Below are positions 1-37,508 of a DNA stretch of 37,508 nt, piece after piece. Position numbers and translations under genes: made by a program. How positions within the stretch are numbered: the stretch's first letter is position 1; each line of letters opens with the position of its first letter. This stretch comes from a virus, in the IMG/VR virus record IMGVR_UViG_3300037520_000240, positions 1 through 37,508 of that record, one strand, 5' to 3'. Below the pieces are notes generated by a model that ran no database searches, had not been told where the DNA came from, and saw only the letters and a program-made list of their open reading frames with translations.

Positions 1-171
1 AGGCCGCGCTACCGCTGGCACAGGCGCTGCTGAAGAGATTGGTATAGGCACTGCCTTGTCGGTATCTGGCGGCACGCTGGCCGTCACTAACGTACCTGTC
101 GCAAACGGCGGTACAGGCGCGGCTACGCTCACAGGTTACGTTAAGGGCAACGGTACATCTGCGTTTACGGC
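1..171. repeat. Left copy of imperfect terminal repeat
   Basis: Bases 1-171 align without gaps to 37338-37508 with 12 mismatches (positions 50, 61, 62, 82, 85, 94, 103, 121, 122, 124, 130, 136). Nine of these fall on synonymous changes in the fiber frame and the rest give T/A, V/I and A/S substitutions. The first 49 and last 35 bases are identical. This is either circular-genome overlap across a polymorphic site or two related fiber genes. Confidence 0.9.
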
Positions 172-1294
172 AGCGGCTAGTGTTCCAGTGGGCGACATAT
201 CAGGTACGCTGCCTGTTGCAAGCGGTGGTACAGGTGCTACGACGCTGGCGGCAAATAACGTCCTGCTAGGCAACGGTACAAGCGCGGTACAAACTGTCGC
301 GCCGGGCACCAACGGCAATATTTTGGTTAGCAACGGTACAACGTGGACTAGCGCAGCGGCGGCAACAGTTGAGTTTACACGTCAGTTTGTCACGCAATCT
401 ACTACAAACTTTACGATCCCTTCCGGCGTGACAAGTGTGCGTCTTTATGCTTGCGGAAAAGGTGGGGGTACAAATGGTACAGATACTGGCGGCGGCGGCG
501 GCGGCGGTTTTGGTTTTGGAACCCTAGCCGTTACTGCCGGACAAGTAATCGACGTTACTATTAGCAGCGGCATAGCTACTGTCGCTAGAAGTGGCACCAC
601 ATTAATTACTGCTAACCCCGGTGCAAACACCACCACCGGCACTGGCGGCGCCGGCGGCAGTGCAACAGTTAACGCGACACTTACAAGCCGAGGCAATTTT
701 AGCGGCGGCGCTGGCGGCAATAGTCGCGGCGGCGGCGGTTCCGCTGGTTCGCCATTGGGTAACGGCTTTGCGGGGGGCGCTGGTTTAGCTGGCGTCAATT
801 GCGGCGGCGGCGGGGGTGGAATTGGCGGCGTTGGGTCAATCGGCAGCGGCCCCTCTCCGTCGTATGGCGGCGGTGGTGGGGGCGCAGGCGGCGCCGCCGT
901 TGCCGGCGCGCTAGGCGCAGGCGGCGGCGGTTCTGGTGGCCCTTCTACTGGCGGCGCATTAGGTGGGCCGGGCCGGGTAATACCATTTACTGATCCGCTT
1001 CTTGCCCCCTTAAATGGCTTTGGCGGCAATGGCGGCATTGACGGCAGCGACGCTGGCGCTAACGGAGGCCCCGGCGGCGGCGGCGGGGGTGCCCGTCAAT
1101 CTTATGTGGGCGGCAACGGCGGCTTCGGCGGCGGCGGCGGCAGCAGCGGCGGTTCCTCACCGGGTTTGGGTGGCGCGCTTGGCGGCGGCGGCGGTGGCGG
1201 CGCAACGTCATTAGCTGGAGGCGGCGTAGGTGGCGTTGGCTTTACTTCGTCTTTTATTGATGGGGGTCCAGCAACAGTCTGGATATTCTACTAA
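1..1294 (+). CDS. Tail fiber/adhesin with Gly-rich C-terminal domain (5' end missing)
   Basis: The reading frame is open from base 2 with no start codon; the N-terminus is very probably the one beginning at 37216, whose tail overlaps this region. The first ~120 residues carry repeated GGTGA(A/T)TL...GNGTSA units, typical of trimeric phage fiber shafts. A short beta segment follows, then about 270 residues dominated by runs of glycine broken by small residues, ending in the aromatic VWIFY. Poly-Gly C-terminal domains of this kind are known in receptor-binding adhesins (T-even/S16 gp38-type polyglycine-II sandwiches), so host recognition is the inferred role. Joined to 37216 it would be about 471 aa. 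A TTG at 56 is in frame but internal. Clear as a fiber; the receptor is unknown. Confidence 0.8.
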   Translation, partial: GRATAGTGAAEEIGIGTALSVSGGTLAVTNVPVANGGTGAATLTGYVKGNGTSAFTAAASVPVGDISGTLPVASGGTGATTLAANNVLLGNGTSAVQTVAPGTNGNILVSNGTTWTSAAAATVEFTRQFVTQSTTNFTIPSGVTSVRLYACGKGGGTNGTDTGGGGGGGFGFGTLAVTAGQVIDVTISSGIATVARSGTTLITANPGANTTTGTGGAGGSATVNATLTSRGNFSGGAGGNSRGGGGSAGSPLGNGFAGGAGLAGVNCGGGGGGIGGVGSIGSGPSPSYGGGGGGAGGAAVAGALGAGGGGSGGPSTGGALGGPGRVIPFTDPLLAPLNGFGGNGGIDGSDAGANGGPGGGGGGARQSYVGGNGGFGGGGGSSGGSSPGLGGALGGGGGGGATSLAGGGVGGVGFTSSFIDGGPATVWIFY

Positions 1295-1306
1295 GGAAAT
1301 TATGGT

Positions 1307-1573
1307 ATGAAATGGGCCTATAACAATAACGGCGTCCTGTACGATGTGGTCATGACGCACCCAAGCATCCTGTTTCCGCAGGGTTATGCGGATCAGTTTA
1401 TTGAAGTACCTGACGAAGCCGTAAACGGTTGGTTCTGGGATGGCGAAAACGTATCTGAGCCTCCGGCTCCAGAGCCTATACTTGTCCCGCCACCACCCAC
1501 TAAAGAAGAACTTCTGGCCCAACTTCAGGCGCTGCAAGCCCAAATTGAAACACTTGAAGAAACACCGTCATGA
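1307..1573 (+). CDS. Small fiber-associated protein with coiled-coil tail
   Basis: 88 aa, not assigned to a family. The N-terminal half is aromatic and acidic (WFWDGENV near residues 42-49). A proline-rich linker (PPAPEP, VPPPP) leads to a C-terminal heptad-like helix (LLAQLQALQAQIETL). This architecture, and its place directly after a fiber gene, resemble small tail fiber assembly or attachment proteins. An AAGGA ribosome-binding site lies upstream of ATG 1307. The stop overlaps the next start in an ATGA tetramer, so the two are translationally coupled. The function is inferred from position and shape only. Confidence 0.7.
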   Translation: MKWAYNNNGVLYDVVMTHPSILFPQGYADQFIEVPDEAVNGWFWDGENVSEPPAPEPILVPPPPTKEELLAQLQALQAQIETLEETPS

Positions 1574-1932
1574 AATGCGCTGACTTTGTAGGCACACTAT
1601 TTCTTGCGCGCGATGTAGCCCATTCGACGCACCTGAACACACGCAGCTTTGCCAAGCACTCTGCATTGAACACTTTTTATGATGAAGTGATCGAATTGGC
1701 TGACAAATTTGCTGAAGCCTATCAGGGCAAATACGGCCTAATTGGCCCTATTTCGCTTATGTCAGCTAAGAAGACAAACAACATTGTCGCGTTTCTTGAA
1801 GGTCAGGTAGACGAACTTGAGGAAATGCGGTATAAAGTCGTTGATAAGGATTGCACTCCAATCCAAAACATTATCGACGAGATTTTTGGGTTGTATTACT
1901 CAACCTTGTACAAACTTAAATTTCTCGCATAA
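1570..1932 (+). CDS. DUF5856-like, possibly ferritin/Dps-like helical protein
   Basis: 120 aa and almost entirely helical. It has the pattern HLNTRSFAKHSAL followed by FYDEVIELADKFAEAYQG (about residues 21-58), which I recognise from small phage proteins of the DUF5856 type with a Dps/ferritin-like look. Histidines and acidic residues (H21, H30, D38, E39, D44) sit where a four-helix-bundle metal site might be, but I cannot confirm metal binding. It starts in an ATGA overlap with the upstream gene and lies inside the fiber cassette. Why phages carry it near fibers is unknown. Family call moderate; function not known. Confidence 0.65.
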   Translation: MKCADFVGTLFLARDVAHSTHLNTRSFAKHSALNTFYDEVIELADKFAEAYQGKYGLIGPISLMSAKKTNNIVAFLEGQVDELEEMRYKVVDKDCTPIQNIIDEIFGLYYSTLYKLKFLA

Positions 1933-1943
1933 GGACACGACAC

Positions 1944-2254
1944 ATGGAACTTTTACGCCCTCTTACTGATCCTGCCTTTGGTACACAAAGCGTAGCATAC
2001 ACCGGAACCGCTGGTTCTGTAACTGGCTGGCCCGCAGGCCCACAAGGCGTGCTGGTGTGGTCTACATCTGACGCGTACATTGCGGTTGGCGAAGGCGTTA
2101 CAGCCACAACATCAGCAACACCGCTGCCTGCTAATACACCTGTACCTATTTTTGTACAGCAGCCCGCTGGCGGCGCTACGGGCGGTGCGTGGCGCGTTAG
2201 TGCTGTCCAGATCAGCGCAAGCGGCACACTGTACGCAAAGCCGATTAACATCAG

Positions 2255-2258
<4 letters not shown>
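1944..2258 (+). CDS. Small beta-rich structural protein
   Basis: 104 aa, rich in Gly, Ala, Thr, Val and Pro with alternating polar/hydrophobic stretches, as in small all-beta virion proteins. No charged catalytic motif, signal peptide or membrane segment is visible. It starts 11 bases after the DUF5856-like gene with AAGGA upstream of the ATG. Its stop overlaps the start of the second Gly-rich fiber (ATGA), which suggests an adaptor or baseplate-type partner of that fiber. I do not recognise the family. Confidence 0.65.
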
Positions 2259-3417
<1,159 letters not shown>

Positions 3418-3421
<4 letters not shown>

Positions 3422-3762
3422 GCCACTTTGCAAAAGTCATTGACGGCACCGTTACTGAAGTTCTGGTTATTGAGCAGGACGTTATTGATACAGGGCTATT
3501 TGGCGATCCTGCGCTCTGGGTGCAGACATCATACAACACGTATGGCGGTCAGCATCCTGAAGGGCGCCCCCTGCGTAAGAATTACGCCGGCATCGGCTAC
3601 ACTTACGACGCAGAGCGCGACGCTTTTATTGCGCCGCAGCCGTTTTCGTCGTGGACGCTTAACGAAGATACCTGTTTATGGGTATCCCCAGTTGCAATGC
3701 CAGATGACGGCAAAGTTTATTACTGGGACGAAGAAACTCAAGCATATTGTCAAGCCACATAA
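3418..3762 (+). CDS. Conserved podovirus structural protein
   Basis: 114 aa. It begins MSHFAKVIDGTVTEVLVIEQ and contains WVQTSYNTYGG, RKNYAGIGYTYD and PQPFSSWTLNEDTCLW. This series is familiar from many marine and freshwater phage genomes, usually beside tail fiber genes, where it is annotated as a hypothetical or virion protein. It is rich in Tyr and Trp and has no membrane segment. Coupled by ATGA to the FN3 fiber, it closes the adhesin cassette before the scaffold gene. A role as a fiber-tip or fiber-assembly component is inference. Confidence 0.75.
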
Positions 3763-3807
3763 TTTACTGTAGTTTGACCATTAACCGTACTGGTGCGGCA
3801 CATCAGG

Positions 3808-3822
3808 AACTCCATAGGAGTT
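3808..3822 (+). promoter_or_regulatory. Hairpin overlapping the scaffold ribosome-binding site
   Basis: AACTCC (3808-3813), a 3-base loop and GGAGTT (3817-3822) form a perfect 6-bp stem. The right arm contains the AGGAG Shine-Dalgarno of the scaffold gene (ATG 3827). If it folds in the mRNA it would hide the ribosome-binding site. No promoter close to consensus is visible in the 64-base gap. Confidence 0.5.
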
Positions 3823-3826
3823 AAAC

Positions 3827-4612
3827 ATGGACGAAACAGTCCCCAACGTAGCGGATGCCTCCGCGCCAGAACTCGAAGCCACGGCAGCAATCGAGCCTGT
3901 AGAAAACACGACGCCGGAAACGCCTGCTGAACAGGAAGCTAATAAGTCCTTCACACAAGAAGAACTTGACGCGATTGTCGGCAAGCGCCTCGCAAGAGAA
4001 CAGCGCAAATGGGAGCGCGAACAGGCTCAAAGAGCAGAGGAAGTACAGGCCCGCCAGCAAGCAGGCTATGATATTACCCCTGATCAATTTGAGACTTATG
4101 AAGATTACGCAGAGGTTTTGGCCGAACGTAAAGCTGAAGAATTGCTGGCACGGCGAGATACTGCCCGTCAGCAAGCTGAAATGCAGGATGCCTACCATGA
4201 TCTAGAAGAGGCGGCGCGGGACAAATATGATGACTTTGAACAAGTCGCATACAACCCCAACCTTCCGATTACAGATTTCATGGCGCAAAGCATCCAAGCG
4301 TCAGACGCAGGCCCAGACGTTCTATATTATCTCGGCTCTAATCCGAAAGAAGCTGATCGTATTGCCCGTCTAGCGCCAATTTTGCAGGCAAAAGAAATTG
4401 GAAAACTTGAGGCTTCATTGTCCTCAAATCCGCCGGTTAAAAGAACTTCAAACGCCCCGGCTCCGATTGCGCCTGTCACAGCACGTTCTACTGGGTCAAA
4501 CCAGTTTGACACAACTGATCCTCGTTCGACTAAGTCTATGACTACGTCGGAATGGATCGAAGCAGAACGTATGCGGCAGATCAAGAAGTACGAGGCACAA
4601 CGCAACAGATAA
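3827..4612 (+). CDS. Capsid scaffolding protein
   Basis: 261 aa, highly charged and helical, lying between portal/fiber genes and the coat gene as scaffolds do. The acidic N-terminus (first ~45 residues) is followed by a long charged coiled-coil region (LDAIVGKRLAREQRKWEREQ near 46-66, then ADR/AEEVQARQQ stretches to ~135). A low-complexity linker leads to a basic C-terminal helix (WIEAERMRQIKKYEAQRNR), which fits the coat-binding end of P22-type scaffolds. The protein would direct procapsid assembly and then leave. Evidence is position, composition and architecture. The start is fixed by the AGGAG 5 bases before the ATG. Confidence 0.82.
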   Translation: MDETVPNVADASAPELEATAAIEPVENTTPETPAEQEANKSFTQEELDAIVGKRLAREQRKWEREQAQRAEEVQARQQAGYDITPDQFETYEDYAEVLAERKAEELLARRDTARQQAEMQDAYHDLEEAARDKYDDFEQVAYNPNLPITDFMAQSIQASDAGPDVLYYLGSNPKEADRIARLAPILQAKEIGKLEASLSSNPPVKRTSNAPAPIAPVTARSTGSNQFDTTDPRSTKSMTTSEWIEAERMRQIKKYEAQRNR

Positions 4613-4627
4613 TTTGGGATTATTACC

Positions 4628-5836
4628 ATGTCTAACTCGATTTTAACAATTGATATGATCACGCGGAAGGCTCTAGAAATTCTAGAGAACAACCTTGTGC
4701 TGACACGTAACGTAAACCGCCAGTACGACGATAGCTTTGCTGTCGAAGGTGCTAAAATTGGCTCAACCCTGCGTATCCGTCTTCCAGACCGTGCGCTCGT
4801 AACTGACGGCGCAGCCCTTCAGGTACAGGATGACAACGAGCAGTTCACAACGCTTGCTGTTTCCACCCAGAAGCACATCGGCGTCAACTTCACGACTGCT
4901 GAATTGACGATGCAGCTTGACGATTTCGCAGACCGCGTTCTCAAGCCACGTATCTCGCAGCTTGCTGCCAGCATCGACGCTGACGTTGCCAACTCGTTCT
5001 TGACCATCGGTAACACTGTTGGCACGCCCGGCACTACGCCATCGACTTCGGCTGTTCTTCTTGCTGCACAGCAGAAGCTCAACGAAAACGCTGCTGTAAT
5101 GTCGCCACGCTATGCAACTGTTAACCCTGCTGCCAACGCTGGCTTGGTTGAAGGCCTCAAAGGTCTATTCAACCCAACCGACACGATCAGCAAGCAGTTC
5201 AAGAACGGCATGATGGGTACTGGCGTACTTGGTTTCGACGAAATCAATATGTCGCAGTCCATCAAGCAGTTCACCACTGGTTCGCGTACTGCAACTGGTG
5301 GCACGACTTCGGCGGCTGTTACTACTGAAGGTGCAACCACCATCGCCATCACTGGTGCTGGTGCAGCCGGCGTAGTCAAAGCAGGCGACGTTTTCACTGT
5401 AGCTGACTGCTTCAGCGTTAACCCACAGACCCGTGAAAGCACAGGTTCGTTGTTCCAGTTCGTTGCCCTTGCTGATGTCACACTCAGCGGCGCAGGCGCT
5501 GGTAACGTAACTGTTTCACCGATCTACTCGGCTACGCAGGCACTTGCTACCGTCAACACGCTGCCCGGTAACTCCAAGGCAATCATCTTTGTTGGTACGG
5601 CTTCTACGCAATACGCGCAGAACCTTGTATACCACAAGGACGCTATCACCTTCGCAACCGCCGACCTTCTGCTCCCACAGGGCGTAGATATGGCTTCGCG
5701 TCAGGTGCATAACGGCATCAGCTTGCGCGTTGTTCGTCAGTACGACATCAACAACGACCGTCTGCCTTGCCGTATTGACGTTCTGTACGGTTACAGCACA
5801 ATCCGTCCGCAGATGGCTGTCCGGATGTGGGGTTAA
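4628..5836 (+). CDS. Major capsid (coat) protein, P22 coat-like
   Basis: 402 aa. The N-terminus (ITRKALEILENNLVLTRNVN, then DDSFAVEGAKIGSTLRIRLP) and TADVAN/SFLTIGNTVGTPGT-type stretches match the P22 gp5-like coat family with the HK97 fold. A region rich in Gly, Ala and Thr at about residues 215-300 is probably the inserted beta domain. Codon choice is noticeably more uniform than in neighbouring genes, as expected for the most highly expressed phage gene. It follows the scaffold by 15 bases and is followed by a hairpin and two small probable decoration genes. Confidence 0.9.
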   Translation: MSNSILTIDMITRKALEILENNLVLTRNVNRQYDDSFAVEGAKIGSTLRIRLPDRALVTDGAALQVQDDNEQFTTLAVSTQKHIGVNFTTAELTMQLDDFADRVLKPRISQLAASIDADVANSFLTIGNTVGTPGTTPSTSAVLLAAQQKLNENAAVMSPRYATVNPAANAGLVEGLKGLFNPTDTISKQFKNGMMGTGVLGFDEINMSQSIKQFTTGSRTATGGTTSAAVTTEGATTIAITGAGAAGVVKAGDVFTVADCFSVNPQTRESTGSLFQFVALADVTLSGAGAGNVTVSPIYSATQALATVNTLPGNSKAIIFVGTASTQYAQNLVYHKDAITFATADLLLPQGVDMASRQVHNGISLRVVRQYDINNDRLPCRIDVLYGYSTIRPQMAVRMWG

Positions 5837-5845
5837 TCTAATACC

Positions 5846-5867
5846 GGCCCTCGGTTCGCCGGGGGCC
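5846..5867 (+). terminator. Hairpin after coat gene, probable leaky terminator
   Basis: GGCCCTCGG and CCGGGGGCC pair over 9 bp with one G-T wobble around a TTCG loop. Only a mixed AACTATTCTA follows, so the U-tract is poor. It may act as an attenuator or a 3' stability stem for the coat mRNA. Confidence 0.5.
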
Positions 5868-5890
5868 AACTATTCTAAAGGATTTTTACT

Positions 5891-6289
5891 ATGCCTACTT
5901 TACCTAATGGCGCTGGCGGTTACCAAGTTGGTGACGGCAATCTCGGCGAAATCACTTTTGGTGTTTCATCTATCCCGACTGCACTTACCGCAGCGGCTAC
6001 TCTGACCACTGCCGAATTGGCTGGTGGCCTTGTTGTCTACACTTCGGCCAGCACGGCAGACATCACGCTTCCTACGGTTGCGCTTGTCAACGCCGACTTC
6101 AGCAGTGCAAAAGTCTATTCGTCTTTTGACATTTCTTTGGTTGCTACCAGCACTGGCGTTCCTACTATCGTAGTAGGCACCGGCTGGACCTTGGTTGGTT
6201 CAGGCGCAGGCGTTGCTTCTAAGAGCGTTCTGTTTCGCGCTGTTAAAACTGGCGAAACAACGTACAACCTGTACCGCATCGCTGGCTAA
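5891..6289 (+). CDS. Probable head decoration protein
   Basis: 132 aa, small and beta-rich (many Thr, Val, Ala and Gly; few charges), encoded immediately after the coat gene and flanked by hairpins on both sides. The pattern ADITLPTVALVNADFSSAKV and the ending TTYNLYRIAG are typical of small jelly-roll or beta-sandwich virion proteins. Its coat-like codon preference suggests high expression. Capsid decoration or a head fiber base is inferred from position and composition. An AAAGGA ribosome-binding site precedes ATG 5891. Confidence 0.65.
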   Translation: MPTLPNGAGGYQVGDGNLGEITFGVSSIPTALTAAATLTTAELAGGLVVYTSASTADITLPTVALVNADFSSAKVYSSFDISLVATSTGVPTIVVGTGWTLVGSGAGVASKSVLFRAVKTGETTYNLYRIAG

Positions 6290-6296
6290 TAGGTTT

Positions 6297-6316
6297 GCCC
6301 CGACTACGGTCGGGGC
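6297..6316 (+). terminator. Terminator-like hairpin with TACG tetraloop
   Basis: GCCCCGAC (6297-6304), loop TACG and GTCGGGGC (6309-6316) form a perfect 8-bp GC-rich stem closed by C-G around an extra-stable cUNCGg loop. ATCCTTTTC follows. It sits between the two probable decoration genes, so read-through must feed the downstream gene. Confidence 0.65.
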
Positions 6317-6337
6317 ATCCTTTTCAGGAGAAAATCA

Positions 6338-6751
6338 ATGGCTAACAGCAAATCTATCGGTGTTGCTTTCCTCGACCAAGACATTATTGGCGCACAATTT
6401 GTCTTGGCTGATGAGCAAATCGGCTACACCGCCGCAGCACAAGGCACAGTTACGCAGGCGACAGACAAGTCAACTGCTGTAACGCTGAACAAGCCTGCTG
6501 GTCGCATCACCATGAACAACGCGTCTTTGAACACTGCTACTAACGCTACGTTTACATTGAACAACAGCTTCATTTCTGCAAATGACACTGTTATTCTTAC
6601 TATCTCTGGTGGTCAAGCGACCGCTGGATCATACAACGTGTTTGCAAACAATTTGAGTACTGGCACTGTCAGCATCAGCCTACGTAACATTTCTGGCGGT
6701 TCGCTGTCAGAAGCAGTAGTGATTAACTTTGCAATCATTCATTGCGTATAA
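6338..6751 (+). CDS. Probable second decoration or head protein
   Basis: 137 aa, rich in Asn, Thr and Ser with beta-strand periodicity and no charged motif. SIGVAFLDQDIIGAQFVLADEQIG opens the protein, and the C-terminal half (TVILTISGGQATAGSYNVFANN) resembles small virion beta-sandwich proteins. It has a good CAGGAGA ribosome-binding site and is isolated by terminator-like hairpins on each side. Its place between coat and gp4-like genes argues for a head surface protein. I do not recognise a named family. Confidence 0.6.
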   Translation: MANSKSIGVAFLDQDIIGAQFVLADEQIGYTAAAQGTVTQATDKSTAVTLNKPAGRITMNNASLNTATNATFTLNNSFISANDTVILTISGGQATAGSYNVFANNLSTGTVSISLRNISGGSLSEAVVINFAIIHCV

Positions 6752-6758
6752 TTAATTT

Positions 6759-6778
6759 GGACGGCTTTCGGGCCGTCC
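6759..6778 (+). terminator. Rho-independent terminator
   Basis: GGACGGC (6759-6765), a 6-base loop and GCCGTCC (6772-6778) form a perfect 7-bp stem followed by ATTTTTAAT. It lies 7 bases after the stop of the 137-aa gene and before the neck genes. Confidence 0.75.
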
Positions 6779-6807
6779 ATTTTTAATAGTTTTATGGGGA
6801 TTTTGGC

Positions 6808-7518
6808 ATGGCTACGGCTGGTGAAATAATCAACGGTTCGCTTAGACTTCTAGGTGTTCTGGCAGAAGGCGAAACTCCATCGGCTGAAACGTCGCAGGAC
6901 GCACTGCGCGCCATGAACCAGATGATTGATAGCTGGAACACTGAACGCCTCGCTGTCTTCTCGACACAAGACCAAGTATTTACATGGCCCGCCGGCATCC
7001 TTAGCCGCACGCTTGGGCCAACCGGCAACTTTGTTGGCAACCGCCCTATCTTGCTGGATGACGCTACATATTTCAAAGACCCTAGCTCTGGTATTAGCTA
7101 CGGCATCAAAATGATTAACCAGCAGCAGTATGACGGCATCGCGGTCAAGACCGTGTCTTCTACGTTCCCGCAAGTTATCTTTACCAACATGACGTATCCT
7201 GACATTGAAATGTTTATCTACCCGCGCCCAACGCGCGATCTAGAATGGCATTTCATTTCGGTTGAAGAACTGACACAGCCTGCAACGCTTGACACAGTCC
7301 TTTCGTTCCCGCCCGGCTATCTGCGTGCGTTCCGCTATAACTTAGCGTGCGAACTAGCACCTGAGTTTGGCGAAGAACCGTCGCCACAAGTTCAGCGCAT
7401 TGCTATGTATTCCAAGCGCAACCTGAAGCGCATCAACAACCCTGATGACATCATGTCGATGCCATACAGCCTTATTGCATCGCGCCAGCGGTATAACATT
7501 TTTGCAGGAAACTACTAA
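6808..7518 (+). CDS. Head-closure/tail accessory factor, P22 gp4-like
   Basis: 236 aa. The start EIINGSLRLLGVLAEGETPS and AMNQMIDSWNTERLAVF are hallmarks of the P22 gp4 tail accessory factor family, which binds the portal ring after DNA packaging and begins the tail. PRPTRDLEWHF and the RAFRYNLACELAPEFGEEPSP segment also fit the family. Length is usual or slightly long (P22 gp4 is about 166 aa). TAATG overlap couples it to the gp10-like gene. Confident call. Confidence 0.85.
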   Translation: MATAGEIINGSLRLLGVLAEGETPSAETSQDALRAMNQMIDSWNTERLAVFSTQDQVFTWPAGILSRTLGPTGNFVGNRPILLDDATYFKDPSSGISYGIKMINQQQYDGIAVKTVSSTFPQVIFTNMTYPDIEMFIYPRPTRDLEWHFISVEELTQPATLDTVLSFPPGYLRAFRYNLACELAPEFGEEPSPQVQRIAMYSKRNLKRINNPDDIMSMPYSLIASRQRYNIFAGNY

Positions 7519-9047
7519 TGAAGACGCCCATACTGGGCAGCGCGTATGTGGCCCGTTCAGTAAACGCTGCCAACGCACGCATGGTAAACTTGTTTCCAGA
7601 AGCCGTGCCAGAAGGCGGCATAGAGCCAGCGTTTATTCAGCGTTGCCCCGGCTTGCAACTTCAGCAGACCATTGGTGATGGCCCGATCCGCGGACTGTGG
7701 GCGCACCAGACACGCGGCGATGACTTTTACGTTGTGTCTGGCTTTGAAGTCTACAAGCTGTCCAGCCTGACCGGAACACCTGTCAAGCTGGGCGACGTAA
7801 CCGGCACTGGCCCTGTGTCCATCGCTGACAACGGCACACAGATATTCTTCGCCTGCAATCCTGATGCGTTTATTTACGACGAGTCAACCAATACGTTTGG
7901 GCAGATCACTGACCCTGACTTTCCGGGCGCGGTTACTGTCGGCTATCTCGACGGTTATTTTGTGTTTAACGAGCCTAATAGCCAGAAACTTTGGGTGACG
8001 CAGCTTTTTGACGGCTTCCAGATTGACCCGCTAGAGTTTGCCAGCGCCGAAGGTAGCCCTGACGGCGTCGTCGGCATACTGGTAGACCACCGCGAATGTT
8101 GGGTGTTTGGCACCGACTCCACCGAAGTGTGGTACAACTCTGGCGGTCTAGACTTCCCGCTATCGCCGATCCAAGGCGCGTTCAACGAAATCGGTTGCGC
8201 TGCGCCGCACTCCATCGCCAAGATGGACAACACCGTGTTCTGGCTGGGCGCAGACGCACGCGGCCAAGGCGTCATTTACCGGGCAGCCGGCTATAGCGCG
8301 CAGCGCATATCAACGCACGCGATTGAATGGCAAATCCAAAACTACCTAGATATGAGCGACGCTGTAGGTTACACCTACCAGCAGGACGGCCATGCGTTCT
8401 ACGTCCTGTCGTTTCCGTCCGCGGATGAAACTTGGGTGTACGACGCTGCCACTGGCGCATGGCACCAGCGGTCATCTTACTCCGCTCTTGCGCCGACTGA
8501 AGGCGCGTTTAACGCCGAAGCTTTTAGTGACGCGTATTACCTAGTACTGCCGCTTACACCTTCTGGCGTCAGCGGCGCGTTCTCACGCCATCGCAGCAAC
8601 TGCCAGTGTAACTTCCAAGGCAACATCATCGTCGGTGACTACGCCAACGGCAACGTTTACACGTTTGAACTAAACGTTTTTGAAGACAACGCGATAGCGC
8701 AGCGTTGGTTGCGGTCGTGGCGCGCACTGCCAACGGGCCAAAACAATCTCACGCGTACAGCAAACCATAGCTTGCAGCTTGAGTGCGAAACAGGCGTTGG
8801 CCTGAACGACGGCCAAGGAAGCGACCCGCAAGCCATGCTCCGCTGGTCCGACGATGGCGGCCATACATGGTCCAACGAACACTGGGCGTCTATGGGCAAG
8901 ATCGGCGCAACAGGCACCCGTGTCATATGGCGCCGGCTTGGCATGACGCTGAAGCTGCGCGACCGCGTCTACGAAGTGTCTGGCAGTGACCCTGTCCGCA
9001 TTTACTTGACCGGCGCTGAACTGCAACTGAGCGGCACAAATGCCTAA
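7518..9047 (+). CDS. Packaged-DNA stabilisation/tail hub protein, P22 gp10-like
   Basis: 509 aa, close to the usual ~470 aa of P22 gp10. The N-terminus (ARSVNAANARMVNLFPE; RCPGLQLQ) and the internal repeats of a beta-propeller-like body (for example LWAHQTRGDDFYVVSG, GYLDGYFVFNEPNSQKLWV, AHSIAKMDNTVFWLGADARG-like stretch) match the family that plugs the portal/gp4 complex. The C-terminal third has the MLRWSDDGGHTWSNEHWASMGK motif common in these proteins. It directly follows the gp4-like gene as in P22 and overlaps the next gene by 8 bases. Confidence 0.85.
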   Translation: MKTPILGSAYVARSVNAANARMVNLFPEAVPEGGIEPAFIQRCPGLQLQQTIGDGPIRGLWAHQTRGDDFYVVSGFEVYKLSSLTGTPVKLGDVTGTGPVSIADNGTQIFFACNPDAFIYDESTNTFGQITDPDFPGAVTVGYLDGYFVFNEPNSQKLWVTQLFDGFQIDPLEFASAEGSPDGVVGILVDHRECWVFGTDSTEVWYNSGGLDFPLSPIQGAFNEIGCAAPHSIAKMDNTVFWLGADARGQGVIYRAAGYSAQRISTHAIEWQIQNYLDMSDAVGYTYQQDGHAFYVLSFPSADETWVYDAATGAWHQRSSYSALAPTEGAFNAEAFSDAYYLVLPLTPSGVSGAFSRHRSNCQCNFQGNIIVGDYANGNVYTFELNVFEDNAIAQRWLRSWRALPTGQNNLTRTANHSLQLECETGVGLNDGQGSDPQAMLRWSDDGGHTWSNEHWASMGKIGATGTRVIWRRLGMTLKLRDRVYEVSGSDPVRIYLTGAELQLSGTNA

Positions 9048-9687
9048 CGACTTACTTACCCGTATCCCCGCGTCACGCGTTCCGATTACGGACGCGTCTG
9101 ACGGCACGGTGACGCGCGAGTGGTACAGGTATCTGTTTAATCTATTTACGTTGACGGGCGGCGGGCAAGCTAACTCGGCAGCAAGTTCGTCTTTCGGGCA
9201 AGACTTGGCCCCAATGTACACGCCGCAGGTGAGCGACAAGCGTTACGGTGCGTTCTTCGACACCACCACGCAGACAGCCGCCGCCACTAGTACGGCGTAT
9301 CCAATCACGCTTAACTCTACGAGCATAACTGACGGCGTCTACATCGGCACGCCTACGTCGCGTGTGTATGTAGACCGCGTAGGTACGTACAACTTTCAGT
9401 TTTCCGCGCAACTTAACAAATCCGGCGGCGGTTCAGGAAACGTTTTTATCTGGTACAGAGTAAACGGTACTAACGCGGCAAACTCTGCAACAAGCGTGAC
9501 GTTAGCTGGAAGTAGTTCAGCGGCTGTTGCCGCATGGAATTTTGTGATAGACTTAAACGCAGGTGATTATTTTGAACTGGTTTGGTCTACAAGCAATACA
9601 AACTGTGAAATTCAAGCCGCAGCGGCCAGCGGCCCTGTCCCCGCAATTCCATCCGTCATCCTGACGGTAACTGATAACATTAATTGA
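9040..9687 (+). CDS. Structural protein with C1q-like C-terminal beta domain
   Basis: 215 aa. The first ~50 residues (MPNDLLTRIPASRVPITD, VTREWYRYLFNLF) form an attachment-like N-terminus seen in other short-tailed phages after gp10-type genes. Residues ~65-190 look like a C1q/TNF-type jelly roll: YGAFFDTTTQTA, YPITLNST, VYVDRVGTYNFQFSAQL, VFIWYRVNG, and FELVWSTSNTNCEI. Such domains form trimers on phage fibers. A tail knob or short fiber is inferred. It overlaps the gp10-like gene. Confidence 0.7.
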   Translation: MPNDLLTRIPASRVPITDASDGTVTREWYRYLFNLFTLTGGGQANSAASSSFGQDLAPMYTPQVSDKRYGAFFDTTTQTAAATSTAYPITLNSTSITDGVYIGTPTSRVYVDRVGTYNFQFSAQLNKSGGGSGNVFIWYRVNGTNAANSATSVTLAGSSSAAVAAWNFVIDLNAGDYFELVWSTSNTNCEIQAAAASGPVPAIPSVILTVTDNIN

Positions 9688-9696
9688 GGCATAGTT

Positions 9697-10488
9697 ATGA
9701 CTGTTCTTGCTCAACAACCTAAAGCACAATTCTTCGATGCTAACGGTAGCCCGTTGGTCGGCGGCAAGGTCTATACCTATGCTGCTGGTACGACAACACC
9801 TTTGCAAACGTACACTGATGCGTCGGGGGCTACAGCCAACACCAACCCAGTTATTCTGGACTCCCGCGGCGAATGTAACTTGTGGTTCTCCACAGCTTCC
9901 AGCTACAAAGTAGTCTTGGAAACTGCCGCCGACGTGCTGCAATGGACCGTCGATAACATTGCGACCTACGGCACCGTTGCCAGCCAGAACTCCAACAACG
10001 TGGCTATCACTGGCGGCACGATCAGCGGCGTCACAATCACAACGTCCACCATCACCGGCGACATATCCGGTAACGCTGGCACTGTGACGAACGGCGTTTA
10101 TCTGACAGCCACGCAGACGCTGACAAACAAGACCATCACAGGTCTAGCGTCGGCGTCAACAGTCAACGACAGCCTTGGTACAGGGTTCACTATTGGCTAC
10201 CGCAGCATCCCGCAAAGCCTCAACACAACCGCTGCGGCATCGGACATCGGTAAGCATCTGTATGTGTCGGCAACCACCACAGTCCCGTCGGGCGTGTTTG
10301 TGGCCGGTAACGAGTTTCTTGTGGTCAACAGCAGCGCCAGCACCGTGACGCTCACACAGGGCGCTGGAACAACGTTACGGCTTGGCGGCACTGCAACCAC
10401 AGGCAGCCGCACCATCGCAGCTTACGGCGTCGCTAACGTGCTGTGCGTCGGTACTGAAACATTCTACGTCACCGGCAACGTAACCTGA
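9697..10488 (+). CDS. Tail protein with P22 tailspike-type head-binding domain
   Basis: 263 aa. Residues 1-90 (AQFFDANGSPLVGGKVYTY, TYTDASGATANTNPVILDSRGE and SSYKVVLETAADVLQWTVDN) are the classical head-binding domain that anchors P22-like tailspikes and many fibers. The middle has beta-helix-like ITGGTISGVTITTSTITG repeats and a LTATQTLTNKTITG collar motif. The C-terminal ~110 residues are a small beta domain, with no room for an enzymatic tailspike. It may serve as an adaptor to which the separately encoded Gly-rich fibers attach. That last point is inference. Confidence 0.8.
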   Translation: MTVLAQQPKAQFFDANGSPLVGGKVYTYAAGTTTPLQTYTDASGATANTNPVILDSRGECNLWFSTASSYKVVLETAADVLQWTVDNIATYGTVASQNSNNVAITGGTISGVTITTSTITGDISGNAGTVTNGVYLTATQTLTNKTITGLASASTVNDSLGTGFTIGYRSIPQSLNTTAAASDIGKHLYVSATTTVPSGVFVAGNEFLVVNSSASTVTLTQGAGTTLRLGGTATTGSRTIAAYGVANVLCVGTETFYVTGNVT

Positions 10489-10500
10489 TAGGATAGGCCC

Positions 10501-10839
10501 ATGCCAATTATTGCAGCAAACATCATCCCTGCTAAGAATATGGAAAACGCGCAGACAGTGCAGTATACGTCGCCAAGCAGCACCACGACTATTATTGACA
10601 AGTTCACGGCTACCAACTTCAGCAGCGGCATGGTCAACGTGAGCGTCAACTTGGGCGCGGTCGGTACGGCCACAGGTAACGACAACCTGATCGTCAAGAC
10701 GCGGACGCTGCAACCCGGCGAGACTTACACCTTTCCTGAAATCGTAGGCCACACCCTGCCGTCTGGCGGGTTTGTCTCTACGCTTGCGTCAGCGGCAGCG
10801 GCAGTCAACTTGCGCGCGTCTGGACGCGAGATTAGCTAA
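10501..10839 (+). CDS. Conserved small tail/head beta protein
   Basis: 112 aa. The pattern VNVSVNLGAVGTATGNDNLIV, RTLQPGETYTFPEIVGHTL and NLRASGREIS is familiar from small virion proteins of many podoviruses and siphoviruses that resemble a beta-sandwich. No signal peptide. It follows the tailspike-like gene and overlaps the oxygenase gene at TAATG. Exact role unknown; a structural role is likely from the family's usual context. Confidence 0.65.
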   Translation: MPIIAANIIPAKNMENAQTVQYTSPSSTTTIIDKFTATNFSSGMVNVSVNLGAVGTATGNDNLIVKTRTLQPGETYTFPEIVGHTLPSGGFVSTLASAAAAVNLRASGREIS

Positions 10840-11381
10840 TGCAGAATTTCCTACGCATTGCTGACGGGCTAAATACATCTTCTGTCTTACGGGAGTTAGT
10901 CACGCAGCCAGAGTTGTGGGATCAGAATACACTTCGCACCAGCCATCCTGACACCGCTCACGCAGACGTTAGCGACATCTGGCTGTGGTTTAACGCAATC
11001 CCTGACACGCCTGATGGTGTTATTAATGACATCCAAACGGTCGAGTATCCTGCGTGGGCGCGCCTGCCGTCGCTGCGCCGCATGGTGCTAGACCTGATCC
11101 ACCGCGTCAACGGCGTCCAGCTTGGCCGCTGCATCATTACTAAGCTGCCGCCGGGCGGTGAGATTACGCCGCACGTTGACGGCGGCGCTCCAGCAGAGTT
11201 TTACATCCGCTACCAGATTGCGCTTCAGTCCCTGCCCGGCGCGCTATTTCACAGCGGCGACGAAACGGTTAACTTCCGCCCCGGCGAAATCTGGTGGATC
11301 AATAATCGCGTAACACATTCTGTTGTAAATAACAGCGCAGATGATAGGATAGTCTGCATTGTAGACATCAGGAGCGCATAA
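10839..11381 (+). CDS. Aspartyl/asparaginyl beta-hydroxylase-like 2OG-Fe(II) oxygenase
   Basis: 180 aa. A cupin core contains ITPHVDGG (iron ligands H112 and D114), a distal NRVTHSVVNNS (H160) and R170 as likely 2-oxoglutarate ligand, the HxD...H...R arrangement of the Asp/Pro hydroxylase family. LPPGGEITPH and FRPGEIWWINN are also typical. These enzymes hydroxylate protein side chains or, in phages, unknown targets. It sits among tail genes, coupled to a GNAT gene, so a modifier of a virion or host protein is plausible but unproven. All catalytic residues I can check are present. Confidence 0.8.
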   Translation: MQNFLRIADGLNTSSVLRELVTQPELWDQNTLRTSHPDTAHADVSDIWLWFNAIPDTPDGVINDIQTVEYPAWARLPSLRRMVLDLIHRVNGVQLGRCIITKLPPGGEITPHVDGGAPAEFYIRYQIALQSLPGALFHSGDETVNFRPGEIWWINNRVTHSVVNNSADDRIVCIVDIRSA

Positions 11382-11836
11382 TGATAACGGCACAAGTTGA
11401 AGATTGGGCACCTTTTATCGAAGAAGCGCAACCGTTGCTACCTTTGCACTGGGAAGAATTGGCGCTCAACAAAGATAAAGTTCCGCTTGATCCGCAGTAC
11501 GACCTTTACGCTGTCCGCGATAACGCCGGGCAAGTGCTAGTGGTGACGCTGCGCGAAACTGGCCGTTTAGTGGGATATTTTATAGGCTTTATTGCGCCGG
11601 GGCTGCACTACCAAACGTGCCTGACGCTGACAATGGACATCTTTTGGACGCATCCAGATGTGCGTGGTGGATTTAGTGGTGTAAAACTCTTTCGTTTAGT
11701 TGAAAAAGAGGCTAAAAGGAGAGGCGTGCATCGTATGTTTTACGGTTCCAAACTTCACAAAGACGCCTCACGGATGTTTGAGTTTTTAAAAATGGAACCT
11801 GTAGAGACATATTACAGCAAATGGATCGGGGAATAA
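11381..11836 (+). CDS. GNAT-family acetyltransferase
   Basis: 151 aa, the usual length of a single-domain GNAT. Strands TGRLVGYFIGFIA and LTLTMDIFWTHPDVRGG lead into the acetyl-CoA loop (VRGGFSGVKLFRLVEKEAKRRGVHRMFYGS, about residues 93-122), followed by FEFLKMEPVETYY, which matches the usual C-terminal GF.....Y element. The pyrophosphate loop is VRGGFSG rather than the textbook Q/RxxGxG/A, a common phage variant. Such GNATs are often encoded near internal virion genes of short-tailed phages; the substrate is unknown. TAATG overlap with the oxygenase. Confidence 0.8.
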   Translation: MITAQVEDWAPFIEEAQPLLPLHWEELALNKDKVPLDPQYDLYAVRDNAGQVLVVTLRETGRLVGYFIGFIAPGLHYQTCLTLTMDIFWTHPDVRGGFSGVKLFRLVEKEAKRRGVHRMFYGSKLHKDASRMFEFLKMEPVETYYSKWIGE

Positions 11837-11837
11837 C

Positions 11838-13337
11838 ATGGTCGCAGTAGTAGCCGGAGCGGCAGCATTAAGCGCAGGAGTATCCATTGGCGCGTCTAAA
11901 AAAGCCGCCAAAGCACAAATAACCGCGTCCAATACGGCAGCAGCAGCGCAGGAACGTGCAGCGGCGCTGGCGCTAGAGGCCCAGAAGACAGGTACTGCCG
12001 AAGCTAACGCCGCCGCAAGAGATGCCGCAGCAGCAGCGCAGCAAGCGCAGAATGAAGCCAACACACAGGCGCAGAATTTAGAGCGCCTGCGTTACAACGA
12101 AGCGCGTATGGCGGACGAGGCGGCGTTTACTGGCGCGCAAGCAGCTTCAGACAAGGGCTACGACACCGCTCAAGGCGCCTACAATACTTCATACGCCGCC
12201 GCGCAGGCGGCTGGCGATTTGGGCTACGACACTGCCTTGGGTGACGCCAACAGGGGTTTTGACACCGCGCTAGCCGACGTTAATAGGGGTTACGCCGAGG
12301 GCCAAGCTGCCACCGATCTAGGATATACCACCGCCCGCGGCGATTTTGAGCAAGCGTATCAGCGGCAGGGTGAGTTTCAGCAGCCGTTTATTAAAGATGG
12401 CCGCACCGCTCAAGACCAGATTATGCAGCTTATGGGCCTTAGCGGCGACGCAACCGCTGCCAATTACGGTCAGTACGCTAAGTCATTTGGTATGGGCGAT
12501 TTTGAGCAAGACCCCGGTTATGCCTTCCGTATGTCAGAAGGGCTAAAGGGGCTAGATCGGTCGGCATCTGCGCGCGGCGGCATATTGTCTGGCGGCGCAC
12601 TGAAGAACGTTACGCGGTTCGGCCAAGACTTAGCCAGCCAAGAATACCAAAACGCGTTCAACCGCTACCAGACTGAACGCGCTGCTCGCCTTAACACGCT
12701 TGGCGGTATATCCGCTTCAGGTCAGTCAGCGGCAAATAACATGAGTGGCTTTGCAGGCGCGCTTGGCTCAAACAACGCGGCAGCCGCTTTGGAGCGGGCG
12801 CGGGCGACATCCGCAAACTCTATAGGCCGCGGGACCACAACAGGCAGTATTGCTATGAACCGCGGGGCTGCGACGGGCGATATTGCTATGCGACGCGGCG
12901 CAACAACATCGGCAAATGCTTTGAACCTTGGCGAAGCAACCGCTGGGATCGGTCTGGCACGCGGCAACACGACAGCCACAAATCTTATGAACCGCGGCGC
13001 GGCAACCAAAGCAAACGACGCGGCGTATTACGGCAGAGTAGGTGGCCTTACACTAGACCGAGGCACTAACACCGCAAATAACGCATTCTATGTTTCAGAC
13101 GCGGCGCAACGCGGCGCAGCAAACATAGCAAACGCTGCTTCGCGGAGCGCGTATGATGTCGGCAACGCACAAGCCGGCAATGCGATAAACACAGGTAACG
13201 CCCGCGCGTCAGGGTACGCAGGGACAGCTAACGCGTTTAACAACGCTCTCGGCCAGATAACGGGCTATGCCACCGCGGCGCCTTTGAACAACGCCATAAT
13301 GGGTTACTACAACCGCACCAAACTACCCGTCGGTTAA
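11838..13337 (+). CDS. Ejection protein (P22 gp7-like DNA-transfer protein) with internal repeats
   Basis: 499 aa. The N-terminal Ala-rich helical segment (ALSAGVSIGASKKAAKAQ) may cross or associate with membranes. Residues ~95-165 hold repeats of the type GYDTALGDANRGFDTALADVNRGYAEG. The conserved core (QPFIKDGRTAQDQIMQLMGL, FEQDPGYAFRMSEGLKGLDR, SARGGILSGGALKNVTRFGQ, ASQEYQNAFNRYQTERAARL) is the well-known phage DNA-transfer protein signature. A further repeat series (RGTTTG, RGAATG, RGATTS, RGNTTA, RGAATK) fills ~320-400. It would be packaged in the head and ejected to help form the trans-envelope channel. The start is 1 base after the GNAT stop. Confidence 0.83.
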   Translation: MVAVVAGAAALSAGVSIGASKKAAKAQITASNTAAAAQERAAALALEAQKTGTAEANAAARDAAAAAQQAQNEANTQAQNLERLRYNEARMADEAAFTGAQAASDKGYDTAQGAYNTSYAAAQAAGDLGYDTALGDANRGFDTALADVNRGYAEGQAATDLGYTTARGDFEQAYQRQGEFQQPFIKDGRTAQDQIMQLMGLSGDATAANYGQYAKSFGMGDFEQDPGYAFRMSEGLKGLDRSASARGGILSGGALKNVTRFGQDLASQEYQNAFNRYQTERAARLNTLGGISASGQSAANNMSGFAGALGSNNAAAALERARATSANSIGRGTTTGSIAMNRGAATGDIAMRRGATTSANALNLGEATAGIGLARGNTTATNLMNRGAATKANDAAYYGRVGGLTLDRGTNTANNAFYVSDAAQRGAANIANAASRSAYDVGNAQAGNAINTGNARASGYAGTANAFNNALGQITGYATAAPLNNAIMGYYNRTKLPVG

Positions 13338-13351
13338 AAAGGTTTATTGAT

Positions 13352-15133
13352 ATGCCAAGCCAAATTATGCCCACAGTAAACTTGCTGAAGCTGCCGGACC
13401 CAGCCGCGCAGACCGCGAAGTACGTCAACATGATGAACGCGACGCGGCAGCAGGAAGCGTCACAACGTCAAGCCGACATAGCGCAGAAAACGCTAGACTT
13501 GAAGACGAAAGAAGACGTGCGCGAAGAGGCAAAGCAAGGACCAACCTTAACTAAGATGGAGCAAGACAACTTAGTTCAGGCATTAAGCATATTCCGCGAA
13601 GGTGTAACAGACATAGCGGATGGTGATTTGGCGGCGGCAGAAGCGTTACGCGCTGACTTAGTAGCGCGAGTACCACCTTACGAAAAGTTTATTCTGCCTG
13701 CATCGCAATGGACGCCTGAATATAAATTTCAGTTAAAAACAACGGCTGAACAAGAAATACAAAAAACTATTGCGACGCCGACAACTGAAACTATTTTTGG
13801 ACCTAAAAATGAAATCTTAGAGTTGACTAAAGGCGGCGCCCCCGGCGTCGCTGGTTTAAGGCCGGTATTAAATAAGCCTGCAGCCGGCACTACACCCACA
13901 GTCGCGCCTAGAACACCTGTTGTACCAACCGCGGCGCCAGCAACGCCACCGCAGATGCCAGCCGGTGACGGCGGACAGCTTGACGCCTTTCAGCAGGATC
14001 ATGTTCGCCGAATGAAAGAAGAGTTGGGTATGACCAATACCCCTGCGTCCTTTACGCGCGGCGGCATGGGGCAGATGTCGCCTGACATGGTTCCCGCCAT
14101 TATTGACTCTGCAATGAAAACTGGCGTCATGGCGCAGATCGACCTTGATCAGATGTTAGCGATGACGCCGCCGCAAGCCCGTCAAGGAATTGTGGATGTA
14201 CTCCGCAGCAATAACGTTTCGTTGCAAGCTGACGCACCGTCGCTGGTAACCAGCGGAATGAACCAGCAGCAGCCAATGGCGCCTAACCCCGTAGGAAGAC
14301 AGCAGTCGCAGTACGCTGTTATGCGCGGGCAAACGCCCCAAGCGTCGCTTGCTGATCTAGGCAGCGCGCCACCAGTGCAGAATACGCTGGCACAGACAAA
14401 CGTAATGGGCCAACAAGCCTATGGTCGCAGTGCTTCGCCGACATCGCCGATCCCCGGATCGTCGTTGGTCGCACCGCAAGTGTTAGGTAACCAGAAAGCG
14501 GCTGAAACTGCTGGGTCGGAAAACGTTAAGGTCGGTACTGAGCCGCGTATTGTAGCGGGCACCGAACGCGCAAAACGGCTGGAAAAGTTGCGCGGTGAAA
14601 TGCCAATCGCGCAGGCTGAAACGCAGACTTTGGTAAACAGTCTTACCGGACGGATTAACGCAATCGACGAGTATTTGCGTTCGGGTTCTCGCAACAGCAT
14701 TATTGGTGCTGTTGAAGGCCGTATACCTAAGTTCTTTCAGTCCGAAACGCGTTCCGACGCGCAGAAACTTTACGATTACATCACGAGCAATACCGTTCTT
14801 CAAAAACTTATTGATGACAGGGGGCAAACCGAAACTGGCGGGTCCCCGCAGGGTGTTGTGTCCGACGCCGATTTAAAAGTAGCTGCACAAGCATCCACCA
14901 AGCTGACGCAAACAGGGTCAGAGCGTAAGCAGGAAATTGAAATGCAGCGTTTGCGCGACGAGTTGTACCGCACACGCGGCCAAGCAATACAAAAATACAA
15001 CAATGTATACCGCGAAGTCATGAAAGAGGCGCCTGAACTTGGATTAAAAATTCGTCCTGTAGCACCAAAATATAAATCGGCTCCGCAAACACCGACAAGA
15101 GCTAAGTCCCTTCAAAATATTTTTGGCGGTTAA
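13352..15133 (+). CDS. Second ejection/internal virion protein (P22 gp20 position)
   Basis: 593 aa, helical, rich in Ala, Gln and Pro. The N-terminal ~60 residues form a coiled-coil-like helix (TRQQEASQRQADIAQKTLDL). A Pro/Ala linker (about 185-215) separates it from a Gln/Met-rich middle, and a charged helical C-terminus (~400-560) follows. No enzymatic motif is seen. It lies between gp7-like and gp16-like genes and matches ejection proteins in size and composition, so the call rests mainly on position. Confidence 0.72.
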   Translation: MPSQIMPTVNLLKLPDPAAQTAKYVNMMNATRQQEASQRQADIAQKTLDLKTKEDVREEAKQGPTLTKMEQDNLVQALSIFREGVTDIADGDLAAAEALRADLVARVPPYEKFILPASQWTPEYKFQLKTTAEQEIQKTIATPTTETIFGPKNEILELTKGGAPGVAGLRPVLNKPAAGTTPTVAPRTPVVPTAAPATPPQMPAGDGGQLDAFQQDHVRRMKEELGMTNTPASFTRGGMGQMSPDMVPAIIDSAMKTGVMAQIDLDQMLAMTPPQARQGIVDVLRSNNVSLQADAPSLVTSGMNQQQPMAPNPVGRQQSQYAVMRGQTPQASLADLGSAPPVQNTLAQTNVMGQQAYGRSASPTSPIPGSSLVAPQVLGNQKAAETAGSENVKVGTEPRIVAGTERAKRLEKLRGEMPIAQAETQTLVNSLTGRINAIDEYLRSGSRNSIIGAVEGRIPKFFQSETRSDAQKLYDYITSNTVLQKLIDDRGQTETGGSPQGVVSDADLKVAAQASTKLTQTGSERKQEIEMQRLRDELYRTRGQAIQKYNNVYREVMKEAPELGLKIRPVAPKYKSAPQTPTRAKSLQNIFGG

Positions 15134-15145
15134 GGGTATTTAGAT

Positions 15146-17308
15146 ATGGCACCTGTAGCGTATAAAGAGAAAATCCGCGAAGCCCGCCGGAACGGTTATA
15201 GCGACGCGGAAATTATTAAATATTTAGCTGCCACCGATCCTAAAGTTAAGGATGCGGTAGACACCGGCTATAAACCTACTGAAATATTAAATTTTATTTC
15301 GCCGCCTAAAAAGGCAGCGCCGCGTAACCGCGGCACAGGTATTGGCGCTATAGATACTACGCTAGATGTCATTAACGAGGCGCTGATTGGCATTCCCGAA
15401 GGCGCGTACAACGCTGCGGCCATGATTACAGACCCTATATCAAGTCTGATTTTTGGTGATGACGTAGTAAAGCAGGCACAGACCCAGCGCAAGAAAGCTG
15501 TCGATACGGTAGCACGGAAGTTGACAACGCAGCCTCGCCCCGTTGCCCGCGAAATTGGGCGCATGGTAGGGCCGGTTGCAGGAGTTACGCGCGCCGCTAA
15601 TCTGGCTGCCCCTATACTGCAAAAAGCGCCTGTGGTCGGTAACGCGTTGGCGCGCATTGCGGCAGCTACAGGTTCTGGCGGCGTAGGCTCAGGCCGCACC
15701 GCCGCGCAGACAGCCAAACTTACTCGTTTTCAGCGCGCAAAACAGCTAGGTGAGCGATCTATCGGCGGCGGCATCTCCGGCGCCACTACCGCAGGCTTAA
15801 TGGGTGAGGATGTTTTGGAAGGCGCAGGATACGGCGCCGGGCTTCCCGTTGTGCTTAATGTACTAAAGCGCATCGGCAGCCCCGTGGTTGATTTTTTCCG
15901 CCCCGGCTACACTATGGCTAAAGGTAAAGCCGCTGAAATACTGCGCCGCGCTTTTGCGGATAACATCGACGCCGCCCGCGCGGAATTTGCAAAGTTATCA
16001 CCAGACGATAAACGCATGGCTGAGCGGTTTCTTGTGGATGTCAAGATTGAGCCGCGTGCAGTGTTTGGTATTGGTAAGGCAGCGCAAGAGCAGACCGAAA
16101 CCGGCGGTAACATAATGGGCCGTAAACTGGAAAGTGAAGCCGCCGCGCGTACCGCATCGCTGGTTGACATTTCCGGCGGCGCTGATGCGACCGCCCGCCG
16201 GCGGGCCATTGATTTGGGTCGCGGCGCGGTGTCGGCCACCACTACGCCACTTCGTGAAACAGCACTGCAAGCGCGCGGCCCGGTTGATGTCAACCCTATC
16301 GTGACCGCGTTGCGTTTGCAGGCGGATTCGGAAGGTATTAAAACAAGCGCAGCGCGTGGTGCGATACTAAAACTTGCCAAGAATATTGAAAACGGCGCGG
16401 ATGCCAACGGCTTCATTAGCCCAGATAATCTATACACCATCCGCAAAGAAGCCGGCGACACTATTGAAAAACTGGTGTCATCTAAACAGCAACCTTCATC
16501 TGGATCAAAAAAACGCACGGCCAGTATTGTCATGGGCTTTAAAAATATTGTCGATGACGCTCTTGGCCCTGACTTTAAAAATTATCTGACGCGTCACCGC
16601 GAAGGTATGTCGGCTATGGATACGCAAGAGTTGGCGGCAGAAGCCGCTAATCTTGCAGATACAAGCTCAAATCAATTTACGCGGTTAATGCGCGGCGGGC
16701 GCGACGCAACCGTTGATGACGTTATGGGCCGCGGCACGAACCAGTACGACATTCGCAATTTGGAGATAACGGACCCCCGCCGTTATGCTGCGTTAACGAA
16801 CGCGGCGAAAGATTTTGAAGCGTTAGACCGCATAGATGTTTTACGTAACGAAGGTGTAGGCGCTGCCGGCAAGGTTATACGAAACGAAACACCTAACTAT
16901 ATAACGCGCGGTTTTGGGTATCTGATGAATACGCCCGCAGCCCCTATCGCTGTAGCGGCTGAAGGCGCGCGCCGAGCGCAAACAGGCTACCTCATGCCGC
17001 GAGTGGAAAAAGAACTTGTTAACGCGTTCGCGTCCGCGCCGCGTATGGGAGAACTTATAGATACTTTTCCGGCGCGCCAGATAGCATCCGAAGAAGTTAG
17101 CCGCGCGCCAGCCGGTGTGCGTAATGTCATGGCTCAACAGTTTGGACCGACACCGACAATAGGGTCGGAGTATGGCTTTCCTGAATTTGAACCTGAGTCC
17201 GGTGAGCCGCTGGTAGACATTGATTTTTCGGAAGGTTATCCTGTACCGATATATGGCAGGCTGCCTAAAAATATGCAGTTCAAATCTCTTAATGCTATGA
17301 GGCGCTAA
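15146..17308 (+). CDS. Third, large ejection/internal virion protein (P22 gp16-like position)
   Basis: 720 aa. The N-terminus has the ARRNGYSDAEIIKYLAATDP...GYKPTEILNFI motif, a short helical repeat I recognise from many phage ejection proteins. Residues ~70-150 and ~180-240 contain Gly/Ala-rich stretches that could insert into membranes (IGRMVGPVAGVTRAANLAAPI; GGGISGATTAGLMG). The remainder is charged and helical. No lytic transglycosylase signature is visible. The last of three ejection genes, it is followed after 2 bases by the lysis region. Confidence 0.78.
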   Translation: MAPVAYKEKIREARRNGYSDAEIIKYLAATDPKVKDAVDTGYKPTEILNFISPPKKAAPRNRGTGIGAIDTTLDVINEALIGIPEGAYNAAAMITDPISSLIFGDDVVKQAQTQRKKAVDTVARKLTTQPRPVAREIGRMVGPVAGVTRAANLAAPILQKAPVVGNALARIAAATGSGGVGSGRTAAQTAKLTRFQRAKQLGERSIGGGISGATTAGLMGEDVLEGAGYGAGLPVVLNVLKRIGSPVVDFFRPGYTMAKGKAAEILRRAFADNIDAARAEFAKLSPDDKRMAERFLVDVKIEPRAVFGIGKAAQEQTETGGNIMGRKLESEAAARTASLVDISGGADATARRRAIDLGRGAVSATTTPLRETALQARGPVDVNPIVTALRLQADSEGIKTSAARGAILKLAKNIENGADANGFISPDNLYTIRKEAGDTIEKLVSSKQQPSSGSKKRTASIVMGFKNIVDDALGPDFKNYLTRHREGMSAMDTQELAAEAANLADTSSNQFTRLMRGGRDATVDDVMGRGTNQYDIRNLEITDPRRYAALTNAAKDFEALDRIDVLRNEGVGAAGKVIRNETPNYITRGFGYLMNTPAAPIAVAAEGARRAQTGYLMPRVEKELVNAFASAPRMGELIDTFPARQIASEEVSRAPAGVRNVMAQQFGPTPTIGSEYGFPEFEPESGEPLVDIDFSEGYPVPIYGRLPKNMQFKSLNAMRR

Positions 17309-17310
17309 CA

Positions 17311-17490
17311 ATGGCTACTATCGACGAAACACAGGCCCAACTTAACACGCACGAACAGGTCTGCACGTTCAGGTACGAGAGCATCTGCGCGCGGCTGAAG
17401 CGTCTTGAAACCGTAGGTATGACCGCGACAGGTACGATCATTGTGCTGCTGATTGGCATACTGGTAAGCATCCTGCAAAAAGGTGTCTAA
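17311..17490 (+). CDS. XhlA-like small membrane protein
   Basis: 59 aa. An N-terminal charged, coiled-coil-like helix (QLNTHEQVCTFRYESICARLKR, cut here into its two halves QLNTHEQ and ARLKRLE) is followed by one C-terminal transmembrane segment, TATGTIIVLLIGILVSIL (residues ~39-56). This order matches the haemolysin XhlA/holin-accessory type found next to phage lysis genes. ATG 17311 lies 2 bases after the ejection-protein stop. A holin or holin partner is inferred. Confidence 0.75.
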   Translation: MATIDETQAQLNTHEQVCTFRYESICARLKRLETVGMTATGTIIVLLIGILVSILQKGV

Positions 17491-17499
17491 GGAGAGCGT

Positions 17500-17682
17500 A
17501 TGCGCGTAGTCAGCTTACTGCTAGCGGCGCTGGCGCTGATGGGCTGCCAAGACCGCTACCGCTACGATTGCCAAGACCCTGCGAACTGGCAAGCCGAAAT
17601 CTGCAAGAAGCCCAAGTGCATCGCTATGGGCTACTGCACCGAATGGCTAATAAATACGGGTGAAGAAAATGAAGCCGACTAA
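17500..17682 (+). CDS. Small Cys-rich lipoprotein
   Basis: 60 aa. A signal peptide (MRVVSLLLAALALMGC) ends in a lipobox LALMG-C with lipidated C16. The mature part has five more cysteines spaced through YDCQDP, EICKKPKC and MGYCTEW, suggesting disulfides in the periplasm. The YRYDCQDPANWQ...C..P.C motif recurs in small lipoproteins of marine short-tailed phages, often beside ejection or lysis genes; its role is unknown. It has a GGAGAG ribosome-binding site. Its 3' end overlaps the next gene by 14 bases. Confidence 0.72.
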   Translation: MRVVSLLLAALALMGCQDRYRYDCQDPANWQAEICKKPKCIAMGYCTEWLINTGEENEAD

Positions 17683-17953
17683 CGAATGGTCGCCAGAGGA
17701 ACTGCTGCGGTTCATCGTCGGCATCGTCCTGTCGCTGACGCTTACGTTTATCGTTGCGACTGTGCTATACTCGTTGGTGTTTGTATCGCAGCCAATGGAG
17801 GGGCAGTCCCCTAACGACGCTGAGTTTTTTAAGTTGATCAACCCGATAGCGACGTTCATTGTCGGCGCGTTGGCAGGACTGATGGCTGGGCAGGGCAGCG
17901 GCTCGATCAAACCCAAAAAGACAGAAGGAGAAGAAGATGAACTTCCTAAATAG
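17669..17953 (+). CDS. Two-TM membrane protein, holin candidate A
   Basis: 94 aa from ATG 17669; a GTG at 17660 would add three residues. Two transmembrane segments are plain: LLRFIVGIVLSLTLTFIVAT (about 13-40) and LINPIATFIVGALAGLMAG (about 60-80). A charged C-terminal tail (KPKKTEGEEDELPK) follows. The second segment has the NP.......VGA.(A/V)GL..G pattern shared with the next gene, so the two look like tandem paralogs. Holin function is inferred from topology and lysis-cassette position. The 3' end overlaps the next gene by 17 bases. Confidence 0.72.
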   Translation: MKPTNEWSPEELLRFIVGIVLSLTLTFIVATVLYSLVFVSQPMEGQSPNDAEFFKLINPIATFIVGALAGLMAGQGSGSIKPKKTEGEEDELPK

Positions 17954-18413
17954 TTTTGAAAGCAGACAAGACGGCGTCAACGATACCGTTGAGTTTGTCA
18001 TCCGCGTTGCCATCGTCACGCTGTCTGCGGTTATCCTCGTTGTCGTGCTGGCGCTTGCCGTTGGCCTGTTTGTGTCGAACGACGTTGTGAGTAGCGCGGC
18101 TATTCTTGAGACGGTAAACCCAGCATTCCAGACCATCATTGGTGCCTTCGTCGGTCTACTTGGTGGCCTTAGCCTCAACGCCAATGCACGGGACAAAGAG
18201 CCTGAGCCAGAAACGCCGGCACCAGAGCCAGAAGTCGGTGAATTTAACAGCGTACCGTTGATCCGCCCTGTTGATTCTGCGCCGGTAGTAGAAGACGATG
18301 ACGATGACATGGAGCCGTGGGAGAAGTACCGCAACGACTTGCGCTATGACGCCAACGGCGACGGCGTGGTTGACGCAGACGACTTTCCTGATTGGCGCAA
18401 TCCGGCGGCGTAA
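17937..18413 (+). CDS. Two-TM membrane protein with acidic tail and EF-hand-like loop
   Basis: 158 aa. Transmembrane segments span ~20-46 and ~58-79 (NPAFQTIIGAFVGLLGGLS), the latter resembling the same segment of the preceding gene. The C-terminal half is acidic and Pro-rich (EPEPETPAPEPE; EDDDDDME). It ends with D138-A-N140-G-D142-G-V-V-D146-A-D-D149, which fits a complete 12-residue EF-hand/dockerin calcium loop. Together these suggest a holin-family protein whose cytoplasmic tail may bind calcium. The calcium point follows from the motif only. The stop overlaps the next start at TAATG. Confidence 0.72.
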   Translation: MNFLNSFESRQDGVNDTVEFVIRVAIVTLSAVILVVVLALAVGLFVSNDVVSSAAILETVNPAFQTIIGAFVGLLGGLSLNANARDKEPEPETPAPEPEVGEFNSVPLIRPVDSAPVVEDDDDDMEPWEKYRNDLRYDANGDGVVDADDFPDWRNPAA

Positions 18414-18583
18414 TGGCAGGCGATCTTTCCACTGTCGAACTGATTGGCCAGCTTTGGCCTATCGTTCTTGCGTTCATTACGCTGACCATCATCCTTGCTA
18501 AGATGGATGTGCGCCTTGCTGTGGTTGAGGAAAAGATTAAATCGCTCTTTGAGCTATGGAATAATAGGAAGGACGACAAGTGA
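18413..18583 (+). CDS. Single-TM protein with C-terminal coiled coil
   Basis: 56 aa from ATG 18413, which overlaps the previous stop. One N-terminal transmembrane segment (LWPIVLAFITLTIILA, about 14-29) is followed by a charged helix (VRLAVVEEKIKSLFELWNNR). This is the mirror image of the XhlA-like protein at 17311. It may be a holin modulator. The stop overlaps the GTG start of the endolysin (GTGA). Confidence 0.7.
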   Translation: MAGDLSTVELIGQLWPIVLAFITLTIILAKMDVRLAVVEEKIKSLFELWNNRKDDK

Positions 18584-19191
18584 GCCTGATTAACCTTCAA
18601 CAGAAAATAGGAGTAACGGCAGATGGCGCGTTCGGCCCGGGCACATTTAAGGCGGCTGCGGCTTATTATAAGCTATCGCCTAATCGTGCAGCACATTTTT
18701 TCGCTCAAACAGCGCATGAGTCCGGCGGCTTTAAGGCTTTTAGCGAGAACCTTAACTATGGCGCAAAAGGGCTTCGCGGCATATTTGGGAAGTACTTCCC
18801 GACTGATGCAATGGCTCGCGCCTACGAACGACAACCACAAAAAATAGCTAATCGTGTCTATGCAAATCGAATGGGCAACGGACCTGAAGGCAGCGGTGAC
18901 GGGTGGAAGTTCCGTGGCCGTGGCGCGCTTCAATTGACAGGCAAGGATAACTACCAAGCCTTTGCCAACTACATCGGTCGCCCAGATGTCATGACCAACC
19001 CTGATCTTGTGGCCGGCGAACTCTGCTTTGAAAGCGCCTTGTGGTTCTTCGACCGTAACAAACTGTGGGGTATCTGCGACCAAGGCACAGGCGAAGGCGC
19101 AATCCTTGCGCTGACAAAGCGTATCAATGGTGGTACACATGGCCTTGATGACCGCCGTCTAAAGACAAAGAAGTACGCAGTATGGCTTTAA
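18580..19191 (+). CDS. GH19-type endolysin
   Basis: 203 aa from a GTG start. Residues ~4-30 (LQQKIGVTADGAFGPGTFKA) look like part of a peptidoglycan-binding repeat. The GH19 chitinase-like lysozyme core then begins: FFAQTAHESGGFKAF with catalytic E47, a second acid at E56 (SENLNYGA), and the GRGALQLTG motif (113-121). Such enzymes cut the glycan strands of peptidoglycan at lysis. No signal peptide is visible, so release through a holin is expected. It overlaps the upstream gene by 4 bases and the Rz gene by 10. Confidence 0.88.
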   Translation: MSLINLQQKIGVTADGAFGPGTFKAAAAYYKLSPNRAAHFFAQTAHESGGFKAFSENLNYGAKGLRGIFGKYFPTDAMARAYERQPQKIANRVYANRMGNGPEGSGDGWKFRGRGALQLTGKDNYQAFANYIGRPDVMTNPDLVAGELCFESALWFFDRNKLWGICDQGTGEGAILALTKRINGGTHGLDDRRLKTKKYAVWL

Positions 19192-19586
19192 TCAACCCAA
19201 TTATGATATATGGATTGGCAGGCGCTTTGCTTATCGGTGCTGCTTCTGGGTACAAGGTCCGCGATTGGCAGTGCGACGCAGCTTTTGCAAAGGCGCTGGA
19301 GAAAGCTGAGAAGCTACGTGTCAAAAAACAAGAGGTAGTAGATGATGTTTCGCAAACCTACGAATCCGAACGAGATCAAGCCAATGTGGTGGCAACCGAA
19401 CGCACCAACACCATACGTGAAATATATAAAACGGCTCCTGCCGTTCCTGTTGATTGCGCTGGTTCTGACGCTTTGCGCCGGGTGCTCGAAAGCGGTGTCA
19501 GTGACGCCAATGCCGCTGCCGCCGGCGAACCTAGCGGCAAAGTGCCCGACACTTCAAAACCCGCCAATGGTAATGATCGACCCTGA
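19182..19586 (+). CDS. Rz: Inner-membrane spanin (i-spanin)
   Basis: 134 aa. An N-terminal transmembrane segment (IMIYGLAGALLIGAASGY, about 7-24) anchors a periplasmic helical domain with coiled-coil heptads (FAKALEKAEKLRVKKQEVVDDVSQ onward, shown here only by its ends FAKALEKAEK and QEVVDDVSQ). The C-terminus is Gly/Pro/Asn-rich. This is the usual Rz plan: it would join the outer-membrane partner to fuse the membranes at lysis. It starts inside the endolysin gene, and the partner lies in another frame of its 3' half. Confidence 0.85.
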   Translation: MALINPIMIYGLAGALLIGAASGYKVRDWQCDAAFAKALEKAEKLRVKKQEVVDDVSQTYESERDQANVVATERTNTIREIYKTAPAVPVDCAGSDALRRVLESGVSDANAAAAGEPSGKVPDTSKPANGNDRP

Positions 19587-19689
19587 GCGAGCGCTTTGGG
19601 AAGCTGACATCATTGCAAAGTATACAGACTGTAGCGTCAAGCATCGCCTGACGGTTAAAGCATGGGTAGATGCAGTAGCTGTAAAATGA
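19342..19689 (+). CDS. Rz1: Outer-membrane spanin lipoprotein nested in Rz
   Basis: 115 aa, with alternative starts at ATG 19342 or 19345. About 245 bases overlap the Rz gene in a different frame. A basic N-terminal region (to ~residue 31) precedes the hydrophobic stretch LLPFLLIALVLTLCAG and the lipobox cysteine of LCAG-C48. The mature part begins with a Pro-rich section (VTPMPLPPANL, NPPMV) as expected of Rz1. The leader is longer than usual, so a shorter start inside the frame is possible. It is the last rightward gene before the convergent leftward block. Confidence 0.82.
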   Translation: MMFRKPTNPNEIKPMWWQPNAPTPYVKYIKRLLPFLLIALVLTLCAGCSKAVSVTPMPLPPANLAAKCPTLQNPPMVMIDPERALWEADIIAKYTDCSVKHRLTVKAWVDAVAVK

Positions 19690-19692
19690 CCG

Positions 19693-19824
19693 CTAGGTGC
19701 GCCTAGCCATCAGGCGCCCGATCAGTATGACTGCCTCGCCTAAGTCCTCTGGCACATGGCCTGCCCGCAGCATGGCGATTATCTTATCTAGTGCCTCTGC
19801 TGCGGCTGCCGCATGGTCTGTCAT
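19693..19824 (-). CDS. Unrecognised 43-aa protein
   Basis: 43 aa, starting MTDHAAAAAEALDKIIAML and ending RLMARRT. It is one Ala-rich amphipathic helix with no membrane segment. The start overlaps the stop of the 63-aa gene in an ATGA tetramer, the main evidence that it is real. Its own stop is 3 bases from the convergent Rz1 stop. Function unknown. Confidence 0.5.
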   Translation of the reverse strand: MTDHAAAAAEALDKIIAMLRAGHVPEDLGEAVILIGRLMARRT

Positions 19825-20012
19825 TTCTTTAGCCCTATCATAATCTCGACGCGCTCCCGCGCTGTCCGCATGGCAGAGTAACGTTGGTGCAACCGCCGAG
19901 CAATGGCTGGCCGCTTGTGCGTCTTCAGTTCAGCGTCCAGCGCCTGCTTTAGCTGGTCTTCCGTAAGGTCAGACAGCACGGCAATCATCGACCGCCAGTT
20001 TAGTTTACTCAT
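19821..20012 (-). CDS. Unrecognised 63-aa basic helical protein
   Basis: 63 aa, helical and basic (LTEDQLKQALDAELKTHKRP, then ARRLHQRYSAMRTARERVEI). It follows the SNF2-type helicase with an 8-base overlap and precedes the 43-aa gene, so it belongs to that leftward operon. It could be a nucleic-acid-binding accessory, but no known motif is visible. Confidence 0.65.
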   Translation of the reverse strand: MSKLNWRSMIAVLSDLTEDQLKQALDAELKTHKRPAIARRLHQRYSAMRTARERVEIMIGLKK

Positions 20013-21318
20013 TTTTCAATTCCTCTAATGCTATGTCGGACACCGCACGCTTGTCGTGCAGCGCCGCCCATATGCGTTCGTCAATACTCTTTTCCGTCAA
20101 CATCACATAGACCCAGACATCCTTTGTCTGGCCGCTGCGGTGCAGGCGCCCGACCGTCTGCTCATACAACTCCAGCGACCACGGCAGCGACAGGAACACC
20201 ATGTGGCATCCGCCATGCTGTAGGTTCAGCCCGTGGCCGGCTGACTTAGGGTGGGCCAGCAGCAACTCGACCTCGCCTGCGTTCCAGCGTTCAATGACGT
20301 TGTCATCATCCATCGTCTGCGCGTGCGGGAAGCGGCGCTTTAGTTCCGCCAACTCTTCCTGATAGGTGTACGCAATGATAGTGTTGGCCCGCTGGTTCTC
20401 CGCCAGCAACTCTTCCAGCCGGTCAAACTTGTGGCTGCTGAACCAAATGGACGGCGTGCCAGCGTCGCGGTTGTAGACAAAGCCAGACGCCATCTGTTGC
20501 AGCTTGGTTGTTACTGCCGCTGCGTTCTGCGCTACGATCTGGTCATCACCAAAGCGCACGACATACTCGCGCTTCATCTTTTCGTATGGCGCGCGGTCTG
20601 TCAGCGCGACGCGTACCTCAGTGACATGGCATGGCGGCAGCTTGTCCTTGTACTCGCCCGGCTCCAGCACGAACGTCGCAGGGCGGATGCGCTTCATGAC
20701 TTGCTCCAGCGCGCCTGCTGCCGGAACCCATTGGCCGAAGTCGCGGTTGGTGCAGATGAAATACTGCTGCATGAACGCACCCTTGGCGCGGCCCAGCAGC
20801 CCTTGGTCAATGATCTTGCACTGGCCGAAGACATCCTCAAGGCCGTTCGACGTGAACGAGCCGGTCAAGCCCCAGCGTATCTTCATGGACGCCATCATCT
20901 TTTCTAGCGCCTTGAAGCGTTTGCCTGACGGGTTCTTCAGCCGCGTCAGTTCGTCGAACACAACGCCGTCGAAACTGGATAAGTCCTCTAGCTTATCTAG
21001 GTTGTCATAGTTAATAACCACCACACTGGCATCGCTCTGAAGTGCTGCGATGCGTTGCGACGGCGTGCCGACAGCAAGTGCAGGGGCGATGCCAGACCAC
21101 ATGGGCGCTTCCACCGGCCACACATCTGTGCAGACACGCTTCGGCGCCACCACCAGCCAGCGGTTGACGATGCCGTCGCGCAGCATCTCATCCATCGCCG
21201 TCAAGGTGATGGCTGTCTTACCAGCACCGACAGGCGCAAGGATCATGGCGCGGTCACGCTCGTACAGGAACGTTGCCGCCTGCTCCTGATATGGCCTTAG
21301 CTGAAGCGTTTGAGCCAT
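20005..21318 (-). CDS. SNF2-type (SF2) DNA helicase/translocase
   Basis: 437 aa from ATG 21318 (MAQTLQLRPYQEQAA); the frame is open further upstream but that would run deep into the nuclease gene. Motif I is APVGAGKT (K34), motif II FDEL (D122, E123), motif III GLTGSF (150-155). The C-terminal RecA domain has motif VI QTVGRLHRSGQTKDV (about 387-401). The Q-like RPYQEQA and HRSGQ identify SNF2-family ATPases. These are small in phages and usually sit next to VRR-NUC nucleases, as here (22-base overlap). Role in recombination or replication restart is inferred. Confidence 0.88.
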   Translation of the reverse strand: MAQTLQLRPYQEQAATFLYERDRAMILAPVGAGKTAITLTAMDEMLRDGIVNRWLVVAPKRVCTDVWPVEAPMWSGIAPALAVGTPSQRIAALQSDASVVVINYDNLDKLEDLSSFDGVVFDELTRLKNPSGKRFKALEKMMASMKIRWGLTGSFTSNGLEDVFGQCKIIDQGLLGRAKGAFMQQYFICTNRDFGQWVPAAGALEQVMKRIRPATFVLEPGEYKDKLPPCHVTEVRVALTDRAPYEKMKREYVVRFGDDQIVAQNAAAVTTKLQQMASGFVYNRDAGTPSIWFSSHKFDRLEELLAENQRANTIIAYTYQEELAELKRRFPHAQTMDDDNVIERWNAGEVELLLAHPKSAGHGLNLQHGGCHMVFLSLPWSLELYEQTVGRLHRSGQTKDVWVYVMLTEKSIDERIWAALHDKRAVSDIALEELKNE

Positions 21319-21572
21319 GCGTCTATGTCCTCTATCGACCACAGACACGCGTAGTGCTGCTTGGTGTGTGCCATCTCTTCTGAAAAGATACGTTGCAACG
21401 CAGACAGGCGTCCGTTGGGCTGCTTGATCTCTATGAACCAAGCCTCACCGTTAGGCATACAGGCTATGCGGTCGGCAACACCTATCTGTGTCACGCTGCG
21501 GAACTTGTAGGCAAAACCGCCTAGCGCCCGCACACGTTTACAGAAGTACCGCTCTATTTCTTTCTCAGTCAT
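21297..21572 (-). CDS. VRR-NUC domain nuclease
   Basis: 91 aa, the size of a stand-alone VRR-NUC protein. The active site is visible as GVADRIACMP (D34), EAWFIEIKQPNG (E48, K50) and the following Q60, the PD-(D/E)XK pattern of this family, which includes FAN1 and many phage nucleases. Stand-alone phage versions cut branched DNA such as Holliday junctions. It is the first gene of the leftward block and overlaps the helicase, so the pair probably works together. The ribosome-binding site (GGAG) lies rather far from the ATG. Confidence 0.88.
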   Translation of the reverse strand: MTEKEIERYFCKRVRALGGFAYKFRSVTQIGVADRIACMPNGEAWFIEIKQPNGRLSALQRIFSEEMAHTKQHYACLWSIEDIDAWLKRFS

Positions 21573-21610
21573 GACGAAGGGCTACTCCAAAATTTTTTGC
21601 ATTTCAAGGC

Positions 21611-21638
21611 TTGCATCAAATTTTGTTGTCTGTATGAT
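21611..21638 (+). promoter_or_regulatory. Putative rightward promoter of the replication operon
   Basis: TTGCAT (21611-21616), a 16-base spacer and TATGAT (21633-21638) resemble a sigma-70 promoter. They lie in the 96-base divergent gap ahead of the Cas4-like gene, which has its own GTGAGG ribosome-binding site and ATG at 21669. A leftward promoter for the nuclease gene must also be here, but I see only weak candidates. Confidence 0.5.
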
Positions 21639-21668
21639 GAGGGTTCAAACAATAAAGTGAGGTACAGT

Positions 21669-22790
21669 ATGCAACATAGTAAGATAGTCGGCGGTTCGAC
21701 CGCCAAGCGCGTCATAGCCTGCCCCGGCAGCGTGGCGCTGGTGGACACCGTGCCGCCAAAGCCCAGCAGCAGCTACGCCGACGAAGGCACGCTCCTACAC
21801 GACACCATAGCGTCTGTATTAGAGAGCGACCTTGACCCATACAGCATGGTCGGCACAACATACGCTAGTAGCGTACTGACCGAAGCGTTGGTCGATGACA
21901 AGCTGGTAGTGGCGCTGCGTGCGCTGGACGAAATAGACCCCAAAGGGGAGATGGAATATGCTGTTGAGAGCAGGGTTGGCTTTGGTGATTTTCTTCCTAA
22001 TGTTTTTGGTTCTACCGATCTTCTTGGTCGCCTTGGTGATAGAGCGGTTGTTCTGGATTGGAAGTTCGGCGATGGCGTGGCTGTCGAAGCCACAGAAAAC
22101 GCGCAGCTACTCTTCTACGCTGCGGCTGCTAAACGCACGGCGGAAACGGCATGGGCGTTTGACGGGGCTAAAGAAGTAGAACTAATCATCGTACAACCGC
22201 CGTTTGTTAAGCGGTGGGTGACAACGCTAGACCGCGTCGATGCGTTTGAGAAAGAACTTGCCGCTGCTGTCAAGATTGCTGCGCGCGCTGACGCGCCGTT
22301 GGCATCCGGCGACCATTGCAAGTGGTGCGCGGCCAAGCCTGTCTGCCCTGTCATGACCGGCGCTGTAGACCGCGCGCTGAAGGTCAAGGTTGATGCGCTG
22401 CCAATGGATCAGATAGCGCACTATCTGGAACAGGCGCCGTTGGTCGAGGCGTTCATTAGGGATTTGCAGCAGTTGGCGCATGGGCTTTTGGAAGAGGGGC
22501 ATAAAGTCCCCGGATGGAAGCTGGTCAACAAACGTGCAACACGGCAGTGGACAAATGAGCATATGGCTGTAGCCTTTTTGTCCGGTGCGGGCGTGGAGCC
22601 ATGGGCTGATCCTAAACCATTGTCGCCCGCACAAGCGGAAAAGGCTTTGAAGAAAGCCAAAATAGAATTGCCAGCCGACTTAATTGTCGCTGTCTCAAGT
22701 GGCTCTACCCTTGCGCCGGAAAGTGATTCCCGGCCAGCGGTCTTGCAAATCGGACAGATGCTTAGAAAAGCTATGTCTAAAATCCAGTAA
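21669..22790 (+). CDS. Cas4/RecB-like nuclease with Cys cluster (DUF2800-like)
   Basis: 373 aa from ATG 21669; an in-frame TTG at 21597 lacks a ribosome-binding site. GGSTAKRVIACPGS (C18) and GTLLHD (H44) open the protein. The PD-(D/E)XK core has GSTDLLG (D117) and VVLDWKFGDG (D130, K132), then the helical Q motif ENAQLLFYA. C217-K-W-C220 and C226 with C18 make the four-cysteine set of Cas4/AddB-type Fe-S nucleases. It heads the rightward replication operon and likely resects or processes DNA ends. In phages this family lies next to an SSB-like gene and DNA polymerase, as here. Confidence 0.85.
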   Translation: MQHSKIVGGSTAKRVIACPGSVALVDTVPPKPSSSYADEGTLLHDTIASVLESDLDPYSMVGTTYASSVLTEALVDDKLVVALRALDEIDPKGEMEYAVESRVGFGDFLPNVFGSTDLLGRLGDRAVVLDWKFGDGVAVEATENAQLLFYAAAAKRTAETAWAFDGAKEVELIIVQPPFVKRWVTTLDRVDAFEKELAAAVKIAARADAPLASGDHCKWCAAKPVCPVMTGAVDRALKVKVDALPMDQIAHYLEQAPLVEAFIRDLQQLAHGLLEEGHKVPGWKLVNKRATRQWTNEHMAVAFLSGAGVEPWADPKPLSPAQAEKALKKAKIELPADLIVAVSSGSTLAPESDSRPAVLQIGQMLRKAMSKIQ

Positions 22791-22808
22791 CAGAAAAGGT
22801 ACAATACA

Positions 22809-23474
22809 ATGTCGAATATCACTACTTTTGGCGACGCTAACTTGCCATCCCTTCAAGACCTATCTTCCGTTTTGCGGACTATAAAAAGCGATATTGGCCC
22901 AAGTGGGACAGTTATTCTCAAGATGGACAAGACAGGTCATTGGGTTTTTGGTGCAGACGCTACCGAAATTGAAGATGGCAGCTTATGGGCTGTTAATCCG
23001 TTCTCATTCGTGCATGGCTACATCGCATGGGGTAACGGCGAAGTGCTAGGTGAAAAGCTAGTGTCGTTAAAGGCGGCGCTGCCAGAGTTAGACCCCGCCC
23101 CCGCAGGCGCGACCCGCGGCTGGGAATTCCAACTTGGCATGACGCTGGTATGCACCAACGGCGAAGACAAAGGTATGCAGGCACGATACACCACAACGTC
23201 TGTTGGCGGTAAAAAGGCTTTGGAACAGTTGGGTGCGGTTGCCATAGCCGACCAAGTAGACAAAGACCCTGTCAACTGCGTGGCACTGCTCACATTAAAG
23301 TCTGAGCATTACCAACACAAAAAATATGGTAAAGTTATTGTGCCTGTTTTTGAAATTACTGAATGGGTGTCAATGGACACCGACTCGGTTGAGGACTCAG
23401 ATGAAGCAGATTTGGAAGTCGCTGCTGAACCTGATGCCGCTGACGGCACGCGTCGCCGACGCCGCGTAGCCTAA
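22809..23474 (+). CDS. Possible ssDNA-binding protein
   Basis: 221 aa of unrecognised family. The body (about 20-190) alternates beta strands and turns (GTVILKMDKTGHWVFG, EFQLGMTLVCTNGEDKGMQA). The C-terminus is acidic (DTDSVEDSDEADLEV) and then ends in a basic RRRRRVA. Genes between Cas4-like nucleases and phage DNA polymerases often encode SSB-like proteins with acidic tails, so that role is suggested by position and tail. The final Arg cluster is not typical of SSBs. Confidence 0.6.
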   Translation: MSNITTFGDANLPSLQDLSSVLRTIKSDIGPSGTVILKMDKTGHWVFGADATEIEDGSLWAVNPFSFVHGYIAWGNGEVLGEKLVSLKAALPELDPAPAGATRGWEFQLGMTLVCTNGEDKGMQARYTTTSVGGKKALEQLGAVAIADQVDKDPVNCVALLTLKSEHYQHKKYGKVIVPVFEITEWVSMDTDSVEDSDEADLEVAAEPDAADGTRRRRRVA

Positions 23475-23538
23475 GTGGTGCGAAAGCTGGGGGCGTATCC
23501 ACCATGCCCCCAGCGAGTAGCGGAAGAGTGAGAACTTC

Positions 23539-25494
23539 ATGACTAAACTTTGGATCGATTTCGAAACGCGCAGCCGGTGCGACCTTCGCAGCCGCGGCGT
23601 GTACAATTACGCGCAGGACACCAGCACCGACGTGCTATGTATGTCATACGCATTTGATGACGAAGACGTGCGGACGTGGCTACCCAGTGAGCCTTTCCCG
23701 CAAGCCGTGCATGATCACAAGGGGCTGGTGTACGCGCACAACGCAGCGTTTGAGCGCCTGATATTCTGGTATGTCCTTCAGATAGATTTTAAGCTGGAGC
23801 AGTTCTACTGCACCGCAGCCCAAGCCCGCGCCAACTGCGCGCCGGGTAGCCTTGAGGATGTGGGCCGCTTTGCTGGCGCTACCATGAAGAAAGACCACCG
23901 CGGCGGGCAACTGATCCGCGCGCTGTCCATCCCGCAAGGCACCGGCGAGTTTCGCCAAGACGCAAAGCTGATGCAAGAGATGGTTGACTATTGCGAACAG
24001 GACGTGCGGGCCATGCGTGCCATAGCGCAGGCGCAGCGCCCGCTGTCCGACGAAGAGTTGGCCGACTATCACATCAACGAGCGGATCAACGACCGCGGGG
24101 TATTGCTTGACAGGCCGCTGGCGTTGGCAGCGGTGCGCTACGCTGAAGCTGAATTGGCTGAGATACAAAACATCGTCGCAGAGGTGACGCATGGCGAGAT
24201 TAAGTCCGTCCGCAGCCCCAAGATGAAGGATTGGGTGTTAGCTAGGGTAGGGCCACAGGCTGTAGCCGTGGCGACCGTGATGAAGGATGGCGTCGAGAAG
24301 CTGTCCATTGACAAGAACGTGCGCGCCAACTTACTTGTGCTGGCAGAGGAGAACCCAGATGAAGTACCGGCGGAAGTTGCGGAAGTCATCCAGTGCGCGG
24401 ACGATCTGTGGGCATCGTCCGTCGCTAAATTCCAACGTGCAGCGGCGCTTGCTGATGCGGAGGATTTTCGCGTTAGAGGAGCGTTCGTATTTTCTGGAGG
24501 CAGTGCTACTGGGCGCGCTTCATCGTTTGGGCTTCAGGTCCATAACTTCCCAAGAAAGTGCGCCGCAGACCCTGCATTAGTAAGGCAGGCTATGGTGCGC
24601 GGGCACAGGATTGTCCCTGATCATGGCCGGCGCGTAACAGACGTGCTGAAAGGTATGCTGCGCCCATCACTGATGGCTGACAAAGGCAAGCGCCTTGTGG
24701 TTGCCGATTGGGCTGCGATTGAAGCGCGGGTGACGCCGTGGGCGTCCGACAGTGCCTTCGGTGAGGGCAAGTTGGCAATCTTTGCCAAGGGTGAAGATGT
24801 GTACAAGCACAACGCTATGGCGACCTTTGCTGTCAAATATGATGACGTTAACAAAGACCAGCGCCAGATCGGCAAGGTTCAAGAGTTAGCCTGTGGCTTT
24901 GCAGGCGGCGTCGGTGCGTTCGCCAGCATGGGCCGCATCTATGGTCTGATAATGTCAGAAAGCAACGCCAAGCGGATGGTGGACGCATGGCGCAGGGCTA
25001 ACAAGTGGGCCGTGCCGTACTGGGCTGGCCTTGAAGAGACTTATATGCGTGCCATGCGGAACAAGAACTGTGAGTTTACGACGGGCCGCGTCACATATTT
25101 ATTCGACGGACTGCATCTTTGGTATGCGCTTCCGTCTGGACGTGTGTTATGTTATCCTTTCGCCCGTTTCGACGAGGAAGGCAACCTGACCTACGCGAAG
25201 GCTTCTTGGAAGCCCGCCGCTGATGCAAAGGAGTGGCCTAGGGCGCGGCTATGGCGCGGTTTGGCGTGTGAGAACATCACGCAGGCTGTCGCTAACGACT
25301 TGCTGCGCTACGCCTTGCGCCGGCTGGACGATGTAGTCTTGCACATCCACGATGAAATCGTCTTGGAAGTGCCAGAAGCAGATGCAGAGGCCGCAGCAGC
25401 GCGGCTGGTGCAAGTTATGTGTGAGCCGCCACCTTGGGCAGCAGGGCTACCCCTGAACGCTGAAGTGGCAATTATGGAACGTTATGGCAAATAA
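23539..25494 (+). CDS. Family A DNA polymerase with 3'-5' exonuclease
   Basis: 651 aa. The N-terminus holds Exo I (LWIDFETRS, D7 and E9), with the rest of the DEDD exonuclease through ~180. The polymerase motifs are A (VVADWAAIEARV, D390), B (RQIGKVQELACGFAGGVGAF, ~443-463) and C (LHIHDEIVLEVPE, D605). This layout matches the T7-independent PolA group of many phages with a Gly-rich motif B. It would be the replicative polymerase. It sits between the SSB candidate and the primase-helicase; the last gene begins 10 bases after its stop. Confidence 0.92.
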   Translation: MTKLWIDFETRSRCDLRSRGVYNYAQDTSTDVLCMSYAFDDEDVRTWLPSEPFPQAVHDHKGLVYAHNAAFERLIFWYVLQIDFKLEQFYCTAAQARANCAPGSLEDVGRFAGATMKKDHRGGQLIRALSIPQGTGEFRQDAKLMQEMVDYCEQDVRAMRAIAQAQRPLSDEELADYHINERINDRGVLLDRPLALAAVRYAEAELAEIQNIVAEVTHGEIKSVRSPKMKDWVLARVGPQAVAVATVMKDGVEKLSIDKNVRANLLVLAEENPDEVPAEVAEVIQCADDLWASSVAKFQRAAALADAEDFRVRGAFVFSGGSATGRASSFGLQVHNFPRKCAADPALVRQAMVRGHRIVPDHGRRVTDVLKGMLRPSLMADKGKRLVVADWAAIEARVTPWASDSAFGEGKLAIFAKGEDVYKHNAMATFAVKYDDVNKDQRQIGKVQELACGFAGGVGAFASMGRIYGLIMSESNAKRMVDAWRRANKWAVPYWAGLEETYMRAMRNKNCEFTTGRVTYLFDGLHLWYALPSGRVLCYPFARFDEEGNLTYAKASWKPAADAKEWPRARLWRGLACENITQAVANDLLRYALRRLDDVVLHIHDEIVLEVPEADAEAAAARLVQVMCEPPPWAAGLPLNAEVAIMERYGK

Positions 25495-25504
25495 GGAGCA
25501 AGCG

Positions 25505-27853
25505 ATGAGTGAGGATCGCACGAAATTCATAGACTACATAGTTGGTTTAGCCGCTGATACAGTGGGCGAGACAGCTTTGTTAGTGCGTCAGAAGCCCACA
25601 CGCGGCGAGGACGGCAACCTGATCTACCATGCAGATGGCGCGCCGAAGGCCACCTTCCCTGCGTTCCTGCCTGAGAAGGCGCGCATCAAGGATGATGAGG
25701 CATGGTATGTGAATACCGGCTCGTTCGTCGTTGACCGCTTTGTAGACGGCAAGCCGGCTGCAAAGTCCAGCAACGTCGAGTTCGTCCTGTTTATGATGCT
25801 GGATGACATCGGCACAAAATCTAAGACGCCGCCGCTTGACCCGACATGGATACTAGAAACCAGCGAAGGTTCGTTTCAGTGGGGCTATGCGTTCAACGAA
25901 CAACCAAACAAAGGCGACTTCTGCGCTGCCGTCAAGGCTATTGCGGACGCCGGCTACACTGATCCGGGCGCGACCAACGCTGTCCGTAACTGTCGCATCC
26001 CCGGCAGTATCAACTTAAAGAGCGGACGCGGCAACTTTCCTGCGCGGCTGGTCGAGTTCCACCCAGACCGCGAATACACTTTAGAGCAGATTTGTAGTGC
26101 GTTAGGCGTTACGCCAGAAGAAGGCGACACGGCGGACTATAAAGCCGTAAAGATACGCGACACTGGAATGGACAACGTCCTGACATGGTTGAGCGAAAAG
26201 AACCTAGTCCTCAGCGCGCCTAACAACGACGGCTGGTGCGGCATTGTCTGCCCTAACCATCAGGAACACAGCGACGGCATGATCGAAGCGCGCTACAAGC
26301 CGCTGGATCGTTCGTTCTGCTGCTACCACGGCCATTGCCAAGACTTAGACAGCCGGACGTTTCTTGATTGGGTAGCCAACGAAGGTGGCCCGAAGGCAAC
26401 GCCGGGGTTGCGTGATGAACTGATCGCTGAACGGATGGCGTCGATGATGGACAAGATTTCGCCTACGGAAGCCTTCCCTGACGAAGCCGCAGCGCGTGTG
26501 CGTGAGGTCGAAAAGAAAGAGGCAGGACGGCTGGAACAAAGCGAGTGGTTTGAGCGTTTCGCTTATATACAGTCTGATGACTGCTATTTCGACATGGTCA
26601 CACGTCAAGAGATAGCGCGTAACGTCTTTAACGCCCTGTTCCGTCACGTTGACTGTCGCTCCATCCACAAGAAGACGCAGCGCGTGCAATCATCCATCTA
26701 TTTTGATGAGCGTCGGCAGGATCGCGGCGCGCCAGCATTGGCAGCCGTGACGTTTGCCGCTGGTGATGATGTGCTAGTGACGCGCGACGGGTTGGTCTAC
26801 GGCAACAGGTGGACAAACGCCCGCCCTGACGTAGCTGAAAGCGACAAGATTGCAGACCATGATGTCGAGCCTTGGCTTGAGCATTGCCGCAACCTGATTA
26901 CGGATGACAGGGATTTAGACCATATCCTTAACGCTATGGCGTTCAAGATACAGAACCCCCGCGTTAAGATTAACCATGCCATCCTAATTGGCGGCGACGA
27001 AGGCGCGGGCAAGGATACTATATTCCAGCCGTTTCTATGGGCGCTTGGCGGCAGTAACTGGCGCAACAGGTCGGTCATCGAAGCTGGCGGATTGGAAAGC
27101 CAGTGGGGTTATGCGCTTGAGGCTGAAGTGGTCATCCTGAACGAGTTAAAGGAACCAGAGGCAAGAGAGCGCCGAGCGATGGCTAACAAGTTAAAGCCGC
27201 TGATCGCTGCGCCGCCTGCAACGCTGTCGGTTAACCGTAAGGGTATGCACCCTTACGACTTGGTCAACCGCTTGATGGTGCTTGCCTACACGAACGACTC
27301 GCTACCTATCACCCTGCCTACGCAGGATCGCCGTTGGTTCTGCGTCTGGACGCACGCGCCGCGCATGACAACGCCAGCAGCCGACGCGCTGTGGGGCTGG
27401 TATGAGACAGGCGGCTATGAGAAGTGCGCCGCTTGGCTGCACCAGCGCGACGTTTCGTCGTTCAACCCTTCTGCGCCGCCGCCAGTGACCGAATGGAAGC
27501 TGAACATGGTCGAGCATGGTATGAGCGCCGCCGAAAGCTATCTGGTCGAGTTGATGCGCCAGCGTGGGGGTCTGTTTGCTGATGGTGTTATCGGTGGGCC
27601 GTTCCACCGCATCTGCGACTTGCTTGGGCCTCTATTGCCTGTCGGCATAAAGGTTCCACCGGCTGCACTGCTTCATGCGTTTAAGGAAGCTGGCTGGATC
27701 GACATGGGCCGCCTCAATTCAAAAGAACATATGAACAAAAAGCATATCTTTGCCGCGCCTGAAGTGATCCAAAAATATAACAAATCAGAGTTGCGCCGCA
27801 TGGCGGAAGTGTTGCCAAACAGTAGTATTATGCCAACGCTAGGCAAGAATTGA
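25505..27853 (+). CDS. Primase-helicase (AEP-like primase plus SF3/DUF5906 helicase)
   Basis: 782 aa from ATG 25505, chosen because AAGGAG lies 7 bases upstream; ATG 25484 lies inside the polymerase gene. The N-terminal part looks like an archaeo-eukaryotic primase: LFMMLDDIG with metal-binding D100/D101 and RNCRIPGSINLKSG (161-174). A Cys/His knuckle follows (C245...C249, H252, C272/C273, H275/H277, C278). The C-terminus is a DUF5906/SF3-type ATPase: GGDEGAGKDT (K503) and VVILNELKE (E547), as in the phage NrS-1 primase-polymerase. It would unwind and prime at the origin; whether it recognises the iterons is not known. Confidence 0.85.
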   Translation: MSEDRTKFIDYIVGLAADTVGETALLVRQKPTRGEDGNLIYHADGAPKATFPAFLPEKARIKDDEAWYVNTGSFVVDRFVDGKPAAKSSNVEFVLFMMLDDIGTKSKTPPLDPTWILETSEGSFQWGYAFNEQPNKGDFCAAVKAIADAGYTDPGATNAVRNCRIPGSINLKSGRGNFPARLVEFHPDREYTLEQICSALGVTPEEGDTADYKAVKIRDTGMDNVLTWLSEKNLVLSAPNNDGWCGIVCPNHQEHSDGMIEARYKPLDRSFCCYHGHCQDLDSRTFLDWVANEGGPKATPGLRDELIAERMASMMDKISPTEAFPDEAAARVREVEKKEAGRLEQSEWFERFAYIQSDDCYFDMVTRQEIARNVFNALFRHVDCRSIHKKTQRVQSSIYFDERRQDRGAPALAAVTFAAGDDVLVTRDGLVYGNRWTNARPDVAESDKIADHDVEPWLEHCRNLITDDRDLDHILNAMAFKIQNPRVKINHAILIGGDEGAGKDTIFQPFLWALGGSNWRNRSVIEAGGLESQWGYALEAEVVILNELKEPEARERRAMANKLKPLIAAPPATLSVNRKGMHPYDLVNRLMVLAYTNDSLPITLPTQDRRWFCVWTHAPRMTTPAADALWGWYETGGYEKCAAWLHQRDVSSFNPSAPPPVTEWKLNMVEHGMSAAESYLVELMRQRGGLFADGVIGGPFHRICDLLGPLLPVGIKVPPAALLHAFKEAGWIDMGRLNSKEHMNKKHIFAAPEVIQKYNKSELRRMAEVLPNSSIMPTLGKN

Positions 27854-27934
27854 CAACCAATGGGTTGCAGTGATATGTGGGCATAGTTGGTAATGCTCTA
27901 CTAACCCTCTTGGTGTCGCTTTGCTGACCCTTTT

Positions 27935-27967
27935 AAGCCCCCTGCGTCCTCACTCCGCAGGGGGCTT
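27935..27967 (+). terminator. Strong rho-independent terminator
   Basis: AAGCCCCCTGCG (27935-27946) and CGCAGGGGGCTT (27956-27967) form a perfect 12-bp stem with a 9-base loop, followed by TTCTTTT. It ends the rightward replication operon 81 bases after the primase-helicase stop. For leftward transcripts the flank lacks a U-tract. The 27854-27934 gap holds no gene I can support. Confidence 0.9.
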
Positions 27968-27972
27968 TTCTT

Positions 27973-28155
27973 TTACTCATCTTTTAATGCTGCTTCGGCA
28001 TCTTCAATCAATTCTATCGGGGGCCAGCGCAGATAGGCCACATGGTCAGCGGTTATCACGCCGAGGGATTCCAGATATTCCATCAGCCGATAGGCTAAGG
28101 TAGCTTCGGCCCGCTCGGTGTATCTGTCGGGCAGCGCGTCATCATCGTCGATCAT
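27973..28155 (-). CDS. Unrecognised 60-aa acidic protein
   Basis: 60 aa from ATG 28155, which overlaps the upstream stop in ATGA; an in-frame ATG 12 bases earlier lies inside the upstream gene. The protein starts MIDDDDALPDRYTERAEAT and is acidic and helical, with LAYRLMEYLESLGVITADHV. It is the last gene of the leftward operon. No family recognised. Confidence 0.65.
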   Translation of the reverse strand: MIDDDDALPDRYTERAEATLAYRLMEYLESLGVITADHVAYLRWPPIELIEDAEAALKDE

Positions 28156-28337
28156 TCTGGTGTCCAATCTTTAGGGTAGGGCACTGACTTGTAACTGGTT
28201 CTGTAAAGTCTGCCGTTTTCGTCGTAATGCTCGGTCACTGTTGAGCCGTCATCGTTCAGGACAACGGCAAGGTCGCCAAGCAAGTGCAATGGTCGGCCCG
28301 TCTTAGCATCCATTCGGTATTTTATTTCTTTGGTCAT
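28152..28337 (-). CDS. Unrecognised 61-aa protein
   Basis: 61 aa, MTKEIKYRMDAKTGRPL onward, with a beta-hairpin-like middle (DLAVVLNDDGSTVTEHYDEN GRLYR). Its start and stop overlap neighbours by 4 bases (ATGA), which supports coding. No motif or membrane segment. Small DNA-mimic or regulatory proteins can look like this, but I have no specific evidence. Confidence 0.65.
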   Translation of the reverse strand: MTKEIKYRMDAKTGRPLHLLGDLAVVLNDDGSTVTEHYDENGRLYRTSYKSVPYPKDWTPE

Positions 28338-28513
28338 TTCTTTTCCTCAATCCAAAAGTGATGCACCATGTAATGCGTAGCGGTTTCGTCTGTCACCCTA
28401 TCGCCTATCCCGCCGCTTGCGGTGGTCAGGTGATTGGTGAAGGTGTTGGGGTCTTTAGACGAACGCACTGCTGGAATGCGTGTTAGTTTCATATATCCAT
28501 TTTGGTCGGTCAT
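28334..28513 (-). CDS. Unrecognised 59-aa protein
   Basis: 59 aa from ATG 28513 (MTDQNGYMKLTRIPAVRS), chosen because it overlaps the stop of the 55-aa gene in ATGA; the frame is open further upstream. The sequence is polar with a C-terminal THYMVHHFWIEEKK. No family recognised. Confidence 0.6.
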   Translation of the reverse strand: MTDQNGYMKLTRIPAVRSSKDPNTFTNHLTTASGGIGDRVTDETATHYMVHHFWIEEKK

Positions 28514-28677
28514 TTGCGTAGCAGCCCTTCCAGTTCGCGGATCGCCCATTGGATGCCTTGGATTTCAACGCCCATGTCATGAAGACCATGTGCGTCCTTG
28601 GCGTGTAGGAACACTTCGGACATATCCCAGCACACCCGCTCACGTTTGCGTAGTGCTTCAATGCGTTCTTTGATCAT
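28510..28677 (-). CDS. Unrecognised 55-aa helical protein
   Basis: 55 aa: MIKERIEALRKRERVCWDMS, then a His-containing middle (HAKDAHGLHD) and a C-terminal helix ending ELEGLLRK. It has an AAGGATGAG ribosome-binding site and a 4-base overlap with the next gene. The alternating basic/acidic helices suggest a small coiled coil. Family unknown. Confidence 0.6.
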   Translation of the reverse strand: MIKERIEALRKRERVCWDMSEVFLHAKDAHGLHDMGVEIQGIQWAIRELEGLLRK

Positions 28678-28678
28678 G

Positions 28679-28864
28679 TCATCTCATCCTTGTAATTGTG
28701 GTCAAACCATCCTTAGTTCGACAAATAAAATGCTTATGATGGCGCTGCCCATACTGGCTAACGTTGCGGCTGGTGCGCTTGGCATCACCCTTGTTAATGG
28801 CTGGCATGGTCGCGCTATCGCCTACAGCCATAGTGCCCATTGGGTAGAACATTGGTCGGCTCAC
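28679..28864 (-). CDS. Doubtful 61-aa basic protein (GTG start)
   Basis: 61 aa from GTG 28864, which overlaps the upstream stop in GTGA and ends 1 base before the start of the next gene. It is basic, with RHHKHFICRTKDGLTTITRM at the end. Tight packing supports coding; lack of ordered structure and an alternative start codon weaken it. The frame on the opposite strand (28598-28930) has no ribosome-binding site and runs against the operon. Confidence 0.45.
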   Translation of the reverse strand: MSRPMFYPMGTMAVGDSATMPAINKGDAKRTSRNVSQYGQRHHKHFICRTKDGLTTITRMR

Positions 28865-29073
28865 GTTATCAGTCCCCGCGCAATACAGGCTTGGCGCAGA
28901 TGCTCAGGCCGGACGCCCCACAACTTATAGACGTTGCTATAGTCGCGGCTAACGTCTGACAGGTGCGCTTCCTGCGCCCGTAGCGCAGCCTTTAGCTTGT
29001 CATGCTCTCGCAAGGCATCTGCTGCCCGTTGCAGCACTTCGGCTTGTTCGTTGGTATATGTGTTAATAATCAT
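28861..29073 (-). CDS. Unrecognised 70-aa coiled-coil protein
   Basis: 70 aa. An N-terminal coiled-coil helix (EQAEVLQRAADALREHDKLK) is followed by SDVSRDYSNVYKLWGVRPEHLRQ, which has a helix-turn-helix feel but is not a clear match. It starts 2 bases after the 111-aa gene. Function unknown. Confidence 0.65.
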   Translation of the reverse strand: MIINTYTNEQAEVLQRAADALREHDKLKAALRAQEAHLSDVSRDYSNVYKLWGVRPEHLRQACIARGLIT

Positions 29074-29074
29074 T

Positions 29075-29410
29075 TTATAGCTCCACTGTTATGTCGGGTT
29101 TCGCCCGTTTGTCGTTTAGTCGGTTAAGCCAAAAGGTTTGATCATCACCAAATGACCGTGCTGCGTGATACTTGAACAGCGCAACGGCTAGCGGGTCGTA
29201 TCCCTTCCACTTGTGCGTCACGATCAGGGGCGATGGCATCATGGCTTCTAAGCTGGTGCGTGTCGGTCGCTCTTTAGCCTTTGCCACAGCGTCTAAGTCG
29301 CGCAGCGTTAGGTTGATGTTAAATTCGCGGTTGATGTGTTGCATCACGGCGGTTTTGTCGGTGATATAGCCGCACAGGTGCTGGACGCGCTTTTTTACTG
29401 CGTGATCCAT
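29075..29410 (-). CDS. Unrecognised 111-aa protein, possible DNA binder
   Basis: 111 aa, basic. The first ~45 residues (ITDKTAVMQHINREFNINL, then TLRDLDAVAKAKERPTR) could form a helix-turn-helix in which a short N-terminal helix precedes a recognition helix. The C-terminal half (KYHAARSFGDDQTFWLNRLN) is charged and aromatic. It overlaps the TM-protein stop by one base. A regulator of the early/late switch is one possibility; evidence is weak. Confidence 0.65.
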   Translation of the reverse strand: MDHAVKKRVQHLCGYITDKTAVMQHINREFNINLTLRDLDAVAKAKERPTRTSLEAMMPSPLIVTHKWKGYDPLAVALFKYHAARSFGDDQTFWLNRLNDKRAKPDITVEL

Positions 29411-29610
29411 TAGCTTCTATCCCGCTTGACGTATTTACCCGTTTTAGGATCGCGCATTACGGCGTTGCGTTTCCACAGTAGCAATTCTTTTGTGTCGCGC
29501 ACCCATGCGTTGCGGAACCAACTGTATTGCCGGTGCGTATCCCATAGGATAGCCAATGTTGCGGCTTGTGCGGCTAACAGAACCGCAATTGTCATATATT
29601 CGGGTGTCAT
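29410..29610 (-). CDS. Small single-TM protein with basic tail
   Basis: 66 aa from ATG 29610, chosen for GGAGG 7 bases upstream; the frame opens 24 codons earlier without a comparable site. One N-terminal transmembrane segment (MTIAVLLAAQAATLAILW, residues ~6-23) is followed by a basic cytoplasmic tail (VRDTKELLLWKRNAVMRDPK). Small early phage membrane proteins of this type can be superinfection-exclusion or anti-defense factors; no specific match here. Confidence 0.65.
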   Translation of the reverse strand: MTPEYMTIAVLLAAQAATLAILWDTHRQYSWFRNAWVRDTKELLLWKRNAVMRDPKTGKYVKRDRS

Positions 29611-29612
29611 AG

Positions 29613-29672
29613 TTAATCCTCCAATATTAGTGTTAATAGAAATAGGGCTGCGCCAGCGAGTAGCGCCGTCAT
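29613..29672 (-). CDS. 19-aa hydrophobic micro-protein
   Basis: MTALLAGAALFLLTLILED: nearly the whole peptide is one possible transmembrane helix. The ATG overlaps the stop of the 69-aa gene in ATGA, and its stop is 2 bases before the next ATG. The GGAGG that serves the next gene lies inside its 3' end, so translation may be coupled. Too short to be sure from one genome. Confidence 0.4.
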   Translation of the reverse strand: MTALLAGAALFLLTLILED

Positions 29673-29878
29673 TCGGCTGCATCGTCGCGCAGGGCGTTAT
29701 TCTCAGCCACTAGCCGGTCATATAGCATCTGTAGATGCTCTAGTTCATCTTCGACGGTCAACAGTTCGCTAAGGCGCTCTGCCAGCACTACAGCCAGTTC
29801 GTGATCACGGTCTAATGCCGTGCGAACTAGTTCGGCATCTGACAGCATGGTCAGATAGGTTCTACCGTGGTTTGTCAT
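29669..29878 (-). CDS. Unrecognised 69-aa coiled-coil protein
   Basis: 69 aa. The second half is a clear leucine-heptad coiled coil (VVLAERLSELLTVEDELEHL, then QMLYDRLVAENNALRDD). The N-terminus MTNHGRTYLTMLSDAELVRT carries a short polar lead. Stops and starts are tightly packed with the neighbours. Oligomerisation is likely; function unknown. Confidence 0.65.
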   Translation of the reverse strand: MTNHGRTYLTMLSDAELVRTALDRDHELAVVLAERLSELLTVEDELEHLQMLYDRLVAENNALRDDAAE

Positions 29879-29881
29879 TGC

Positions 29882-30109
29882 TCAGTTCCCTCTTGCTTTA
29901 GCTATTGCTTCACGGGCTTCTATTGCGCTGCCCGATAGGTGGCTGTCAGCCAGCCCCAGCGCCAACGCATCTTCAAGCAATGCTTCCAGCGCCAACAATA
30001 GGTCTGGCGCAGCATCATGCATCAATTTGCGGCGGCGGTTGCGCTCTTGCGCGATAGCCTCATAATCAATGTAAGCTACACGCTGGCTTGTGGTTTCAAA
30101 TTTAGTCAT
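29882..30109 (-). CDS. Unrecognised 75-aa helical protein
   Basis: 75 aa. IAQERNRRRKLMHDAAPDLL followed by LALEALLEDALALGLAD and EAREAIAKARGN resembles a small helical phage protein motif (AAPDLLLALE...A...AI.KA.G) that I have seen repeatedly in phage early regions, annotated only as hypothetical. Function unknown. Confidence 0.7.
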   Translation of the reverse strand: MTKFETTSQRVAYIDYEAIAQERNRRRKLMHDAAPDLLLALEALLEDALALGLADSHLSGSAIEAREAIAKARGN

Positions 30110-30112
30110 TTC

Positions 30113-30202
30113 TCAGTTTCCTTTTAACGTAATGATTATTGCGGTTAATGATAGCAGCAGCACGGCGGCGAAACCGGCTGTGGCAAGAATGTGCGCGATC
30201 AT
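30113..30202 (-). CDS. 29-aa single-TM micro-protein
   Basis: MIAHILATAGFAAVLLLSLT plus AIIITLKGN: one transmembrane helix with a short basic end. The ATG overlaps the upstream stop (ATGA) and its stop is 3 bases before the next ATG. This tight fit in the operon is the argument for coding. Confidence 0.5.
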   Translation of the reverse strand: MIAHILATAGFAAVLLLSLTAIIITLKGN

Positions 30203-30405
30203 GCGTTTGTGTCCTGCTGGCGGCGATCTAAACGTATAAGAAAGGCGGTTAGTTCATCGACTAGGCGATTAGTCGCCGCCTCGTCTAGTTTGCTGCTGAA
30301 CGCATGGTTTACGTTTGCGCGCTTTAACATCTCGAAAAATGCGTCTGTCGCTACGTCCGCAAGGTGATCAAAATTGGGCTCTGATATTTGTTTATCGGAT
30401 AGCAT
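30199..30405 (-). CDS. Unrecognised 68-aa protein
   Basis: 68 aa from ATG 30405, chosen for AGGAG 8-9 bases upstream; the longer open frame starts within the preceding gene. Helical (FDHLADVATDAFFEMLKRAN; LVDELTAFLIRLDRRQQ). The mixture of acidic and hydrophobic residues suggests a small helical bundle. Function unknown. Confidence 0.65.
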   Translation of the reverse strand: MLSDKQISEPNFDHLADVATDAFFEMLKRANVNHAFSSKLDEAATNRLVDELTAFLIRLDRRQQDTNA

Positions 30406-30441
30406 CTCACTCACTCCTATATTGGCACTAGCGCCATAAAG

Positions 30442-30465
30442 GCCGCGCAGGGTTAGCCGCGCGGC
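30442..30465 (-). other. Intergenic hairpin
   Basis: GCCGCGC (30442-30448) and GCGCGGC (30459-30465) form a 7-bp GC stem with a 10-base loop, in the 70-base gap between the 73-aa and 68-aa genes. On the leftward transcript CTTTATGG follows, not a real U-tract. It may be a processing or stability stem. Confidence 0.4.
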
Positions 30466-30475
30466 TAATATGGGG

Positions 30476-30697
30476 TTAGGCTGCACCTATTGATTGATTA
30501 TAAATGAATACTGCCGGTTCTACGCCCAAGGCCGCCGCGAATTCGTCGGCAGACAAAACAGCGTCAACGTGAAGTTCGTGGGCGTATGTCAAAAAGCCGT
30601 TATCCAGCAAAATAAGCATATCAGTCATAGTGTGCTTGACCAGATGCCAAGCGCCGTCCGCCCTTGTTTTTACATAATCGCCGGGGAAAATAATCAT
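30476..30697 (-). CDS. Unrecognised 73-aa protein with SH3-like start
   Basis: 73 aa, start set by AGGAG upstream of ATG 30697. MIIFPGDYVKTRADGAWHLV resembles the first strands of a small beta-barrel (SH3/KOW-like), followed by LILLDNGFLTYAHELHVDAV and a helix. It is the second gene after the leftward promoter. Possibly a small regulatory or anti-host protein; no family match. Confidence 0.65.
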   Translation of the reverse strand: MIIFPGDYVKTRADGAWHLVKHTMTDMLILLDNGFLTYAHELHVDAVLSADEFAAALGVEPAVFIYNQSIGAA

Positions 30698-30719
30698 AGT
30701 GTCTCACTCCTATTGATGT

Positions 30720-30747
30720 CACCGGGTGACGGGATTGTCACCCGGTG
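30720..30747 (-). other. Strong intergenic hairpin after first leftward gene
   Basis: CACCGGGTGAC (30720-30730) and GTCACCCGGTG (30737-30747) form a perfect 11-bp stem with a 6-base loop. It starts 9 bases downstream of the stop of the 112-aa gene. With no U-tract on either strand it is better read as a partial terminator, RNA-processing site or protein-binding palindrome. Confidence 0.55.
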
Positions 30748-30755
30748 GCGTTAGT

Positions 30756-31094
30756 TTACGCTGCGATTGCAGCTTGCGTCCGAACATGGGCTGGCAAGTC
30801 TTGCAACTTACAGGCGACATTGAGCGCAACAATCATTGGGCCGCATTCATATGCGATGCACGATGCGCGTTCGATTGCGGGCAAATCATCGCGCCCGGCG
30901 AAATCATATGCCCTCAAGCAAGCGTTGAACGATGCAACGGCACCTTGACGCCCGCGCTCATTATTAGTGAATGATGCCCACGAATCATGCGCTTCGGCTT
31001 GCTCAATAAGCGCAGCGCGGAATGCGCCATTGTGGCATTCGATTGACCGGGTAAGAATGTCCCGGGCGGTTGGGTTGGTTGGCAAATCATACAT
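30756..31094 (-). CDS. First leftward early gene, unrecognised 112-aa protein
   Basis: 112 aa from ATG 31094, with GGAG 8 bases upstream. The frame opens further upstream but would read the GACGTC iterons as RHSGRHSGRHS and cross the promoter, so the longer start is rejected. The protein is helical (LTRSIECHNGAFRAALIEQA; FNACLRAYDFAGRDDLPAIE) with three cysteines. Being promoter-proximal and separated from the rest by a hairpin, it may be the most abundant early product. Function unknown. Confidence 0.65.
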   Translation of the reverse strand: MYDLPTNPTARDILTRSIECHNGAFRAALIEQAEAHDSWASFTNNERGRQGAVASFNACLRAYDFAGRDDLPAIERASCIAYECGPMIVALNVACKLQDLPAHVRTQAAIAA

Positions 31095-31125
31095 ATTAGT
31101 TACTCCATTGCGTTGTTGATGCCCT

Positions 31126-31153
31126 CTTATATACCCTCTTAAAATACTGTCAA
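31126..31153 (-). promoter_or_regulatory. Near-consensus leftward sigma-70 promoter
   Basis: On the minus strand TTGACA (31153-31148), a 16-base spacer and TATAAG (31131-31126). A perfect -35 and a 5/6 -10. Transcription would start near 31119, giving a ~25-base leader before ATG 31094. Likely the main early promoter. Confidence 0.75.
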
Positions 31154-31196
31154 CAACAAAATGTGTTGCAGATAAAAAAGATTTAGGGCGTTTGGA

Positions 31197-31341
31197 ATGA
31201 CGTCCCGAATGACGTCCCGAATGACGTCCCAAATGACAACCGATTATAACGAAAATAAATCTGTGGATAACTTACACAAAATGGACGTCATCGGACGTCA
31301 TTAGGGACGTCATTATTTAGAGGCAAATGACGTCCGGATTA
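31197..31341. other. Putative replication origin core: iterons and DnaA box
   Basis: GACGTC-centred iterons of consensus AATGACGTCCC lie at 31199, 31211 and 31223 (direct, 12-base period), a degenerate fourth near 31233, then at 31284, 31294 and 31306 in opposite orientation and at 31329 in direct orientation. A perfect DnaA box (TGTGGATAA, complement of TTATCCACA) sits at 31262-31270 between the two groups. Further GACGTC copies lie at 31486, 31582 and 31591. The AT-rich tract 31371-31440 adjoins. The layout resembles iteron-controlled origins. Confidence 0.7.
31262..31270 (-). promoter_or_regulatory. DnaA box (perfect consensus)
   Basis: TGTGGATAA on the plus strand is TTATCCACA on the minus strand, the full-strength Escherichia coli-type DnaA box. 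It lies between two oppositely oriented iteron clusters. Confidence 0.75.
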
Positions 31342-31370
31342 TTGGCGGAATTGCGCCGTTTGGGGATGCT

Positions 31371-31440
31371 AATTGTCATATTGCCATTATATTTGTTTAA
31401 AGTCAGGTTTTAAAAAATGGGTATATATATAACCTATACG
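31371..31440. other. AT-rich tract, possible DNA-unwinding element
   Basis: About 70 bases of high AT content including TTTTAAAAAA and TATATATATAA, next to the iterons and DnaA box. It is the most AT-rich stretch near the putative origin and overlaps the second leftward promoter candidate. Confidence 0.5.
31386..31414 (-). promoter_or_regulatory. Second leftward promoter candidate crossing the origin
   Basis: On the minus strand TTTAAA (31414-31409), a 17-base spacer and a perfect TATAAT (31391-31386). A transcript would cross the iterons and DnaA box, as transcription that activates or primes an origin does. AT-rich DNA makes chance matches more likely. Confidence 0.4.
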
Positions 31441-31496
31441 GTACGCTGTACGCATTTCGTCAGCGACTGGTGTTTTCGAAATCATGACGTCCCTTA

Positions 31497-31778
31497 CTGT
31501 ATTAACACAGTAACACACCTAGCTGTTTGTTCTCATGGTTGACGTTAACGTCACGCATTCCCCAGTGAATTAAATTGTCATGACGTCCGTGACGTCTGCT
31601 GGTGTATTAATACACTAACACACCTAGCTAGCTAGCAATGTGTTTTTTCCAATTCGCGCAAGCGCCGAAAGGGAAAGGCCATTTCTATTCCAGCAGGAAC
31701 ATAAGCAGAACGCTAATCACTGTGTTAACACAGCAACACAGCTAATGCTGGCAGCACTGTGTTAGTGTATTAATACAG
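31497..31778. repeat. Four-copy 14-bp palindrome array, operator candidate
   Basis: Copies of consensus CTGTRTTAAYACAG at 31497-31510, 31602-31615 (GTGTATTAATACAC, perfect), 31720-31733 (CTGTGTTAACACAG, perfect) and 31765-31778. The first two also share the 3' flank TAACACACCTAGCT (31511-31524, 31616-31629), and the last two share ACTGTGTTA. They lie between the origin iterons and the terS promoter. Binding of a dimeric regulator to the palindromes is inferred. Confidence 0.65.
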
Positions 31779-31858
31779 TAAATATTTAGCCGGGGTGGGT
31801 AGGGCCGGTGGGCCGCGTGACTGTGCCGGGTAGGGTCGCAAACAATTTTTATTTTTTT

Positions 31859-31887
31859 TTGCATCTTAGAACGCAACACACTATAGT
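31859..31887 (+). promoter_or_regulatory. Late/rightward promoter for the terminase operon, likely leaderless
   Basis: TTGCAT (31859-31864), a 17-base spacer and TATAGT (31882-31887), preceded by a long T-tract (31846-31860) that may bend DNA. The expected start point, 6-8 bases later, falls at 31894-31896, i.e. on the ATG at 31895, and no Shine-Dalgarno is present. Confidence 0.55.
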
Positions 31888-31894
31888 ACGCCCA

Positions 31895-32404
31895 ATGACT
31901 TTCTACTCACTGCCATTTACACCAGAGCGGGTGCAAGCCACCGAGTCGCGGCTGGAGTCTATCTATGAAGCTGCCCGCTACGGCCTAAAGGGTGACAGCC
32001 TAGCTATGGCCGCCGGCATGACACCCAAACAATTTCGTGTGTTGGCCGACGCAGACCCGCTGGTCGAGATGGCAGAGATCAAAGGTCGTGCCGACGGCGA
32101 GATGGTAGCGGCCAAAACCATGTACGAAGCGGCACGCGATGGCGACAGCAAGGCTGCGCTGGAGATACTCAAGCATCAGCACGGCTGGGTAGCCAAGCAG
32201 CAGATCGACGTAAACATAGACCAACAGATAAGTATCACAGGCGCGCTAGAAAAAGCACAGACGCGCGTCATCGAAGGGCTGTACACAGAACTGCCCCGAC
32301 TAGAGGAAGAGACTAATGGCAGACAAATTGACACCGGAAGAGCAGGAAGTCTTGGACTATCACCGTCGCAACTTAGCGACAGGGATGTATCAGAAGAACG
32401 CTGA
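31895..32404 (+). CDS. terS: Terminase small subunit
   Basis: 169 aa from ATG 31895 (MTFYSLPFTPERVQ); an in-frame GTG at 31808 would add a chance extension. Residues ~28-45 (GDSLAMAAGMTPKQFRVLAD) form a helix-turn-helix and residues ~70-100 a helical oligomerisation region (AAKTMYEAARDGDSKAALEI), followed by KHQHGW. This is the usual plan of small terminases, which recognise packaging DNA, and the large terminase lies nearby. The 3' end overlaps the next gene by 89 bases, unusual for a phage. Confidence 0.72.
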   Translation: MTFYSLPFTPERVQATESRLESIYEAARYGLKGDSLAMAAGMTPKQFRVLADADPLVEMAEIKGRADGEMVAAKTMYEAARDGDSKAALEILKHQHGWVAKQQIDVNIDQQISITGALEKAQTRVIEGLYTELPRLEEETNGRQIDTGRAGSLGLSPSQLSDRDVSEER

Positions 32405-32639
32405 CGGTAGCCTGACTACGTTTAAGGGCGCTGTTGTCGGTCTGCCGCAGGGCGAGACTCTGATACCGACATACTGGCATGGGCAAGAACGCGATGTCCC
32501 TTCGGCGGTGCGGCTGGCTATGAAGTCAGGCATTAAGTTCCCGTCGTACAAGACGCCAGAAGAGGCAATGTCGCGGGAACAGACGATCCACAAGATGATG
32601 GAAAAAGACATAGCGGACTTTCAGAAGACTAAACGCTAA
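32316..32639 (+). CDS. Conserved 107-aa protein between terminase subunits
   Basis: 107 aa starting MADKLTPEEQEVLDYHRRNL. Phage homologs with the motif LIPTYWHGQERDVPSAVRLA and KYPSYK-type ends (here IKFPSYKTPEEAMSREQTIH) lie next to terminase genes in many short-tailed phages, function unknown. It overlaps terS by 89 bases in another frame and terL by 1 base (TAATG). A packaging accessory is the natural guess. Confidence 0.75.
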   Translation: MADKLTPEEQEVLDYHRRNLATGMYQKNADGSLTTFKGAVVGLPQGETLIPTYWHGQERDVPSAVRLAMKSGIKFPSYKTPEEAMSREQTIHKMMEKDIADFQKTKR

Positions 32640-34174
32640 TGCAAGCGCCCGTATACTCAGCCCAAGACGAGATGGAGTTGATGGCGCGGCTGTGGTCACC
32701 GACGCTGAAGGATGACCCACTAGCGTTCGTGCTGTACACATTCCCGTGGGGCCAAGCAGGCACGCCGCTGGAACACTTCCCCGGACCGCGTAAATGGCAG
32801 CGTCAGATACTGTCAGACCTACGTGACCACATCAAAGAAAACAACGGTAAGGTTGACTTCTCAACTGCACGGCTGGCAATTGCGTCAGGACGCGGTATCG
32901 GCAAGTCGGCGCTGGTATCATGGCTAACAATCTGGATGCTGTCATCACGCATCGGATCGACCACCATCGTGTCGGCAAACTCCGAGGCGCAGTTGCGGTC
33001 CGTAACATGGGCGGAAATTACAAAGTGGCTAGCCATGAGCCTCAACAGTCACTGGTTTGAGATAGCCGCCACACGCATCATGCCAGCCAAGTGGCTGACA
33101 GAGTTAGTCGAGCGTGACCTCAAGAAAGGTACGCGCTACTGGTCAGTCGAAGGCCGGCTGTGGTCAGAAGAGAACCCTGACGCATACGCGGGGGTCCACA
33201 ACTTCGACGGTGTGATGCTGATATTTGACGAAGCCAGCGGTATACCTGACAGCATCTGGTCAGTGTCTGATGGTTTCTTTACGGAGAATACTCCACATCG
33301 CTTCCATCTGGCGTTCTCCAACCCGCGGCGCAATACAGGCTATTTCTACGAAACGTTCCACAGCAAGCGGGCGTTCTGGTCAACACGCGTCATCGACGCC
33401 CGTGATGTCGAGGGTACAGACAAGAACCTGTACCAGCGCATTATTGATGAATACGGGCCAGACAGCTACCAAGCCAGTGTCGAAGTGTACGGTAACTTCC
33501 CCTCAGAAGGTGACGATCAGTTCATCGGCAGCAATCTGGTCGATGATGCCATGAAGCGTGCGCCTGTCAAGGATACCAGCGCGCCCATCGTCATAGGTGT
33601 AGACCCGGCACGGTTCGGGGCTGACGCTACGGTCATCGCCATACGGCAGGGCCGTGACATCCTAGAGTTGCGAAGACACCGCGGTGCAGACACTATGGAA
33701 GTGGCAGGCCATGTCATCGACGCCATAGAGCAGTTCCAGCCGGCGCTGGTCTGCATCGACGAAGGCGGGCTAGGCGCAGGCGTCGTGGACAGGCTGAAGG
33801 AACAGCGGTACAAGATACGCGGTGTAAACTTCGGCAACAAGGCTAAGAACCAGACGATGTGGGGTAACAAGCGCGCAGAGATGTGGGGCGCCATGCGGGA
33901 TTGGCTCAGAACGGGCCACTTGCCCACAGATAGGTTCCTGAAGACAGACCTCATCAGCCCACGGACCAAGCCTGACAGCCGGGGGACGCTGTTCCTCGAA
34001 AGCAAGAAGGATATGAAGTCACGCGGGCTGGCCTCGCCAGACGCAGCAGACGCCATAGCGGTCACGTTCGCGTTTCCTGTAGCATCTACTGATCCGCGTC
34101 TGACACGCGTTGACAAGCATCGCACAAGAGGCTATTCTCCCGCAGGAATATCTACATCGTGGATGGGCAGTTAA
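32639..34174 (+). CDS. terL: Terminase large subunit
   Basis: 511 aa. The ATPase domain has Walker A GRGIGKSA (K89), Walker B LIFDEAS (D197, E198) and a coupling motif region (LAFSNPRRNTGYFYETF). The RNase H-like nuclease domain starts at VIGVDPARFGADATV (D322) with CIDEGGLGAGVVDRL and ends SPDAADAIAVTFAF. It pumps DNA into the prohead and cuts it at the end of packaging. P22-type neighbours suggest headful packaging. TAATG overlaps couple it to the genes on both sides. Confidence 0.93.
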   Translation: MQAPVYSAQDEMELMARLWSPTLKDDPLAFVLYTFPWGQAGTPLEHFPGPRKWQRQILSDLRDHIKENNGKVDFSTARLAIASGRGIGKSALVSWLTIWMLSSRIGSTTIVSANSEAQLRSVTWAEITKWLAMSLNSHWFEIAATRIMPAKWLTELVERDLKKGTRYWSVEGRLWSEENPDAYAGVHNFDGVMLIFDEASGIPDSIWSVSDGFFTENTPHRFHLAFSNPRRNTGYFYETFHSKRAFWSTRVIDARDVEGTDKNLYQRIIDEYGPDSYQASVEVYGNFPSEGDDQFIGSNLVDDAMKRAPVKDTSAPIVIGVDPARFGADATVIAIRQGRDILELRRHRGADTMEVAGHVIDAIEQFQPALVCIDEGGLGAGVVDRLKEQRYKIRGVNFGNKAKNQTMWGNKRAEMWGAMRDWLRTGHLPTDRFLKTDLISPRTKPDSRGTLFLESKKDMKSRGLASPDAADAIAVTFAFPVASTDPRLTRVDKHRTRGYSPAGISTSWMGS

Positions 34175-34440
34175 TGGCTGACAAGAAGAAATCAGTGTCG
34201 CTATCCGTTGGCAGAGGCGAGAAACTGCCTGTGTCAAAGGGTGCGGGTCTGACAGCCGCTGGCAGAGCCAAGTATAATGCTGCTACAGGTAGTAAATTAA
34301 AGGCGCCTGCACCCAACCCGAAAACAAAAGCAGATGCAGGACGCAAAGCGTCATTTTGCGCGCGCATGGGTGCAGTAGCTGCTAAAGCAAAAGACGGCGA
34401 GCGTGCCAAAGCTAGTTTGAAAAGGTGGAAATGCTCATGA
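34174..34440 (+). CDS. Small basic protein (DUF6321-like)
   Basis: 88 aa, strongly basic. SKGAGLTAAGRAKYNAATGS and the RKASFCARMGAVAAKAKDGE ending are familiar from small phage proteins between terminase and portal genes. Lys-rich and probably disordered; perhaps DNA- or capsid-binding. Starts at the TAATG overlap after terL. Confidence 0.75.
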   Translation: MADKKKSVSLSVGRGEKLPVSKGAGLTAAGRAKYNAATGSKLKAPAPNPKTKADAGRKASFCARMGAVAAKAKDGERAKASLKRWKCS

Positions 34441-34595
34441 AGCCCGGACTGTACGCAAACATCCACGCTAAGAAAGCCCGCATAGCTGCTGGCTCTGGCG
34501 AGAAGATGCGTAAGCCCGGTGCTAAGGGCGCCCCTACAGCAAAAGATTTCAAAGAAAGCGCCAAGACGGCCAAGCCAACTAAGAAGGGTAAGTAA
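34437..34595 (+). CDS. Small basic protein, 52 aa
   Basis: 52 aa: MKPGLYANIHAKKARIAAGS followed by GEKMRKPGAKGAPTAKDFKE and a Lys-rich end. The LYANIHAKRERI..GS.EKMR.PG.KGAPT motif recurs in phages directly before portal genes. ATGA overlap with the upstream gene. Function unknown. Confidence 0.78.
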   Translation: MKPGLYANIHAKKARIAAGSGEKMRKPGAKGAPTAKDFKESAKTAKPTKKGK

Positions 34596-34844
34596 ATGCC
34601 AGCTAACAAATTCACTAGAGCGTTGTACAAGACAGGCACTGTAGCATCTGAGAAAGCTGCCATTGCCAACCGCGACCCAGCCCGCAAGGCAGCCGCTAAA
34701 GAGATCACGGCGCGCGAAGGCTCGACAAGCCCAGCCGGCGGACGCGCAGTCAAGATGCCAGCTAAACCTGCTGCACCAAAGATGCAGAAAGTTATCAGCA
34801 TGACTACAAACATGAAGTCATCGCCAATGGGTAAAAAGCGTTAA
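34596..34844 (+). CDS. Small basic protein, 82 aa
   Basis: 82 aa, Ala/Lys-rich: MPANKFTRALYKTGTVASEK, ARKAAAKEITAREGS and a PKMQKVISMTTNMKSSPMGK-like tail. Starts right after the previous stop. Belongs with its neighbours to a cluster of four small basic proteins; no domain is recognised. Confidence 0.65.
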   Translation: MPANKFTRALYKTGTVASEKAAIANRDPARKAAAKEITAREGSTSPAGGRAVKMPAKPAAPKMQKVISMTTNMKSSPMGKKR

Positions 34845-34846
34845 TT

Positions 34847-34984
34847 ATGCCCCTTAGTAAGTCACCCAGCAAAGCTGCGTTCCGCAAGAACATCAAAGCA
34901 GAAGTAAATGCGGGCAAACCTGTGAAACAAGCCGTCGCTATCGCCTACAGCGTGAAGCGCGCCGCCAGCAAAGGCAAGAAATAA
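34847..34984 (+). CDS. Small basic protein, 45 aa (DUF6496-like)
   Basis: 45 aa: MPLSKSPSKAAFRKNIKAEV followed by NAGKPVKQAVAIAYSVKRAA and KGKK. The motif SKAAFR.NI..E...GKP.KQAVAIAYSVKR is common in phages and sometimes duplicated. A single basic amphipathic helix is predicted. Lies 3 bases before the portal ATG. Confidence 0.8.
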   Translation: MPLSKSPSKAAFRKNIKAEVNAGKPVKQAVAIAYSVKRAASKGKK

Positions 34985-34987
34985 TCT

Positions 34988-37216
34988 ATGGCCGACCCCA
35001 CAGGCATTGAAGCGGCAGGAAAAGTTGCCAACGTAGGATCGAACGCGCCTAAGACAACGCGCGACGATCACGATAAGATGGCTACCATGCGTAGCCGTCT
35101 TACGATGGCGCAGGCTGCGTATTCAGACAGCCGTGAGGACGAACTAGACGATCTACGCTTTATGGCTGGCAGCCCTGACAACCAGTGGCAGTGGCCTGCT
35201 GACGTGTTGTCAACACGCGGAAGCGTGCAGGGCCAAGCTATCAACGCACGTCCATGCCTGACAATCAACAAGCTGCCACAGCACGTCCGTCAGGTGACGA
35301 ACGAACAGCGTCAGAACCGACCAAACGGTAAGGTTATACCCGCTGATGACAACGCTGACGTACAGGTCGCCGAAATCTTCAATGGTGTGGTGCGCCACAT
35401 TGAGTATATGTCAGATGCTGACGTTGCGTATGACACGGCTTGCGACAACCAAGTCACTTACGGCGAAGGTTACATCCGCCTGCTGACTGAGTATTGCAAC
35501 GACGATACGTTTGACCAAGACATTAAGATTGGCCGCGTCCGTAACGCATTTAGTGTTTACATGGACCCAACGATCCAAGACCCATGCGGCTCAGATGCCG
35601 AATGGTGCTTTATCACCGAAGATATACTAAAGTCAGAATATGAGCGTTTGTTCCCTGACGCATCGCCAATCAGCACATTATATAGCCAAGGCGTCGGCGA
35701 TCAGGGCATTTCGTCGTGGCTGCAAGAAGATACGATCCGCATCGCGGAGTATTTTTACAACGTCTACGAGCCTGAAACGCTGCATCTGTACCCAAACAAC
35801 CAGACTGCCAAAGCTAACTCGCCAGAAGACAAGCAGCTTAAAGAAATGTACGGTAAACCGCTTCGCACACGCAAAGTAGACCGTAAAAAAGTCATGTGGA
35901 TGAAGACCAATGGCTTTGACATTCTTGATGAGCGCGAGTGGTCAGGCAAATATATCCCTGTCGTGCGCGTAATTGGCAACGAATGGGAAGTTGACGGACA
36001 GATATACATCTCTGGGCTTGTGCGTAACGCCAAAGATGCCCAGCGTATGTACAACTACTGGACCAGCCAAGAGGCAGAAATGCTTGCATTGGCCCCTAAA
36101 GCACCGTTTATCGGTTACGGCGGCCAGTTTGAAGGCTACGAAAACCAGTGGAAGACTGCCAACACGACCAACTGGCCGTATTTGGAAGTCAACCCAGACG
36201 TTACAGACGGCGCTGGAGGCGTTCTACCGCTTCCACAACGCGCACAGCCACCTTTGCCCCAAACAGGTCTGATACAGGCTAAAATGGGCGCTGGCGAGGA
36301 CATCAAGGCCACAACAGGCCAGTATGATGCGTCGCTGGGCCAGCAAGGCAACGAACGGTCGGCAAAAGCTATTGTCGCACGCGAAAAACAGGGCGATGTT
36401 GGCACGTACCACTATGTTGACAACCTTGCGCGGGCCATTCGATACATTACGCGCCAGATCGTTGATATGATCCCTAAAATCTACGACACACAGCGCATTG
36501 CACGCATCATTGGTGCTGACGGCGAAGTCAGCATGGTCAAAATGGACCCCGCGCAGGAAGAAGCTGTACGCGAAGTGCGTGACCAAGAAACTGGCGGTCT
36601 GATCGAAAAGATATACAACCCCGGCGTTGGTACATACGACGTTATGGTTACTACTGGCCCCGGCTACATGACCAAGCGTCAAGAAGCACTTGATGCTATG
36701 AGCCAGATTCTGCAATCCAACCCACAACTTTGGGCTGTTGCAGGCGATTTGTTCATCAAGAACATGGATTGGCCCGGCGCGCAGGAAATGGCAGAGCGGT
36801 TCAAGAAAATCCTTGATCCCAAGGTGCTTGCTACAGGCGATGAGTCACCTGAAATGGCTGCTGCACAACAGCAAATGGAAGTCATGGCTGAAGAACTGAA
36901 CCGCATGGTCGATATTATCGAAGGCGTGCAGGCTGACGTTGCGAAGCGCGAAGTGGACATCAAGGAATACAAGGCACAGGTAGACGCCTACGATGCGGAA
37001 ACAAAACGTATCAGCGCGATGCAAGCAGGGATGACAGAAGAGCAAATTCAGGATATTGTCATGGGGACGATTGCTGGCGCATTGGATACAGGTGATTTGA
37101 TTAGCGGATCACCTGAAATGCGTGAGCAACCTGACATGACCGAAGAAATGCCTCAACAGCAACCAATGCCAGAAATGGGCGCCATGCCTGAGATGCCGCC
37201 TGAAGGAACGATGTAA
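34988..37216 (+). CDS. Portal protein, P22-like
   Basis: 742 aa, near the 725 aa of P22 gp1. P22-portal family signs include WPADVLSTRG...RPCLTINKLPQHVRQVTNEQRQNRP (residues ~60-115, in part), VPADDNADVQVAEIFNG-like text (here IPADDNADVQVAEIFNGVVR) and the C-terminal PGYMTKRQEALDAMSQILQS. The last ~100 residues are a charged coiled coil and a Met/Gln/Pro-rich tail, comparable to the P22 barrel region. It forms the twelve-subunit DNA channel of the head. TAATG overlap with the fiber gene. Confidence 0.92.
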   Translation: MADPTGIEAAGKVANVGSNAPKTTRDDHDKMATMRSRLTMAQAAYSDSREDELDDLRFMAGSPDNQWQWPADVLSTRGSVQGQAINARPCLTINKLPQHVRQVTNEQRQNRPNGKVIPADDNADVQVAEIFNGVVRHIEYMSDADVAYDTACDNQVTYGEGYIRLLTEYCNDDTFDQDIKIGRVRNAFSVYMDPTIQDPCGSDAEWCFITEDILKSEYERLFPDASPISTLYSQGVGDQGISSWLQEDTIRIAEYFYNVYEPETLHLYPNNQTAKANSPEDKQLKEMYGKPLRTRKVDRKKVMWMKTNGFDILDEREWSGKYIPVVRVIGNEWEVDGQIYISGLVRNAKDAQRMYNYWTSQEAEMLALAPKAPFIGYGGQFEGYENQWKTANTTNWPYLEVNPDVTDGAGGVLPLPQRAQPPLPQTGLIQAKMGAGEDIKATTGQYDASLGQQGNERSAKAIVAREKQGDVGTYHYVDNLARAIRYITRQIVDMIPKIYDTQRIARIIGADGEVSMVKMDPAQEEAVREVRDQETGGLIEKIYNPGVGTYDVMVTTGPGYMTKRQEALDAMSQILQSNPQLWAVAGDLFIKNMDWPGAQEMAERFKKILDPKVLATGDESPEMAAAQQQMEVMAEELNRMVDIIEGVQADVAKREVDIKEYKAQVDAYDAETKRISAMQAGMTEEQIQDIVMGTIAGALDTGDLISGSPEMREQPDMTEEMPQQQPMPEMGAMPEMPPEGTM

Positions 37217-37508
37217 TGACCGTAAGCCTCAAACATACCTTTCAGTCTGCCAAAGACGATAGCCTTGACGTAACAGTTATTCAGCCGTCCAATTGGAACG
37301 AAGAGCATGAGTTGGAACTTGCCACCAATAAGCTGCTAGGCCGCGCTACCGCTGGCACAGGCGCTGCTGAAGAGATTGGTATAGGCGCTGCCTTGTCAAT
37401 ATCTGGCGGCACGCTGGCTGTTACTAACGTGCCTGTCGCTAACGGCGGTACAGGCGCATCAACGCTGACAGGCTACGTTAAGGGCAACGGTACATCTGCG
37501 TTTACGGC
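37216..37508 (+). CDS. N-terminus of tail fiber (runs off the window)
   Basis: The first 97 codons of a fiber gene starting MTVSLKHTFQSAKDDSLDVT with a TAATG overlap to the portal. The N-terminal ~35 residues (VIQPSNWNEEHEL) match a short phage fiber attachment module. LGRATAGTGAAEEIGIG and GGTGASTLTGYVKGNGTSAF follow, the same text as at position 1. If circular, it continues at base 172 to give a full Gly-rich fiber; otherwise it is a paralog of the gene at 1. Confidence 0.8.
   Translation, partial: MTVSLKHTFQSAKDDSLDVTVIQPSNWNEEHELELATNKLLGRATAGTGAAEEIGIGAALSISGGTLAVTNVPVANGGTGASTLTGYVKGNGTSAFT
37338..37508. repeat. Right copy of imperfect terminal repeat
   Basis: Matches 1-171 with 12 substitutions and no gaps, as described for the left copy. 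Most changes are synonymous. Confidence 0.9.

Follow-up and report, generated by a model that had tools for sequence, protein, structure and literature searches.

A hypervariable small-gene operon beside a putative iteron origin in an uncultivated phage, and a predicted primase-helicase wing that covaries with the iterons

Organization of the operon

What is carried in a long leftward run of small phage genes, and what lies around it? The question is raised by an uncultivated 37.5-kb phage (IMG/VR record IMGVR_UViG_3300037520_000240), of which the whole stretch of 37,508 nucleotides, hereafter the window, was analysed. Positions 27973-31094 are filled on the minus strand by a leftward operon of 14 genes encoding 29-112 aa, listed below with their occurrence among 77 non-redundant regions where it is given.

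30756-31094, minus strand, g1 (4/77 regions)
30476-30697, minus strand, g2 (2/77 regions)
30199-30405, minus strand, g3 (3/77 regions)
30113-30202, minus strand, g3b, a 29-aa hydrophobic microprotein (44/77 regions)
29882-30109, minus strand, g4
29669-29878, minus strand, g5 (54/77 regions)
29410-29610, minus strand, g6, 66 aa, N-terminus hydrophobic by sequence (51/77 regions)
29075-29410, minus strand, g7, 111 aa (46/77 regions)
28861-29073, minus strand, g8
28679-28864, minus strand, g9, 61 aa, one of the most widely retained genes (54/77 regions)
28510-28677, minus strand, g10
28334-28513, minus strand, g11
28152-28337, minus strand, g12
27973-28155, minus strand, g13

A sequence-only reading had proposed this leftward run, and it was borne out: with a strand-tiling score purpose-written for this analysis, the minus strand exceeded the plus strand in all 94 regions, among them the window. 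The small size of the genes also held, but the count of about 13 and the range of 19-112 aa did not. Nor did most junctions prove to be ATGA or GTGA overlaps; judged from the coordinates, a 4-nt overlap occurs at 5 of the 13 junctions, and the others comprise one 1-nt overlap, four gaps of 1-3 nt and three of 58-70 nt.

Divergent homologues were obtained for 13 of the 14 genes, with dN/dS values of 0.06-0.56 that are biased low because the homologues were chosen by protein similarity. In nucleotide-level alignments, the corrected nonsynonymous/synonymous ratio was 0.07-0.42 across all 14 genes, the estimate for g2 being drawn from just three codon differences and no divergent homologue. Among seven antisense control ORFs, the same ratio was 0.80-1.16 in four, 0.39 and 0.24 in two, and not computable in one. 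The operon is genuine, and its genes are under purifying selection in relatives.

Gene content of the operon slot

That the genes belong to no known family and are undescribed was nearly correct, g4 alone reaching described families (two PHROGs without an assigned function, at E 5.6e-5 and 8.3e-5). For the 14 genes, the PADLOC search gave nothing at E 0.1 and the NCBIfam search nothing better than E 0.005; described families for known anti-defence genes gave no match, in libraries that are poor in such families. The single Rfam match (E 0.099) was under its gathering score. In relative L072, g9 matched PHROG 28399 at E 2e-5, and neither g9 nor g4 matched anything among annotated phages. The model of g7 was helical with a three-helix module at the N-terminus, and its structure search returned no significant fold match, the best row being a small terminase at E 0.7.

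Conservation of the ORFs in relatives, on which the earlier proposal had been made to depend, was found for the core of g9, g5, g6, g7 and g3b and was lacking for g1, g3 and g2. Across the 77 regions, the slot contained 431 ORF clusters, including methyltransferases, a beta-clamp, a DnaA-type HTH protein, RusA-like proteins and many unknowns; few of the 150 slot representatives scanned matched any named family, and one gave a weak match to a Lar-like restriction-alleviation protein (E 0.006). By sequence, the slot looks like the hypervariable, fast-changing cargo of a podovirus-like lineage. The MAG contigs that hold terminase relatives bear labels such as Rhodoferax, Burkholderiales and Methylococcaceae, and the host of phage DSL-LC05 is its authors' own prediction (PMC10611076).

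An anti-defence or host-takeover role of the 14 genes is possible, and the methyltransferases, the weak Lar-like match and the replication genes in the slot of relatives lend it indirect plausibility. It would be a further step to regard the operon as mainly an island of this kind and the repeats upstream of it as incidental. The high turnover among the small genes of the slot, together with the methyltransferases and the Lar-like match, fits such an account, which is compatible with an origin at the repeats; however, none of the window's own 14 genes matches a named family, replication-type genes (beta-clamp, DnaA HTH, RusA-like) share the slot, and the repeats are left unexplained, so that as the main account we find it rather unlikely. 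The operon had been considered the best place for an undescribed system. Its genes do qualify as undescribed, but the most striking feature is found immediately upstream of them, in the promoter region.

Promoter region and iteron array

The features at the two ends of the operon are as follows.

27937-27965 (27946-27965 in the scan list), hairpin, terminator-like on the plus strand, lying where the operon and the primase-helicase gene converge
31126-31153, minus strand, operon promoter TTGACA-N16-TATAAG, assigned by sequence pattern
31095-31897, putative replication origin, intergenic, containing the operon promoter (G+C 0.423 vs 0.540 for the window)
31197-31588, both strands, nine exact 9-bp iterons GGACGTCAT
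31197, 31209, 31221, 31327, 31484 and 31580, minus strand, GGACGTCAT iterons
31283, 31293 and 31305, plus strand, GGACGTCAT iterons
within about 31259-31271, minus strand, DnaA box TTATCCACA

A strong promoter had been claimed, and the TTGACA-N16-TATAAG pattern is indeed present at 31153-31126, but it is missing from the list of the consensus scanner, whose seven predictions showed no excess over the 6.8 in shuffles. Counting the window, 10 of the 77 regions have the strict pattern.

All nine exact copies of GGACGTCAT lie inside 31197-31588, with none elsewhere in the window. Likewise, regions with type A as the commonest repeat held 73 copies in a total of 12.2 kb of this interval vs 0 in 200.7 kb of the fetched DNA outside it. 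Repressor-type sites scattered over the genome were rejected on this confinement to one locus. In relatives, the geometry of the iterons is kept while the repeat sequence is altered in concert, giving at least seven types; the exact DnaA box occurs in 27 of the 77 regions. Cumulative GC skew had no turning point at 31 kb, and the 100-nt window of lowest G+C in the record is at 13721, outside the putative origin. The sequence features make an iteron replication origin the most probable reading of 31095-31897. Borrowing of the type-A array by a satellite or an unrelated virus was also considered. Scanning for exact pairs of iterons at a 12-bp pitch returned 25 stretches, of which L005, L007, L018 and L164 were set aside as known relatives; no satellite was seen among the 21 examined, eight being a lone pair without a lineage gene and 13 carrying lineage genes.

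Primase-helicase and its predicted C-terminal wing

The iterons begin 3.3 kb beyond the end of the following gene, with the operon in between.

25484-27853, plus strand, primase-helicase of 789 aa, proposed initiator (predicted wing, residues 744-751, encoded at about 27713-27736)

The protein matched PHROG 1156 DNA primase (E 1.6e-19), and its helicase core matched PF19263 above cut-off (E 2.6e-10; DUF5906/D5/VapE type). In the model, the C-terminus has a winged-helix topology with a helix (726-736), a strand (739-744), a loop (745-752) and a strand (753-757), the block having a pLDDT of about 91. The structure matches listed for this domain were weak and mostly winged-helix domains (Z 3.8-5.8), and Foldseek returned nothing at E 0.001. 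Residues 744-751 are predicted by the model to form the wing of a C-terminal winged helix. The gene of the proposed initiator and the putative origin would flank the operon, which would thereby be placed between two halves of a replication module.

Covariation of the predicted wing with the iterons

Among 16 proteins tested, the primase-helicase alone covaried with iteron type, at residues 744-751. In 43 close relatives, ten of its columns had z>6 (17.1 at 745, 12.6 at 751 and 11.3 at 747), and the best column among the remaining 15 proteins had z 4.1. Furthermore, when 7,435 residue-base pairs from 18 proteins were scanned, the top pairs linked residue 745 to positions 2 and 4 of the iteron. 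With groupings of purines and pyrimidines that were picked after viewing the discovery data, K or R at 747 accompanied a purine at position 1 of the iteron, and N at 745 a pyrimidine at position 4, each in 72 of 72 regions. These 72 are the 77 minus L059 (alignment without the C-terminus) and L112, L148, L074 and L094 (no clean repeat), and four of their motifs were taken from fixed typing rather than the automatic call. On a tree built from primase-helicase residues 1-640, the 747/position-1 trait changed 19 times and the 745/position-4 trait 13 times, with agreement in 15/15 and 10/10 independent pairs, respectively (p 6e-5 and 0.002). For full base identity, the association was high yet imperfect, at 0.84 between residue 745 and position 2 and 0.61 between residue 747 and position 1; a value of 0.65, with n 24-27, was reached by a small variable protein at 34596.

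Rules written before held-out contigs were fetched were followed in 71/80, 71/80 and 78/79 cases, the contigs being mostly in clades already sampled and not 80 independent events. Exceptions to the pairing are A745 with TAGG in L056, L058 and L082 and, among the held-out contigs, L243-L245, which carry ATGGGTCAT where a pyrimidine is expected; N745 was paired with several diverged repeats. Relative L052 illustrates the pattern at close range. It is 90-96% identical to the window at 25734-27483 and 87-93% at 27984-29733, and its primase C-terminus between these blocks is 78-86% identical; at 29734-31483, it is almost unalignable and its iterons are TAGGCTAT. A search of a limited literature collection, also by lineage name, found no description of wing-iteron covariation in this phage group.

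Three other uses or readers of the repeats were weighed against an origin read by the primase-helicase. The repeats might be operators through which this protein or its C-terminal domain regulates the divergent promoters, with the origin elsewhere. The array does overlap the operon promoter region between divergent genes, and covariation reveals recognition, not purpose; against this, the reader would be a primase-helicase, the DnaA box and the lower G+C are at the same place, and the repeats occur at one locus and not at other promoters, which makes operators improbable. It is very unlikely that another protein reads the repeats and that the wing covaries through linkage or shared ancestry. 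Operon genes g5-g9, g12 and g13 and other nearby proteins failed the covariation test, which left out g1-g4, g10, g11 and g3b as having too few close homologues, and distant genes are seldom on the same contig as the region; however, the signal is limited to a handful of residues in a single protein and recurs over the 19 and 13 changes, while neighbouring domains and the intervening operon genes do not follow repeat type. The putative small terminase gene next to the array is placed as follows.

31898-32404, plus strand, putative small terminase gene before the large terminase gene, assigned from position and the DSL-LC05 annotation; a role as iteron reader is unsupported

A packaging site read by this terminase, suggested by the adjoining genes, was rejected as extremely improbable, since in 43 regions no residue of either subunit follows repeat type (best z 1.6 in the small subunit, 2.5 in the large).

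Proposed mechanism and significance

We consider it likely that the hypervariable 14-gene operon, which may be transcribed early, has its promoter inside an iteron origin, and that the phage's own primase-helicase binds the iterons there with its C-terminal winged helix. On the evidence of covariation, this domain would bind the 9-bp iterons, wing residues 745, 747 and 749-751 reading the variable bases. The helicase would then load at the iterons and replication would start there, possibly with the help of host DnaA at the adjacent box. Wing and iterons appear to have changed together many times among relatives. A more tentative extension, closer to doubt than to confidence, is that the wing reads the iteron base by base, that joint switching at least about a dozen times has split the phage group into replication-compatibility types, and that a likely driver is pressure from competitors or satellites, which would attack the origin or exploit it in the manner of ICP1 and PLE.

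If the main proposal is right, the initiator, the origin and the residues that set specificity could be taken from sequence alone for these uncultivated phages, and it could be predicted which of them are able to use one another's origins. Moreover, the natural wing-iteron pairs would offer a ready set for learning how a wing, and not a recognition helix, reads DNA.

Comparison with known systems

The alpha protein of phage P4 is a primase-helicase whose C-terminal part binds iterons. The primase-polymerase of phage NrS-1 (PDB 6k9c/6k9e) matched the helicase part of the present protein by sequence (residues 474-620, E 6.9e-5), a match that excludes the C-terminal winged helix. By analogy, the closest kin appear to be SaPI Rep, SCCmec Cch2, PLE RepA and geminivirus Rep.

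As described in PMC10653810, geminiviruses resemble this group in that the iteron arrangement is kept within clades while the sequence varies, and amino-acid variation in one short protein region correlates with the iterons; they differ in that they infect plants, have ssDNA and carry an N-terminal rolling-circle Rep, with no relation in protein or replication mode. For PLE, PMC8263062 reports a similar initiator-iteron covariation, with initiator and iterons swapped as modules and the swap altering susceptibility to the origin-directed ICP1 nuclease Odn. In contrast to the satellite RepA_N initiators, semi-palindromic iterons of about 30 bp and few types reported there, the present phages have a primase-helicase, 9-bp iterons and at least seven types.

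SaPI Rep and Cch2 bind iterons via the C-terminal domain, and the core of Cch2 and SaPI5 Rep is of the D5/Primase_Cterm type (PMC7581432). The likeness would lie in a helicase that uses its C-terminal domain to recognise short repeats at an origin close to the helicase gene, with binding in the phage suggested by covariation. Unlike SaPI Rep and Cch2, the phage helicase has an N-terminal primase-like part. In SaPI, the origin is directly downstream of the helicase gene, whereas the putative phage origin lies 3.3 kb past it, beyond a variable operon, and because of this position the proposed phage initiator is better said to work like SaPI Rep and Cch2 than to be a member of their group. In addition, its repeat types and wing residues, unlike theirs, can be paired across many natural variants.

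Iteron arrays of the window and its relatives

The window is an IMG/VR virus record of 37,508 bases, and the annotated kin of its lineage is MW202483 (Manatee Spring), phage DSL-LC05 being further off. Relatives were obtained from three scans of viral contigs, which are metagenomic and may be chimeric. After 12 loci repeating a contig were dropped, 98 loci contained the primase-helicase (the proposed initiator) as well as the gene preceding the large terminase, and the same-orientation loci among the 98 plus the window gave 94 regions. The MW202483 locus (L179, 27500-31719) had the layout of the window and its own repeat array, and its divergent operon carried a DnaA-type HTH gene and a C5 methyltransferase. 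Elsewhere in the window, a DNA helicase (PHROG 62, E 4.3e-129) was encoded at 20005-21441 (-), adjoined by a nuclease-like gene at 21297-21572.

The interval from operon gene g1 to the terminase genes (803 bp, G+C 0.423) contained a DnaA box and the operon promoter together with the iterons. The arrays of relatives were similar in spacing and orientation but different in repeat sequence:

g1-terminase interval, window: nine exact GGACGTCAT repeats
Arrays of relatives: TAGGCTAT, CTGGGTCAT, GTAGGTCAT, GTGGACAAT, TTGGGTCAT and GTGRGTCAT

Repeat density was 4.4-7.3 per kb within the interval versus 0-0.064 in the remaining fetched DNA, and fixed motifs left 14/94 regions without an assigned repeat type. 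In addition, palindromes of the TGTATTAATACA kind lay at 31494-31781, 5' of the small terminase gene; common to the window, L006 and L007, and also to L052 and L015 with other iteron types, they form an element separate from the iterons, perhaps an operator.

Covariation of the predicted wing with the repeats

For types A-D, residue columns were tested against repeat type across 43 close relatives. The primase-helicase gave z values of 17.1 (residue 745), 12.6 (751), 11.3 (747), 7.7 (749), 7.3 (744) and 7.1 (750); with 15 other proteins in the same test, z never exceeded 4.1. In a second pass, motifs were called region by region without types, the sole criterion being a repeated 9-mer ending in AT. 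K/R at 747 accompanied a purine at iteron position 1, and N at 745 a pyrimidine at position 4, each in 72/72 regions (77 minus 5 left out; 4 motifs taken from fixed typing), in a discovery set whose types cluster by clade and whose base grouping was chosen post hoc. Among the 55 regions without N745, G745 occurred with A at position 3 (25/25) and other residues with another base (27/30). On a tree built from residues 1-640, which excluded the columns of the trait itself, the two traits changed 19 (747/position 1) and 13 (745/position 4) times. N-K-N wings were also seen with diverged repeats (AGTTGTCAT, AATTGTCAT, AGTTGCCAT, AAACGTCAT) rather than GGACGTCAT in L011, L045, L028, L044 and L020, possibly as intermediates of a switch.

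The wing-iteron rules were set down before three further contig scans. These yielded 185 new loci. One of the two genes was missing from 22, another 58 overlapped with the discovery set and 20 were duplicates; 85 were kept, and 5 of them gave no repeat call. The three rules scored 71/80, 71/80 and 78/79; it is these strict figures that should be cited. Apart from L244, every one of the 11 loci inspected afterwards was a miss. In six of the nine rule-1 misses, the call lay on the opposite strand of GTGGACA; five of these six loci carried at least three GTGGACNAT in the register of the rule, and L299 carried two. L243 and L245 were true exceptions to rule 1, and the call of L244 was identical. 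Additional repeats were present in L303 (three GTGGACAAT) and L338 (three GGACGTCAT).

Predicted structure of the C-terminal domain

For the last 165 residues of the primase-helicase, a structure was predicted using 60 sequences (protein residue = 624 + model residue n). Mean pLDDT was 79, and about 91-93 across residues 735-774. The model elements were:

Residues 726-736: helix
Residues 739-744: strand
Residues 745-752: loop
Residues 753-757: strand

The predicted helix-strand-loop-strand at 726-757 has the winged-helix pattern, with the loop as the wing. Between types, the wing was variable and the preceding helix nearly constant. The VIA-align matches listed had Z of 3.8-5.8, weak if taken alone. 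Going by the entry titles, we take most of them to be domains of the winged-helix class (TFIIIC tau138, Pex, cullin WHB, ArgR, PadR and RTP).

Comparison with the relative L052

The relative L052 carries type-B iterons. Its identity to the window was 90-96% in 25734-27483, 78 and 86% in 27484-27983, 87-93% in 27984-29733 and 93-96% beyond 31483; 29734-31483 was unalignable except for one 51-base piece. Thus, the wing and the putative origin differ, whereas most of the intervening sequence does not. The picture was less clear-cut for the other loci of differing types compared with the window (L009, L015, L032 and L049).

Operon genes and cargo of the slot

The leftward operon (27973-31094) comprised 14 ORFs with sensible starts. 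The sequence-only reading had proposed about 13 small leftward genes; the leftward run held, the tiling score being higher on the minus than on the plus strand in 94/94 regions, and the count became 14. Longer starts from the ORF caller for g1 (31232), g3 (30486) and g6 (29682) were not used, as they extend into the promoter and iterons or an adjoining gene. The dN/dS against the window was 0.06-0.56 for 13 genes (2 to 58 distinct homologues per gene); g2 had zero distinct homologues for this comparison. The count was redone on nucleotide alignments of 77 relatives, which avoids picking homologues by protein similarity, and the ratios were 0.07-0.42 across the 14 genes. Antisense control ORFs in the same count gave 1.16, 0.85, 0.80, 1.07, 0.39 and 0.24, the seventh being without a value; given the two low ratios, the coding test was not clean in every frame. 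The g3b gene (30113-30202) encoded a hydrophobic microprotein of 29 aa (dN/dS 0.25), present in 44/77 regions.

Across 77 non-redundant regions, tiling of the operon slot (the same position in relatives) gave 1,342 ORFs in 431 clusters, spurious intergenic-region ORFs counted in; 92 clusters had at least three members. Family scans covered the first 150 of 169 selected representatives. Pfam at E 0.01 named 14 families, including GP88, DUF7227, DUF7249, Dam, DnaA C-terminal HTH and GcrA; PHROGs at E 0.001 gave 42, and the matches listed included methyltransferases and a RusA-like resolvase. PADLOC returned methyltransferases and a few marginal matches, and NCBIfam a phage N6A methyltransferase, DNA polymerase III beta, DnaA and a weak Lar. 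Judged by these sequence matches, the slot cargo is mixed, namely replication, modification and unknown. The window's own 14 operon genes had no named match in the family searches, PADLOC and NCBIfam included. In the slot of two relatives (L124:3864-4109 and L074:4643-5329), one DnaA C-terminal HTH-like and one beta-clamp-like protein were seen, the matches being assigned to loci by eye.

Proposed mechanism and comparison with known systems

By analogy with SaPI Rep and Cch2 (PMC7581432), the primase-helicase would most likely assemble at the iterons via its winged helix, open the DNA there with or without DnaA, and then prime. Switching origin-initiator pairs are already known in PLE (PMC8263062) and, in outline, in geminiviruses (PMC10653810). 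Compared with the window, the more distant MW202483 had an array of 8 copies of GTTTACAT near the corresponding place, and its wing was different.

Follow-up and report, generated by a model that had tools for sequence, protein, structure and literature searches.

A repeat array that very probably marks the start of DNA copying in an aquatic podophage co-varies with the wing loop of its primase-helicase

Where does this phage start to copy its DNA, and which of its proteins recognizes the place? The question is raised by a cluster of short repeats upstream of the putative terminase small subunit gene (terS) in a viral record of 37,508 bases (IMGVR_UViG_3300037520_000240; the whole stretch is referred to as the window). 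The record seems to represent a complete genome whose map is circular, because its ends (1–171 and 37338–37508) overlap with 159 of 171 bases identical (93%) and the junction is spanned by a near-identical record (L019). The gene order, which is kept in IMG/VR relatives, is replication module, small leftward genes, repeat array, putative terS, terL, and portal. The replication module encodes a helicase, a DUF2800 nuclease-like protein, a family-A DNA polymerase, and a primase-helicase (25484–27853, + strand) consisting of a weak RepB_primase-like N-terminal region, a DUF5906 helicase, and a C-terminal winged helix. The head module belongs to the type that is annotated as P22-like in ctNMl277, a named relative, and includes portal, major head, terminase, and head-closure genes, so that the phage does not fit the definition of a satellite as an element without its own capsid genes. 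A near-identity search of phage records gave no match to the window, and the host could not be named, the sole genome match being a contig binned from a Lake Erken metagenome. RNA families and tRNAs were searched for in the window, and none were found.

The first-pass annotation had proposed an iteron-type origin here on the basis of ten clustered GACGTC sites, where chance predicted roughly 0.1. All ten GACGTC of the window were located within 31199–31596 (starting at 31199, 31211, 31223, 31284, 31294, 31306, 31329, 31486, 31582, and 31591), and a count over the whole genome revealed no copy outside the array; shuffled sequences gave an expectation of ~7.5 per whole window, or ~0.08 per 400 bases. 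The clustering was thus confirmed, but the palindrome did not hold as the repeat unit. The unit is the asymmetric 9-mer ATGACGTCC, with nine exact copies (six direct, three inverted) that all lie within 31197–31588 and none elsewhere in the window. The palindromic core is incidental, because relatives have non-palindromic versions at the same position.

As had been described, three direct copies with 12-base spacing (31197, 31209, and 31221; block 31197–31229, + strand) are followed by a perfect DnaA box, TTATCCACA (31262–31270, − strand), and by three copies in the opposite orientation (31283, 31293, and 31305, with spacings of 10 and 12; block 31283–31313, − strand). A lone direct copy is found at 31327–31335 (+ strand). 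The end had been stated as 31341, but the array runs to ~31597: past an AT-rich tract lie a further direct copy (31484–31492, + strand) and a tandem 9-bp pair (31580–31597, + strand; exact ATGACGTCC at 31580 and GTGACGTCT at 31589), and relatives have tandem pairs at the matching place. The direct-repeat array is restricted to a single non-coding region, which fulfills the criterion for an iteron origin, and the two iteron sets (31197–31335 and 31484–31597) flank the AT-rich tract, as is required of PICI/SaPI origins. Separately, four palindromes TGTNTTAANACA are situated between the array and terS (31498–31509, 31603–31614, 31721–31732, and 31766–31777). Palindromes of this type were detected at 29 sites in the matching region of 58 relatives and at none in 863 kb elsewhere, and they are likely operators of another DNA-binding protein.

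The DnaA box between the first direct block and the inverted block is the sole perfect one in the window, and one per 37 kb is by itself the chance level (1.03 expected). Its weight comes from position and conservation, not from this single occurrence. In family 1, 26 DnaA boxes were found in 34.8 kb of array regions versus 7 in 880 kb elsewhere (~94-fold enrichment), and the array region carries a box in 26 of 58 non-redundant relatives. In family 2, 24 boxes were found in 63 kb of array regions (11 of 63 loci) versus 2 in 738 kb elsewhere. These counts are not independent, because the loci are related. Comparison of relatives revealed that the box persists while the surrounding iterons change; it is not essential, since about half of the relatives, and most of family 2, lack an exact match.

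The AT-rich tract reported next to the iterons was also borne out: 31375–31449 adjoins them with an AT fraction of 0.68–0.74 in 50-base windows, compared with ~0.46 for the genome, and is a candidate unwinding element. The AT-richest stretch is at a similar place in the loci of most relatives. The dyad AACC(T/A)AT(A/T)(C/T)GGTT occurred at a near-constant place in 33 of the 58 array regions and was absent from 863 kb elsewhere. Another sequence, GACGTTAACGT, was present in 21 of the 58 regions upstream of terS and almost absent elsewhere; both it and the dyad are independent of iteron type. An inflection of cumulative GC skew at 31.2 kb, which had been suggested as a check, was not seen in the window. 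We rejected GC and AT skew as an origin test, as it tracks gene orientation and is uninformative; skew neither supports nor opposes an origin here.

Loss of the array in relatives would have spoken against an origin. The layout upstream of terS was kept: iterons occur in either orientation, accompanied by an AT-rich tract, tandem iterons, and, in roughly half of the loci, a DnaA box; place and plan are thus conserved, and the sequence is not always so. The iteron types of relatives differ (ATGACGTC, ATAGCCTA, ATGACCCA, ATGACCTA, ATG(A/G)CAAC, ATTGCCTA, and TTGTCCACA), and the 8–9-mers in their equal-plan arrays upstream of terS include ATAGCCTAG, ATGACCCAG, ATGACCTAC, ATG(A/G)CAAC, and ATTGCCTAG. 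Arrays of the same plan with other 8–9-mers indicate that the reader of the site has changed specificity. The relatives are not independent samples, and some were less clear than others. L079 and L130 had no clear array, and L068 and L069, which share one loop in the primase-helicase, received different labels for arrays that are weak and mixed. The loop residues N-S-K are present in all six loci that had no type call (L024, L025, L033, L041, L086, and L087), and the recognizable sites of these loci, few in some, are of the ATG(A/G)C(A/G) kind. Two motif-scan finds in unrelated contigs (L009 and L015) were rejected as arrays; their matches were attributed to chance, because both are coding sequence of one portal-like gene (NDVQNDVRDDV).

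More distant phages were similar in arrangement. The primase-helicase of ctNMl277 is 53% identical to that of the window and has the wing CFAPELS, with GTTTACATAAAC repeats at the same place. This phage (MW202483; L098:7083-7379) also encodes a 98-aa protein annotated as a DnaA helix-turn-helix just after the primase-helicase, and none was seen in the window. Phage DSL-LC05 (L205:3594-4126), a named lake phage with a similar gene order, has TGACCCACTGGGT-type repeats near terS. In the regions upstream of terS of L132–L204, the iteron type TTGTCCACA equals the DnaA box TTATCCACA with one base different, and such iterons might mimic or attract DnaA.

The first-pass annotation had left the reader unidentified, naming the primase-helicase or one of the small early proteins as candidates. 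We calculated, for 16 conserved proteins, the information of each alignment column about iteron type, with types called from DNA alone. The most informative columns were residues 745, 747, 750, and 751 of the primase-helicase in window numbering (alignment columns 746, 748, 751, and 752). These lie in the wing-loop codons N745-S-K-E-H-M-N751 (27716–27736, + strand). The association of iteron base 6 (C versus G/A) with residue 745 (N versus G/A/H) was at the top of 2,073 variable columns: residue 745 split 42 distinct proteins by base 6 with no exception, and each trait changed 8 times on the tree of protein bodies. Iteron type itself was nearly random on that tree, with 16 changes compared with a shuffled mean of 19.65, and pairs with 96–99% identical protein bodies differed in loop and array alike. 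The N-S-K loop went with ATGAC(G/A) or ATGGCA iterons, G-S-T/S/V mostly with ATAGCCTA, H/A-S-V mostly with ATGACCCA, and G-S-K with ATGACCTA. Across ~120 relatives, the repeat sequence and a few residues in the wing of the primase-helicase changed together, and iteron type tracked the wing loop (745–751), not TerS or any other tested protein. The small leftward proteins were rejected as readers, their association with iteron type being lower than that of the primase-helicase. This co-variation, like the anatomy of the array and the conservation of its plan, is demonstrated. It points to the primase-helicase, among the candidates named earlier, as the putative iteron reader; binding is inferred from the comparison of sequences, without binding data.

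We then used a held-out set of 64 non-redundant new loci from two further scans. Sixty-three fit, and the remaining one had no recognizable array. GST occurred with ATAGCCTA (5/5), NSK with ATGACGTC (1/1), and ASS/ASG with TGACCCA (31/31); these 37 loci obeyed the rule learned earlier. A new loop, KSR, occurred with TTGTCCACA (26/26), and this link is an observation rather than a prediction, because it was discovered in the held-out loci themselves. The association recurred independently in a second family, whose primase-helicase shares ~59% identity with that of the window. Among its 63 distinct proteins, with 6 switches on the body tree, seven columns fully determined the type, and all of them are wing positions or close to the wing.

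Modelling of the whole primase-helicase gave a poor result (pLDDT 43), and the C-terminal model alone was used. Residues 670–789 were modelled (pLDDT 80, pTM 0.72) with the helix-strand order of a winged helix, in which the predicted wing, the loop joining the last two strands, is made up of the co-varying residues. A fold search with this model gave only weak, non-significant matches, mostly winged-helix proteins (best E 0.06). Neither the fold search nor a profile search of the PDB yielded a match to the P4 origin-binding domain, and the profile search gave nothing relevant. A Pfam search of the primase-helicase did not detect TOPRIM, just a sub-threshold RepB_primase match.

Could the array serve something other than replication? 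The alternative that survives best, although we regard it as improbable, is an operator region, on which the primase-helicase or an early protein would control a leftward early promoter and the rightward terminase genes while replication starts elsewhere. The array does lie between divergent gene sets. Immediately to its left is a candidate leftward promoter (31126–31153, − strand), read by eye as a −35 TTGACA (31153–31148), a 16-base spacer, and a −10 TATAAG (31131–31126), which was absent from the list of a consensus promoter scan; the first leftward gene (30756–31094, − strand) encodes 112 aa without a family match. Plasmid Rep proteins, too, often repress from iterons. Nevertheless, the inferred reader is a replicative primase-helicase whose gene does not adjoin the array, and the DnaA box and AT-rich tract are retained while the iterons change. 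The operator and origin roles could also coexist.

Still less probable is hitch-hiking, in which the wing and the array would travel on one recombining block and another protein would read the array. The two are 3.4 kb apart in a mosaic early region, which would permit this; yet co-variation is weaker for the intervening genes and for terS on the far side, and the leftward ORF clusters do not follow iteron type, except small single-type clusters with few members. In the pairs L055/L042, L059/L057, and L036/L030, wing and array have switched jointly, yet the DNA around the wing still aligns. Alignment in such discordant pairs extends through the wing and the neighbouring genes but fails at the array, and on this sequence evidence the switch does not resemble a single transferred block. 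Moreover, the same residues mark the type in two families that are only ~59% identical. That the array is a pac or cos packaging site recognized by the terminase small subunit is nearly refuted: pac sites are often in or near terS, and the gene directly after the array is a putative terS (31895–32404, + strand; assigned by its position before terL, without a family hit), but TerS columns are little informative on iteron type (top 0.6 of ~2 bits), and TerS is rejected as the reader because identical TerS proteins go with different arrays (e.g. ATGACCCA in L059 and ATGGCAAC in L057).

We therefore return to the origin, which the conserved place and plan, the ~94-fold enrichment of the box, and the wing co-variation support as the iteron type with a DnaA box that had been proposed; origin activity itself has not been shown. 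The repeat cluster very probably marks the start of DNA copying. With high confidence, we assign 31197–31597 as the replication origin, the 9-bp iterons of which are bound by the C-terminal winged helix of the primase-helicase, with the wing loop (745–751) setting the 9-mer. Physical binding, melting, the start of synthesis, and the role of DnaA are inferred. In the proposed mechanism, the winged helix would bind the iterons, and residues 745–751 would choose which 9-mer is read. Host DnaA would probably help at the central box, in lineages that keep it. The protein, bound in opposite orientations flanking the box and beyond the AT-rich tract, would melt the tract. The bound primase-helicase would load its own helicase and then prime, and synthesis would pass to the phage family-A DNA polymerase.

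Iteron plasmid origins have iterons, a DnaA box, and an AT-rich tract, as here; the inferred reader in this phage, however, is a fused primase-helicase and not a stand-alone Rep initiator. In a single protein, P4 alpha unites primase and helicase with a C-terminal winged helix by which it binds origin repeats (PMC4234260, citing Yeo et al., 2002). P4 alpha, SaPI/PICI Rep, and SCC Cch2 are described as opening the origin and as recognizing its iterons through a C-terminal domain or a winged helix (PMC4234260, PMC6092414, PMC7581432). The modelled C-terminal winged helix of the reader is common to P4 alpha and this phage. P4, in contrast, has a TOPRIM-type primase, for which the window protein offers at best a weak RepB_primase-like match, and this phage has its own family-A polymerase and a DnaA box. 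In SaPI Rep, iteron recognition resides in the C-terminal domain (PMC7581432), and the combination of primase and Rep helicase, sometimes fused, is shared between PICI/SaPI and this phage. The present system differs in belonging to a complete phage, not a satellite, in having a DnaA box within the array and many iteron types, and in the location of the array, which is 3.4 kb from the primase-helicase gene with small genes between, unlike the PICI origin directly 3′ of its gene. The putative origin of SCCmec Cch2 lies beside the gene and has different iterons, and its system has a separate primase-polymerase. In the PLE satellites of Vibrio cholerae, the DNA-binding domain of RepA and the origin co-vary and have been repeatedly swapped, and only matching pairs replicate (PMC8263062). 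RepA is not a primase-helicase, though, and its DNA-binding domain is N-terminal; PLEs have two origin groups, whereas at least seven iteron types occur here across >100 loci. The best reading of these analogies is that the phage origin would work like those of P4 alpha and PICI/SaPI/SCC Rep, with exchangeable specificity. It is the PICI plan plus a DnaA box in a complete phage, with at least seven iteron types. We do not claim membership of the P4 or PICI families, because origin location, primase type, and kind of element all differ and the reading domain is without detected homology.

Types switch so that phages with near-identical replication proteins differ in iteron type. We suggest, only tentatively and with somewhat more doubt than conviction, that these are distinct origin types for which the wing residues form a readable code (745 specifying base 6, and 747 linked to bases 3–4), and that they are exchanged frequently, driven by origin conflict with co-infecting phages, satellites, or origin-directed nucleases. 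For aquatic podophages of this large and essentially uncharacterised group, the analysis provides an origin from sequence alone, names a protein as its reader, and yields a testable residue-to-base code, at the strengths given above. With such a series of naturally matched variants of protein and DNA, one can study how an initiator changes in concert with all of its sites and what leads phages to diversify their origins.
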